Positions 1 to 64,000 of a stretch of 64,000 nucleotides of DNA are shown here, in pieces. The position numbers and the translations under genes were made by a program. Position 1 is the first letter of the stretch. Every line of letters begins with the position of its first letter. Source of the DNA: Watersipora subatra (lineage: Eukaryota > Bryozoa > Gymnolaemata > Cheilostomatida > Watersiporidae); contig NC_088711.1 of NCBI RefSeq assembly GCF_963576615.1, positions 16,229,869 through 16,293,868 on the forward strand. The letters are read 5' to 3'. A model generated the notes under the pieces. The model worked only from the letters and a program-made list of their open reading frames with translations, was not told where the DNA came from and did not search any database.

Positions 1-538
1 ATGATTTAATTATAATTCGTTGTTTTCTAGATTACTCATCTTGTCGCATTATCTGTTTGTGCACTTGCTTTTACATTTTGTTCAGATCTATCAGTTTTTA
101 ATAGTCAGCAAAACATTTTATCGTAAAAGGTTTTATAATGAGATTGTATATCTGCGAGCCTAATATATACAGAAAAAGAATTGTAAAATAATGATTCATT
201 TGCCCAGTTTTGTCTTGAAAGGATTTTAGATAAAAGCTTTGGTTTCCATAATTGAAGAATGGTGGACTTTAATAAAATATTTTAAATTAAGTTTATAATA
301 AGTCTTCTATTATTAATCTTAAGAATTTCATTTTAAATTACTAAGCAATTTTTCGGGAGCAACTTATACTTCTCAGGTTGGCAGAAGCGATTGATTCAAA
401 TGTTTTACGAGCTTTTATTTTATACAAATGCAAGGAATAAGTTTAAGACAGATTTGATGGTAGATGAAGATTTTGCTAAAATGCGCAATAAGTATTTTAT
501 TGCTATTCGGTTTGTAATTATCATGCTCTTATTATGTT

Positions 539-1462
<924 letters not shown>

Positions 1463-2373
1463 CCACCAACATCCATACCAAAGTTTACTATTCAACGTGG
1501 ATCAAGCTTTCAACATTCGAGTCGATGTATTCTCATGGATTTTTTACAAATTTCTCCACACCTTCCAGCTGTAGTAACTTTGTTGGACAAGTGAGCACTG
1601 GTTTATGAGTTCAAACTGTCTCTGCACTAGCGGATGAATCTTTACAGACTGCATAAACGTCAAATGTTTTAGATTTCAATCTACCGAGCAGAAGGGTTAG
1701 ACCTAGCACATCTTTGAGCACATTGGAACATACCAGTAGATATTTCTTCGATTTACCATCTTCCATTGCGTAGGGTTCCTTTATGCAACAGTTTCTGTTG
1801 TCACTCGTTCATCTTCCCCTGATTGCTTTCATGAAGCTAATTCTTTATAGGCCTATCCCATTGTCAAACGTGAAGCGATTTTATTGGAGTTCTTTGCTAC
1901 CATTTTATATCAGGCTTGTGCCGCACTCATTGTAGATTTTATTGAGTAAATTGTACATGGTGAAATTCTATAACATTTATTCACTTGTATCATAGCTTTG
2001 CCCTCAATTGTATATGATGTCATATGTATTATAACGATGTTGTATACTGGTGGTTATACTGTGGTTAACCTCAAATATTATATAATATAATACTATCTTT
2101 CTGTACAGAAAAATTACAAGAGTGAAAAATTACTTTAAAGAATTGCATGAGTATAAAACAGCACCATCATGAGCAAGAGAAACAATAGTTGCTGTGGTCA
2201 ATGGTGCTCAAGAAATCAGTAGATTAATAACAATGAAAGTAAATCTTTAAAAACGTGTGGCTAAAAGCTGGCTGAGCAAAGTGATTAACATGCAACATGC
2301 ATGTGGAATAAAACTGATACTCAAGTATTGATGAGAAACAAGAGACATGAGACAATTCAAAAACATTCTCATA
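1463..2373 (+). other. CtBP 3' UTR and convergent intergenic stretch
   Basis: No coding exon is seen. A canonical AATAAA lies at 2307-2312, just before the stop codon of the convergent minus-strand gene at 2374. If CtBP uses it, its 3' UTR is about 850 bases and nearly overlaps that of the neighbour. Confidence 0.4.
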
Positions 2374-5174
2374 TTACATACAAGCGCAAGTTTGGCTTTT
2401 GTGAGATTTGTGCATATTCTTCAATCCTATTGCTACAAGGGCATCGAGTAGGGCTTGAATTCCCTTCCCATCATGAGCTGAACACAAAAAGGCTTTCTTT
2501 TTTGCAGCTCGTAGCATTTCTGCTGCTTTATCACCCTCTTTTGCTTCCACAAACCGCTCCCCTTTTTTTCGCATCTCATGAAGTTTCTGAAAAAATTGGG
2601 TATGTTGTAATTACGTATAGAAGTGTGTATGTGTGTTTTACCCACTCATTGAACACATTCAGAAGTCAACAGAATGGTCAGCTAGCTACTGAGACAGCAC
2701 CAAGGAAATCAACTGTTTTTCCATACATTTCAAGCACCACTTCGACAGGCGTAGTTACGTAGTAACATCTCACACTAGCTCTTGCTAGAAACAAGCTACA
2801 GGAGGGGGGCAAACAGCAAAATAATATGACATCACAGAAACATACATTTACCTTCACAGAAAGGCTACAAAGCACATATTTGGGTTGTAAATGACGAGAA
2901 TGGATCGTAAACAAGAATAATTGTAAGTCGTGTGTTGATTACAGAGAAATGCAAATTTTTAGTTGCAATTACTTAAACCTTCAACAACTCAAATTTGCCA
3001 AACAGCAAAACGCCGAGTGTGTAACGAAATGCCCCGATGTAAAAGCTTGCAGATCTATGCCAAGCAGGATAATCTATCAAAGAACTCTGTCTATATTGTA
3101 TAATATTAACAAATAGGAATAACCATGTTTTTCAGCCAACTAGAATAGCACAAACAACATACGATAGGTAAAACTGCCTAGCCAAGTCATTGTTTGACTA
3201 AAAGGTGTTATTATGAATAAAGCATTTAATGCAGAGACACTATATCATGCTAGAAATTTTAGGTATTTAGGAATTTTAGATTTAAGTAAATAAACAGTAA
3301 TTAATCTATACATGCTAGAAATTTTGGGCACAAAACAAGAAGTAAATAAACAATGGTTAATCTATATAGATAAATCTGTTGGTCTGTTGTTCGAGTGTCC
3401 AGTTATAGCGATGAAGCTTTAGGAACGAAAAATCTGCTTCGCACTGAACTCTAAACCTCCAGTTCTGCAAACAGGCCTGCTGTGCTATCCATTAGACTTG
3501 GGTCCAACTAGCTTTACTGAGGAATAATTGTGCACATAATGATGCACCTACCAATCTTTTATGCCGATTAGTTAAAAAAGCACACTTCAGCTAGCACACT
3601 TGAAAATCATGATTGCGTGAGAGATCATGATGTAATCTTGTTTTTTAACCCTGGCTTCGAAAGGATGGTGACAGCTGCTATTGTGGTTAGGATTTAGACT
3701 AGTTCCTAGCTTAAGTTACTCAAATTCATTGGGTAAGAAAACTTAGCCAATAAAAAAAAAATTCTAAACAAAATATTTTTATTACCCGTGCAATACCGGG
3801 CATTCAGTAGTATGTAGTAATGACAAAACTGTTAAGGTTATTATTTCGCCAGCTGATATGAAGATAAAGACAAATCTTTTGTAATTATTATCTCACCTTT
3901 TGATCTTGCATAGGATCTGTTTTGTTGCCAACAAGTAGGAAAGGAACTTTGCGACAGTAGTGTCGGAACTCAGGATGCCACTTGGCCATCACATTGTTGA
4001 GGGTTGTCTGACTCGTCACACTAAACACAAGGAGTGCAACGTGAGCATCCGAGTATGACAGAGGTCTGAGCTTGTCATAGGCGTCCTGGCCTGCTGTATC
4101 CCAGAAGTTCACAGTTGTCAGGGTATTACCATGCATTACTTCTACAGATCGATTGTCAAATATTGTCGGAATGTAAGATTCATTTCGGCGCCTGTGCATA
4201 AAGTAATGAATGATACTAGTCTTTCCGGTGCCGCCATCACCTATTAAAACGCACTTTATTTTTGCATAATGTCTGATGCCTCCACTGAGAGTAAAACTTG
4301 GGGTCCTGACAGCAGCTGAATTTTTCACAGAAGAGGTTCGTGAGTAAGTTCGGTCTTCTTCTAGTTTGTTTATGTCCTTTAAAAGGGTTTCATATACCTC
4401 ATCGTAAACCTTCTGCCTTTCAGCTTTTTCTTTTTCCAACTCACCAAGGACTGTGACAGTCTGTTTATACTTTGCGTTCGTTTCAAAAGTCTGGCTTTGA
4501 CGCTTTAGCTCTTCTTGCAGCTAAAATTAAACAAAATTCTGTTCAGCATACTTGTATTATTCAGGTTTACAACATTATTTTAGTGAAACATTTCCATATG
4601 AGCTTACAAATTTCTATGCCCACATGTAGATATGTCATGTTGAATAATATAGATGGTCATCCAAATGGATGCCAGGGTAACTGTAATCACAACTAATTTA
4701 TCACATTACATTTTAAGAGAGGAGCTCTAAAGATTAGCAAGTTGGTGTAAGTCTTACCATTTCCATCTCAGCTTGCATAGATGAAACAACTTCGGATTGT
4801 TGCTCCAGCCTCTCTTTTAATGAGATCAAATGAGGGTCATCGACGCACGGGCTTTCTGGGGGTGACTGAGAAGTAGGACTGACGACAACATCTTCTGATT
4901 CCAGTGGAGCTTCTAACATGGCAGCAAGTTCCGTATACCCCGCATGCTTCATGGCCTCTATCAACTTTTCCATGCTTGTTGAATTTTTTTTTGGAAGTAT
5001 ACCAAGAAAAATTCTCACTCTTTGCGCCCTCGTGGGGCCTGACCGGATTTTCTCACAATCTTCTTCGCTTAAAATATGATATTGAAAGAGATAATCTGTC
5101 AAGTCTTCTGGAATTAAGTTTCGGACAAGCTCAACGTAGTGTTCTCGCAGTTTTTTGCAGTCTTGAAGATCCAT
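2374..5174 (-). CDS. CARD-coiled coil-Rho family GTPase fusion protein
   Basis: Complete three-exon model, 418 residues: exons 5174-4758, 4520-3897 and 2586-2374 (TAA), all phase 0. Residues 1-90 form a CARD (PTRAQRVRIFLGILPKK, then EAMKHAGYTELAAMLE). Residues about 112-196 are charged and heptad-like, a likely coiled coil. Residues 226-405 form a Rho GTPase: P-loop GDGGTGKTS (233-241), switch I YIPTIFDN, switch II WDTAGQDAYDKLRPLSY with the catalytic Gln kept, NKTD and CSA. The stretch between NKTD and CSA has the length of the Rho insert region. The last four residues are CACM, a CAAX-like end that suggests prenylation and membrane attachment, although the third position is atypical. CARDs drive homotypic assembly in apoptotic and innate signalling, so a GTP-controlled CARD platform is a reasonable inference. 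I know of no standard family with this order. Confidence 0.9.
3246..3366. repeat. Tandem duplication of about 60 bp
   Basis: Two imperfect head-to-tail copies, each starting CATGCTAGAAATTTT and ending AGTAAATAAACA then TTAATCTATA. They lie in the second intron of the CARD-Rho gene. Confidence 0.6.
3366..3815 (-). mobile_element. SINE-like composite repeat with tRNA-like block
   Basis: Read on the minus strand, the element starts near 3815 with GAATGCCCGGTATTGCACGG followed by TAATAAAA, the same landmark as the plus-strand repeat at 54518. At about 3510-3430 it has a tRNA-like block with TAATGGATAGCACAGCAGG (A-box-like) and GAGTTCAGTGC (degenerate B box). It ends in a GCTATAACTGGAC / CAGACCAACAG segment of the kind found at SINE 3' ends. 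Boundaries are approximate. Confidence 0.4.
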
Positions 5175-5417
5175 CCTGTCACCTACATAAGAATAACTAA
5201 CAGCTTTATCTAAGAAACGCTCATAAATTAATCTAGCAAAGGTGAATAGTTTCTAATTTCAAATCATTAGTGCTGCATAAATCAGTTTGACTATCGTTTC
5301 ATCAGTGAAGTCAGTGTGATGATAAATGTTTGGGCGTTGAAAAACTAACAAGGATCCTGGTTCTTGACTACAACTTTCAAAATGTACAGCAATAAAATAT
5401 TGAATACAAATTCTAAC

Positions 5418-5523
5418 CTGCAGGCTGGTTTAATATGCGTGCAAAATAAACGATTTTGGAAATCCACTACTAATCGCTGCTTGCGACAATATACATTCAG
5501 CTCGGCTTGACCTTTATTTATAG
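5418..5523 (-). promoter_or_regulatory. Putative promoter and 5' UTR exon of the CARD-Rho gene
   Basis: On the minus strand a CTATAAATA TATA-type box spans 5523-5515. About 100 bases downstream a donor CTGCAG|GTTAGA ends at 5418, and an acceptor TTATGTAG|GTGACAGG sits eight bases before the start codon. Together these suggest a non-coding first exon and a 235-base 5' UTR intron. This is inference from signals only. Confidence 0.4.
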
Positions 5524-5910
5524 AGCAATGCTGAAGGCTCTGATTACCAACGCGTATAATTATCCTATTTTAGTTAGAGGAACACGATATCAATTAATCA
5601 CGAAATTGGTTTAAAAGAGACTGAGACGGAGACGTCAAGTTGCAGGTGCTGCTCTGCAGCCTGCTCCGCGCTAGCGGATGTCAAGAAACTCATGAGAGGT
5701 CGATGTTAGCGTCACTGTTTAGCACGTGGTAAAGTCTGTGGCGTGTTGCAAATAGGCGGTGCTTGACTAAAATAGTTATGGCTCGCAAGTAGTTTTTGTA
5801 GCCATAAGCGCCAAAAAGGGGAAATTTGAAACAAACTCAACACAAATATAGCACTATTTTAGAATAGCCTACGCTTATACAACGATAAATACCAGTTTAT
5901 TTAAGAAACA

Positions 5911-6083
5911 GGTCTGCCAACCCAAGAGTGGGGCAATGCGTGAGATTTGGTTTTTGGGCAATTGATGTATCAATGATAGTATATATAAAATTGTGGAAAT
6001 TGGGGCAAAAATCTGACGCATTTTCATTTTTTCTTTACGGTGATTGCGTGAGTCTCACGCCCAATGCGCGAGAGTTGGCAGGT
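5911..6083. mobile_element. 173-bp MITE-like element, copy 1
   Basis: A short element whose ends are inverted (GGTCTGCCAAC at the left, GTTGGCAGGT at the right). A second copy in opposite orientation lies at 62778-62951, and the two align over their full length, including AATTGATGTATCAATGATAG in the middle. There is no coding capacity. A (TA)n run follows at 6121-6145. The transposase superfamily is unknown. Confidence 0.75.
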
Positions 6084-6179
6084 ATGCTAAGATATGATCT
6101 AAGAGGAAAGGCCCAATTCAGTATATATATATATATATATATACATGTATATATATGTTGTCTATCTTAGCGACATATT

Positions 6180-7336
6180 TGGTAGTTAGAAATTAGGATC
6201 TGTTTGCCTTATCTCTAATCACTAGTAAAACTAGACATAGCGTCAATCATGTAAAGAAATATACGTGAGTATAAATGAATTGAAAAAAAATTATCAGGCG
6301 CTTTCCGCTTGTGTTTGTATGCTAAACTCAGTGTTAATAGTGGCATAGGTTATAAGGGAGCAAACACTTATTCTAGAAAGGTGCTATTGTAAATGGACCA
6401 TTTTATTAGAAACAGTTGTAACTAGCTATAACATGGTTGATATAGGAATCAAACAATTTTCAAATCCTACAAGTTTGTTGGTTGTTGCCATTCTAGACTC
6501 TGCAACTGTAGCTTATATGATGTTTCAGTTCACCAAACAAAAATATTGCTTATCGGTTCCTAGAAACCTAATATCATATAATCATTTTACTGTCTGTATG
6601 AACCCCATAGCTCAACTATTGAAAGTTATGCTCGAGTAGCTGACTAGACTTCTGCTAAAATAACTTAACGTAAATTATAGAATAGTTTAATTGCTGTAAT
6701 TATTCCTACCCGTACATCTACATTCGCCATTGTTACTCCAATACTATTTTAACTTGCTGAAATAGATCCTTGTTGCTAAAATGATTAGCAGAAATTGGCC
6801 CTTTGGTTCAACTAAGACTGTTGTGTCGAAGTATAATCAGAGTATAATTGTAGCCACTAATGAAGAATTAGTAATCGACTCATTGATTCTGCTCCAGTGT
6901 TGCAGGCCAAACATTAACTCCATTTTTGCAATTGTATTTTATTATGTTTATTTTATGCCAATATTATTTATGGTACACACATTTATTATAATCTAGCTCC
7001 AAGATATGTCACTAATGATTTTTGTTGCAAAAATGTATTCCAACTAATTGCCAATCTACATCTTATTCCAGCTTATCTTATTTCAGCAAATGATCCTTCC
7101 ACTTCTTTGCATCTTCTCACTTTACTTATGCTAAAATTATGTTCACTAGTACGCTTGCCAGTCCCGTACACTAAGAAACCGTCATGAGTAATCACTATTT
7201 GCATAATTATCCCTTATAGTGGTAAGAGAACTGAGTGGTGTAGTGGTGACCTGTTTGAGTTTAAAACTGATACCTCATATTTGATTCTTGTGCGAGGAAA
7301 TCTTTTTCCTAAAGCTCTTAACGTAGCTTCTGACAT
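6180..7336. other. Gene-free stretch
   Basis: AT-rich sequence with no ORF resembling a known protein and no splice-bounded exon that I can support. Confidence 0.4.
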
Positions 7337-7606
7337 ATGGATGGTCGCAGCTCTTACAGTAATGATTTTACGTCAATTAAAGGTTTCAAGATCACTCATG
7401 GCGTGTGTCCTCGTTTTTTTACAGACCAGTTACAGGTTTTCAACTCATTTCAACTTGATATGAACGAATTGCGTACATCTAACAATTATTTTGAAAATAT
7501 CATTGCTTGCTTCTTCAACAATCTTCCACCTAACATCCAATCTCTTAGCAGAAAAAGGTATTTTAAACACCATGTTTTAAACCATTTAGTTTATTTTAGT
7601 GGTTAA
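7337..7606 (+). mobile_element. LINE ORF2 C-terminal fragment
   Basis: An open stretch whose second half reads FFNNLPPNIQSLSRKRYFKH, matching the loose C-terminal signature of non-LTR retrotransposon reverse transcriptases (W/F-N-LP-x-I then S-x-x-x-FK-x-x-L). Only this tail remains; no reverse-transcriptase catalytic motif is present upstream. Chance resemblance cannot be excluded. Confidence 0.4.
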
Positions 7607-7784
7607 CTGTTACCCTTGTTTTTGTTTTATGATTGTTGTATGGCATAATTTGAAAAACATTTGTTTGACGCAAACTTATTGCCCATAAAATAATATATAT
7701 TTTGTTCATTTTTCATGGTAAAAGCTGATTGATAAAATTGTATGGTCAGTTGAATGCACTATCAAAACTATTGTCAGTTATTTT

Positions 7785-8905
7785 TAGAGCTGCACAACGA
7801 TTATACAAATTGATCGCGATTAATAACTTGTCTGAACCAGTTAATCTTCGATTAATCTTAGAATTAATCTAGCAAAAACCTGCATATTCAAAAACAAATA
7901 ATACAGCTACATATAGATTAATTATATTTTAAACAATTGTTAGCAGTAATACATGTTATGTACAATGTACATAAGTTAAAATGTAATAATTATTATGAGT
8001 ATGAAAACTGTCTATGAAAATCTATAATTAAGTCAGCCAAGAGTTGAGGCAGCACAGTTTATTCACATTATTTGAATAAAGAGATGCCCTCTTCCTACAT
8101 ACATTATTGCCAGCTTTAAAGAATAGCCGCTCACAGGGGACAGCAGTGCCGGTAGTCAGTAGTATTAGTTACTGTCTGCGACAGCTGGTGATGATTTCTG
8201 CGCGGTAAGATGAGAATTAGTTAAAATATATCTTAATGATGATGTGCTGTGGTGGTAAGCAAATTCTTTCTGGCATATACTGCACTTCGCTTTCTTGTTT
8301 ACGCTTCCAACAACTTACAGAAATGCGCTACCTTAGGTGGAAGACATATTTCTGCTTTCATGCTCCAATAAAGTGTCAATCTTATATTACTAATATTCTG
8401 AAGCTGAAATATGATTGTGATTTTTTTGAAAAATGAAAATACATTTATAATTTACTTGAGGAAGTTTTTAAAAATAAACAAAAATAAACTGTAAGATATT
8501 AAATAATACTGAAATCACTTTTGTTGCTATTACCTAGAAACATGTTCAAACAACTAACGACATGGCCGCTTACAGCTAGATCGGCATGGCGCTTGTGCAT
8601 TGTATTGTATAAACAAGTTTATGTTAGCGACTCACTGTGTTTTCATAGTCGAGTGCAAAATAATTGTGGTTTAATTAATTGGTAAGAAAGTGTTGCTTGT
8701 CATAATATTTGTTAGTAAATTAAATGGTAGTAACCTGCTACGTTAGTATAAAGTATGGTACTAAACAGTACAAAGGAAAGGAACCACATCAAGATCATCA
8801 CCTCGGTTGCATTTTAATTGAAGATTAATTGGCCCAACTCAGTTAATCGTTTATTTGTATTAGTCGATTAATCGTTTAATTAACGGCGATCATTATGCAG
8901 CTCTA
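7785..8905 (-). mobile_element. hAT-superfamily DNA transposon, decayed, 1121 bp
   Basis: The element begins TAGAGCTGCACAACGAT and ends ATCATTATGCAGCTCTA, giving terminal inverted repeats of about 16 bp with two mismatches. It is flanked by a perfect 8-bp target duplication, GTTATTTT, at 7777-7784 and 8906-8913, which is the hAT signature. On the minus strand, 8286-8232 encodes CSICQKEFAYHHSTSSL, the core of a BED zinc finger as found at the N terminus of hAT transposases. No catalytic domain remains, so the copy is non-autonomous. AATTAATCG-type motifs are repeated near both ends. Confidence 0.88.
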
Positions 8906-8913
8906 GTTATTTT

Positions 8914-9811
8914 TAACCTTCTTCAACATTGACAACTCTCAAAAAGGCATGGCGCAGGTTTTTAAGTTATACGCAATCACTCAAAACAGTTCAACACTCC
9001 AAGCAGTGTAACTGTTTTGAGCTGTAGTCATAGCAGCTGGACTGAGTTGAAAATCGTTTTGTAGGACTGCTTCACACACTGAAAGCAGACAGCTGCAGTG
9101 TTTCTGCGGTCCAGTTGTAGGCCAAGTCTAATTAATTATTGTTTTGTTGACACGAACAACGGGTAAATTACTGCTTGGGATAACAGTTGCATCATTATAA
9201 TCTATTGATTAACCATGAATAAAATTAATTTACCATCATGAAAGGCGAATGGGTGCTCTTGCAGTATTCCCAAAAAATTGACTAATTTTTTAAAACATGC
9301 AATACAAAACTCTTACCTGTAGTAATTGCCAAAAAAATTGTTGAAAACTACGTAATTCATTTAGAATCAATCTAAACACCATAGAATGATAGAATTGGTA
9401 TTTTGATGTAAAGGCTATGCTCTGAATCAAAAAAGCAACTAATGGGAGCTTCTAAGAGTTTTGTGTGCAACTTGATTGCTTATAATATGAAAAATAGTTG
9501 ATAAGGAAGAGAGTAACTTGATTTACTCAAAGGTTATAACCACTGTATCATTATTTTATGATCTATACTATGTTCAAATAAATGTCTATGACAACAATAT
9601 ATAATTTTATTGCCTTTGTCAGCAATGTGATGAATGTTTTTACAAATTGTCATCATGTTCATTTCTGCAGTATCTTTGTGCACAAACACTACCATAAGCT
9701 GTCTTTTATTGGTAAATCTGTTGACACGTATTATTTTCTGCTTCAGGTTTTGCTGGATCGTCACTGTTTTTTCTACCACTACTAGTTAATAGTTCATAGA
9801 TCGGTTCCAGC
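8914..9811. other. Gene-free stretch upstream of APEX1
   Basis: No coding exon or repeat is recognised. The APEX1 promoter presumably lies in the last few hundred bases, but no TATA box is evident. Confidence 0.3.
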
Positions 9812-12800
9812 ATGCCTAAACGAAAGGCTACAGTAAGTATGAATATTGCACTAAAAACTGGAGAGAGTTTTTACACTGCATGATTCCGGGAGAGATTTCG
9901 TAAGCAGTTGTGCAACATGAATCATCTGTTACGAAACTCTTATTTGTAAACTCTGCCTCATAAGCTGCACAGCATTCCTTTTGTGTTGGGTTGAGACTAT
10001 AGGCCATAATCAATGGACCTGTAGCATATTTAAAGTGATTGGATATTTTCAACTTATTTATGTGAGCGTTGTCACTTGTTAATGTTTTTATAAAAATGTT
10101 TTTATTTTTTGTCATTTCTTTATTACTCACGGCTGTTGAATATTGGGTCCAAAAATTGTCTTAAGATTTTCTGAAAATATGATTTTAATCAAAATGTATT
10201 TTATAAGCTTACCAACATGTATTAGAAGTTTTCATTAGAGGCCCTTGATCGATTGAATAGCGATCTGTGAAGCATTTGTTATCGGAATTGGCGTTATTCA
10301 GGGGGATGCTGGCGCTGAAGTGAGCCCAGCAAAGTCGAAGAAGGCCGAAGGCTCTGAAGGCCAGTCGGATGCGTGCCTAGATGCTTTAGACTTCTCGTCA
10401 GATGCATCTACCAAAAGTGGAGTCAAATGGAACAAAAAGTTCATTTCGATGAATGTCAATGGTTTTCGTGCCTTTCTTAAGGTTGGTTTGCTGTTTAGCT
10501 GGCAAATAAGTATAAGAACTGGTAGCTAGTGCCAAGCAAAATACTTTGCTAGTCTAGTTCAAATTTAGGAAAAGATTTTCTGACTGCATCAGTCTAGGTT
10601 GTGAGCATATTAGACAAGATAAGTTTTTACATGTCTATTTGTAGCACCTTGCATTGTGGGTAATATCGTATATAACTCGGTGAATATCGTTTGTAATAGG
10701 AGTAAGAGCAGTAAAATAGATTTGAATGTGATTCATAAAACGGCGTTGATAAATATTGTCAGAGCGGTAATTACCACTGGTGAAAATCCCAATAAAAACC
10801 AATCGGGGAAAATTTCGAAACATGTCTCATTTTGATTCTCATGCAGTCCAACATGTTCAGCTAAACCTTGAACTGCTATAAAATATACACATTGATATTT
10901 TAACTGATATAAAATGCGGTTTGTAACCTTCATCGGTGAAATAATCATACTACAAATAACCATGCAACGTAGAATTTTGCTATTTGTTTGACATTTAATA
11001 ACGCAGCAGTTTATACAGCTAAATTATTTTGAGCTATTGAACAATGTACAATATTGTGACAAACAGCAAAAGTAGGAAATTGGCAATTAGAGTTAACAAT
11101 GTATCTTTAAGTTGCTAATCAATCTAAGTCGCACTGTCCTCGTCCTTACAGTAGGTACCATCGTACACAATGCCAGCTTTGCAGCCTTATCTAATCCAAG
11201 GCGGTTGTGGGTTTTAGTCTGCACAGCTTTAGTCTATTTCCAGAATGAGGTGCTGTCTACAGCAAATATTTTCCTTGTTAGCCGAAAATCAAAGCTAAAC
11301 TCAAATTTAGCTTGAATAATGAATTCTCAGTATATCGTGTAAAGTAAGTCCACCATGCTGTGGAAGACTAATGTTATTTTACTTGATAACAGAAGGAAGA
11401 ATTCTTGTGAACTATACTTTTTGCCAATTTTCAATTTAATTTAAATCTATTTCTGCAAATCTTGGCAAAAGGCAAATCTCTAATCTTGTTCTGAAACTAA
11501 GGATTAAATTTGTTTTGTGTAGAAAGGAGGAATAGATTACATTAAGAAAGAGGAAGCAGATGTTCTTTGCATTCAAGAGACTAAATGCACGTCTAAAGAG
11601 ATTCCTGTGGATGAGCTAAAGGAGGCTGGATTTACCGCTCATTTCCTTTCTGGGGACAAAAGTGGATACAGCGGTGTCGGCATCATTTACAAAGATGACC
11701 CAATCGCAATCACAGAGGGCATCAGTTAGTAGCTAATTTTGTATTACCTGATATTTATTTTAAGCTGTCCAAAATTGATTTGCTGTACAAAACTAAGTTG
11801 AAAAATTTAATATTTCACTTTAACTTTTTGTACCTATGATTCCTACTGTCATTTTAAAACAAGTGTCAACAAGTGGATGCATGTTACTAAATAGATAGAC
11901 AGTTGACAATTGGAAGTCACTGAATCGAAGCAAACGATGTTTTTGCTTGTTGTGAAAGTGCAGAGATCCAAAACTTGCTGCCCTGATGCATACCATTAAA
12001 TCACATCTGACCAATACATATTATTATGATATTGCATATCATGTTTGTAGTTAACAATTCGTGTAGTTCAACTGAACAGATTTTGGTTTTTGCTAGATAT
12101 TGAAAAGCATGACGGGGAAGGAAGAGTAATTACAGCAGAGTTTGAGAACTACTACCTTGTTACTGTCTGTAAGTACGCCTATTCAATTTATACATGCCAG
12201 TTTCTGAGTGGTCATTATCATCTCATGTTGTATGTCATTTACTATTTACAGATGTCCCCAACTCAGGCCGTGGTTTAGCAAGAATTGACTACCGAACAAA
12301 GGAGTGGGATGTTGACTTTAGGGAGTATCTCAAGGAGCTGGACAAGAAGAAACCAGTCGTGTTATGTGGAGACTTGAATGTGGCTCATCAGGAGATAGGT
12401 AGATTACAGTTTGTCAGCACAAATGAATGCTTATCTCATAACGCTGTCAGTATGTGCAAGTTCAACTTCCTTTTACGCAACAGGTTTTCTTATTTAGGTG
12501 CAATAAATGGATTTTCCAATGTTTCACTGTTACTGTTTTAATAGGCTTATGCAGGAATGAATCACCGTATATATGATGTCATCGAGTACTTATTTATAAA
12601 CCAGTCCAACGTGTTATTGTTGATTCACGGATGTTCAGTACAGTATAACTGTTGCACCTTTTGGTAGCTACTGATTCTGACTGATAAGAAAACAAGTTTA
12701 TCAATACTGATTGTTTGATAGCGTATGAGTTAACTCTACTTAATTCTTGGCCTGTTGGCTCTTATGCACACTCTTACTATGTAGAACTTTTGATGCCAAA

Positions 12801-14532
12801 ACAAACTACAGTTAGTTCAAATTATTTTCCTTGCAAGAGAAAATGTGAATAAACCAATGGTTTTCTTATGTTCATCACATTTTTTATGACTTCAATTCCT
12901 AGCCATTTGAATCTCCTTGAATATGTTGTCGGTCTCTGTTGACTTATTGCCTTTTTGCTGCATATTGGCCTAAAAATCTTTCTACTCACTGTTAGGTTAT
13001 AATGCTCCTTACAATTGATATCTGTATAACCAGATTTGAAGAATCCTAAATCCAACAAAAACAAGACACCAGGATTTTGCGACAGTGAGAGAGAAGGGCT
13101 CACTCAGCTACTAGATGAAGGGTTCCTCGACACCTTTAGGCTTCTTTACCCAAAAAAGGAACACGCCTACAGTTTCTGGAGTTACATGGGAAATGCGAGA
13201 GAGAAAAATGTTGGATGGTGAGCTACTTGAGCTAGTTAAGGCTAGTGTTTGGTTAGTTAAGGCTAGTGTTTGGTTAGTTAAGGCTAGTGTTTGGTTAGTT
13301 AAGGCTAGTGTTTGGTTAGTTAAGGCTAGTGTTTGGTTAGTTAAGGCTAGTGTTTGGTTAGTTAAGGCTAGTGTTTGGTTAGTTAAGGCTAGTGTTTGGT
13401 TAGTTAAGGCTAGTGAGGCTAGTGTTTTTGTCTGAAAGCTATTTATATAATCCGCTGTTGGTACACTCAGGCCGGAATGTAGATTTCTGTTTAAAGCTTT
13501 TTAATTTTGTGGTACTCTACCTGCTCAGAGATGGGATCTAAAGATTAACATTCTATATCATAGCATCTCAGTTAAAATTGTAACCAGTGAATGTCGATGT
13601 TAGTTGGGGCTTGAAAACTGTAGTACACAAGAATGTGCATTAAGCCGAGTTTTAATTCTTTTCATTTAGTTTCTGTAACTTCCATTTAATGACTTTTGGA
13701 AACATTAGCAATGAGTTTCAAGATTAGAAATGAAACATGCAATTTAAAATAAATCGAGGTGGAACTGACAAAGTCAGTGTAGAGCTTGAAATCAATGAAC
13801 CGATTTTGCAAAATAGAAAATGTTTAAAAAAAAGCCTTGATCACGTTTTTCCTTTATGGTCAAATTTGTGGCGAGGTAAAATCTTATTTTAGCAAATATT
13901 GAATGCAATAAAATGTTGAAACTTGAGTAATTCTGATATATATTTCACTCAAACAATGTAAAAATAACTTACAAGTCCATTTAGTTGATATTTTTACTAA
14001 CATAGTACTGTCAGACATTCCTACAAAGATTCTGCTAGCACTCCGTCAGCTTGGTTGTTACAGCTCTTCGATGCGTAAATTATAGGCTGTGTCACATGAT
14101 TTGCATTTTACACCAATTTTACAAATAATGTTCTTGAGAATCATCCCTACTACAATGTGTCATACAAAGCACTCATCCCACGATCAGCATAGCCTGTATT
14201 CCAAGTTGATATCTTAACAGCATTTTTCATCAGTAAACTGCAGTGATCGAGCAATTTTGGTTAAAAAAAACTGGGGTGATGCAGTGATAAGATTTTGCTA
14301 TGCTGAAAAGTGAAATGATCACTTTGAAATTCAAAATAAAATAATAATTTGTTAAAACATGAACACGTTGTTAATGTTATCGTCTTGTTGATGTACACAC
14401 CCATTTGCTTTCAGGAGACTGGATTATTTCCTCATTTCAAATAGATTGGAGGATAAACTGTGCGACAGTTTTATGAGAACAGATGTGAAAGGCAGTGATC
14501 ACTGTCCTGTGGGACTTCTAATGGCTCTCTAA
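9812..14532 (+). CDS. APEX1: AP endonuclease 1 (base excision repair)
   Basis: Complete seven-exon model, 307 residues: 9812-9832, 10302-10481, 11523-11724, 12097-12168, 12252-12398, 13034-13217 and 14415-14532 (TAA). Phases agree at all six junctions. APEX1 cuts the DNA backbone 5' of abasic sites in the nucleus; the protein starts MPKRKAT, a basic nuclear-import-like leader. The exonuclease III/endonuclease fold is complete: [14 protein letters not shown] (metal-binding Glu), SGYSGVG, VTVYVPNSGRG (catalytic Tyr), [12 protein letters not shown] (Asp and Asn), [15 protein letters not shown] and GSDHCP (catalytic Asp-His). The Asp of human NVDG is Asn here, as in E. coli ExoIII, so this is not a lost residue. 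The N-terminal extension is shorter and diverged. Intron 6 holds a 21-bp minisatellite. It converges with CNEP1R1. Confidence 0.97.
13232..13428. repeat. 21-bp minisatellite, about nine copies
   Basis: The unit GTTAAGGCTAGTGTTTGGTTA is repeated head to tail with almost no divergence, starting 15 bases after the APEX1 exon 6 donor. Because 21 is a multiple of three it leaves reading frames open, but it is intronic. Confidence 0.95.
14030..14215. repeat. Dispersed repeat of about 185 bp, copy 1
   Basis: Similar along its whole length to 15686-15870 in the same orientation. Shared blocks include GCGTAAATTATAGGCTGTG, TCACATGATTTGCAT and AATAATGTTCTTGAGAA, ending near CATAGCCTGTAT. It lies in APEX1 intron 6. 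No tRNA boxes or inverted ends are obvious, so the family is unknown. Confidence 0.8.
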
Positions 14533-14727
14533 AATCTCAGAAGCATTACTTACATAAAAGAAACAATGCCTTTGTAAATAATATATTATATTATCTACAT
14601 ATAATATGTACCAGTATTACTTTCTAGTCATTCAATAATTGTACAGTGTTTACAGCTTTTGTACATGTCAAAGGTTACTTTTTCACATTTCCAGCACATG
14701 AGCTATCTCAGTGGCCATAATTGCATG

Positions 14728-17700
14728 TCATGTTGGTCGTGGTTTCAGTATCAGTTTTCCTGTCTACAAATAGATTTACCAGACATTGTTGGAGGTGGTG
14801 ATCCTGCTTGTTCATTCGATGTTACTTGATTACCCAGATAATCTGACTTGTCAATATATAACTACTTACATCATCGCAAGCCATGTTATAATCTTCTAAA
14901 ACCAGCCGACACCGAGATGCAATTCTGTGAAAATGTTAAGAAATTGTCAATTAGCAAAAATGCCTATCAACTGTAGAATCACATAAAAACCTTAATGATG
15001 TATTTGGACATCATCACACAAACCATCATATCAAGGCAATAGTTCTGCCTTGGTGCATATGTGTAGTGGTTAAATGAGCTCTACATAATTTCTAGCAAAA
15101 TACACCATATCAGTAAGTAATATGGTCTTGATGTCGTTCGCCAAGCTGATTAAAACCAATCTATCATAGCTTTTACATGTATATATAAAAAATACAGATT
15201 GTATAGACAACTCCTGCAGTGACCATGAATGGTTGAACCAAAAAGGATACATTGAAGGAGCGACAACTCTCTTGTGTATTCCAGCAAGAAAGAGAAGCAG
15301 TAGAAGCAAGACAGACGATGTGAAGAGCCAATGGTCAAAAAGGGATTGAGCAAATGTTGTCTGTAAATATACAAATTTTTATCATGCCATCTGAATAGAA
15401 AGACAACACGCTCCATAAGCAGTAAATACCAATTCTTAGCCAATACCAAATCAATAATGTAGGAAAAGTGTTTGAAGGTAATACCTGCAGAGTCTTTGGG
15501 TCTCTTAGCCAATTCCATGCACCAGTAGCTGTGCAGACTGTAGTTATGATTAGGACAACTACAACATAGTAACAATACGCTGAATGCCAGTAAAGCATAA
15601 CATGAAACAAAGACAGGCAAATTGGTTGTAATCACTGTTTTTAACCATGGAACATTATAATCGCTAATATATTTTAATATCTCTGCTAGTACTCTGTTAG
15701 CTTGGTTGTCACAGCTCCTCGACGCGTAAATTATAGGCTGTGTCACATGATTTGCATCTGACAAATTTTATAAATAATGTTCTTGAGAACCATCCCTACC
15801 AGAATGTGTCGTACAACGCACTCATCTTACGAGCAGCATAGCCTGTATAGCAGGTTGAAATATCGGCTATGTTATATTATATATTACGTAAACAACACAT
15901 GTAATATATATATATAGTGAAATACACATCATGAAGTATTTATTATTACATGAACTAGTATGTTTCATTTGATATCAAATGTTAATTGATTGATTAATTA
16001 TTGATTATTATTAATTGATTAATTAATTGTTAATTACAAGAGAGTTGAAGAATAACTAAACAGCTTTCTCCCAACTACATGGCTAATGACAACATTCCAG
16101 CTTCAATGATGTAATCTACATACCAAGACGGAAACTCAACCTTCATAAAACTTAAAAACAAGACTTTGAATAATTACACAACTATGATACTACATTACAC
16201 AACATCTAACTTGCTTCACTTGCAATAAACGTAAAATCTTGAAACTATATTACACATCGCCTAAACTGGTTTGCTTGTAATTGCACATTTATAAAATGTA
16301 AAAATGATCGAAAATTTTTACGTAGATCGTATAAACGCTTCTCTGATAAGCTAACAAAATCACTACAGAAGTGAACCCATAGTAGAGTATATAATCATCT
16401 AAGAAACAGAGGTTTTGAGTGTCTCATAACAGAGATCCAGTTGAAACTTGGTTAGCCATGACATTTATAACTGATAGTGTATATGTACATGTATATCTGC
16501 CATGACTTCTTTCAAGTTTTTATGGCCACCTCTCAAACTATTTATTAGATTACCAAATAATGCCTTCATTTGAATGCAATCCATTTTAGAAAAGAACAGT
16601 TATATTGAGTGTTGCACATAAGTATTCTAAAAATGAAATCCTAGATTAATCATTAAATGACTGGCTGCGTAGCAAGTCATTCTAATTTTTTACATTGTTA
16701 TATTGGTAAAAATATTATAACCTCAATAGTTGTTCTAAGTGATTTTCTAATGAAGGTATGCATATGACGTTGAGTCGCTGTACAGGAGACAAATTAGATC
16801 ATCAAAAAGTCGATACATTAAAACATTGATGAAAATATAGATGTAAAATAACACCAGGCCAAGAAAGATAAATAACAATTAAGTCAATGCAATAACTATA
16901 ATAAGCTTTTAAAGAAAAAGTCTGTTGAAAAAATATTGTTTATAGAAGAAAACGGTTGCACAGAGATCAACTTGATTGTATCAAAACATAATTGTAGCTT
17001 TTAAAAATTAAGATGGAAAACTTTTAATATTTTTTATTATATTTTAAATAATTTTTTTAATAAAAGAGCAAAGTAAATGGATATAATTTTTTAAGCATGC
17101 AATCTATGCTACCAATTTTGACAGGGCTTTAAAGTAGCTACTACAGTTACTACTTCAACATTCATCAAAGCATAGAATGAGAGGCCGTGAATTCAAGTAT
17201 AAAAATGTCGATGGTGTGAGATGAGATGTCAATGGTCCGACTAATGAATGGTTATTCAATGGTTCATATTTATACTTTAGTGGATCAATTAAATTGCGGT
17301 CATAGAGAGTCACTGATTGTGATAACTTAAGCCACGGCATTTCTAAAGTACCAAAAGAACTTATCGGAACGAGGAGATCTTCAGCTCTTGTGGATGTTTC
17401 AGGGCTAGAAGCATTAAAGTGACAATAAATGTGGATGTTTCATAAAAATGTCATCAGTACCATAGGGTTCAGTAACCAGTGTTAAAATGTAAATAAAGCT
17501 GCCTGCAGCCAGTAAGCTTTTGTTGCTCTTTCACCAGTGGTGTATTTAAATTCAGTAGATATTCTGTTTAAAACTGTACACTCTCGATAACATTGACCCT
17601 CAGCAAACACTCATGCACGTTACAAAAAGGGAGTGGAACAGTCTATCAAAGTTCCTATCTGCCAAAACATAGTGTTTTCCGACATACTTCTCCAGCGTGA

Positions 17701-18279
17701 TGTGGCAGGCTGTAGTGCTGATATGACCTCCGTCAGCCTCCTTTCAAACGCTTTAAGATCTGTAACACATTCAAACAAACAGAAGTAGTTTAAAATACAT
17801 GTATGTCGTACATGTACATACGTACACATATATAGCCTATACATATATATGTATATATATACTGTTACAATAAATGAACTCGGATATAATTAATTAGGTA
17901 ATGATAATAAAGAATAGTCAACAGTACATAGCTAAATCAATAAATAATTTAAAGAATAGTTTGCACTATCTCTTAATTAATGTTCATCCTTGAGACTGAG
18001 AGTAGTTGAAACAAGTATAACCTATCCTGTAAACTATTTATATACTTTCTTTACTTGCATATAAATATATATACTGCTTATAGAAAAAGAGCTGTCATAA
18101 TCTATAGCCAACATTATATAAAATAATTGTTTAATTTAAGACTGATATGGCTTACAACACAATAACATTTAAGGCACACAACTCCAGTAATAACTATGGC
18201 ATATCAGATGGTGCATATTGTAAGTTGTGCTCTGCTTGAAGAGTATCATTTGCATACCTTCTGTCTGCTCGTGAGACAT
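14728..18279 (-). CDS. CNEP1R1: Nuclear envelope phosphatase regulatory subunit 1 (TMEM188)
   Basis: Complete six-exon model, 122 residues (human 125): 18279-18258, 17759-17688, 15558-15485, 15360-15251, 14924-14870 and 14763-14728 (TGA); all phases agree. CNEP1R1 binds and stabilises the phosphatase CTDNEP1 at the nuclear envelope/ER, which dephosphorylates lipin to control lipid synthesis. The protein begins MSHEQTEDLKAFERRLTE and continues LQPATSRWR. The first membrane segment IVLIITTVCTATGAWNWL is nearly identical to the family; the second, SSVLLLLLFLAGIHKRVVAPS, ends in the invariant GIHKRVVAPS. The tail IIASRCRLVLEDYNMACDD and TGKLILKPRP matches the cytosolic end. The start exon has only seven codons plus one base. 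Intron 2 is about 2.1 kb and holds a dispersed repeat. The stop lies 195 bp from that of APEX1. Confidence 0.96.
15686..15870. repeat. Dispersed repeat of about 185 bp, copy 2
   Basis: Partner of 14030-14215. It lies in intron 2 of CNEP1R1 and is followed by AT-rich sequence with a TTAATTGATTAATTAATTG run near 16009. Confidence 0.8.
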
Positions 18280-18849
18280 CTATTCCAACAAACTGTTTGA
18301 CGGCTTAACTAAGATCAAGTGTAGGTCAATACCTTCAATCAGAGAAATGTGATGATCAGCTTTTATCACATTTCTAATATGCATGTAAAGCTGTACCTCT
18401 GTATATATAGTTATTTTTTTTACATTTATTAAGGATGTTAAGGCAAATATTCATTTTGGAATAAACTGTATTTCATAAATTCATTCCACAAACCAAAAAT
18501 CCTAACAATAAGTATTTAAGGTCCCGTAAAACCTCTATTTGAATGCCATGGTGCCTTCAAAATAGCTCGTCAGAATTTTGGGAAGATCAATTTAACCCTA
18601 TTACGAATGAAGCGAATGTCACCTATATTTTGCACTCTGAGATGAACAGCAACCACGAAAGAACTACTGGTAATTGTTGTTGATGTAACTGTGTCATTAT
18701 TAGTACTGTTGTGCAGACACTTCTAGTGATCACTTTCTATTATAGATTGGTAAAGATCAAATAATGGCAAAGCGGCCGTCAAACGGAGGTGGCGTTTAAA
18801 TAAAGGTGATGTTTAAATAGAGGTGTTACACTAATCACACATGGCATTA

Positions 18850-19252
18850 AAGGCTGGTTCACACTATATCGCAGTATGTCGGCGCTAACTCCACAATACA
18901 TCGGTGATCGTCTGGGATAACATTGTGCACACTATCACAAACCCATCTGCAGCATAGCATTCTCATTATAGAATGCAGTAAACAAAATGATGAAATACTA
19001 TTCCTGCAGCAGCTATCTTGAAGGGAAATATGGATCAAGCAACCTGCGACAACCAGTCACCATCACCGAAGTGGCGCACACTACACAGACTGTCGCGGGT
19101 GCACATTGAAATATTGTGGAAGTTTGGCAGCTGCAATGTTTTTTGACATATCTGCATTGCCTTGGTGATGTCATCAGTCTAAAGTACACATAGTCGAAGA
19201 ATAATCGCCGAGAAGACAACTCAATCATATGACGATACAGTGTGAACCCCTT
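18850..19252. mobile_element. Harbinger-like MITE, 403 bp
   Basis: The ends are inverted: GGTTCACACTATATCG at the left and CGATACAGTGTGAACC at the right (15 of 16 positions pair). A TTA target duplication flanks it (18847-18849 and 19253-19255), the TWA type favoured by PIF/Harbinger elements. No transposase is encoded. Confidence 0.82.
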
Positions 19253-19255
19253 TTA

Positions 19256-20139
19256 CAGCAAAGGAATTATACAAAAATAGATAAAACCTAAAACTAAACT
19301 AAAAAGTTACCTTACATGAAAACAACCAAATTATTAATGTACAAATAATTAAAGATTTTTCTTGTTACTTTACCTTAGTGACATGAAAATAGAAGTGTAT
19401 GCTTGGGATGAAAAGGTAGAGTGGGAGAAAATGATACAATAACTTAGTTTATATACTATTGATACAACTTTCAACTATTCAAGACTTCACACAACATAAA
19501 GGACTTCTATTATATTCAGTGGCAACATATGGACTGAATCACTACTGTAACAGAGAGAATGTTACAATGTGAGGTTTTACATTGAAGTTTGTGGATGTTG
19601 CCCTAATATTTACGATATTACTTGATATTTTTGATAAACTACTACGTTATTGCACATCAGTTCAGAAGGCAGACATCACTAGTTTTCCTGTTTGTTTGGA
19701 ACATGTGTGATATGAGATGCTATATAGAATGCCAAAAAATTTCAAGGAAAATATGTTTTCTGGCTAAATCTTGCAAATGTCTATGGCACAGTTTGTCAAA
19801 ATGTGATTGGCTTCACAATAGCTCAATAATGGGTTCCAGAATGTGTGAAAGAGGTGGTTAGAAAGTGTTATAGCTTCCTTCAAATGTGGTTCATCAATGA
19901 TTTATTCACAACATCATGGCAAAATTTAGCAGTAAGTAAGTACATCATTGGGTGTACTATGTCATCCCTGTTATGTTGTGTCAGTTGTTGTTAGAGGTGC
20001 AAAGGGTGTTGTGAGAGGACTTCTTGTGGCAAAAAATCAAGCACTCACTCCTATATGAGGGTTTGAGAATGACACCAGCATTCTATGTCAGAATGAATAA
20101 TAAGTACACTGTAGTCTTGACAATGTACAGTGTCTGAGT
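19256..20139. other. Gene-free stretch
   Basis: AT-rich, with no recognised coding or repeat structure. Its 3' part may belong to the LINE relic that follows. Confidence 0.3.
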
Positions 20140-21030
20140 GGATAGTGTCAGATGAAGTTCAAACCACCAAAACACAGGACTCAATCACTAAGGAAAGAAA
20201 ATGAGTCAGCAGTGAGCCTCTTCATTGGCATGGATAAAATTCCAATAGTAGGTAAATTGTCATTCAAAAGTTTGGGTAACTGGTATTGCATTCTTTTATC
20301 TGACAGATTCAAAAGTGGGGTAGGGTAATAGCAGATGAGTTGAGAGAAGGGTTAAGCAAATGAAAACTTTGGTCTGTATCCTTCAATTTGCTATCTTGTG
20401 GCCGATTCAAGTTTACGATGTACTGCTACTGCCAGTACAATGGATGGAACAAATGGTGAGTGTTGAAGTTAAAAAGTGGCTTGGGGTAACTCAAAGTGTC
20501 AACAGAAATGCTTTATTAGCAAAGGACTTGAACGTCTCAATTCTAATGAAGTCTTTAGTGAAAGAACAAAAAGCTGGTAAAACCAGGTCATCCATCATTT
20601 TAAAGGAATCTAATGATTAAATCTTTCATAATTGTCCATCTGATATGTTGACTGGTTGCAAACAGCACGCTAACAATGAGGTGAGAGATGCTCTTGTTAA
20701 AGTAGAGATCAAAGAAATTCACTTCAAACCAAGCTGTCTCAAAATGACATCAAGTTCGCTCGACAGCATAAGGGGTAAAAAAGTGGGATCTCAAGTGATC
20801 TGAGCACATTAAAGCACATTTTAACATGTAACAGAGGTCTGTCTATCCATGATTACATGACATCACAATCAAGTGCTTTGTAGATAGACCTTGGTAGGCA
20901 GCTTCCAGTTTTACATTGTGTCACTTTACCTTGACAACAACCAGACCTAGTCCTTTATTCAGAGGCATCGAAAGAAGTTATCATGATTGAGCTAACAGTT
21001 TCAGAGAAAGGAAACATGCAGTGATCTCAT
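20140..21030 (+). mobile_element. LINE relic with restriction-like endonuclease tail
   Basis: Several short reading frames in the same order resemble the C-terminal part of a non-LTR reverse-transcriptase protein: a KPPKHRTQSLRKEK-like start, SLGNWY, LWPIQVYDVLLLPV, then VKKWLGVTQSVNRNALL. The last part, PDLVLYSEASKEVIMIELTV, matches the PD-(D/E)xK-type endonuclease tail of R2/Hero-like LINEs. The copy is old, interrupted by frame changes and stops, and lacks the catalytic reverse-transcriptase core. Clade assignment is tentative. Confidence 0.55.
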
Positions 21031-22690
21031 CAGTAAAAGCTGGAAAGCTATGAGGATTTACACTCTGATTGGAAAATGAAAGGGTAGAAACATGAGGTTT
21101 TCGCAGTTATTTTTGCTTCCTACAGGTTGTGTCTCCAACTACATTATTGCAGTAGCCTGTTTATAGTTTGTATCTGCAATCAATTTAATAGCTCATCTTT
21201 TTTACTCCAATTATTTCCTTGCTGAACAGTTTAATATAATTTCAATATGCCAATTATGGAAAACTGCTACAAGCCCTTATTTTGACAGTGTCAGGTTGAG
21301 CTCACAAGCAACATAAAAAGCAATGTAGGCGACCTTCTAAAACTAGAAAGTAACAAAGTATGTAAATGAGAGTATGGCAGTAAAGTTGAGGTGAGAAGAT
21401 TGCAAAATTTATGATACAACCCCATTTTGTAGAACGACTCAAAAAGAAATTAAAGACACTATGGGTTTTAATATTGCTAAAAAGTTGTACAAGCCCATTG
21501 TAGGCATGCACACCCAGCTCAATAAGATGAAGACACTGAGTTCAAAGCATACTTATACAACTATGCTCTAACCAATAAAAGGAGAAGAGAGCATCGACAT
21601 TTTAACAGCCATAGGCTCATCACACGGAACACTTGCCAAATACTGCAACAGTAAACAACTAAAACATGCTAATCAAAGAAACATAACTAGTGGAAGCCAC
21701 ATGCAGTTTATACAATAGCTAGCCAAAACACATTTCATTTAAACCCGATGACATAGCTTACCGTAAAATCAGACAGCCTGAAGCAAAAGCTAATAGTTAA
21801 CTGAGAAGAAACATCACAAATACTGATATCACATGACTCAAATCAAGTTATACACTGACCGATCCTTTGCACCATATAAACACTAAGGCTGCAAAAAGCC
21901 ACTCGAGTAATGACATCATTTTTTTCGATTCTGCGGGCAAATGTCACACAATAACCTTTGAGAATACATTATTAACGCCATCATTCCCTATCAACCTATT
22001 CTAGGCTTCTATTAGTAAGGATGCAATTGTCTTCTCCAATAACAGGTACATACAAGCCAGTCAGGCAATGTTTAACTTTGTCCATGCTATGAATATGCTT
22101 TTCCTGCCAACCAGTGCTTAGCCTGTGAAACGATTCAGCTTCAAGTCATTAGAAGAAAATCACATCAGTCTCGATCCCAAGAACTATGACGATCTCAAAA
22201 AAACCAACTTAAGTGATAAAAAGTGTAAAAATAAGTAGGTAAATTCTGCTAATTACATAGTAAATTTTGTTTGTGAAAAATTCAAGGTCCTCAAACAAAC
22301 TGAAAGCTCAGGATGACATGCCTATTCCAGCTACTAAACCTTTGATTCAAATCTACAGCAACATACAAGATTTAAAGGGCCCTCCATCTTGCTTGGTCAC
22401 CACTACATACTCATTTTTGTTGATGCATACTCTATTATGATTTGTGTATATGTCTGTAGGCCAGAAGATTAAGTACTGACATATCAAACAATTCCTGCTG
22501 GATTTATAATACATAACCCATGTAAACAAACAAAAATACAGACCCAAAACCCTAGCAAGCAGCTATGGATAAGTAGTTGAACACAATCAAATAATACGAT
22601 GCCTAGGATTTAGTGCCATTACTAAATGAGGTTCAAAAACAAAAGGCAAGTGGTATATATCATAGAAAGAGAGGGAATAAAAATGAAAGA

Positions 22691-22730
22691 GAAAACTAAC
22701 AGCAAGCTAGTTGGCTTGCTGTTAGTTTTC
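22691..22730. repeat. Perfect 17-bp inverted repeat with a six-base loop
   Basis: GAAAACTAACAGCAAGC at 22691-22707 is followed by six bases and its exact reverse complement at 22714-22730. Part of the right arm, TTGCTGTTAGTTTTC, is repeated just after, near 22735. It would form a strong hairpin in RNA of either strand; no neighbouring gene explains it. Confidence 0.8.
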
Positions 22731-23208
22731 TATTGCTGTTAGTTTTCAAAATGCTTTACAAAAGTGATTATCAGCGATTGAAGCTAACGCAAAAAATCAT
22801 TCGGAATATATAGCTTACTTCTAAAAAATCGTGCAGGGCATTATAAGATTGCACGGCACTCCTCGTGTATAACTTAACGTAAATAGAGTCAAATCATGAA
22901 TACTAGAAAGTGATTTATTCTCGCCACAATCAATGATTCAAATGTACTATGTACTTCGTCTAGTAGAAAACATCGACATGCGTTGACAGATATGTGCATA
23001 AAGAATCAATAATTAATAGAAAATCGGAATATAAGAAACAGTTTGGAATATAAAACGCAACCTATCAATTGAAAAAATTATATAACACTTCTTAACATAT
23101 CCACTATTGAATTTAAAACAATATTTCTTAACATTCCAAGTCACAGTTTGTCAATATAACCATACGGCGCACAGAAAGCGGTTTTTTATATTTGGTGGAA
23201 TACCCGAG

Positions 23209-23439
23209 CTTTGAAGTGGACTTCTTTAGAATGGAGATACCCATGTTACTGACTCCGAACTAAATAGTCTTCAAGGCTACTTGTCTCAAAATTCGGCGAC
23301 GGCAACAGCAGTCGGCAAAACCAATCAAAGAGAAGACAACTTTGCTTGACCCGCAAACGAGTGTTTTACGCACAACTACTGCCAATAAACCTACAACAGG
23401 TTATACGGAGTTTGAAAGTTATCTGACTTCCTTAGAACA
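23209..23439 (+). CDS. Candidate exon of unknown gene
   Basis: A stretch richer in G+C than its surroundings, ending in a good donor (GAACAG|GTATGT at 23439). The frame in phase with the donor reads LLDPQTSVLRTTTANK and GYTEFESYLTSLEQ and opens just after a TAA near 23261. A second frame, open from a possible acceptor near 23230, overlaps it. No ATG, partner exon or known family is seen. It may be an exon of an unseen gene or a decayed copy. Confidence 0.2.
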
Positions 23440-24968
23440 GGTATGTGCTAACTAGAATTCTGTTAGACATGCAAATGCTCTCCAATTTAATAGCGGTATC
23501 TATAGATGGAAGGATAGAATACTATCTAGCATCTACACTACTATCTAAATTACATACAGCACACAGCACACAGCACACTTGAACATACCGTATATAGGCC
23601 CTACAATATAAATGAATTTGCCTTCAGCAACAAATACTATCATAGAAAAAGCCTCATGGCTAAAACCTGTTACCTAAAATACTAACCATGAAAACCAATA
23701 ATTAATCATCAGTCTCTACGATTAACCACTAATATCCTTGCAGTTCTCTTTGAAAGACAAGATAAAGCATAAAGGTTACTCCAGTCAAGAATATTTTACA
23801 AAGCACTCATTCACAGTCAAATTAGCCCATCTGCACTGGTATCAGATCTAACAATGTTCACTATTTATTGTGGACGACCATAACTAAAAATGTACCAGCC
23901 TAGCTCAAAGGTATATTGTGAAAACAATGTTGCAAGTTTACGGAAATAACATACATTTTACAATGTTTATGGATGTCTATATATTGATAATGGAGTTGTT
24001 TCCTCAATGAATGTTCTGACCAAATATGCTAGTAGAATTTGAGCATTTACAATTTAAATAGAAGATGGAGCTAGATGCTTACCACCCAGTAAAGAACAGT
24101 AAAAACTTGGAGGTCACAGAATTGTTTCTAAACAAACAAAAAACTAATCTACAATTGAAATCTCACTATTTGCCTTGTTTCTAGAAGTTTATGCATCAAT
24201 AAAACTATTTGTGGCTATAAGAAATTTTTTATTCAAATTTGAAGTTCTTATTTTATACAAAAAAAACTTTTGAGTCTACAAAATAGACCGATCTAAGTTA
24301 TATTAACAATCAATCATAATAACTTTAGGCACTGTAGCTAATTTAATTAGCAAATGATGAAAATACAAATATCTCAAGCGCCATCAGCACTAACATACTG
24401 GTTAATTAAAAATGTGGTACAAAAACATGAATAACCTATCTTGAGCAACATATTATATCCATAGATTATGAAAAAACATAAAAACACACAATCAAATGTG
24501 TTATCATTTGAGGGAAAATACTGCAAAAGCACCCGATAATTTATACAACAAGCAATAATAGTGCGACTGTTGCAATACGATGAGATGGAAATGACCGAGT
24601 GTAAAAAAAGTTTCATTTAGAAATAATGATATAAATGCTTAGAACTACAATCCGGACACATTTACTAATGAACAACACCATTTTGGTCTTGTCTTACTCA
24701 GATTAACATAGACATGTTGATTAACACAGATGTGTTAATTAACATAGACGTGTTAATTACCTAAAAATCTGGGACAGGATCCAATAAAACAATTCAGTGC
24801 ATACAAGGAAACAGGTTATCTAAAAGGGTAAAAGCTTAAATTCTTAGTCAGAGGTGAGTTTCCATCCCTACAATTCACTGCCACTATATGCTTTGTGCTG
24901 CGGATGTCCATGATATACGAACATTAAAATGCTTACAGATTTACTAAACATCTCAAAGAGAGGAGGCA

Positions 24969-27900
24969 TTATGGTACTTGTCCGTCAAAAATGGTTAGCA
25001 ACTTATCCTTATCAATGTTGCCCCCTGATAGCACACAAACGATAGTACCATTAGGAACTTCATTAGAGAAAGCGGCAGCAAGAGCTCCTGCCCCTGCGCC
25101 CTCAGTCACAAGACTATGCTTGTCAATAAGCAACCTTATGCTGTCAGCAACTTCTCTCAAGGTCACCACGACTGAGCCTTCCACAATTTGGGACACATAA
25201 GGCCACGCCTCAGGTAGCACACTCTTGCTTCCCATTCCGTCGACGAAACTAGTTCTGTATTCCGTAAATTCAACAAGTTTTCCTACGAAAAAAAATTTAA
25301 TGTGGCACTACGGGCGGAACATATAAAGATGACAATGAGCATATAGTACCATATTCTCATCAAGGTACCTTGATTACACATATGAACATCATACACATAT
25401 GCTACATCATACACATACACATATGGCTACACATATGAACTCGATGATGAGAATACAGCACCGCAGACTATACATATGAACTTGATGATTGGCCAAACAT
25501 ATAAACACGATAATGAAGCACATGAAAGTGAAACTAACACTGTGATGTATGTACATTATCTGTTGTGTATTACATGGCAACCAACCTTAGGTAGGTTTAT
25601 TGCTTCAAGGACGGTGATTTATGAGAGGATCAACCTGAATATCATAACATCTCCTATCACCCACTCTAGACTCATTAGGACCCAAGTAATATACGTCAGC
25701 TAACCTGACATGCAGTGTCAAGTTACACAGCAGCCGCTTGGCAACAGCCCTTAGGGGCCGGCATTGAAGGTAATGACCTGCCACTGACGGTCTGCTAGCA
25801 GTTGTGGCTGTTTTGCTCAGCAAATGTATTTACGCTAACTACCTCTCTGTAAATACTTCTGATTTGTCAGAGACATGACAATATCATTGACAAAGCTAGC
25901 TAGATATGAAGCTAGCTAGATATGAAGCTAGCTAGATATGAAGCTAGCTAGATATGAAGCTAGCTAGATATGAAGCCAGCTAGATATGAAGCTAGCTAGA
26001 TATGAAGCTAGCTAGATATGAAGCTAGCTAGATATGAAGCTAGCTAGATATGAAGCTAGCTAGATATGAAGCTAGGTAGATATGAAGCTAGCTAAATATG
26101 AAGCTAGCTAGCTCTGAACATTTCGATTTACTATCAAGCAGTTATCTTAGCGACTGCATTAACTTGAGAAATTAACAAAACTGCATATAGCTGATCGATG
26201 TATTCATTAATTGTATCACTGAACCTCTTCAACTAGAGACATTTCAAATAGCCAGTTAGTTTTATGCGAAGTTCTTAAGATATCATTAAGACGAACTTAC
26301 ATAAAATTTTGGTAGACTTTATCAGAAAGTATTGGTATTTTTCTAACATTTGCAATTGTTTTTGATGTTTGAGGTGATCTGACAGCCAGGATATTTTAAG
26401 ATCAAAATAGGCAAAACCTGATCATGGTTAAAACGCTCAGAAGAAAAATATGTGCGAAATGGCGTCATTACTTGCTATCATTGCTATAGTTGATGTCGGC
26501 TATTGCGTTCAAGTTACACCGTTACGCGTCTCTATTTTGTCAATTTATTCGCAACTATAAATGTCATAATTGTACTTTCGCTTGATCTGAGTGTTTTAAC
26601 TGCAATCAAGTTTTGTCAATTTTAATCTTGAAAATTCCTGACAATCAGGTCACCTCAAACATCAAAAACAATCGCAAATGATAGAAAAATACCAACACTT
26701 TCTGATAAAGTCTACCAAAATTTTTTGCAAGTTCATCTTTTAAGGTAGAGTTGTAGCTATTAAAGCAATAGTTCAAGGTCAATATTAAACTGAGGAACCT
26801 ATGCTAAAGTCTGCGTAAAATAAAGACCATTCTGTTGTATTGGCAAGACGAGTCAAGCAGGTATAATACAGTTGATTGATGACTGCTGGTGAAACTGTAG
26901 CCTAGTTTTTGCAGGAAGCTATACTCTCAAATCAATAATTTGGAATGAAGGAACAGAGATGAGTGTGTAAAAAATTAACAGGACAGAATTTAAGCTAGAA
27001 TTAGAGGGGGAATGAGCGAAAACCCCCTAACAAGTTGCTGGCCAACAAATGAACAGCTAAAACGGAATTTCTTTGTAAATAAGCTGCAAAGAGAATGCAC
27101 TTAATATGCAAAAAGGGTTCTATAGGACTAGCTTTTGAGACTGACTTTATAACAAAAAACCCAATTGAGGTCCAGAGTACCAACACTATAGGGATATCCT
27201 GGCAGTCATCATTCTCCGTCTCAGGTGTATTAAAGCTGTTTACCTGCGGTGAGTGATGCTTTCAGCGGAGCTGCATTCTCTGGTTCGCATGCCAGCACTC
27301 TAACATTAGGATTGACCTGCTTGACAGCAGACGCAACTCCTATAATCAGACCTCCGGAGCCGTACGGACATATTACTGTGTCAACCTTGGGCAAGTCTTC
27401 CATAATCTCCATGCCTATTGTACCATGCCCTGCATAGACATCCATATCTGTCTCAAGTACAATGACTCTGAACCTACGTAGCTACCATATGTGAATACCA
27501 TAGATGTGTAAACTATAGAATACTACCACAAGAGATCAATAGATGCGAGTAAAACTTTGTAGTTGGTATATAAGTATGACAAAAAGCTTTAAGCATAAAA
27601 TACATCAAGAACATATTGGCGTGACCATCGATTGATAACTAATAACAAAAAATTTAGTGAGAGATTTAAGACATGACTATTTTACCTGCCATAACATTTA
27701 TATCACAGGGGTGTATGAAGGAAGCGTTCCCCATCGTGCTGTAGCCTCTAGTCTGCAGAGCATTCCACCAATCGCTGACTGGGACCTTGCTAACCTTGGC
27801 ACCAAGCTCAAGAGTTTTGGAAAGCTTTGTTTCTGGGATGTGGTCGGGTGCCAGTATCTCACATGGCATATTAAACTGCGTTACAATGGACAACAATTAG

Positions 27901-30900
27901 AGTTGGGTTTAATAGTAAATATTGACGACAGACTCGCGATTGTCAACCAGAGCATGCCAAAAAGGGGAGCAGCACATTCTCAGCCGCTAAGGAACCCAAA
28001 AAAATAAGTTAGTGTCAAGACTGCCTCGGATGACATGAGAAAACATGCTTTAGAGACCATAATTGTGCACAATGTAAAACTAGAAGGAAGTAGTTATGAC
28101 AAAGCCTAATTTATGCGAGGCGACACACAACAAAGTGGAATGCATTACAGGCACCTGACTAAGCATTCTACCTCATTGTCCACACGATCTAGTTAAAAAT
28201 TTTGGATCAGCCATGACTAGCGACACATCATGATAAGATCAAATTGATACCACTATGAAAAAACCCTTGACTAATAGAGCAAACTTGCATGGGAGGGAAA
28301 AAGGATTTGAATTTGTCAGCAGCCATTCCCTATACCGATCACTGTTTAGCCTTTGTACATAGTACAAATTTAGCCTGAACTAAACCTTTTGAGAATTATT
28401 TTTATTACTAATCTATATACAGCTGTATATAGATCTATATATATTTAGTACTAATCTATATACAGCTGTATATAGATCTATATATGAGGAGTTCATTTCC
28501 AAAACCAGTTATTTCCATTTTTGGCACTTTTTGACTTTTTAATCTTAAATTATACTCTAATAATATGAGTACCTTGTTCAATGGATTTTTTGTTCCTAAA
28601 CTAATTATTTCTCATACATTTCACCCACTAAAATCTTGGTTTTGTTCCAAAACCAGTTATTTCCTATTGGGTTTCATTCCAAAAGCAGTTATTTTTGTGC
28701 TTGCTTTTCAATTGGTTGTTGTAAAACTAGGTCAGCTTTTTGATCCGTTGACTTAGTTATGTAAGCTATCTCTCCACTGCCTGTGCTTTCATGATGGATG
28801 CATCTTTAGCAAGTAATTATAATGTAGCAACATTAAATGACTTTTTGGAAGAACCTGTGCAAATAACCCGACCTGCTAAAAAGAACAAAGAGAATGTAGA
28901 AGGTAATTATTTTAAACCTTTTACTGTTAAATTGGCTTGAAACCAAAATTTAACTAAATTGCAGAAGGCAAAGAAAAATGAAACAATCACATCAAACACA
29001 ATGCATGTTTGTTTGTGTTTAGTACAAAAGTTAACTAGTGCTAGTAGTAGTAATCTACTACTATTTTTGCTATTAACTCTTTCGCAAGCCAATGTATCGG
29101 CTTGCACAGTAATATAAGTACAGACCATAAGTCGATAGATCACCTTATCAATAGGGTGTCACTTTTCTTTTCATTACAAGACCCAAACTTAGCTAGACTA
29201 ATCAAATGATGTCTTAAACAACCTTACTGCCAATCACGTGCAACCAATAAAAAAATTTTTGGCTTAACAATTTCATTTTTAATTATTTTTCAAAACGGCA
29301 AAACAAGATCGTTATTTTCATAGATATAAGAAACACTCCCCGTTTGTTCAACGCAAAAAAAAGTTGCGAGTGTGAGATTTACTAAAAAATTTTATACATA
29401 TCTTGTAAAGAATTTTTTTCTAAATAAGATGCACTTTACAGTAAAACGATATACGGTATGTTTTTATTTTCAAGATATTATTGTATATAACATGTTGGGT
29501 CACCGCTTGTAACTATTGCGCATTAATTATTAGTTCACCTAAAGCTGTGGTTAAAGTCAGACTATTATCTAAGACTTATTGTTTAAATCACGGGTTGCGG
29601 ATTCTTTCATGTCAAAAACAGTTATTTTTGGAAATAACTGCTTTTGAAAAAAAATGCAGAATTCTGTTGGCTGTTTACCATGCTTCTTGACAAAATTGTT
29701 GAACAAAAAGAAAGTATAAGCTTGCTTTGTCATTTTTCCTGAGAATTAGCTAAAAACTATGCCAATTATATTGAACAATATTGAGTATACAAAATTTTCT
29801 TGTTTGTGAAAAATGCTAAAATCAGAAATAACTGGTTTTGGAAATGAACTCCTCATATATTTAGTACTAGTCTATATACAGCTGTACTTATAAAACTTAG
29901 TGTAATTTTGCTTGAAACCGTCACACCAAAGAAATAATGTAGGCGGTAATTAAAGTGTTTCAAAAAGATTGTTTTGTATGGGATTTGAACTTATACGCTT
30001 AATAATAGACCAAAAATCTATTAGTTGCACTAATGAACCACATTTCGGAACTGCAGAATAATCTTTACTATAATAAGATTAGCGCTCTATAATTTTAGAA
30101 AATTGTCGCTGATTGAAGTGTTATAAGAACGGACTCAACACGGCTTATTCAATGTGACAAAGCAGGTTCGCTCCAAGCAACACTAGATTTCATTGGTAAT
30201 CTTGGAACTTTCATTTCTTATATAAATGCACCAAGATCTATCTGATCAAAAACTTAACAATTGTTGTCATGAAAGCAATTATTAAAAATTAATCTGATTA
30301 AAAATAAATTAAAATGCAGTGACATCTACTGTATATACTTATTTCACCTTCTCATAGGCTCTTATATACGTATAGAAAGCATTCTATATATTATATATGT
30401 AAATTCTATATCTATTATATATATATAAATTTATACAAATATTATAGCTCACAGTTACTAGTTATTTATACATTCCCATAATGCACAACTAAACACGATA
30501 ATAGAAAGGAGATTTTGAATGAACTTGGTATGGGAGTTGTGCTCTCACTGACATCTTTGAACAAGAAGACTCAACCCAACCTTCAGAAAACTAAAGGTTG
30601 TGGTAATAGATGTGATCTCATTATTATCAACAGATATATGGCAGAGCAGGTGAGCTCCACCTAGCTACTTGTCAAGTAAAGATAAAGGGTATGACAAACA
30701 CCATAATCTAAATACCAAGATGGTGACCTCATCCTTTGAGATAAGGCTTTGATTAGCAAGTTGTACACCCAAGTTAAACAACATACCTGTTTCGCCATGT
30801 AGCCCAGTGATTGGGCAAAGTTACCAGCACTCGCCGCACAGATGCCTGCTTCCCTTTTCTCAGTCTCAAGTTTGCTGATTGCAAAACAAGCTCCTCTTGC

Positions 30901-31775
30901 TTTGAATGATCGGAACGGTTGCAAGTTTTCACATTTTAAATATATCTGTTGAATTAAAACTATATTTACTCAAAACGCAGTAGCATCATAGCATACAGAA
31001 ACTTGGGTCTTACAGTGGGGAGTGAAATAAACTAGACATCTCTGTCGGAAAACTAAACTTTTTATTCACAATGTTGTTACTCCTTGTGAATTTACTAAAT
31101 ATCTAAAAATTATATATTAGACTAGTTCTTATTTTCTCCTGATTACAAATATGTAAACCAACCAGCGATAAAATTATGTTTTTAAGTGATTATGTACGCT
31201 AAGTTCTAAACATTTCATTTTTGTAATGGCTGAAAATAACAATCTGTACAGATATGATCATGCTCGTACATTTTATTTGCTCATTTCAAGTCACTGTCGT
31301 TAATAATACAGAGAACTTCATCATAACATCTCCAAGAAACAGCAAGGGCAAACCTATATATAACAGAGTTAATCATAACAGGAGTTTTAAAGCACTCTCA
31401 GACAATTTTACTACTATTCTATTATTTGCTTTCAACAGGCTATTGTAAGCATACAGGAGAAGACAACCATATCATACTGCCTCTTTATGGAATCTTTCTG
31501 ACAACCACTAGCATGCGAGTTGTTCTATCAAGCAGAGCCAAAGATGAACTCAGTGACTTGGTCTACACACAGTATTTATATGCTGTATGCACTAAAATTA
31601 CTAACAGCCAAGAACTCACCCAAGATAACCAATTTGAATAAAGTTAATCATTTACTTTTTTATTTGGAATTTCAACATTGAGAGGAATAAGAGGTGAGTG
31701 TATGACAGGTGTATCAGTGAGACAACTCCTCGCCTCTGCCAAAAGATCCAGAGGGATATACTTGCCTTCTGCCAT
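24969..31775 (-). CDS. PLP-dependent serine/threonine dehydratase-like enzyme
   Basis: Complete five-exon model, 322 residues: 31775-31656, 30945-30787, 27875-27686, 27429-27244 and 25282-24969 (TAA); phases agree throughout. The family (fold-type II PLP enzymes: threonine ammonia-lyase, serine racemase and relatives) deaminates or racemises hydroxy-amino acids in the cytosol. Visible features: LQPFRSFKARGA with the Schiff-base Lys at about 55; SAGNFAQ with the PLP-contacting Asn (82); AGHGTIGMEI; the phosphate-cradle loop PYGSGGL (180-184); CEPENAAP; TEGAGAGALAAA; and the C-terminal LSGGNID. Length and order fit a single-domain enzyme without an ACT domain. The SAGNFAQ and DGMGS signatures look closer to bacterial-type dehydratases than to vertebrate serine racemase, so substrate is left open. 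Introns are large and hold several repeats. The ATG is preceded by TGCATAG|TGCTAGA, suggesting a 5' UTR intron. Confidence 0.93.
25895..26116. repeat. 16-bp minisatellite, about 14 copies
   Basis: The unit GCTAGCTAGATATGAA is repeated with only three or four single-base variants. It lies in the last intron of the dehydratase gene. Confidence 0.95.
26288..26740. mobile_element. Foldback element with arms of about 150 bp
   Basis: The left arm (about 26288-26440) and the reverse complement of the right arm (about 26595-26740) align closely: AAGACGAACTT against AAGATGAACTT at the tips, then TTTTGGTAGACTTTATCAGA, GTTTTTGATGTTTGAGGTGA and TTAAAAC-CTCAG. A spacer of about 155 bp separates them. There is no coding capacity. 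It looks like a foldback MITE; transcripts from either strand would form a long, slightly imperfect hairpin. Confidence 0.8.
28407..28485. repeat. 43-bp tandem duplication with a 20-bp palindrome
   Basis: Two copies of a unit starting ACTAATCTATATACAGCTG at 28407 and 28450, and a third partial copy after the adjacent transposon at 29869. Each copy contains the perfect palindrome CTATATACAGCTGTATATAG. Confidence 0.75.
28486..29854 (+). mobile_element. 1369-bp TIR DNA transposon of unassigned family
   Basis: The ends are identical inverted repeats of 30 bp, starting GAGGAGTTCATTTCC and ending CCAGTTATTTC (28486-28515; inverse at 29825-29854). Internal copies of the CCAAAACCAGTTATTT motif occur near 28648, 28678 and, as a small palindrome, near 29611-29645, the arrangement of transposase-binding subterminal repeats. 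Both flanks read ATATAT, a possible 6-bp target duplication, but the surroundings are low-complexity. The insertion splits the 43-bp repeat array. No transposase domain is recognised, so it is probably non-autonomous. Confidence 0.78.
28791..28902 (+). CDS. Exon-like ORF inside the TIR transposon
   Basis: Starting at ATGATGG, 37 codons plus one base run to a donor-like GAAG|GTAATT. The product contains ATLNDFLEEPVQITRPAKK, polar and basic at its end, with no match that I recognise. It could be a surviving leader exon of the element's transposase or a captured host exon; no downstream exon is evident inside the element. Confidence 0.25.
29975..30046 (-). repeat. tRNA-like relic, probably SINE-derived
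   Basis: On the minus strand GTTCAAATCC is a perfect B box, and ATAGA/TCTAT form an anticodon-like stem around a seven-base loop with TTT in anticodon position. The D-arm and T-stem pair poorly, so this is a decayed tRNA or a SINE head rather than a working tRNA gene. Confidence 0.35.
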
Positions 31776-33518
31776 TCTAGCACTATGCAGGGTGTTAGAC
31801 TACAATAAGACATGATAGAAAAGTGTATATTGGTCTTATGGAATCCAAAGAAATTCACAGAGCGCATAGCTTAGTATAGGTAGTTTAGTATACAAAATTC
31901 TCATATCAGGCTTATACAAATGGAAGCATACTGTTTCATATCCGCACAAAACAATGCAAGATTAGATATTTCTGTGCAAGTTTTACATGTTGAAACAAAT
32001 AAAAAACAACATAATTTTCTAACAAAAGCCATGTGCATGTATATCGTAAAATTTTTGATCAGCCAACTACCTACTCGCTAAAGTTGCTAGTAGGTAACAA
32101 TTTGCTGCCATTCAGTGAGGTATTGCTGTATGTGGTCTCAATGCATGACAAGTAGCATTCGGTTTCAATCGTTTAGACATTGATAATTAAACCTGCCAAA
32201 CAGTTCTCTTCACGGCAGTCATTGGCTTAAGAAAGTGGAAGGTGGGAATTAATGCTCTAGTACTCCTACTTGACAACAACGAGGGTCCGTATAATGTGGA
32301 AGTTATAATGGGCTACTAGGCAACAATGCAACCTTTCTGACATATTGAATAATGGGCATGTAATATTGTCAAAAAACAGTTGTTTTTTGACAATATTAGA
32401 GTCCGTCAGTAAGGACTTACTGTAACTGTTTATTTGTCCATTGTCTTGTCGACAGACGCTCGCTCAATAGGGAAAACGTAGAACCTAAACAACACGCATC
32501 TCTAACAAATTGTGTGCATGAGACTGTATCCGGTGAATGGTTGCATAATTCAGCACTATTATTGCGTTCTGCTTCGTCACACAGTGATGAGGAGCATAAT
32601 GTGTTGAACCCTGAGCAGTGAGTCATAAGTGTTGAGTCATAAGTGTATCTATTAATAATGCCATCCTATCAATTTGCGTGGGGAGAAGTTCCATTATAAG
32701 ACCTTTCGTTAACTGTATGAGCTACACCAAAACAAACATACTGAGCGTAATGTCACCTGTCATAATGTCACCTGTCATTCTATGTCGTTGCGCGCAGTCA
32801 CCGAGTATTAAATCTCCAACTTATTCCTTTTGATATCGAGTTTTCACCTACTAAACTACTTCTGTTGCAGTATTGAGCAAGAAATTATAAAACTATAACT
32901 ACATGATTTGTTAAACAAATACCAATAGTTAAACACAAAAGCACTTTTCAGCTATGTTTGATAAGCGTTCAATGTCGCTGACAAGCAGCACAATAGCAAC
33001 CAGCGCTACCGATATTATCCTAGTCAGTGTGCAGTGCGTACAGCTGAATCGGTGCATACATCCAGGTCTTGACTAGTGTGAGTTTTACTTTCCTGTTTAT
33101 TTCTTGTAAATTAATAATTATTATTATTGTTGCTTATTTTATCACACAACGTAAGTATATTAGCAGCACGATATGATGTTAAAAATAATTATAAGAAGGT
33201 GCATGGCACAGTATTATCTGGTTTAAAGACAAGCAGTCTTCATGGCAGGACAATAAAGTTGAAAGATTAGAAACTAGAGATAGATTAGTACTCAGTGGCC
33301 CTGACTTACAGAATACATAGACAACAATAATGGTTTGAAACTCTAAGTATTTTGAGGTAATGCATGGTTTTTTACTGGCTCTAGCGCACCTGCTGCAAGG
33401 GATCTATTAGCTATAAGATTACTAATTTAATAAGTGTGTAAGCCAACACGAAGCCTTGTTAGTAGCATCAAAGTAAGCATTGGCCTATTTGGCTTTCAGC
33501 TTGATCTTCTGCCAAAGA
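31776..33518. other. Upstream region of the dehydratase gene
   Basis: No coding exon is recognised. On the minus strand near 32418, TTACA|GTAAGTCC could be the donor of a non-coding first exon for the dehydratase gene. A 38-bp palindrome lies at 32361. Confidence 0.3.
32361..32398. repeat. Near-perfect 38-bp palindrome
   Basis: TAATATTGTCAAAAAACA at 32361-32378 is the exact reverse complement of 32381-32398, with only two bases between. It lies upstream of the dehydratase gene. It may be a regulatory dyad, a tiny foldback repeat or a cruciform-prone site. Confidence 0.8.
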
Positions 33519-34978
33519 ATGGCGTTACAACCAATGGGTAACGATAGAGCGCATAGCCCATCTTCTTCATCCAGCACATTTGGGTTGGCTAATCTTAACC
33601 TCCCTGAACCAAAGGACCCACATCCTCAAGAATGGCGGCTTCCATACGAACACAAGATGGAAAAAAGAGAGTTATATTCTGTAAGCTACTGCAATAACTT
33701 CTAACTTTGAAGGTTGTCATAACAGGAAAACAGTTCCATATAAGTGAAGTGTTACACTTTAAACCATCCCACTATTAGCAAGATTGAGCAATACTAGAGA
33801 CCAATGACATATGATACCACAGAGGGGCTGTATATCATTGTAGAGACTGGCTTATGATGGATAGACCGATTAAAATTTAAATGTCATACTATTGCCTCGG
33901 GTTGAGTGATACATATCATTCAAAACGAGATTGGGAGTCAGTATTGACAGGAGGGTTATAGAGCTAACTAGATGACGCATGGCAGATGACACATGGCGTG
34001 TTCCAAATAAAGAGAATTGTTTGATCTATTTGAGCGCCGCAAATGTAATCCGGGCCCCAAACCATTTACCTTTTATGGTTTACACACACATTAGAGGTCA
34101 AACCCAATACTCATTCAATGCCAAGTAAAGTTCGCCTTATTAACTTAGCGCAGTTAAAACCCATGCATGTAGAGCAGCCCACCCAGTACCTTGTCTGCAT
34201 TTGCTAACACACCTATGTTAACTGCTTTCCAAATTTCTGAAAAATGATAGAACAAGAAGTATTTTCTGAAAGTTGAATACCGGTAATGGCAAGTGTATGC
34301 GTGCATATTCATTTTACTAATCCATCATCCTCTGGCTCAGCAGAAAACTTTTAAAGGAAAACAACAAGAACAATGGCACTGATCAGTCGTCTATATACAC
34401 CGTCAGTCATGCCTCACATCCCAATTGCTCACCAACCAGTGGAATTAGCGGAAAGTCATTATCGCTGCGCACTGTATTGCACATCCCAAATAAGGAGAGC
34501 TGCAGCAGGCTATGCCACTCTCCTGCACGCTAGCCTTATAATGCATATTAGGTTGAAGAGGATGCAATCATGTACGCTGAAGCATTTACGCGCAATACGA
34601 ATTCATTAAGTATAGTGATCAGATTGATATGGGCATAGATGTGGCTCATTAATAACACAGCAGAGCTGACATTCTTGGTGTTGTGTTATTCAGGCATCAT
34701 TCGCTGTGTATGCTTGTGCAAAAAGGCAGAAAATTGATACAAGCTATAGTGTAATATTCGTAACTTAGTAAAACGTCAATAAGGCTTCACACCTATGCGG
34801 TTACTAAATGCAAGCAATCTGTTCAATAGCTCTTTATCTTGATATAATCTTCTAACTTTCTTAAACTGCAAGAATAATCCTGAAAAAATTGTCATATTAT
34901 TATTACAGAGCTGGCAGATGGATGTTCAGAGTCAAATATGTAATATAGGAGACAAGCTGGTAGGTTTGCCTTTTTGAG
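33519..34978 (+). CDS. Candidate small gene, two exons, unknown product
   Basis: The first exon, 33519-33680, starts ATGGCGTTACAACC and encodes 54 residues, with a Ser run and then PEPKDPHPQEWRLPYEHKME, ending at TCT|GTAAGC. A second exon, with acceptor TTATTACAG and coding start at 34909, continues in the same phase as SWQMDVQSQICNIGDKL. It either splices at 34959 (GTAGGT) to exons I cannot find, or reads on to TGA at 34978, giving about 77 residues. The composition and phase agreement favour a real gene. I do not recognise the family. Confidence 0.4.
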
Positions 34979-37504
34979 TGCATTAAATTTTCAATGTGAG
35001 TGTACGAAACTGGAACTAACCGCCCTTTCTTGGGTCAGTTCATACAAATTCCATCAACACGGTGCGCTTGTCAAGATTCCATCTCTATTTTTGTTTCCAT
35101 GCTACCATGTTAATGCTATGTGTTTTTATAACTAATAGTTTTTATTACTCCTCGACAAAACTTCACAAAAGGGCAGATTGGTTTAAGTTCATCCATGTAC
35201 TATCATCATTAAAAAATTAGTCAAGACTGGTCATAAATATTTTTTATTTGTCCTTATATGCGCTGTTTTACCAAGTTTTTTTGCAATGACCAAACTTAAT
35301 TTAATAGAGTCCAGTGAGTGTAAATTTGAATGAATGAGTCCAAGTGTTGATACTGTCCTGCCTAATACCGTATACATACACAACCAAATATGGTGCCTTC
35401 TAGCAATCATAGATTGTGATACAGACACGTTTGACAAGCGAATAATATTGTCTTATCATTCTTCCCAACCCTGTTTATCTGTAGGATTGTGAGGGTTTGT
35501 TTGTGATTATTTATAGTGTGAGATTTAATGGTTCAAATTCAATTCAAAGTTCAATTCAAGTTCAAAAGTGAAAGCACAGAAAAAAGCAGTGATTGGCTTG
35601 AAGTTTATAAATTTTCTAAAAAAATCAAACAATTTGGGTGCACTAAAATGCTTATTGGTAGGTTTTGAATCCTTTGATTTGTTACTCTACTGAATGGATA
35701 GTGAATCCTTTTGGTTTGCGTCAATAACTATTATCTCAAAAATGGACTTTTAATGCCTGATATACATGTATGCATTGCAATGTTTAAATATTTTATATGC
35801 AAACGTGATCTGTTCATCTGCATCAGCTTTATATGTGGTACATTAACTAAAAGCTAAATCGCTAACAAAATGCTTTTAGTATAAAAACAAATATTGTAAC
35901 TATTATGCAAATGCTGGGATTAAAATGGCAAGTCATTGTAGCAAAGCACTCTTACCACGCAGGCAATACTCAAAATTTTAATTTCTAGTAAATAAAAAAT
36001 TTGAAAGTTGTCATAGCTTTCGAATACTCTTACCAGGCAGTATTATCCTATTAGTTCGATTATATTTCAGTAAGGTCTTAGTTGTAAGAGTTTTGAAATC
36101 AGAGGGCTATTTTTAAGCGGGTGCATGTGCTAAGCAATAGCTCAACAACAAGAAAACTATCAGCTATTAATAAGCTGTCTAAGCACCGGATAATCCAGCT
36201 GAACAACATGGCACAATAACAGTTTTCATTCATACGTTTTACAACCCTCACATAATAGCTACTTATTGTGACTTTCAAGAAAAAAAATGATCAACTAGGC
36301 CTAGATCATTAACCTGATTAATTACTTAGGTCATTGGCTTTTGTAGAATGAGTCGCTAAAACAATTTCCTGCGAGCTATCATAAAGACCTCCAAGACATT
36401 GCAGGGCAAAACGGTTCAAGACATTAAATCCTTAGCCAACTGAGTGCGATAAAAGACATGGTCTATATTCATATGAACCTACAGTGATTTGGACGATATT
36501 CACCCTCTATAACGTGTCAAAGCGTGCCAATGAGTTCTACCGAATGGGCAGAGCGAAATGTGATGATTGCAATAATTTTATTTTGATATGCAAAGCTGTT
36601 AAAAGTTTTGCAAGTATTTCATTATTATGAACACAGGCTGCTAAAAATCGACAGAGAACTTGACAATTAAGAAAATTTCGTCATTGTAGTTCACATATTT
36701 AGTACACGATTGAACTTTGTAAATCGGCTGCACAGAGAGTGAATGGCTGTAGTAGTGTTATAAAATAAAATACATAAATTACAATAGTACGGTTAATTCT
36801 CAAAATAGAAAACAATATAAAAGAGGAAAATATTACATTCTGATAATGAAACTTTGTGATACAGTTAATAAGATCATACTCGTTACAGCTCAGATTTTTA
36901 CACGCAGTATTTTGTGACTAAATAATAAGAAGCAGATATTGTCTTTGCAAACATTGGTGCGGTTTTATGAATGACATCAATCAAAGGCATGTACAGTAGA
37001 TGTTCTTTTATTTTAGAACGTAGGCTGATTACCACAGCCTAACAAACTACAAGCAAGCTATTGACCTTGCTGCAAAGGTTAATTTTTAAAGTATTATCTT
37101 GAGGTACAGTGATTGAGCCCCCTATCTATGCTCGTTTATTCAGATACTGAGGTTATTATAACTAAAACGTCGGCTCTGATACTGATTCATAAAGTTATTC
37201 GGTACATCTCCAGTAGCTTTATAATATAAACTAGCTTTACGGGCAAAGTTGTCGGAAATCGTATAGTGTGTGGAACGAAGCCGAGAGAAAAAGCTCTATA
37301 TAAAAAAATAAAATTTTGTAGCACTGGGCTATAGTCATAGAGCGAGAGATTGTTTCAAGTTAATTGGTATTGTATCGCAAGCGCTAAATTTGGCACGTGT
37401 TTGTGGTACGTACTCTATGATTATAGCCATCAGAAACATCGATTTAGTCCGATGGTTTGCGAAGCTAATACCAAACTGCACGCTCATTGGGTAAACTAGA
37501 CTTC
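34979..37504. other. Gene-free stretch before actin
   Basis: No supported exon. A short AATTCAAAGTTCAATTCAAG repeat lies near 35535. Distal actin control elements may lie at the right end, including CTAAATTTGG (one mismatch to a CArG box) at 37384 and CACGTG at 37396. Confidence 0.3.
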
Positions 37505-39120
<1,616 letters not shown>

Positions 39121-39339
39121 ACTGAAATCTCAACTGGCTGTTTTTGAGCATAATCATTTGAGGACAATAGCTTTTCTCTAGGTCATCATTTCCTCCATTA
39201 ATAAGTAAGAATTGAAATGATTTCGCAATGTAGAACAAAGAACTGACTGGTCTGTGCTATGTAGTGACGTGTATAAATGCTCATGTAAAATAACTGTACA
39301 CTGTTCACGTTTATATGTCGCAACATGTTCAAATAAAAC

Positions 39340-42300
39340 GGGAGAATCTTTGCATTATACTTTTGTCAGTTTGTGCATTAAATAATATATAAGATCTGCA
39401 TATATCTATTTGGTCATTGTTCGCAGTCAAAAATTAATTCGCCAGCATAACACAACAGCCGCTAAACAAGTCAAAAACAAATTTAACAGCTTTAGACATA
39501 CAATGCGTGTAGCTATGTCTACTAAACTCCATAGGTCATCCACATATCGCAAATTACATACATGTATACACGTTGTTGTGCAGTGGCAGCTGAAAAGGTG
39601 TGGACTGTCGGGCTAGTCTGAGGTTGATATTTTTTAAGTATGTGGAGGGCATTTTTGAAAAGTAATTTTTCATCAACTAACCAGAGAGACTAAATTGGGA
39701 AATCTGCGCTACTAGTATGTGCATGAACTGGTTTGAAAAAAGCTCTGCCAACCCATACTTAGTAGTTGTGGATAGTTTTGGACTTAAAAGTTTACATACT
39801 TCATGTGATCAGTGCTTGATAGCCAGTCATTCACATGTTACATTTTGAAGTCTGGTTCTGTAATGCTAATCATCGATCACATGACGTTGTCCATGTGGCA
39901 ATTATGACTGCTATTCCTTTTTTGAAAACTGGCGATCTAGTTTTGACCAGTCGATCTAAGGAATAAGGAAAACCAAAGTTCAATTAGGTACATGTTCTCA
40001 GTGTGCACTTTGGGCAACATTAGTTTCACCAATGATATACAGCCCCCCTGTATATTATTGGTTTCCTCATTGGGGTGGCATTGGCATTCATCATGGTTAT
40101 ATCATTGGGGGCTGTATATCATTGGTTTTACAGGTTACTCGAAGCTGGCTAAATCTAGCAATTCGAAGCTGTCTAAACCTAGCAATTCGAATAACCAAAT
40201 AGAAACAAATACGTTCGAAGTGATTAAAGCCAGTTTTCATCTGATTTGATTTAGACGATTGTCTGTTCCAATGAGTTTTTGAAAAGAGCGGGTTCATAAC
40301 ACAGTCATGGAGAAGTTCTCTATCTGGATCAAAGTTGTTGATTCTGAAATGTAATGACAACGAGTGATGAAATGACGTCTGAATTTTTTCTCTGGGCCAA
40401 TAACAACAATTTTGTTTACTTCAAACATTGTATGTTTTGCCTAAGGCTGTTTTTGCATTAAAGTTCATGAAATATACTCAACACATGGATAAAATGCTAA
40501 GAATGAAATGTTTCATTGGTCATTACTACTACTTGTATGCAGAACAATATGTAACATTGTTGTTCAATTCACTGATAATAAGAAAAGAAAAAATCAAAGG
40601 TGATTTAGCGTATATTGTTAGACATTTGCTTTGCTTTTTACATGCTTCTGTACTGAATTTGTCAAATATTTCCAAATAATTTTTAAGTGATTTGGAGTTT
40701 GTGTTGGGCACATCAGGCAAGTGATTTGATTTGTTAGACATAATTTGACGCAAACACGTGATTTAATTTTAAAGAATTAGTTTGTAATTAATTTTCTTTC
40801 AAGAAAAAAGAGTGATTTAGACACATTTTTGTTATTACATACTTGCTCAACAAAAGAAGCAAACGGTTCGTCACGGCCTTCAGTAAGACTTCGGAGTTAT
40901 CTATACATTCTTCTAAATTCGATCTACTCTAATCGTCTAGCGATTCACTCGTGTTGCCGCGATAATGCTTAGCCTATGTATCAAGATGCATTGCTTTATG
41001 ACAAACATTTGGAATGCGTCGATTTGAAACACATTCGATTTGCGTCCCCAAACCGGATTTTGCCGTTTCTACGCAATACAATATGGCAGACTGGAAAATT
41101 GTCTCGTTAAGAACTCCCCGAATACTTTCACATGCTCACATTGTGCTAAATGGTTTAATGTAAACCGTTATGACTGTTTCAAAGTTTATTTTTTGTCACA
41201 TTCGATCGAATAGACTATTAAATTATTTGTGTATGACAACATCAAAGTTGGCAGCCACCGTTTTTTTTAGTAAAATTAAACTGTTTTTGGGATTAAATGT
41301 GTTTGATGCAGCATCCAAATTAATACTGCATTGTTTATTTAGAAACTTTTACAAACTGATAAAGTTTGGTTTATAGCTATAAATCGTTGACAGTAAAAAC
41401 GAAGTGCTAAAATAATTTTGATAGCTGACCGCCACCGTACCGGTTATTTAGCAGACTATTTATGTAGTAACAGGTGCGGTCGGAGTAATAGCCAATATGT
41501 ATAATCGGTATTACTTTACATGATCATAGGACAAACATCTTCCAATTATATTCTTATTTTTTTGATATTAAGCTTGGGAAGTCTGTCATTAATTACATGG
41601 TGGTGGACCTTCACGAGTTGAGCTAATTGCTGACCGAGACATTTTTAGCGTTGGCTGTTTTTTATTGTGCAAGCTGTACTAACGATTTATTTGCTATCTT
41701 GCTTGATTTAATCATTTTTTGAATAAATGTTGTTGTAGTATAGTGCTTTGATGGAAAGTTCATTTTTTCAGAATTCACGTTATAGAAATTTGCAGAGTAG
41801 GGTGAGTATATGATCATTGTTCATTAATTAAGAAATTCAATGCGCATCATTCAAGTCGGAGTTATTTGAGTGGGTACTAGATACAGCATAATAAAGTGTG
41901 CAATATTTGGTTCAAGACTATCTAGTAAACAAAATCAATTTTGCATTTCACACTTTTTGCACACTTGTTATTGAAACCTCCCTTTACAGGCTGGAACATA
42001 CACCTGGTTTAGTCACATAGATTGCCAAAACTACTTTGAGCATTTCACTTGGCGTTCATTGTTTTTAGCATGCTGTCAAAAGGGTAAACAACTTTTTCTC
42101 TCTCTTGAACTGAAAAGTAGTTAGGCTATAGGTAGGTTGTAATGAATGCAAAGCGCTAGGTTGAATCCTAGGGTTGATACTCTGAAAGAAGCACCCACCT
42201 GGCTAGGCTCAGACTTGGATATTGTACCCTCAATCTCCTGGTTGGTCAATTTGAAATACACCCCCTAAACACTGGGAGTTGCCTAGGGGATGCCCAGGTT

Positions 42301-44760
42301 CCACGCCCCGCTAAACATCCAATATGATTCAGAAGCTACAGTGTGAAGAATGCTATGAGAAACATAGCCCCTTTTACTGACTTGGCTGTGGAAAACCCCC
42401 CTGAAGTAGCAAATTCGCTGACAGTGTCTCATGGTCTGAAAACCCCTCCCTAAAACGTGATTTTGGGCCGAGCCAAATGGGACTTTTGAGGGGAGTATTA
42501 ACCCTGGGGGTTGAATAAGTAATTGGAGCTAACTACTTACGCTATAAATTGCAGTCATCCCGTTTCAAACTCAAATAGTAGCATAACTCTGCGAATTGCA
42601 TTGGACTTTATCTACCCAACCAATTGAGCGGTAGGTGCCTACCGTCATTCACTGTTCCGTACAGGAAATATGTAAGGTTTGTCAGTGTTTGCGCATTCCT
42701 TGAAAATAAGCCCATCGTGGTAGTAAAACCTCCACTTTTGGTGGCAGCAGTGAAGTAACTTGAAACAGAATTGTGACCCTTTCCTAGCATGCCAACAATT
42801 CATGTTGCCAATGAAGTGTTAGAACTTACATGTCCTTGCATAGGTAATGCATTTACACTTCCATTGAAAATTCATGTTCATCTGAAACGGTTTCAATTTC
42901 GTATTAAAAATGATTGACGACGACTTTTGTAATCATTCAGGATGTCAGCGTCGCTTTTTGTGAAAGATTAAATCTTTTTCAAAAAAGTTTTGTTGAAGAA
43001 TGACTGACTGTTTTAAAGAAAAACTTGTTCGCTCAATTGCAGTATATTCGCTAATGATAGCCTTTTGTTGAATAATTCACTGAGCTTATGTTGTTCACTC
43101 CTGTGTTGTTACTGGTAACATAATACTTAAAAACCTGTAAATAGTCAGGAACGCAGCATTGAATTTTAAAGGTTAATAGGTAGGTTACTAACTACCTATT
43201 CGACCCTAGTTACATTTAGACACTTATTACCATGAGCTCTTCAAAAAAGTTGGTGCTAGAACTCTAGCTTGCTACTTGTCAGAATTAATTTTTTTGTCAT
43301 TTTTACACTTTTTGCTTTTGATTCCTTCGTATCTTCGGTTGCGAACTGTCTCATTGAAGCTTTGCTCGGGGAGCTAGTTGGCATATCAACTTATTAATCA
43401 TCAAAGACTGCACTTTATCATATGTATTTGTCGACATCTTCCTACTGGTATAGTAAGGTCACCTACAAAATCCTGCCTAGTTACTTCAAAGTGTTCAAAC
43501 AAATTATGGACAAATAGAATGCACAATGAGTAAGGAGGAACAGTTTCTACAGCGTGATCACGATTCATGACTTTACAACTCTCTAGGCACCATCTCTGAT
43601 GCATGCATTTTCAACCGTGACAGAAGATAAACTTCACTTGTAGTAGCTCAGATCTCCCACATACTTAAGACCACTTAGCTTTATTGCTTTTTGGTCTAAT
43701 CAGCTCAATGCTATGTAGTGAAAATTTTTTGTGAGGTCAATAACAAAACTGCCTTAATCCATATGAACCATTGCACTATAATGAGTTTTGGACAGCAAGA
43801 ATGTAGCCCTTCTGACTCTTCTGATCAGTATTAACTGCCAGCTATGATAACTATGCGTTAGACATTGTTGGCTGTGTGCTTCAGTCTAAGATTATTTCAA
43901 TGTTATAGTTACATCTAAGCTGGTGTTTGTTGGTTTATCATTTTCTAAAACCGGCTTCTAGTTTTGAAGACGAAATTAAGTGAATAGGTAAATGCTTTTT
44001 AGCTTTTTTTTAGTATTCTGGCTATGCATGAGGCTATTTAGTTGCGAGTAGCGGTGATTTGAATAATATCACCACCAGATGTTTTCAGATTCCACAAGTG
44101 AACCACCAGAAAGTTTCCTTTATTTTATTTTGTGAACAAAGGGGTTACTGAGGTAACCAATAGCATTCTTAGGTTCAGGAAGACATTTGTGAAGTATTTC
44201 CAAAAATAGGCACAACGCTGATACTCACTCTTGGCGTATCATAAAATTTTGAATGAGGCTTCTTCGCTGATAAATTTTAACAGCGCTTAGTTTTTCCCTG
44301 AACTACTTCCTCTGTAGTCGTGTTTTACATCAGTTCTGTGAAAACTTTTGTGTTTATATTCACACCTATTCTTCATTCTTGATTTGTTTACAATTGAAAT
44401 ACTGATGAAGTTCAGCTTTATGGTTTGTTGTGTTTGAATATTAGCTCGACAATAATTTGATAGGAATAGCACTTCTATAAAAAACAATCACATTAGAAAT
44501 TTTGTCTCCTATTCATCTTTCACAAGGTTATTAGTAGGTCAAATGTCTGTAAAAAGGATTTGTTGGCACCAAATGCATAAACACCGTATACCGAAACAAG
44601 TTTATGGTTTTATATAACGTTTGAGGCAATGCATATCTTGCTCAATTAAGTGATGGTCATAAACAACTGCAAGTATATGGGGCTTCGACATTTACAGATT
44701 ATACCTATTACATGACCCATATTAAGCTATGATACGGTTACAGGTCTCTAAAATTATACC
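39340..44760. other. Long gene-free stretch
   Basis: Except for the foldback element at 40029 I see no supported gene. A more G+C-rich patch at about 42170-42530 has many C and G runs (ACACCCCCTAAACACTGGG, GAAAACCCCCCTGAAG, AACCCTGGGGGTTG) but no frame. A short ATG-started frame at 41082 (MADWKIVSLRTPRILS) lacks a partner exon. Confidence 0.35.
40029..40128. mobile_element. 100-bp foldback element
   Basis: ACCAATGATATACAGCCCCC at 40029 is inverted at the right end as GGGGGCTGTATATCATTGGT (ends 40128), a 20-bp perfect match. A related fragment, GGGGCTGTATATCATTG, lies at 33825, so the family is dispersed. It is too short to encode anything. Confidence 0.75.
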
Positions 44761-45451
44761 ATGTCAGCACGGTCAACAAGTAGAAGCAAATCTACGAAGG
44801 AAGCTGCGGCAATGTCAGGTCTTATCAAAGGGAAACACATTCCTCTCACTATAAAACTTGTTGACACCGATGAAGTATTCACTTTGAAGAATGTTTCGTC
44901 TTCTACCACAATTAAAGAATTAAAAAGTTATTTAGAGTTCTGTGTTGGAATACCAGCCAATCTTCAACGACTTCATTACCTTGACGAGGGTACGTAGCTT
45001 CAGCCTTACACATTTAGAATAGCTGTTCGAGGTCTTTTCTGTGTTGATTTGGTGATTTTTTAGTCATAAACATGTGATGCCCAGAATTTGCATTTAGAAA
45101 ACCCTGCAAGTGGCTGGTTCTCAGGAACCTGAGTCAGTTTTAAAAACAAATATTTTTGCTGACCTGCCAGAAGGCATGGAGCATATGCATGGGAAGTTTG
45201 GATGAAATCGGGCTAAAGCAAGATAACTCACACCGTTCACGCAGACTAACAGACAGACATACGCTATGACAAAATTTGATTTGTTATTACAAATTGGCCG
45301 AGTAATCTGTTATGGTTTTTGAAATTATTTATGCAAGATTTAGATATTTAGATTTTAGATCTCTTTCCTGCACTAGAGAAGTATAGTGCAATTTCTGTCA
45401 GATCAACTCCTCATTCTTATTTTGTATATTATTGTATTGCTTATTAGTGGT

Positions 45452-45522
<71 letters not shown>

Positions 45523-46682
45523 TCATGTTACAGACAGTACTGTTTCGGCTATTGAAGCCTCATCAGTGCAGCTCAGAGCAGCTCAGAGCTTAGGCAAGGG
45601 ACACAAATCCCATTACCAATGAGAGTTGACTTCCTGCCACGAAACAACTAAGTTGCCTCGCAGACTTTAAGAAAATCAATGTGCTGGCACCAGAGTGCTC
45701 AAATCACAAAAGTGATGAGCTTTGCACAAAGGCTAATAGTGCCGCACCTCTCACAGAGTGCTCAACCAAACCGAAGTAAGGGAGCATATACTCATGCTAC
45801 AGACAGTACTGTTTCGGCTATTGAAGCCTCATCAGTGCAGCTCAGAGCTTAGGCAAGGGACACAAATCCCATTACCAATGAGAGTTGACTTCCTGCCACG
45901 AAACAACTAAGTTGCCTCGCAGACTTTAAGAAAATCAATGTGCTGGCACCAGAGTGCTCAAATCACAAAAGTGATGAGCTTTGCACAAAGGCTAATAGTG
46001 CCGCACCTCTCACAGAGTGCTCAACCAAACCGAAGTAAGGGAGCATATACTCATGCTACAGACAGTACTGTTTCGGCTATTGAAGCCTCATCAGTGCAGC
46101 TCAGAGCTTAGGCAAGGGACACAAATCCCATTACCAATGAGAGTTGACTTCCTGCCACGAAACAACTAAGTTGCCTCGCAGACTTTAAGAAAATCAATGT
46201 GCTGGCACCAGAGTGCTCAAATCACAAAAGTGATGAGCTTTGCACAAAGGCTAATAGTGCCGCACCTCTTACAGAGTGCTCAACCAAACCGAAGTAAGGG
46301 AGCATATACTCATGCTACAGACAGTACTGTTTCGGCTATTGAAGCCTCATCAGTGCAGCTCAGAGCTTAGGCAAGGGACACAAATCCCATTACCAATGAG
46401 AGTTGACTTCCTGCCACGAAACAACTAAGTTGCCTCGCAGACTTTAAGAAAATCAATGTGCTGGCACCAGAGTGCTCAAATCACAAAAGTGATGAGCTTT
46501 GCACAAAGGCTAATAGTGCCGCACCTCTCATGAGTATATATATATATATATACTCATGCTACAGACAGTACTGTTTCGGCTATTGAAGCCTCATCAGTGC
46601 AGCTCAGAGCTTTGGCAAGGGACACAAATCCCATTACCAATAAGAGTTGACTTCCTGCCATGAAACAACCAGGTTGCCTCGC

Positions 46683-46772
<90 letters not shown>

Positions 46773-47016
46773 GTATATATATAGCAGGCATTATATATAA
46801 TATGTATATAATATAATATATCTAATATATATTATATATATAATATACACACCTATATATATAAATATATATAGGTGTGTACCCACCCATTTTGCTGGTT
46901 TCTATCGGGGTTGCCTCTACTCACTATTATTGATCATTACACAAGTCCAGCTCACATGAAAGTGGGAGTGTCATAAAAGAGGCTGTATTGGTTTACATGG
47001 TACCAATAGCAGGCGT

Positions 47017-47081
<65 letters not shown>

Positions 47082-50000
47082 CGTTTAGGGCGCATGAACT
47101 GGCAACAGTCAACGGCCATGTTCCAAAATGGAGCTGGGATCCCATTTAAGACAGTTTGTATAAACAATGATTGTATTGCTAGCAGTCCTTACACCTGGTC
47201 AGCAACTACAGTCGTACTGGCTAAGCTTTTTCCATAAATCACAGTTGTGTCTAGGCAAGAGAATCTCTTGATCAGTTTTGAACTTCAACGGTTCTGGTGG
47301 CATCTTATTTTACCATGGTCATCTTTAAGATTCTTCCAAATCTGTAAAGATCTATGCTATTTCCACCCTTTGCTCATTGAATATGACAGAAGCTGTATTC
47401 CTTGCTATTGCTGTATTACCTCTTCAGCAAATTACTTGTTAAAGGGGAGTTACAAGAGCATACAGATATTCGGTCGAATGACATCGTAGCTGGCGGTCAA
47501 CTCCACATGTCCATATGGCATACCTGGGTTAAACTAATCAGCGCTGTAGTCAACAATAACATCAGCGAGGTAAGCTCAGATATGTGGTTCAATCCTTGGA
47601 CAGCTGTCGATAGTTGTTTCTCTATAATGAACTAGTCAATTATATTAATATGTTTCTATGAAATTAGTATATATCTATGGCATCGATGAAGATTTTTTGT
47701 TTTCAAATTAACAGGCAACGATAGTATTATGTTTGGGTGAAAAGAGTGATATAGGATGGGTAATTTAGGTTCCTCAGAGTTTCATTCAAACGAACAAAAA
47801 ACACTCAGTATTTGTTCAAATTGTGAATAAACTTCTTATCATAAAATCTTTTTACTATTACTTTTTTTGCTCTCTTTCTAATTTCTGTATTACAATAGTT
47901 GCTTTGTGCATACACATGAACATCTGCAAGTTTTTGCAGCTTTTGTTCTCAGAGCCTGCGCAAACAATGGTTTTATCATTAAAAGTGATACAAATGCATA
48001 CATACACGTATGTGAACTCAGACTATGCCAATTGCATTTTCTGTTTTACTAGTGTAGATGATACGGCTGTCTTTGTTTGTAATAATCAGCTAGATCAATT
48101 ACAATCTTGTTTGTGAACTCAGATTTTACTGGTTGACTTTTGAGCCTTACCAGTAAGTTGCTAATAATCAGATATTACACCGCTCTTGTTGGTTAGAGGG
48201 AGTTTATTACTAAAACTATCTTATTTTTCTCATATACTACCTTAGTAGTTGTATGTTTAGGTGCTAAAGATGGGGGTCACACAGGATTCGACATACAGAA
48301 CACCCAATTCTAAACACATGAACTCCAAAGGAGTACAGACATGGCTAGCGGAGAGGGCATTTGTGGCACTTTTTGTGGCGTGTCACAGAGGCCATGTGAA
48401 ACTCGTCCAAACATTAGTAGACTCCGGTAAGTTAGCTATCTAGCTAGTAGCAAACTAGCTAGATGCTTGTTATGTTTTGAATGTTCATTTGCAACTGTTA
48501 TGTCAGTCTTGTTAGATTAGCATTAATTCTTTTACTGATCACGCTATACGCCTGCATGTGAAGAAAATGTCTACAAGCTGTCAAGGCGCAGTCTATGTCA
48601 TTATCGGTCAGTAGTTCGCTCATTTCACGTCTTAATGCTTTATCAAAACTATGGTAAAACTCATGATAGACTGTGATCTACAGGAGCTGATGTGAACATG
48701 AAGACAACACTGGGTCGCACTCCATTACATGTTTCTGCTGCACAGAACAGAGGCTCTATAGTCGATATTTTACTAAACAATGGTAAATATGCTAGCTCAA
48801 GTTACTACAGCTCATGTCATCTAAATTCTATCAGATTTGTCTATTCATAACATGAGCAGACAATTTCTTATTGACAAGTAAAACGTAAACTAGTGCATGT
48901 TTCAAGCTACAGCTCAGTAAATCTACTAGCAAAATAACACTCATCAGTTAGTTATATTAGAGTTGTCTGCCCTACCTATTTTATTCAGTTTTTCTTATCT
49001 TATAGCTAGTTATGTAGTAGCTACAACCCAGTATAATTGAAGGTTTTACTCCATTTCTAGGAGCGGATGTCAATGAAGTTGATAAAATGGGTGACACAGC
49101 TCTAGCTATTGCGGAGCGTTTTGGTTACAAAGATGGTGCAAGACACCTCTTCCTGTTCAGGTGGCAAGTGCGAGCAGCCCAAGCGGAGAAAGTTCCAGAC
49201 GCACCATTGTATTATCACCAACAGTGCGATACAGCAAATCCTATGTGGCTTTCAGGAACTCAGGTGTGACAAGCTCAAACCTCCTTTGTCGCAACTTTTG
49301 GCGCATGTTATATTGAAATGTTTGCTAAGATTTAGGTAGCTTGCAGTAAACATCTACTTGTTATTTTTATCAAACTGTACTATGCAATACAAATTGAAAG
49401 TAACACTTGATAATTTTATCAATTACCATATATGTTAAATATGCTAGCTTTTCAGACTTTTATATCATTTTTCTAAAAAATGAGCTTATTCTCTGTAGAA
49501 CCCCTCATAGAAATGATCCAGCTCTGTTCATGTAATGTTCTCAAGTGATGCAGCTTTTCAGTTATAGAGTGTTAGGTTTATAATAATCATTGACAACCCT
49601 TATAAAAGGACTCCTCTCTCCCTCTGATTGTCAGTAAAAAATACTTGTTATTTCTATTCATCGTTTCAGGGTCAGCTGTACTACGCTGCTAATGAGCATT
49701 TTGTAGATGAGTTTGCTGGAACTGGTCTCAGCGCTGTTCGCTCTTTACGCAAACCTACAGATATCCCTTCAGGTATCTTTTCACTTCTTTGTAGTTTATC
49801 AGCATGTACTACTTTTGTACTTGCTGACATTTTCGGATGATTGGGATAAGTCTGTCTTGCTGTACGCTGTTGTTCAGCGACAGGATTAAATCTATATACT
49901 TACACATTGCTCAGGAAATTACAGATAACTTTATTAGTTGCAAATAAATCGCGTAAAACTTCTCTCGCGTATCTGTCATAGTGGCTCTTTGAATTGTATC

Positions 50001-52001
50001 AGAACTGCTCAGTTTGAATCCATATTTTTAATGATGTTCACCTAGATATTAGTTTTTAAACTTACTAGCTGATGTTAAACCTTTGCGCAAGATCTTTTTG
50101 CTGTGTTTTGCAGAAGAGAGAACAAAATTAAAAATTAACTATGATGACTGGCTTGCACAGAAAGAGCAGGAGGATGAGGCAAGGAACGCTGTAATAAGGG
50201 CAGAAAAGGCTGCTAAAAAGATTGAAGAAGAGAAGAGGTATCTATGAGAAAAAATTATTTTCATAGTTTTTGTAGTCATTAATACACCCTATGAATGATT
50301 ATTGATCTATTTGTAGATTAAATAATGATGGAATTCTTTGTTAGACTTGTATGATGCACAGTTTCAAAGTTCAATGTGTAACAGGAATCACAACAATTTG
50401 AGTTAGTGCGTTTGCTAACATAAAGTTGTACGATTGGAACACAGGCTAAGCTCAATTGTACAGTTCTGCCTTAGCTAGGGTAGGGTCAATTGGTTTGCAA
50501 ATTGTTTTCTCCCTATTTTAATGTTTTTCCATAACTCTGTATATGTTATTATTTCGTTATTTTATTGAAAAAATGTTTTGATGAATCAATAATAGTCTCA
50601 TATTAAGACCTTAATAAAAATATTTGCATAAAGCCTGGTTCCCATATCGATTGCGATACCCCGGCGGTAATCTTGCGCCTTAAAATGTTTGCTCGCCATG
50701 CCGTTTTGATAATGCTGACCTTCACCTGTACAGCGCATTTCAAGAAGGTTTTGCCTGCGGCTCTTCTCAAAATTTGAACAGCGCTAAACTCTTACGTTGA
50801 CGCCGGCAACTACCAGGGGTACTCGGCGGTACCCGGCGTGTAGGTTCACATTTCACTACCGATAGCCTGCGGTGCTGTCGCCGGTGTTTTGTGGCGTATA
50901 TGAGAACCAGGCTTAAGCAAACGCAGTTAATTACATCACTATCTAGTCGTTACTTTGCAATTTACAGTCTCACATGCTATCCCAATAATAGCAGTTTCTG
51001 TCATGTAAATCATAATGACCTTATGACCTCATAATGACCTATCTGTTTCCAACCCGGCAGCAAAGGGTTTTGGCAAGTTCATAAACAAAGCAAGTCTCAG
51101 CTTAAAAAATAAAAGGTCTTCAGCAAGGTAAAGCTTGTCAGCTTTGCTAATGTGAAACATATGTTTATGGTTTGCCAGCTGTGCTTGTTAGCCCTATATC
51201 ATAAGTTCATTAGTCTGGAACTCAAACAATATCATAGGTATAGCCTTACTGCGCCCCCTCCGCATATACACGTTGTACTTTTTACAATATATGCTGCTTG
51301 AATCAGTCTCAAGTAGTAGTATGAATTACTAGGTTTATGGAGAGGCTGTGACTTATTTAACATCAACATTTCTAAAATGAAATTATTTGAGCGCTGTCGC
51401 ACAAGGACTGCTTGTTATTTGTACTAGATGTTATAATCAGTGTTATTTGTTGCACTCTTGCAGAAAGGAGCAGAATTTAATTGACAAGGAATCATATGAT
51501 ACGTGGGTGTTGAAACAGCAAGAGCACAAGGAAAGACAGACTGAGATGAAACGACAACAGAACGAATCCAAACTGAAGCACACTACTAAAGACTCCAGCA
51601 CAAAAGGTAAGACTGTCAGGGGTGCTCTGGACTTGAACATTTTGAGAATACTCCATCATATTTTTTAATTTTTACCCTTATGGTTGTGGTGAGGCTCTTA
51701 ATATTAGCTGAATATTCTGCATTTTGAATTACTGAGCTTATTACTGATAGCAGATACAATGTTGTTTTGTTTGGTTTCAGGTGGAGCATCTCTCAGAACT
51801 AGTGACAACTTTGACACGGATAAACAAAGTAGCTCACCTCTAACTGATCTTCTGAGTCATATCAAGGTCACCAACATTCACAGAGCCACCTACGATGACC
51901 TCATTTTTCAAAACGATCAAGAAACATTTGATAAAGTCAGAAATGTTCAGTATAAGAGGGCAGCTGATAGGAAGAATCAAGCTATCGTTCCAATGCTTTA
52001 G
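44761..52001 (+). CDS. ANKRD60: Ubiquitin-like and ankyrin-repeat protein, ANKRD60
   Basis: Complete nine-exon model, 470 residues: 44761-44989, 47445-47569, 48261-48426, 48684-48782, 49061-49263, 49670-49772, 50114-50237, 51464-51606 and 51781-52001 (TAG). All phases agree. Residues about 26-100 are a ubiquitin-like fold; TIKELKSYLEFCVGIP and NLQRLHYLDEGE match human ANKRD60, followed by DIVAGGQLHMSIWH. WLAERAFVALFVACHRGH begins the ankyrin repeats (about 145-240), with GADVNMKTTLGRTPLHVSA and GADVNEVDKMGDTALAIA. Beyond the human-like core there are about 190 extra residues: a conserved-looking LYYAANEHFVDEF and a charged helical region with QKEQEDEARN and KEHKERQTEMKRQQ. Function is poorly known. 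AATAAA lies at 52191. Intron 1 carries the ribozyme array. Confidence 0.93.
45455..45520. repeat. (TA)n microsatellite, left flank of the ribozyme array
   Basis: An uninterrupted run of about 33 TA units directly abutting the first 259-bp unit. Confidence 0.97.
45522..45574 (-). ncRNA. Hammerhead ribozyme motif, unit 1
   Basis: Same core as unit 2 (CUGAUGA, stem II, GAAA, short stem III), but stem I carries one extra mismatch because the 3' strand reads UGUAAC instead of UGUAGC. It may cleave less well. Confidence 0.75.
45791..45843 (-). ncRNA. Type I hammerhead ribozyme motif, unit 2
   Basis: Minus strand, 5' to 3': CUC, then internal-loop bases, then GCUGCA (stem I), the core CUGAUGA, stem II GGCU-UCAAU-AGCC, the core GAAA, and a tiny stem III. 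The last A of GAAA with CAG pairs with CUGU around a two-base UA loop, and C follows as the cleavage-site base. The strand continues UGUAGC, pairing with GCUGCA (one G-U), and GAG, pairing with CUC. All conserved core bases are present. Predicted cleavage is between 45802 and 45801. The short stem III resembles the hammerheads of Penelope-like elements and retrozymes, which usually act in tandem or dimeric form. Confidence 0.88.
46050..46102 (-). ncRNA. Type I hammerhead ribozyme motif, unit 3
   Basis: Identical to unit 2 in core and stems. Its cleavage site lies 259 bases from that of unit 2, so double cleavage would release a 259-nt monomer. Confidence 0.88.
46309..46361 (-). ncRNA. Type I hammerhead ribozyme motif, unit 4
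   Basis: Identical to unit 2 in core and stems, 259 bases from unit 3. Confidence 0.88.
46553..46605 (-). ncRNA. Type I hammerhead ribozyme motif, unit 5
   Basis: Identical to unit 2 through the core and stems. The unit is truncated, but the whole motif is kept; it is the first one reached by a minus-strand transcript. Confidence 0.86.
46687..47080. repeat. (TA)n-rich tract right of the ribozyme array
   Basis: A long pure TA run at 46687-46767, mixed TA/TATAATA sequence to about 46876, and a second pure run at about 47020-47080. AGCAGGC(A/G)TTATATATA occurs at 46783 and again at 47008, so part of the tract is itself duplicated. Confidence 0.9.
50632..50913. mobile_element. Harbinger-like MITE, 282 bp
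   Basis: Inverted ends AGCCTGGTTCCCATAT and ATATGAGAACCAGGCT (one mismatch), flanked by the 3-bp target duplication TAA at 50629-50631 and 50914-50916. The interior is G+C-rich, with CCGGCGG and GCCGGCAAC blocks. It lies in ANKRD60 intron 7. No transposase is encoded. Confidence 0.85.
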
Positions 52002-52387
52002 GGTTATTGCTCAGTTTGCAATTTTCACAAATTCATTAATCATATAAGTCGGTCTGTCTGCATTATGTGCTGATATTGTGCATATTTTTGCTGTCAATTT
52101 CTTATCTGTTTCTTATACTGCTGAAGGCAGTCGTTTATACAAACAGCTGTAGAAATACACATCTTATTTTTTGGTTTAGTTTTTTAACATAATAAATATA
52201 TAGTGATCGAACCACTATCCAGTGCCATTGTTATGACTGCTGTGTTGTTCTGCATTGTGCGGGGCTTTGAGCTATGCGTACTTTAAACTCATAGGGTTAC
52301 ACTCAGCTCTGCTAGTATGCGAAATCTACTACTAACCCTTCGCACGTTGACAAACTGGAGTTCTTACATCCAGAGCATCGCAAAGTC
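52002..52387. other. ANKRD60 3' UTR and upstream region of the Ig-receptor gene
   Basis: The ANKRD60 AATAAA at 52191 leaves fewer than 200 bases for the promoter of the next gene, whose start codon is at 52388. No TATA box is clear. Confidence 0.4.
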
Positions 52388-55300
52388 ATGGGATACGATG
52401 ACGCAATTATTGTGCTACAGATGCTGTGTGCAATGACGCTGACGAGAGGTAATGCAGTCGATATATTCAGTCGACTTTAGCTCATGAGCATGGTTGTGCT
52501 TCTTTTCTGCTCATTTTGTTAACAAACTGAAAAACCTTTTTGAGTAAAAATGTAACATTTTAGTCTAAAACTGTATAACGATGTATTACAGGGTCTGTAA
52601 CTATGCTATCTATAGAGACAGTGTATATGTGTATTACAAGGTCTGTAACTATGCTATCTACAGAGACAGTGTATGTGTGTATTACAGGGTCTGTAACTAT
52701 GCTATCTGCAGAGACAGTGTACATGTGTATTACAGGGTCTGTAACTATGCTATCTGCAGAGACAGTGTATATGTGTATTACAGGGTCTGTAACTATGCTA
52801 TCTATAGAGACAGTGTATATGTGTATTACAGGGTCTGTAACTATGCTATCTACAGAGACAGTGTATGTGTGTATTACAGGGTCTGCAATTATGCTATCTG
52901 CAGAGACAGTGTATATGTGTATTACAGGGTCTGTAACTATGCTATCTGCAGAGACAGTGTACATGTGTATTACAGGGTCTGTAACTATGCTATCTGCAGA
53001 GACAGTGTATATGTGTATTACAGGGTCTGTAACTATGCTATCTATAGAGACAGTGTATATGTGTATTACAGGGTCTGTAACTATGCTATCTATAGAGACA
53101 GTGTATATGTGCATTACATTGTCTGTAACTATGCCATCTGCAGAGACAGTGAATATGTGTATTACAGGGTCTGTAACTATGCTGTCTGCAGAGACAGTGA
53201 GTGTATATGAATCAAACTCAATAACTCTTTATTGTCAAATTGAGCCATTTGACTACCATAAGTGCCACAGGTGGTACCGACAGTCAATTGACGGCTCCAT
53301 AAAGGTAGGTACTATTTGTTTGAATTTAAGCTTTTATGGAGGTAGTTAACTATTTTATATCAAAGTAAAATTTCAAGTTTGAAGAAGGCCGGGCTTTTTA
53401 AATCTTGTGATCATTAAAAAATGATGTTGTATATTGTAAGCGATGCTTTAGTCGTATTCGCAACAACGCTGAGTAAGTACCAAGATAAAAGATGACTCAC
53501 CTTTTTAGTAGCTAGTACGCATCCTCGTATAAGACTTGTATAGTTTCTTACATTTGTAGTCAGTCATAACATTGACACCATGGGAACACAACTCTCATGT
53601 TTGGTTACTTCACATTTATGAAAGCTTTGAACTAGTATATAGTAAGTACAGTTTGGGCTAAACACATGTACAATGTTTTAACATTAAAAAACATTCCAAC
53701 GTTTAAACACTATTATTCTAATGTTTTCAGTTCCAGCGAAAATTGACCAAAATTTAAACCAACATAAGTATTAGGTCATGTGTTTTAATTGGTTAAGCAA
53801 ACTACCATATATGGTAAACTCAGACCTATATTTGATGAGACTTGTGCAAATGTCGACGATACCAAACTGTATATGCATTCTTGATTGTTCAATTAGATTA
53901 AGACATCTATTATTTTACACAGGTAGTAGCTGAGGGCTCCTATCTTTATGAACCAACAGCTCCAATCCACGTCAATGACTTAGTCAACCCACAGAATTTA
54001 TCTCTAAATCATGACAACATTTTTTCTATCCCCTGTCAACAATCTTACGAGACAACTAGCCCAGCCCCTACGCCTAACGTAACAGCGCGGAGCAATAAAA
54101 GTATGACCACTCCATCTCTCTCAACCAACTCAATCTTATCAATGACTTCAACCGAGACCTCCACTTCTACACTGCCAACACCGATGACTCACTTATCAGC
54201 TGCTACACAAGTGACAAGAGACCCTATGAGGGTGGAAAAGTACTATCCTTCTAGACACGAGACATACTACATGTTGACTATTGCTAAACTAAACAAGGGG
54301 GATGAAGGTAGATATTTCTGTCAGTACTACTGCGAAGAGTGCGACTCAAGAAAATCTAAGCTAATATTTACAGGTAAGTTGTATCGTTTTCTTGTGGTAA
54401 GTTACACTATCTTTATAAAAAAACACAGTTTATCATTGAGTAGAGGTTGTTGGTCAAAAGTAAGACACAGGAGTTATCCTCTATTGTATGCGAGCAATCC
54501 CTTAAATATCGAGTACTATTGAATGCCCGGCGTTGCCCGGGTAATAAAAGTCTGCAAAGAAAACTTATTTTTATTCAACATACATGTATAACAAAAGTTA
54601 CCATTCTAACTTTTAAACTTTGAATCATGAGGAAATTGTTTGTACATGTCAAATAAATTGAGAAACAAAATAAAACAACTATAAAAGTGTTTAAATGTAA
54701 ACTAATTAGCAAGTAATTACTAAACTAAGTCTGTTTTGCTACGATTACAATAAAAGATGATTTGGTAATAATACAATTAATACGAGCTAAGAAAACAAAA
54801 CAAAAATCCTTAATAGGTTGAATTAATAATAACGATTCGTTGCATAGAGGTGTGTGTGTCTATAAAAAAAGGTTACTGTTCTAGCGGAAGATATTCATCA
54901 AAACATCGAATACTACGATACTGGTACCCCTCTATACTGGCACCTCTCAATACTGTTACCAATGAGATATCAAACTGTTTTTGTGTGAGCGAACAACGAG
55001 AAAATGTAGTGGCTATACCTACTCAAGATTGTCCGTTTGAAAAGTATTTGCCTTTACCGATTTAGAAATTTAACCTTACGAAAACCGGGAAACAGAAGTT
55101 CACAAAAAGCTAAAAAAGCACTGTGTTTCATAGAGTTATAGAGTTTCAATTGATAACTCTATGAACTCTATCGTGTTTCCAAGAGTTCATAGTTTCGATT
55201 ATTACATCATTTAGGAGTACATAGTAAAAGCTATGAATAGTAAGATCATTTGTGGACTCCTTGATAGACCACAGTATTACAAACTCGCAGTTGCAATTGT

Positions 55301-58300
55301 CGTGAGTTCAAATCCAGCAGGATGCGAGATTTTAATTCCAAGATTTTAATAGCTATAGCCGGACAAGCAGATATCCATACAGACGAAGACAGACGACAGA
55401 CTTTGGGAAAAATATGTGTAGGTGGTGTGCGCGTAGCTTACTGCAGGCAGAGGCTGCGCGCGGTTTGTGCAGTATTCTTGCACAAATAATAGCTCTGTGA
55501 TCTTAGCTGAACATGTCTGAGTCAGTGACAAAAGAACCTTGATGATTGGAATCATGCCCAGTCCGCAGGTAGCAATTTAAGGTTGGATGACTTTGTTAGA
55601 AATTCAAACCCAACTTGTTGTTTACTAGGTCAGGTATTCTAGAGCACGGCCACAACTGTTCTTTAGCATGTCATCTATACTCATCAGTTTAGGCACCACC
55701 TTTTTTATACCAGACAGACTTTGAGAAATATATATATATATTATATGAATATATATATTATATGAATATTGCTTAATTGTAGTGTTTTGTTTGTTTTTAC
55801 AGCTCCCGCAACTCTGGGCTCTTTGAGATTGTCATCTGAACCAAATAGAGAATTTGTTGAAATTGATCAGGTAGTGAAGTTGACTTGCGAAGTGACCTCT
55901 CGACCTCAGGCAATACTGAGGTGGATATTAGTTTTGGTAAGTGAAAAAGTAACGGCATTCATTTGCATACCAATCAATCTAACATGACAAAAACCTACAT
56001 AGTTTTTCAGTGTTACGAACATTTAACAAAATGAAAGGGCGTAAAAAGTTACTATAATTATTAATTGATTCATAATAGTAGAAGTTTTCTGTATATGTTT
56101 TTGTGCTGCAATTCTGCGTCAGCGGTATAGATTTATGATTAGAACTAGCTAAAAAAACTCTCGGAAAAAGGCATTAATAGCTGAAACATTTTTGTGTTGC
56201 AAAGAATTTGAAGCAAACAGGAGAATATGTTAAAAAATGTCTTAGAAACCATTTGAGACATTGTAAGGATACGTGATGAAATCTGTGAACAAATACATGT
56301 TGGTCTGCTGCTGTATATCAGTGAGTTGTGGCTACTTACTTCTCGCTATGTTCTCTCAAAATCATTTCACCATATAATAGTTTTAGGAACTACAAATCAT
56401 AATCTTCAAAAAAACTTCAATGCATTGACTATTTGATCTATTCATTATCATGAACTGGACAAATTCAATTCCAATGGATTTTGCTTTTATAACTTATTCT
56501 ACATTTATGCGAGAAATTTTCTTTATTCAAAATTGATGGCCATATTATTCATCTCACTATTATCAATATCAGGTTGTGTTACAGTCTTATCAGCAATTTC
56601 AACAAATCAGATTTGAGCTGATGTTATCTTATGGTAAAAACATGTACTGTCAGTTTGGATCATGCCTGCAACATACACTGAACCATTTCTTCTTTTGTGC
56701 AATACTTACCATCAATACTTACATATGTAGATCAATGATCTCTGATTCTTGTGGGCTTATATAAAAAATACTCATAGACCTAAATTTTAAGAAGAAACTA
56801 CAGTAAGACTAAGTATGATGTCTAATGACTGGTCTGCAGTTTAACTGAACTTATTCTAATATAATGTTAACATATCATGGGGAAACAAATCTTAGATGAT
56901 AGTCACACTTTTTTCAAGATACTGTACTTAAAAATTTTTAACTTTCCAAGTTTATATAAAACTCTTATAACTTATAACAGGCTTTGAACTTCAATGCTTT
57001 TTTTCTGTACCATACAATGATTAATTAACTTGTAATCTTGTCAAACAAGTTTATATTGAAAATAAAAATATGACAATGAACCCATTTATTTCACGTGTAA
57101 TAAGAGGTCTTATATAGTAGCATGTTAATTGCTTGTAATTATTTGTAAGAAAATGAGTAATGCTTGCAGCCTGCTTACAAAAAGTAAAATGATAACAGCT
57201 TTTGATTGGTTCACAATAAACTAAAGGAGCAGTCTTGTTGTTGGTTTGCAATAAGAAGGTACATTGAAAAAAGCTTGCAATTTTGTAATAATTACTTCAA
57301 TAGTACTAGGAGGATGGCTTGTGATTGGCTTAGAATAAGAAAATAGAATAAGGTTTGCTTCTGATTGGCTTACTGTGAGATGAACATCGTATCTTGATAG
57401 TTTATAATAATTAATTTTCTGAGCATGGCTTGTTATTGGTTAATGAAAAGAAAGCATAATGAGGATGGCTTGTGATTGGTTAACAAAAAAAAACATAATG
57501 AGGATGGCTTGTGATTGGCTTTCAGTAAGTAAGTGTGAAATAAATGGAGCTCAACTGGCTTACAAGTCTGATAACATGACTCGTAATAATAAGGTACATT
57601 GAGGACGTCCTGTTGTTGATTCATTATTAGGTAGTTTTTGTGAAAATCATCGACTTTTGTCTTAGAATGTTTCAATGAGTTACGTTCACTTCTTTCTGTC
57701 ATAAATGCTGGTTGCTGTAGAATGGAGTCAGTGTACCTCACTTAGAAAATGTGCTGCCATCCAGAGTTGTCCGTAACCCAACCAACAGCCTTTTTACCGT
57801 TACTTCCATATTGCAGTTTAAAGGAGGAAATGTAAACAAAAATCCAGTAGTCATATACTGTCAGGTAACTTGGTCCATCTAAATAATATTATCTTCATGT
57901 AAATAAATACATTAAATTACATTTAATTTACTTATTTTAATTTTATCAATTCGATTACATTTAATTGCTATTGGTTGATTTGGTTCTGTTTAATAGAACC
58001 GGATAAAGTGGCCTTGACATCTGCTAATTTTGTTGCAGTGATTTACAATGTTATATTTATTCCTCAGCTGATTGCTAGTAATGAAATTTGAGACGCATTT
58101 TGTATAAAATTATAATAAGGTTTATATAAGAATACAATGCTTCTAAAGTAAACGGTGATGTGTTCTGTCTAATCGACAGCTTCAAATAAATACACACAGA
58201 AATAGTGTACAAGTACAGCTGAAGAAAGTGAAAGGTGTCTAATACGTTTGGAATATAAATGTATGAAATACATCTTGCAACTGAGTAACAAAAAATATTA

Positions 58301-61300
58301 TTCTTTGAGAAAAAATATTGGTTATGTTATGCTACGTTTCTCAATAACTTAAAGTTTATAATGTGGTTATTTCAAAGGTTTGAATTACTGAGTCCTCCAG
58401 GGTTTGAGTAGCAGTAGTAGTTTATTCGTAGCTTGAGATTAGACTGATGAGTACAGAATGTGATTTCATTTATATAGCAGTTTGTTAGTTTTATAGCTAG
58501 AAAAAGCATAAGTATCAAAAAGCTTTAATGAATGATAACAATATAGCCTTTAGCTTTTCAATAATAGAATAATTGATTTCTTTGCTTTCAAATATCTCAA
58601 CATGCCACCTTCATGTATTCACACAAATTCAACTTTTTTGTATGAGAATGTCATATACTATAATATGATATCACATTGTGTTACTAATGTCAAGGATGGT
58701 ATGTGAGTGTCATAAAAGTTGTATGTATTTCTGTCAAAACACCTTTAAACACGTTCATGGTTAAACTTACCAGCAATCCTTCTTACCTTGTCTAGTAACT
58801 TCATCATTGGTTAGCTGCCTCAGAGCAACTAAAAAGCTGGTTCGCACTGTATGTAGAAGTTGTCCTCCCGTCGATTTTTTAACGATTATATGAGATATGT
58901 CAAAGCGGATATGTCAGGATACATTGCAGGAAGCTGACAGCCTGTGCAAAATGCCCCATTCTGGTGATAGTGACTAGCTGTCATAGAATGCTTAATCTAT
59001 AGTTTCTTTTATGATAGTTGCTGCGGGACTAGCATTTCATCGTTTTGGGGACAGCATCGTGTAATGAGAACACGTCACGGACTACTTGCCGATGTAAACA
59101 CAAATAGGTTTGTGCTGGCGTGAACGACGTTATCACAAATGACCACCAATGTTTTGTAGGATTAACGTCCACGTACTGCGATCTAGTGTGAACTAAACTT
59201 AGAGTTCAAAGGTCAACTAATGGCTGGGATTATTTCGTGTAAAAGATCTCATTGTCTTAGATCAATGCTAGTAAGAGGCTATGCCTTTCTGTATGGTAGT
59301 GCAGGTGGTGACAAATGGCCAGAGAGTACTTGATATAGATATTTACTCAAAAAGTAAATATTTGTTTATTCATAGCTATACTTATTTTTAATTAAGTAAA
59401 TTAGTTTATGATTGATTTGTCTTTTTTGGTATGTTTCCTGAAGGTTACTCACAAAATACCTTCAAATTAAAATTATTTATCATATACTTCTTTTTTACTT
59501 TGACATATTACAGGTTCTCTCTCCTGTAAAAAGCTCAGCTTTGATGAATGAACACGGGGACCTGATGAATGAGGAGCAAGAGTTGGACCACAAACACAAA
59601 CGAAAAAAACGAGAAACAAAGTTGTACTATGAGCATGATCACTCTTCCCACATCAATAATAATGCATCTGTAGGTTTGCCCCATTTTACAGATAGTATTT
59701 TTATGCATTGGGATCTAATAGATTGACAGAATTATCAAAAAATGATATTCTCTGTTTTTGGCTAATTCGGTCAATCTACTAGTTATCTATTAATTATTAA
59801 TTTATTATAACACATGAGTAGGTTTGCCTCATTTTACAGATAATTAACTTATATATTGAAGGCAGAGAGTATTGTTTTTTGATAATTCTGTATAATTTTT
59901 GATATTACTTATAACATTTTTAACTGCTTGGAGTTTGTACCTACTTTGTTCATCTGTCTGGATCATCATATTTTCATATCTTATGGTAGTATCTTTTGAC
60001 CACTTATCGATAAAGGACAGTAGACCTCAGCTTAACACATTCATAACACAGTTTAGTAAAAATAAACTGCTGCCACACAATCATGGAACAAATGTTGGAG
60101 ACTTTAAACGCATTTAAAAATCTGTAAGGCTGTACTAGCTCCTAGCTGTCACATACAATAGACACATGCTCTTAGCTGTCACATACAATAGACACATGCT
60201 CCTAGCTGTCCCATACAACAGAAATCTGTTTCATGTTCAAAGTTTTGTCATAGGCTGATTATGTGTACTCTGAGGACTATGACCTTGATGATGAGCTTTA
60301 CTACCAGTTTGAAGCCTACACTAGTCAGGCGAGTCAGCACAGGTCTCGAATACACTACGAGTATCTCACTACTTTTATATTTCGGCAAAAAGTCTTCAGA
60401 ATGCCGACAGCAGGTAGCTTTTCAATCAGAGACCTCATTTAGCGAGTTCACACCAAATATTTGATAGGATAGGGAAGGTTTAGACTTTATAATACTTATG
60501 TATTATAATATACTATTATATAATATTATATTATATAACTATTATATAACTGTTATAATTATAATAAATGTATAATATGACGGTTATTGCGCTATAAATA
60601 TATATTGATATACAAATGAACTCTATGGTTTGCACACAACGTCTTCCATCCTGTCTCCATGATATGTCTTCGATGGTATATACCTTGGCTCTATAATTTG
60701 TAAATGATAATATACAGCCCATTTTTATGCCTCGTATAAAGTACGACAAACACAAGTCCCAATTGTTGTATGTGATTATGTATCCCATGCTACATAATAG
60801 GTATAATATAGCAAACACATTGGCTCCAAGATATTGTCAGAATGATATACACATTAACTTCATGATTTAATAGAGTGATTTACACACTGGCTCTATGATG
60901 GTTATAGGATGGTCCTCATGTAGCCTCAGTGGTTTATGTACAATGGTATACGTTGGCTTCAAGATATATTCTAGATAGCATTCATGTAGATTTTTAATTT
61001 ATATAAAATAGTAATTAATGGCTAAATATACTTTGCTTCTGATCCATTGCGTATATCAGAATATATAGTTATGTGTATATACATTAAATAAATTGAATTA
61101 TTTATAATGCAATAACAATGTTAGTTGAAAATAATGGAAAAACCGATAATGCACTTGTTATGTAATATCTATTCAGTATGTTCAACTTTGTTGTTTATGC
61201 AGATACGGCATGCAAATATGCTCACTTGACATGCTGAGTACAATTTGCTTTGTTTGAGTTTGTAACATTGTGCAAGTACATTGACACTGGCCATCCCTAA

Positions 61301-61558
61301 TCGCTTTTTGTAAGTTATTTCCGTAAGCTATTGATTGTTGTAGATATCGAAGGAACATGGAGGGCTGCTCTGATTGTAGTCTGCATGCTAATACTCCTTC
61401 TGCCAATTTTACTTGGGTTTATACAAATATTTTTGAGAAAGACAGAAGGATTTCACTTTGTACATGAAAAGCGAATACAAGACTATTATAAAATAGCAAC
61501 CTCAAAACGAGACCAAATTCAAGTCGAAGAAGAAGTGTCAGCCAATGACAAACCTTAG
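52388..61558 (+). CDS. Type I membrane protein with two Ig-like domains
   Basis: Complete eight-exon model, 485 residues: 52388-52448, 53168-53304, 53923-54373, 55803-55936, 57721-57864, 59514-59669, 60254-60413 and 61344-61558 (TAG); all phases agree. Residues 1-20 (AIIVLQMLCAMTL core) form a signal peptide. Ig domain 1 has Cys43 in SITLYCQI, Trp56 in CHRWYRQ and Cys199 in GDEGRYFCQYYC, the V-type D-x-G-x-Y-x-C motif. Between its halves lies an unusual Ser/Thr/Pro-rich insert of about 90 residues (TTPSLSTNS, STETSTSTLPTP), probably O-glycosylated. Ig domain 2 has Cys245 (VVKLTCEV), Trp257 and Cys308. A furin-like RKKR (339-342) and an acidic stretch follow, then a transmembrane helix (422-445) and a 40-residue tail with EEEVSAND. 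It is probably an adhesion or immune receptor; no orthologue is recognised. Exon 2 may start at alternative acceptors. Confidence 0.88.
52585..53208 (+). repeat. 48-bp minisatellite repeating a splice acceptor, 13 units
   Basis: Units start with ATTACAG-like sequence every 48 bases from 52585 to 53161. Each repeats ATTACAG|GGTCTGTAACTATGCT, that is, a 3' splice site plus the first bases of exon 2 of the Ig-receptor gene. The twelfth unit (53113) has lost its AG; the others keep an AG at or beside this place. Since 48 is a multiple of three and the frame is open throughout, any upstream acceptor would stay in frame. Confidence 0.93.
54518..55430 (+). mobile_element. SINE-like composite repeat
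   Basis: Starts with GAATGCCCGGCGTTGCCCGG and TAATAAAA, as does the minus-strand copy at 3815. Near 55300 GAGTTCAAATCC is a good B box, preceded by ACTCGCAGTTGCAATTG, which resembles tRNA-derived SINE heads. It ends in AGCTATAGCCGGACAAGCAG and a run of CAGACGAAGACAG-type sequence. Internal parts differ in length from the other copy, so boundaries are uncertain. It lies in intron 3 of the Ig-receptor gene. Confidence 0.45.
57185..57530 (+). repeat. Degenerate repeat rich in ATTGG (CCAAT) boxes
   Basis: At least six related pieces of about 35-50 bases, each with a GGCTTGTGATTGGTT-like core, at about 57200, 57315, 57363, 57428, 57466 and 57506. The last two, with ATAATGAGGATGGCTTGTGA, are nearly identical. 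It lies in intron 4 of the Ig-receptor gene. It may be simply an old minisatellite. Confidence 0.7.
58833..59199. mobile_element. Harbinger-like MITE relative, about 365 bp
   Basis: Left end AAAGCTGGTTCGCACTGTATG and right end CTGCGATCTAGTGTGAAC are inverted imperfectly. The ends resemble those of the element at 18850 (GGTTCACACT). TAA stands at the left edge; the right edge is diverged. It lies in intron 5 of the Ig-receptor gene. Confidence 0.6.
60140..60222. repeat. 30-bp tandem repeat, 2.7 copies
   Basis: CCTAGCTGTCACATACAATA followed by GACACATGCT, at 60141, 60171 and 60201, just before exon 7 of the Ig-receptor gene. Confidence 0.85.
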
Positions 61559-62366
61559 TGCATACACAGTGTTGACCAAAAGAATTTTAGGTTGTTTGCA
61601 CTTCAGGGCTAACAGCTTGCCTGCTGGTAAAACAGGAAACAGTCTATACAGTGGCCAATTTATAATTTAATAAGATTAAATTATTTTTGCATGCAATGCT
61701 GTGGATATGTAAAGATCTATAACACCATGGTGTAAGTTTTGCAATAACAGAATGTACATAAGTTATGAGATGTTATCATTGATGACCACACCCAAAAGTT
61801 TGGTAATAACGTTATACAAACATATACATATGTAGCATATACATATGTATATGCTGTGAATGTACAAGTAAAGTTTGTGTAAACTTTATAAATAAGTGGG
61901 GTATAAATAATAATATCAAGACTTCATGATTGTACTATTGCACTGTTCTATAATCTGAAATGGCAACACATTTAGGCTTAACATGCATACATTAGCAAAA
62001 CACAAAATAGCTCAGTGACTTTATTAGAGCGTATTTTAGTATTGTAGCAGTCTTTGCTTCAGGATTCTGCTTTACAACTAGAACTTTCGCTTTCCAAAAG
62101 AACTAAAAAATGCTCATTATTGATGTACATGTATTGTTAAGCTCCTAATGACGCATTATAATAGATAAATCCATAGACATATAAGGTTGTTATATCTATG
62201 GATAAATAAAAAACGCCTACAAAGTTTAATTTGGGAGTTGTTTACACGTTATACGCAAAACAGCCCATCGAACATTTGTTAAACACGGCTGGGAAAATTT
62301 GCTTCGAAACAGGTAAATTCGTATGGCATCGTTGTGGGTATTAAAGCTTCAATTTCCTATCAAACA
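61559..62366. other. Ig-receptor 3' UTR and next gene's upstream region
   Basis: No coding exon. AATAAA-type signals lie near 62204, with weaker AT-rich ones near 61900. A CATATACATATG-type inverted run lies near 61825. Confidence 0.4.
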
Positions 62367-62449
62367 ATGGCGACTTCCAGAGAGGAATTATTAAACAAAC
62401 CTGCCGACTTTGATGACGCTATAGATGATGACGATGAAAGCAATTTATG
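62367..62449 (+). CDS. First coding exon of an unrecognised gene
   Basis: ATG in good context (CAAACAATGG), 27 codons plus two bases, ending TTATG|GTATGC. The product is acidic: MATSREELLNKPADFDDAID then DDDESNL. A possible second exon in matching phase begins after GGAGTCAG near 62708 and reads TLDTVTAPPSDFHSRKRVAR before the MITE at 62778; a donor there is not clear. The rest of the gene would lie beyond the window or in unseen exons. No family is recognised. Confidence 0.5.
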
Positions 62450-62777
62450 GTATGCTCAATATCAGCATATTAGAATGTTTCCTTGTATAACGTTTTGATA
62501 ATTCAATAGGCTATAAGACAGTTTATTCTATAATAATATCTGAAAACTTTGCACTTCCGGCCAACGAAGAACCCTTATACGGCCTACGTAAACTAGGTTA
62601 ATACGTTTCTTTCAAATGGTTGATTTAGACTTGGCGACTAAATCTAACAGTAGTTATTAGTGTAATTTTATTGTCTTCTCACAGCTTTCTCATTAGGAGT
62701 CAGCACTCTGGATACTGTGACAGCGCCACCTTCAGATTTTCACTCACGAAAGCGAGTAGCTAGGCTCCTCTCAAACA

Positions 62778-62951
62778 GGCCTGCAAACTCTCACGCATTG
62801 GGTGCGAGACTCACGCAATCACACCAAAGAAAGAATGAAAATGCGTGAGATTTTTGCTCCAATTTCCACAATTTTATATATACTATCATTGATACATCAA
62901 TTGCCCCAAAACAAAATCTCAAGCATTGCCACACTCTTGGGTTGGCAGGCC
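62778..62951. mobile_element. 174-bp MITE-like element, copy 2
   Basis: Inverted relative to the copy at 5911-6083 and more complete at its tips: GGCCTGCAAAC at the left and GTTGGCAGGCC at the right. The two copies differ at scattered positions only. Confidence 0.78.
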
Positions 62952-64000
62952 TTCTCACAAACTGAAAACAATCTTCGTTAATTACATGTCTTACGACTGA
63001 AATTTTTTTTATGAAAACTGACAGTTTCTATAATGTAACTGATGCCATGATTACAAAAACACATTTTATCCTTTTGAACAAATGTATCACTTGTAAGTGA
63101 TGAGGAAATAAAGCTAAGTGAAAAATCATAAGTCATGATTCAATTTGAAGAAAAACATGATTAAAGTTAGCACTGCTGTTTGTTGTGCTTGTTATTTGTC
63201 TACTTGATAGCATTTTAACAAAGCTATTCTAGGCCAATACCACTTCACGTAGCTAAAGTTGGATTGTCTCCTAAGACACTGTAAGGATTGTAATGGTGTC
63301 TGTATTTTAGCATTGGATTGTGTAGAATAATTTCTAAGCGTTTTAGTTTGCGATAAATTAATAAAAGATAATTCTTTGATTATGCAAATAATGGTGTTTG
63401 TTACATTTACAATGACATATTCACAGCTATGTTAGTACCATAAACAGATAGCAACTGTTTGAAGATCAGTAACTATAATAACCAACTAAAATTTAGAATG
63501 CATGACCATGGTTGTCCTATAATCAAGTAGTTCTCAGAAAAATGTTAGATGTCCTGAATGAATAAAGTTTTGTGAATCTTGACATATCAATGAATAGATC
63601 GATCTGCAACTAATGAGTAAAAAATAGCTTTGCCTTCACTAGATCTTTTTAAGAATATAATCCATGATTTTTCCAATGGGTGTTCCTGATGAACATAGCC
63701 AAGGTTCACAGATGTTCCTTCTACTAAAAGTTTAGTACATCTTGTCTTTTACTGTTTTGTCATTTGTTGAAGGTAAGCACTGTTTCTGTGCCATATAATA
63801 CAAACGATTCACAACACATCACTGTAAATGGTTTGCAATATTTACATGGCTGAGTAAAATAGAAATTATAAAATTAGGCTTGCTTAACTTTGCAGAGAAC
63901 ATAATGAATCAAGCAGAAATTTAATATTTAGATTAGATTGTTGCTGATAGGAATGCCAATTGAATTAATTAAACGACATTTCAATTTTAAAACCTTTTAA
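62952..64000. other. Window end without supported gene
   Basis: AT-rich sequence, presumably intronic to the gene starting at 62367. No exon with convincing splice sites is seen. Confidence 0.3.

Follow-up and report, generated by a model that had tools for sequence, protein, structure and literature searches.

A 259-bp hammerhead retrozyme of Watersipora subatra that seems to carry the start signal of Penelope-like elements

A tandem hammerhead repeat in the bryozoan Watersipora subatra is probably a metazoan non-LTR retrozyme that is moved in trans by Penelope-like elements (PLEs), to judge from its sequence. Its insertions have a fixed 3' end, a variable 5' end and a (TA)n flank, and the element and the PLEs of the same genome have hairpins in common. 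With less confidence, we favour the further reading that the retrozyme is a circular-RNA parasite of PLEs, which would amount to rolling-circle target-primed reverse transcription in an animal. The sequence evidence is strong for a PLE start signal in the retrozyme and weaker for copying round a circle.

The window, which is the whole 64-kb stretch of DNA that was analysed, contains a 259-bp period at 45517-46687 (TRF, 95% matches, score 2056). The sequence-only reading had described five units of about 259 bp; the tandem period was found again, but the units form one array and a separate partial copy instead. The 3'-most unit of the array measures 269 bp and carries a 10-bp duplication, and copy B is separated from the array by its own short (TA)n. 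The GC content of the unit is 46.7%, below the 50% that marks metazoan non-LTR retrozymes. The parts of the locus are as follows.

45455..45521, no strand: (TA)n on the 3' side of array A, the target (TRF)
45517..45532, minus strand: 3' tail beyond the cleavage site, an AU-rich site and putative reverse-transcription start, at the (TA)n junction
45517..46528, minus strand: retrozyme array A, 3.81 tandem 259-bp units, 5' truncated at about unit position 50
46548..46690, minus strand: copy B, separate and 5'-truncated, 0.49 unit with its own 3' tail
46687..46873, no strand: (TA)n-rich tract on the 5' side of copy B (TRF)

The array is antisense to an ANKRD60-like gene and lies between its ubiquitin-like exon, recognised by Pfam, and its ankyrin-like exons, recognised by eye, which supports the position first proposed, in an intron of ANKRD60.

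44752..44997, plus strand: ubiquitin-like exon of the ANKRD60-like host gene (Pfam)
48677..48848, plus strand: ankyrin-repeat-like exon of the host gene (by eye)
49021-49269: second ankyrin-like exon of the host gene (by eye, without a Pfam match)

The window also holds an actin gene of at least two exons (37547-39120, plus strand), a perfect 21-bp repeat (13233-13415) and a 48-bp tandem repeat of 12.9 copies that is open in three frames (52582-53199). Elsewhere in the genome, eleven near full-length HSP70 genes are clustered at C3:7902744-8875277.

Five hammerhead cores are found on the minus strand, with cleavage sites spaced by 244, 259, 259 and 269.

45511..45583, minus strand: hammerhead 1, cleavage at 45532/45533, stem I weakened by one change
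45780..45852, minus strand: hammerhead 2, cleavage at 45801/45802
46039..46111, minus strand: hammerhead 3, cleavage at 46060/46061
46298..46370, minus strand: hammerhead 4, cleavage at 46319/46320
46542..46614, minus strand: hammerhead 5, in copy B, cleavage at 46563/46564

A strict descriptor (stem I of at least 5 contiguous bp, CTGANGA, stem II of at least 3 bp, GAAA, stem III of at least 2 bp, UH) matches four of the five cores and nothing else in the 64 kb, and gave 2 matches in total across 200 dinucleotide shuffles of the window. The core at 45566 fails because a G to A change at unit position 5 shortens the contiguous part of stem I to 4 pairs. With regard to covariance models, Rfam at its gathering score has no match in the window, while under relaxed limits Hammerhead_HH9 matches all five cores at 18.2-22.6 bits (gathering 52; E 0.0094-0.25). 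The sequence-only reading had taken scores below threshold for all five motifs as refuting its claim, and all five do score below it. Notwithstanding these scores, the exact ribozyme core pattern occurs at 1,374 places in the genome and the reversed pattern at none, which shows a real repeated feature. In the predicted fold of the ribozyme region, CACUG pairs with CAGU in place of stem III, with ordinary stability (z -1.0). A minus-strand hammerhead with a minimal stem III, and a monomer of 259 nt, are both supported by the sequence, as had been suggested; the hammerhead is of type I.

The search for further arrays of the unit that had been proposed found them dispersed on many contigs. The retrozyme is thus a dispersed multi-copy element, in a genome that also holds hammerhead-bearing PLEs. 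A DNA search of the genome gave 107 matching pieces in the best 40 of 1,377 candidates. Two samples were drawn: the 40 best-scoring loci, the window's own among them, and the 20 loci that come first along C1. The latter is less biased; it was selected by an exact core ending in GTC, which excludes copies without the ribozyme end and leaves the tail past GTC unforced. The 66 arrays fetched measure 0.13-5.36 units, with short copies in the C1 sample (0.15-1.99 units); among the matches listed, one run has seven cores that follow one another every 259 bp. At one locus (L070), a minisatellite comes after the retrozyme tail; its units, of about 30 bp, each repeat part of stem III, the cleavage site and the tail. 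At least 120 IMG/VR stretches match a combined pattern, which is taken as chance.

The label of satellite that the repeat had first been given does not fit what appears to be a dispersed retroelement, occurring in short arrays with a common 3' end. Satellite DNA in the sense of long arrays at few loci, grown by DNA expansion, is contradicted by the dispersed copies with that common end. The units are tandem and head-to-tail, as they would be if unequal exchange within the intron had expanded an ordinary satellite, or a repeat linked to the gene, with the hammerhead a relic, but the many contigs, short arrays, common 3' end and (TA)n flank make such an origin extremely improbable.

On the ribozyme strand, most copies end ...GUC^UGUAGCAUGAGUAUA and are followed by (TA)n or AT-rich DNA. 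The usual 3' end adjoins hairpin A, the GCUC...UUGAGCACU hairpin, which is one of two in the unit.

45757..45785, minus strand: hairpin A (GCUC...UU-GAGC-ACU), adjoining the AU-rich site; repeated at 46016-46044 and 46275-46303
45694..45720, minus strand: hairpin B; repeated at 45953-45979, 46212-46238 and 46471-46497

End and flank statistics were taken from 66 arrays at 58 loci, with the duplicates L012 and L033 dropped. The 3' end is identical to the unit through position 16 past the cleavage site in 46 arrays and stops at position 3-14 in another 16, through a base change or an earlier joining; the four exceptions are L011 (83), L031 (256), and L028- and L057 (both 259). As the unit itself reads UAUAU at this place, the real junction possibly lies a few bases earlier. 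The tail is exact to position 16 in 39 of 46 arrays of the best-scoring set and in 7 of 20 of the C1 sample, where base changes are frequent and a tail is recognisable by eye in all 20. In 50 of the 66 arrays, the TA/AT dinucleotide content of the next 20 bases of the 3' flank reaches at least 0.7, against 0.26% of the 20-mers of the window; 11 of the 20 C1-sample copies have such a flank. In L011 and its duplicate L012, the exceptional end at position 83 coincides with the beginning of hairpin B and is followed by poly-A instead of (TA)n.

The 5' ends vary, with an excess at unit positions 1-16 (18 of 66 arrays, 4.1 expected). In twelve of the 66 arrays, the 5' end falls within unit positions 65-80, close to hairpin B but short of it, which may reflect a preference in stopping or joining. 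At some 5' junctions (L015, L020, L030, L042-, L043-), the 5' end of the element is itself copied in short inverted form. Such copies of at least 8 nt occur in 5 of 48 arrays, against 0-4 in 20 reshufflings; they look like snap-back or templated filling, a resemblance that is suggestive only.

PLEs were located from ORFs beside retrozyme loci, and 20 PLE 3' ends were fetched of 105 places, 14 from PLE1 and 6 from a class of 53-55%. In all 20 copies, a CUGANGA...GAAAC hammerhead core follows the ORF. The copies terminate in AT/TA-rich DNA immediately before either of two hairpins. Among the 13 non-tandem PLE1 copies, 9 end 4-10 nt before hairpin 1 and 4 end 1-5 nt before hairpin 2, the remaining PLE1 locus (L076) being a tandem junction; the six ends of the 53-55% class split 2 and 4 between the hairpin 1 and hairpin 2 sites (by eye). 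These PLEs show a hammerhead-bearing pseudo-LTR, tandem copies and an optional 3' tail, and at two loci (L086, L090) a PLE end and a retrozyme stand tail-to-tail inside one (TA)n.

The putative PLE identity of the proposed partner rests on motifs and anatomy. The predicted model of the protein P0001, 99% identical to the PLE1 ORF piece, matches only reverse transcriptase structures among the best matches listed, with telomerase tied with other reverse transcriptases. Pfam RVT_1 scores 13.4 bits on the PLE protein, below the cut-off, and Pfam recognises GIY-YIG in 3 of the 35 homologues aligned (best E 0.00036), not in P0001, and at one place above cut-off in a search of the genome. None of the 120 homologues listed is named Penelope, and the PLE1 piece and its profile gave no match to the sequences of solved structures.

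The sequence-only reading had recognised nothing in the unit outside the ribozyme; part of this region turns out to be a hairpin pair common to the PLEs of the same genome. Each hairpin consists of GCUC, an inner stem, a UU bulge (UC in one), GAGC and ACU. PLE1 and PLE-B share one order of parts, namely hammerhead, AU-rich site, hairpin 1, AU-rich site, hairpin 2 and a putative start codon. In the retrozyme, the GAGCACU of hairpin B comes 63 nt after that of hairpin A, and the corresponding distance is 61 nt in PLE1 and 57 nt in PLE-B; hairpin B differs from PLE hairpin 2 in having no AU-rich site before it.

None of 20,000 mononucleotide shuffles of the retrozyme contains two such hairpins, as the element does, and 2 contain one. 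The pattern GCTCN{7,20}TTGAGCACTCT has 2,932 matches in the genome, including the retrozyme's own, against 2 for the reversed control; by eye, about 40 of 100 among the matches listed have other loop types. Pairing was counted by script on hairpin classes grouped by eye, MAFFT having left the 5' arms unaligned. Across 12 loop classes, 33 inner-stem base pairs are kept with changed bases between families, while shuffles give 8.0+-3.2 and none of 10,000 reaches 33. Folded one at a time, the hairpins take the shape described above, and their energies are modest (z -0.8 to -2.9). Not every hairpin place follows a hammerhead: among 15 that lie outside the main type of retrozyme (assigned by eye), 9 have a hammerhead core or its remnant upstream and 2 are divergent retrozymes; a sense-strand hammerhead was not found at the other 4, one of which (L238) also lacks the inner stem. 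More hammerhead-plus-hairpin families, with other stem II sequences, occur at L227, L235 and L240 and are apparently additional PLE families. Given the common plan in both kinds of element, and ends that lie beside the hairpins, the retrozyme seems to carry the PLE start signal.

Insertion into (TA)n is not by itself diagnostic of PLEs, since a LINE of this genome, a second retroelement using (TA)n, also ends there (...GGGGTGAGGAAACAATTTT(TA)n). This LINE has a zinc-binding reverse transcriptase tail (zf-RVT, below cut-off) and, we presume, a restriction-like endonuclease motif.

L039:2243-3505, minus strand; L061:373-1635, plus strand; L032, L037 and others: LINE copies

Its 3' ends lie in or beside (TA)n and adjoin many of the fetched retrozyme loci, and 8 of 9 run into TA-rich DNA by eye (the exception is L032), so that such a LINE, with its restriction-like endonuclease, might be thought to move the retrozyme in place of PLEs. 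However, none of the nine ends has a hammerhead core or hairpin in the preceding 350 nt, and the sense-strand hairpin matches in 12 LINE-bearing loci belong to retrozyme units, with one other, antisense match at L028. A LINE as mover is accordingly regarded as improbable, and PLEs are preferred.

With regard to the template, a monomer cut by the ribozyme would have the tail at its 5' end and could not give the observed 3' end, which leaves a circle or an uncut multimer as the probable template. Units of one array diverge by 0.41%, and units of different arrays by 1.41%. Among 65 cases of a variant in an array, a count that still includes the duplicated loci L012 and L033, the variant is present in every covering unit in 27 (permutation mean 1.1, maximum 6 in 1000), and 8 of these 27 are private to one array; of the remaining cases, 2 are in some units only (L015, L017) and 36 in one unit. 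That all units of an array can have a variant in common suggests that each array was copied round a single 259-nt circle. Strong pairing is predicted for such a circle (-92.3 kcal/mol, against -71.8+-4.7 in shuffles).

Array-fixed variants could also stem from the multimeric RNA of an already uniform array. The same retrozyme and PLE machinery would then use an uncut multimeric transcript, and tandem units would be copied from tandem units. Uncut RNA likewise supplies a tail across the cleavage site, a PLE inserts RNA in vitro without hammerhead cleavage (PMC11167929), and the two variants confined to some units of their array agree with such a template. Nevertheless, the 8 private all-unit variants would need a uniform parent array each time, and some of the private variants are in arrays of only 1.3-1.7 units (L043, L044, L045). 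The 5' ends also pile up at whole turns (18/66), an effect that (TA)n microhomology could produce as well. On this evidence an uncut template is rather unlikely, and the circle is the reading we prefer.

From published retrozymes, we infer that a minus-strand transcript would cut itself at the hammerheads into 259-nt monomers, which would be ligated into circles. The common signal, together with the constant 3' ends, suggests that the PLE protein would recognise the GCUC...UUGAGCACU hairpin and nick a (TA)n tract, and that the DNA end would serve as primer for reverse transcription, which would begin at the AU-rich bases immediately 5' of hairpin A. Synthesis would cross the former cleavage site, make one or several turns of the circle and stop at a variable place; the product left in (TA)n would be a monomer or an array that is truncated at its 5' end. 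After cutting and circularisation, the whole unit would lie upstream of the start signal, which would allow a PLE enzyme primed from (TA)n to circle and lay down tandem copies.

The kinship with animal retrozymes and PLEs that had been suggested at the outset finds support in the sequence. As far as the available text of PMC7229834 (Cervera and de la Pena 2020) goes, that study defines metazoan non-LTR retrozymes and shows their circles; the type I hammerhead, a unit of about 170-400 nt, GC below 50%, tandem copies at many places and PLEs in the same genome are common ground with the Watersipora element. According to its accessible part, retrozymes may be moved by PLEs or by other non-LTR elements, PLEs being a strong candidate by shared traits; retrozymes and PLEs are tied together there by co-occurrence, tandem habit and the hammerhead. 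The Watersipora element differs in that its 3' end is fixed next to a hairpin that PLEs also have, and in that its main target is (TA)n. In the portions available, PMC8969392 states that retrozymes may depend on PLEs and PMC7761336 presents the circle model of retrozymes. The plant LTR retrozymes, as described in the same part of PMC7229834, are likewise non-autonomous, with a hammerhead and a circular RNA (a circle that is conjectural for the Watersipora unit), but they have type III hammerheads, LTRs and circles of 600-800 nt, none of which is seen here.

Hammerhead PLEs resemble the retrozyme in their hammerhead, tandem and 5'-truncated copies, AT-rich targets and optional 3' tail (PMC11167929 and, in its available part, PMC3846280, which describes the optional tail and AT-rich targets). 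A PLE of Anolis starts reverse transcription internally in vitro, after the cutting of AT-rich DNA, from two closely spaced sites at a stem loop (PMC11167929), a further likeness. In contrast to PLEs, the retrozyme measures 259 nt, has no protein gene and has a fuller hammerhead, with a two-bp stem III and a stem I internal loop. Among the titles and abstract openings searched, no report was found of a bryozoan retrozyme or of a hairpin common to retrozymes and PLEs. The 259-bp element fits the known metazoan retrozymes, and the evidence on its movement is apparently new within the literature searched.

With regard to the enzyme that moves animal retrozymes, the argument for PLEs in the studies consulted is co-occurrence. 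A shared RNA signal with compensatory changes, at the place where the insertions of both elements begin, makes the proposal testable with named RNA parts. If the proposal is true, a start signal would be defined across several PLE families of one genome, and the two-ended 'tail' of PLEs would be explained. The tandem form of the retrozyme would also have its reason, in circles that are copied repeatedly.
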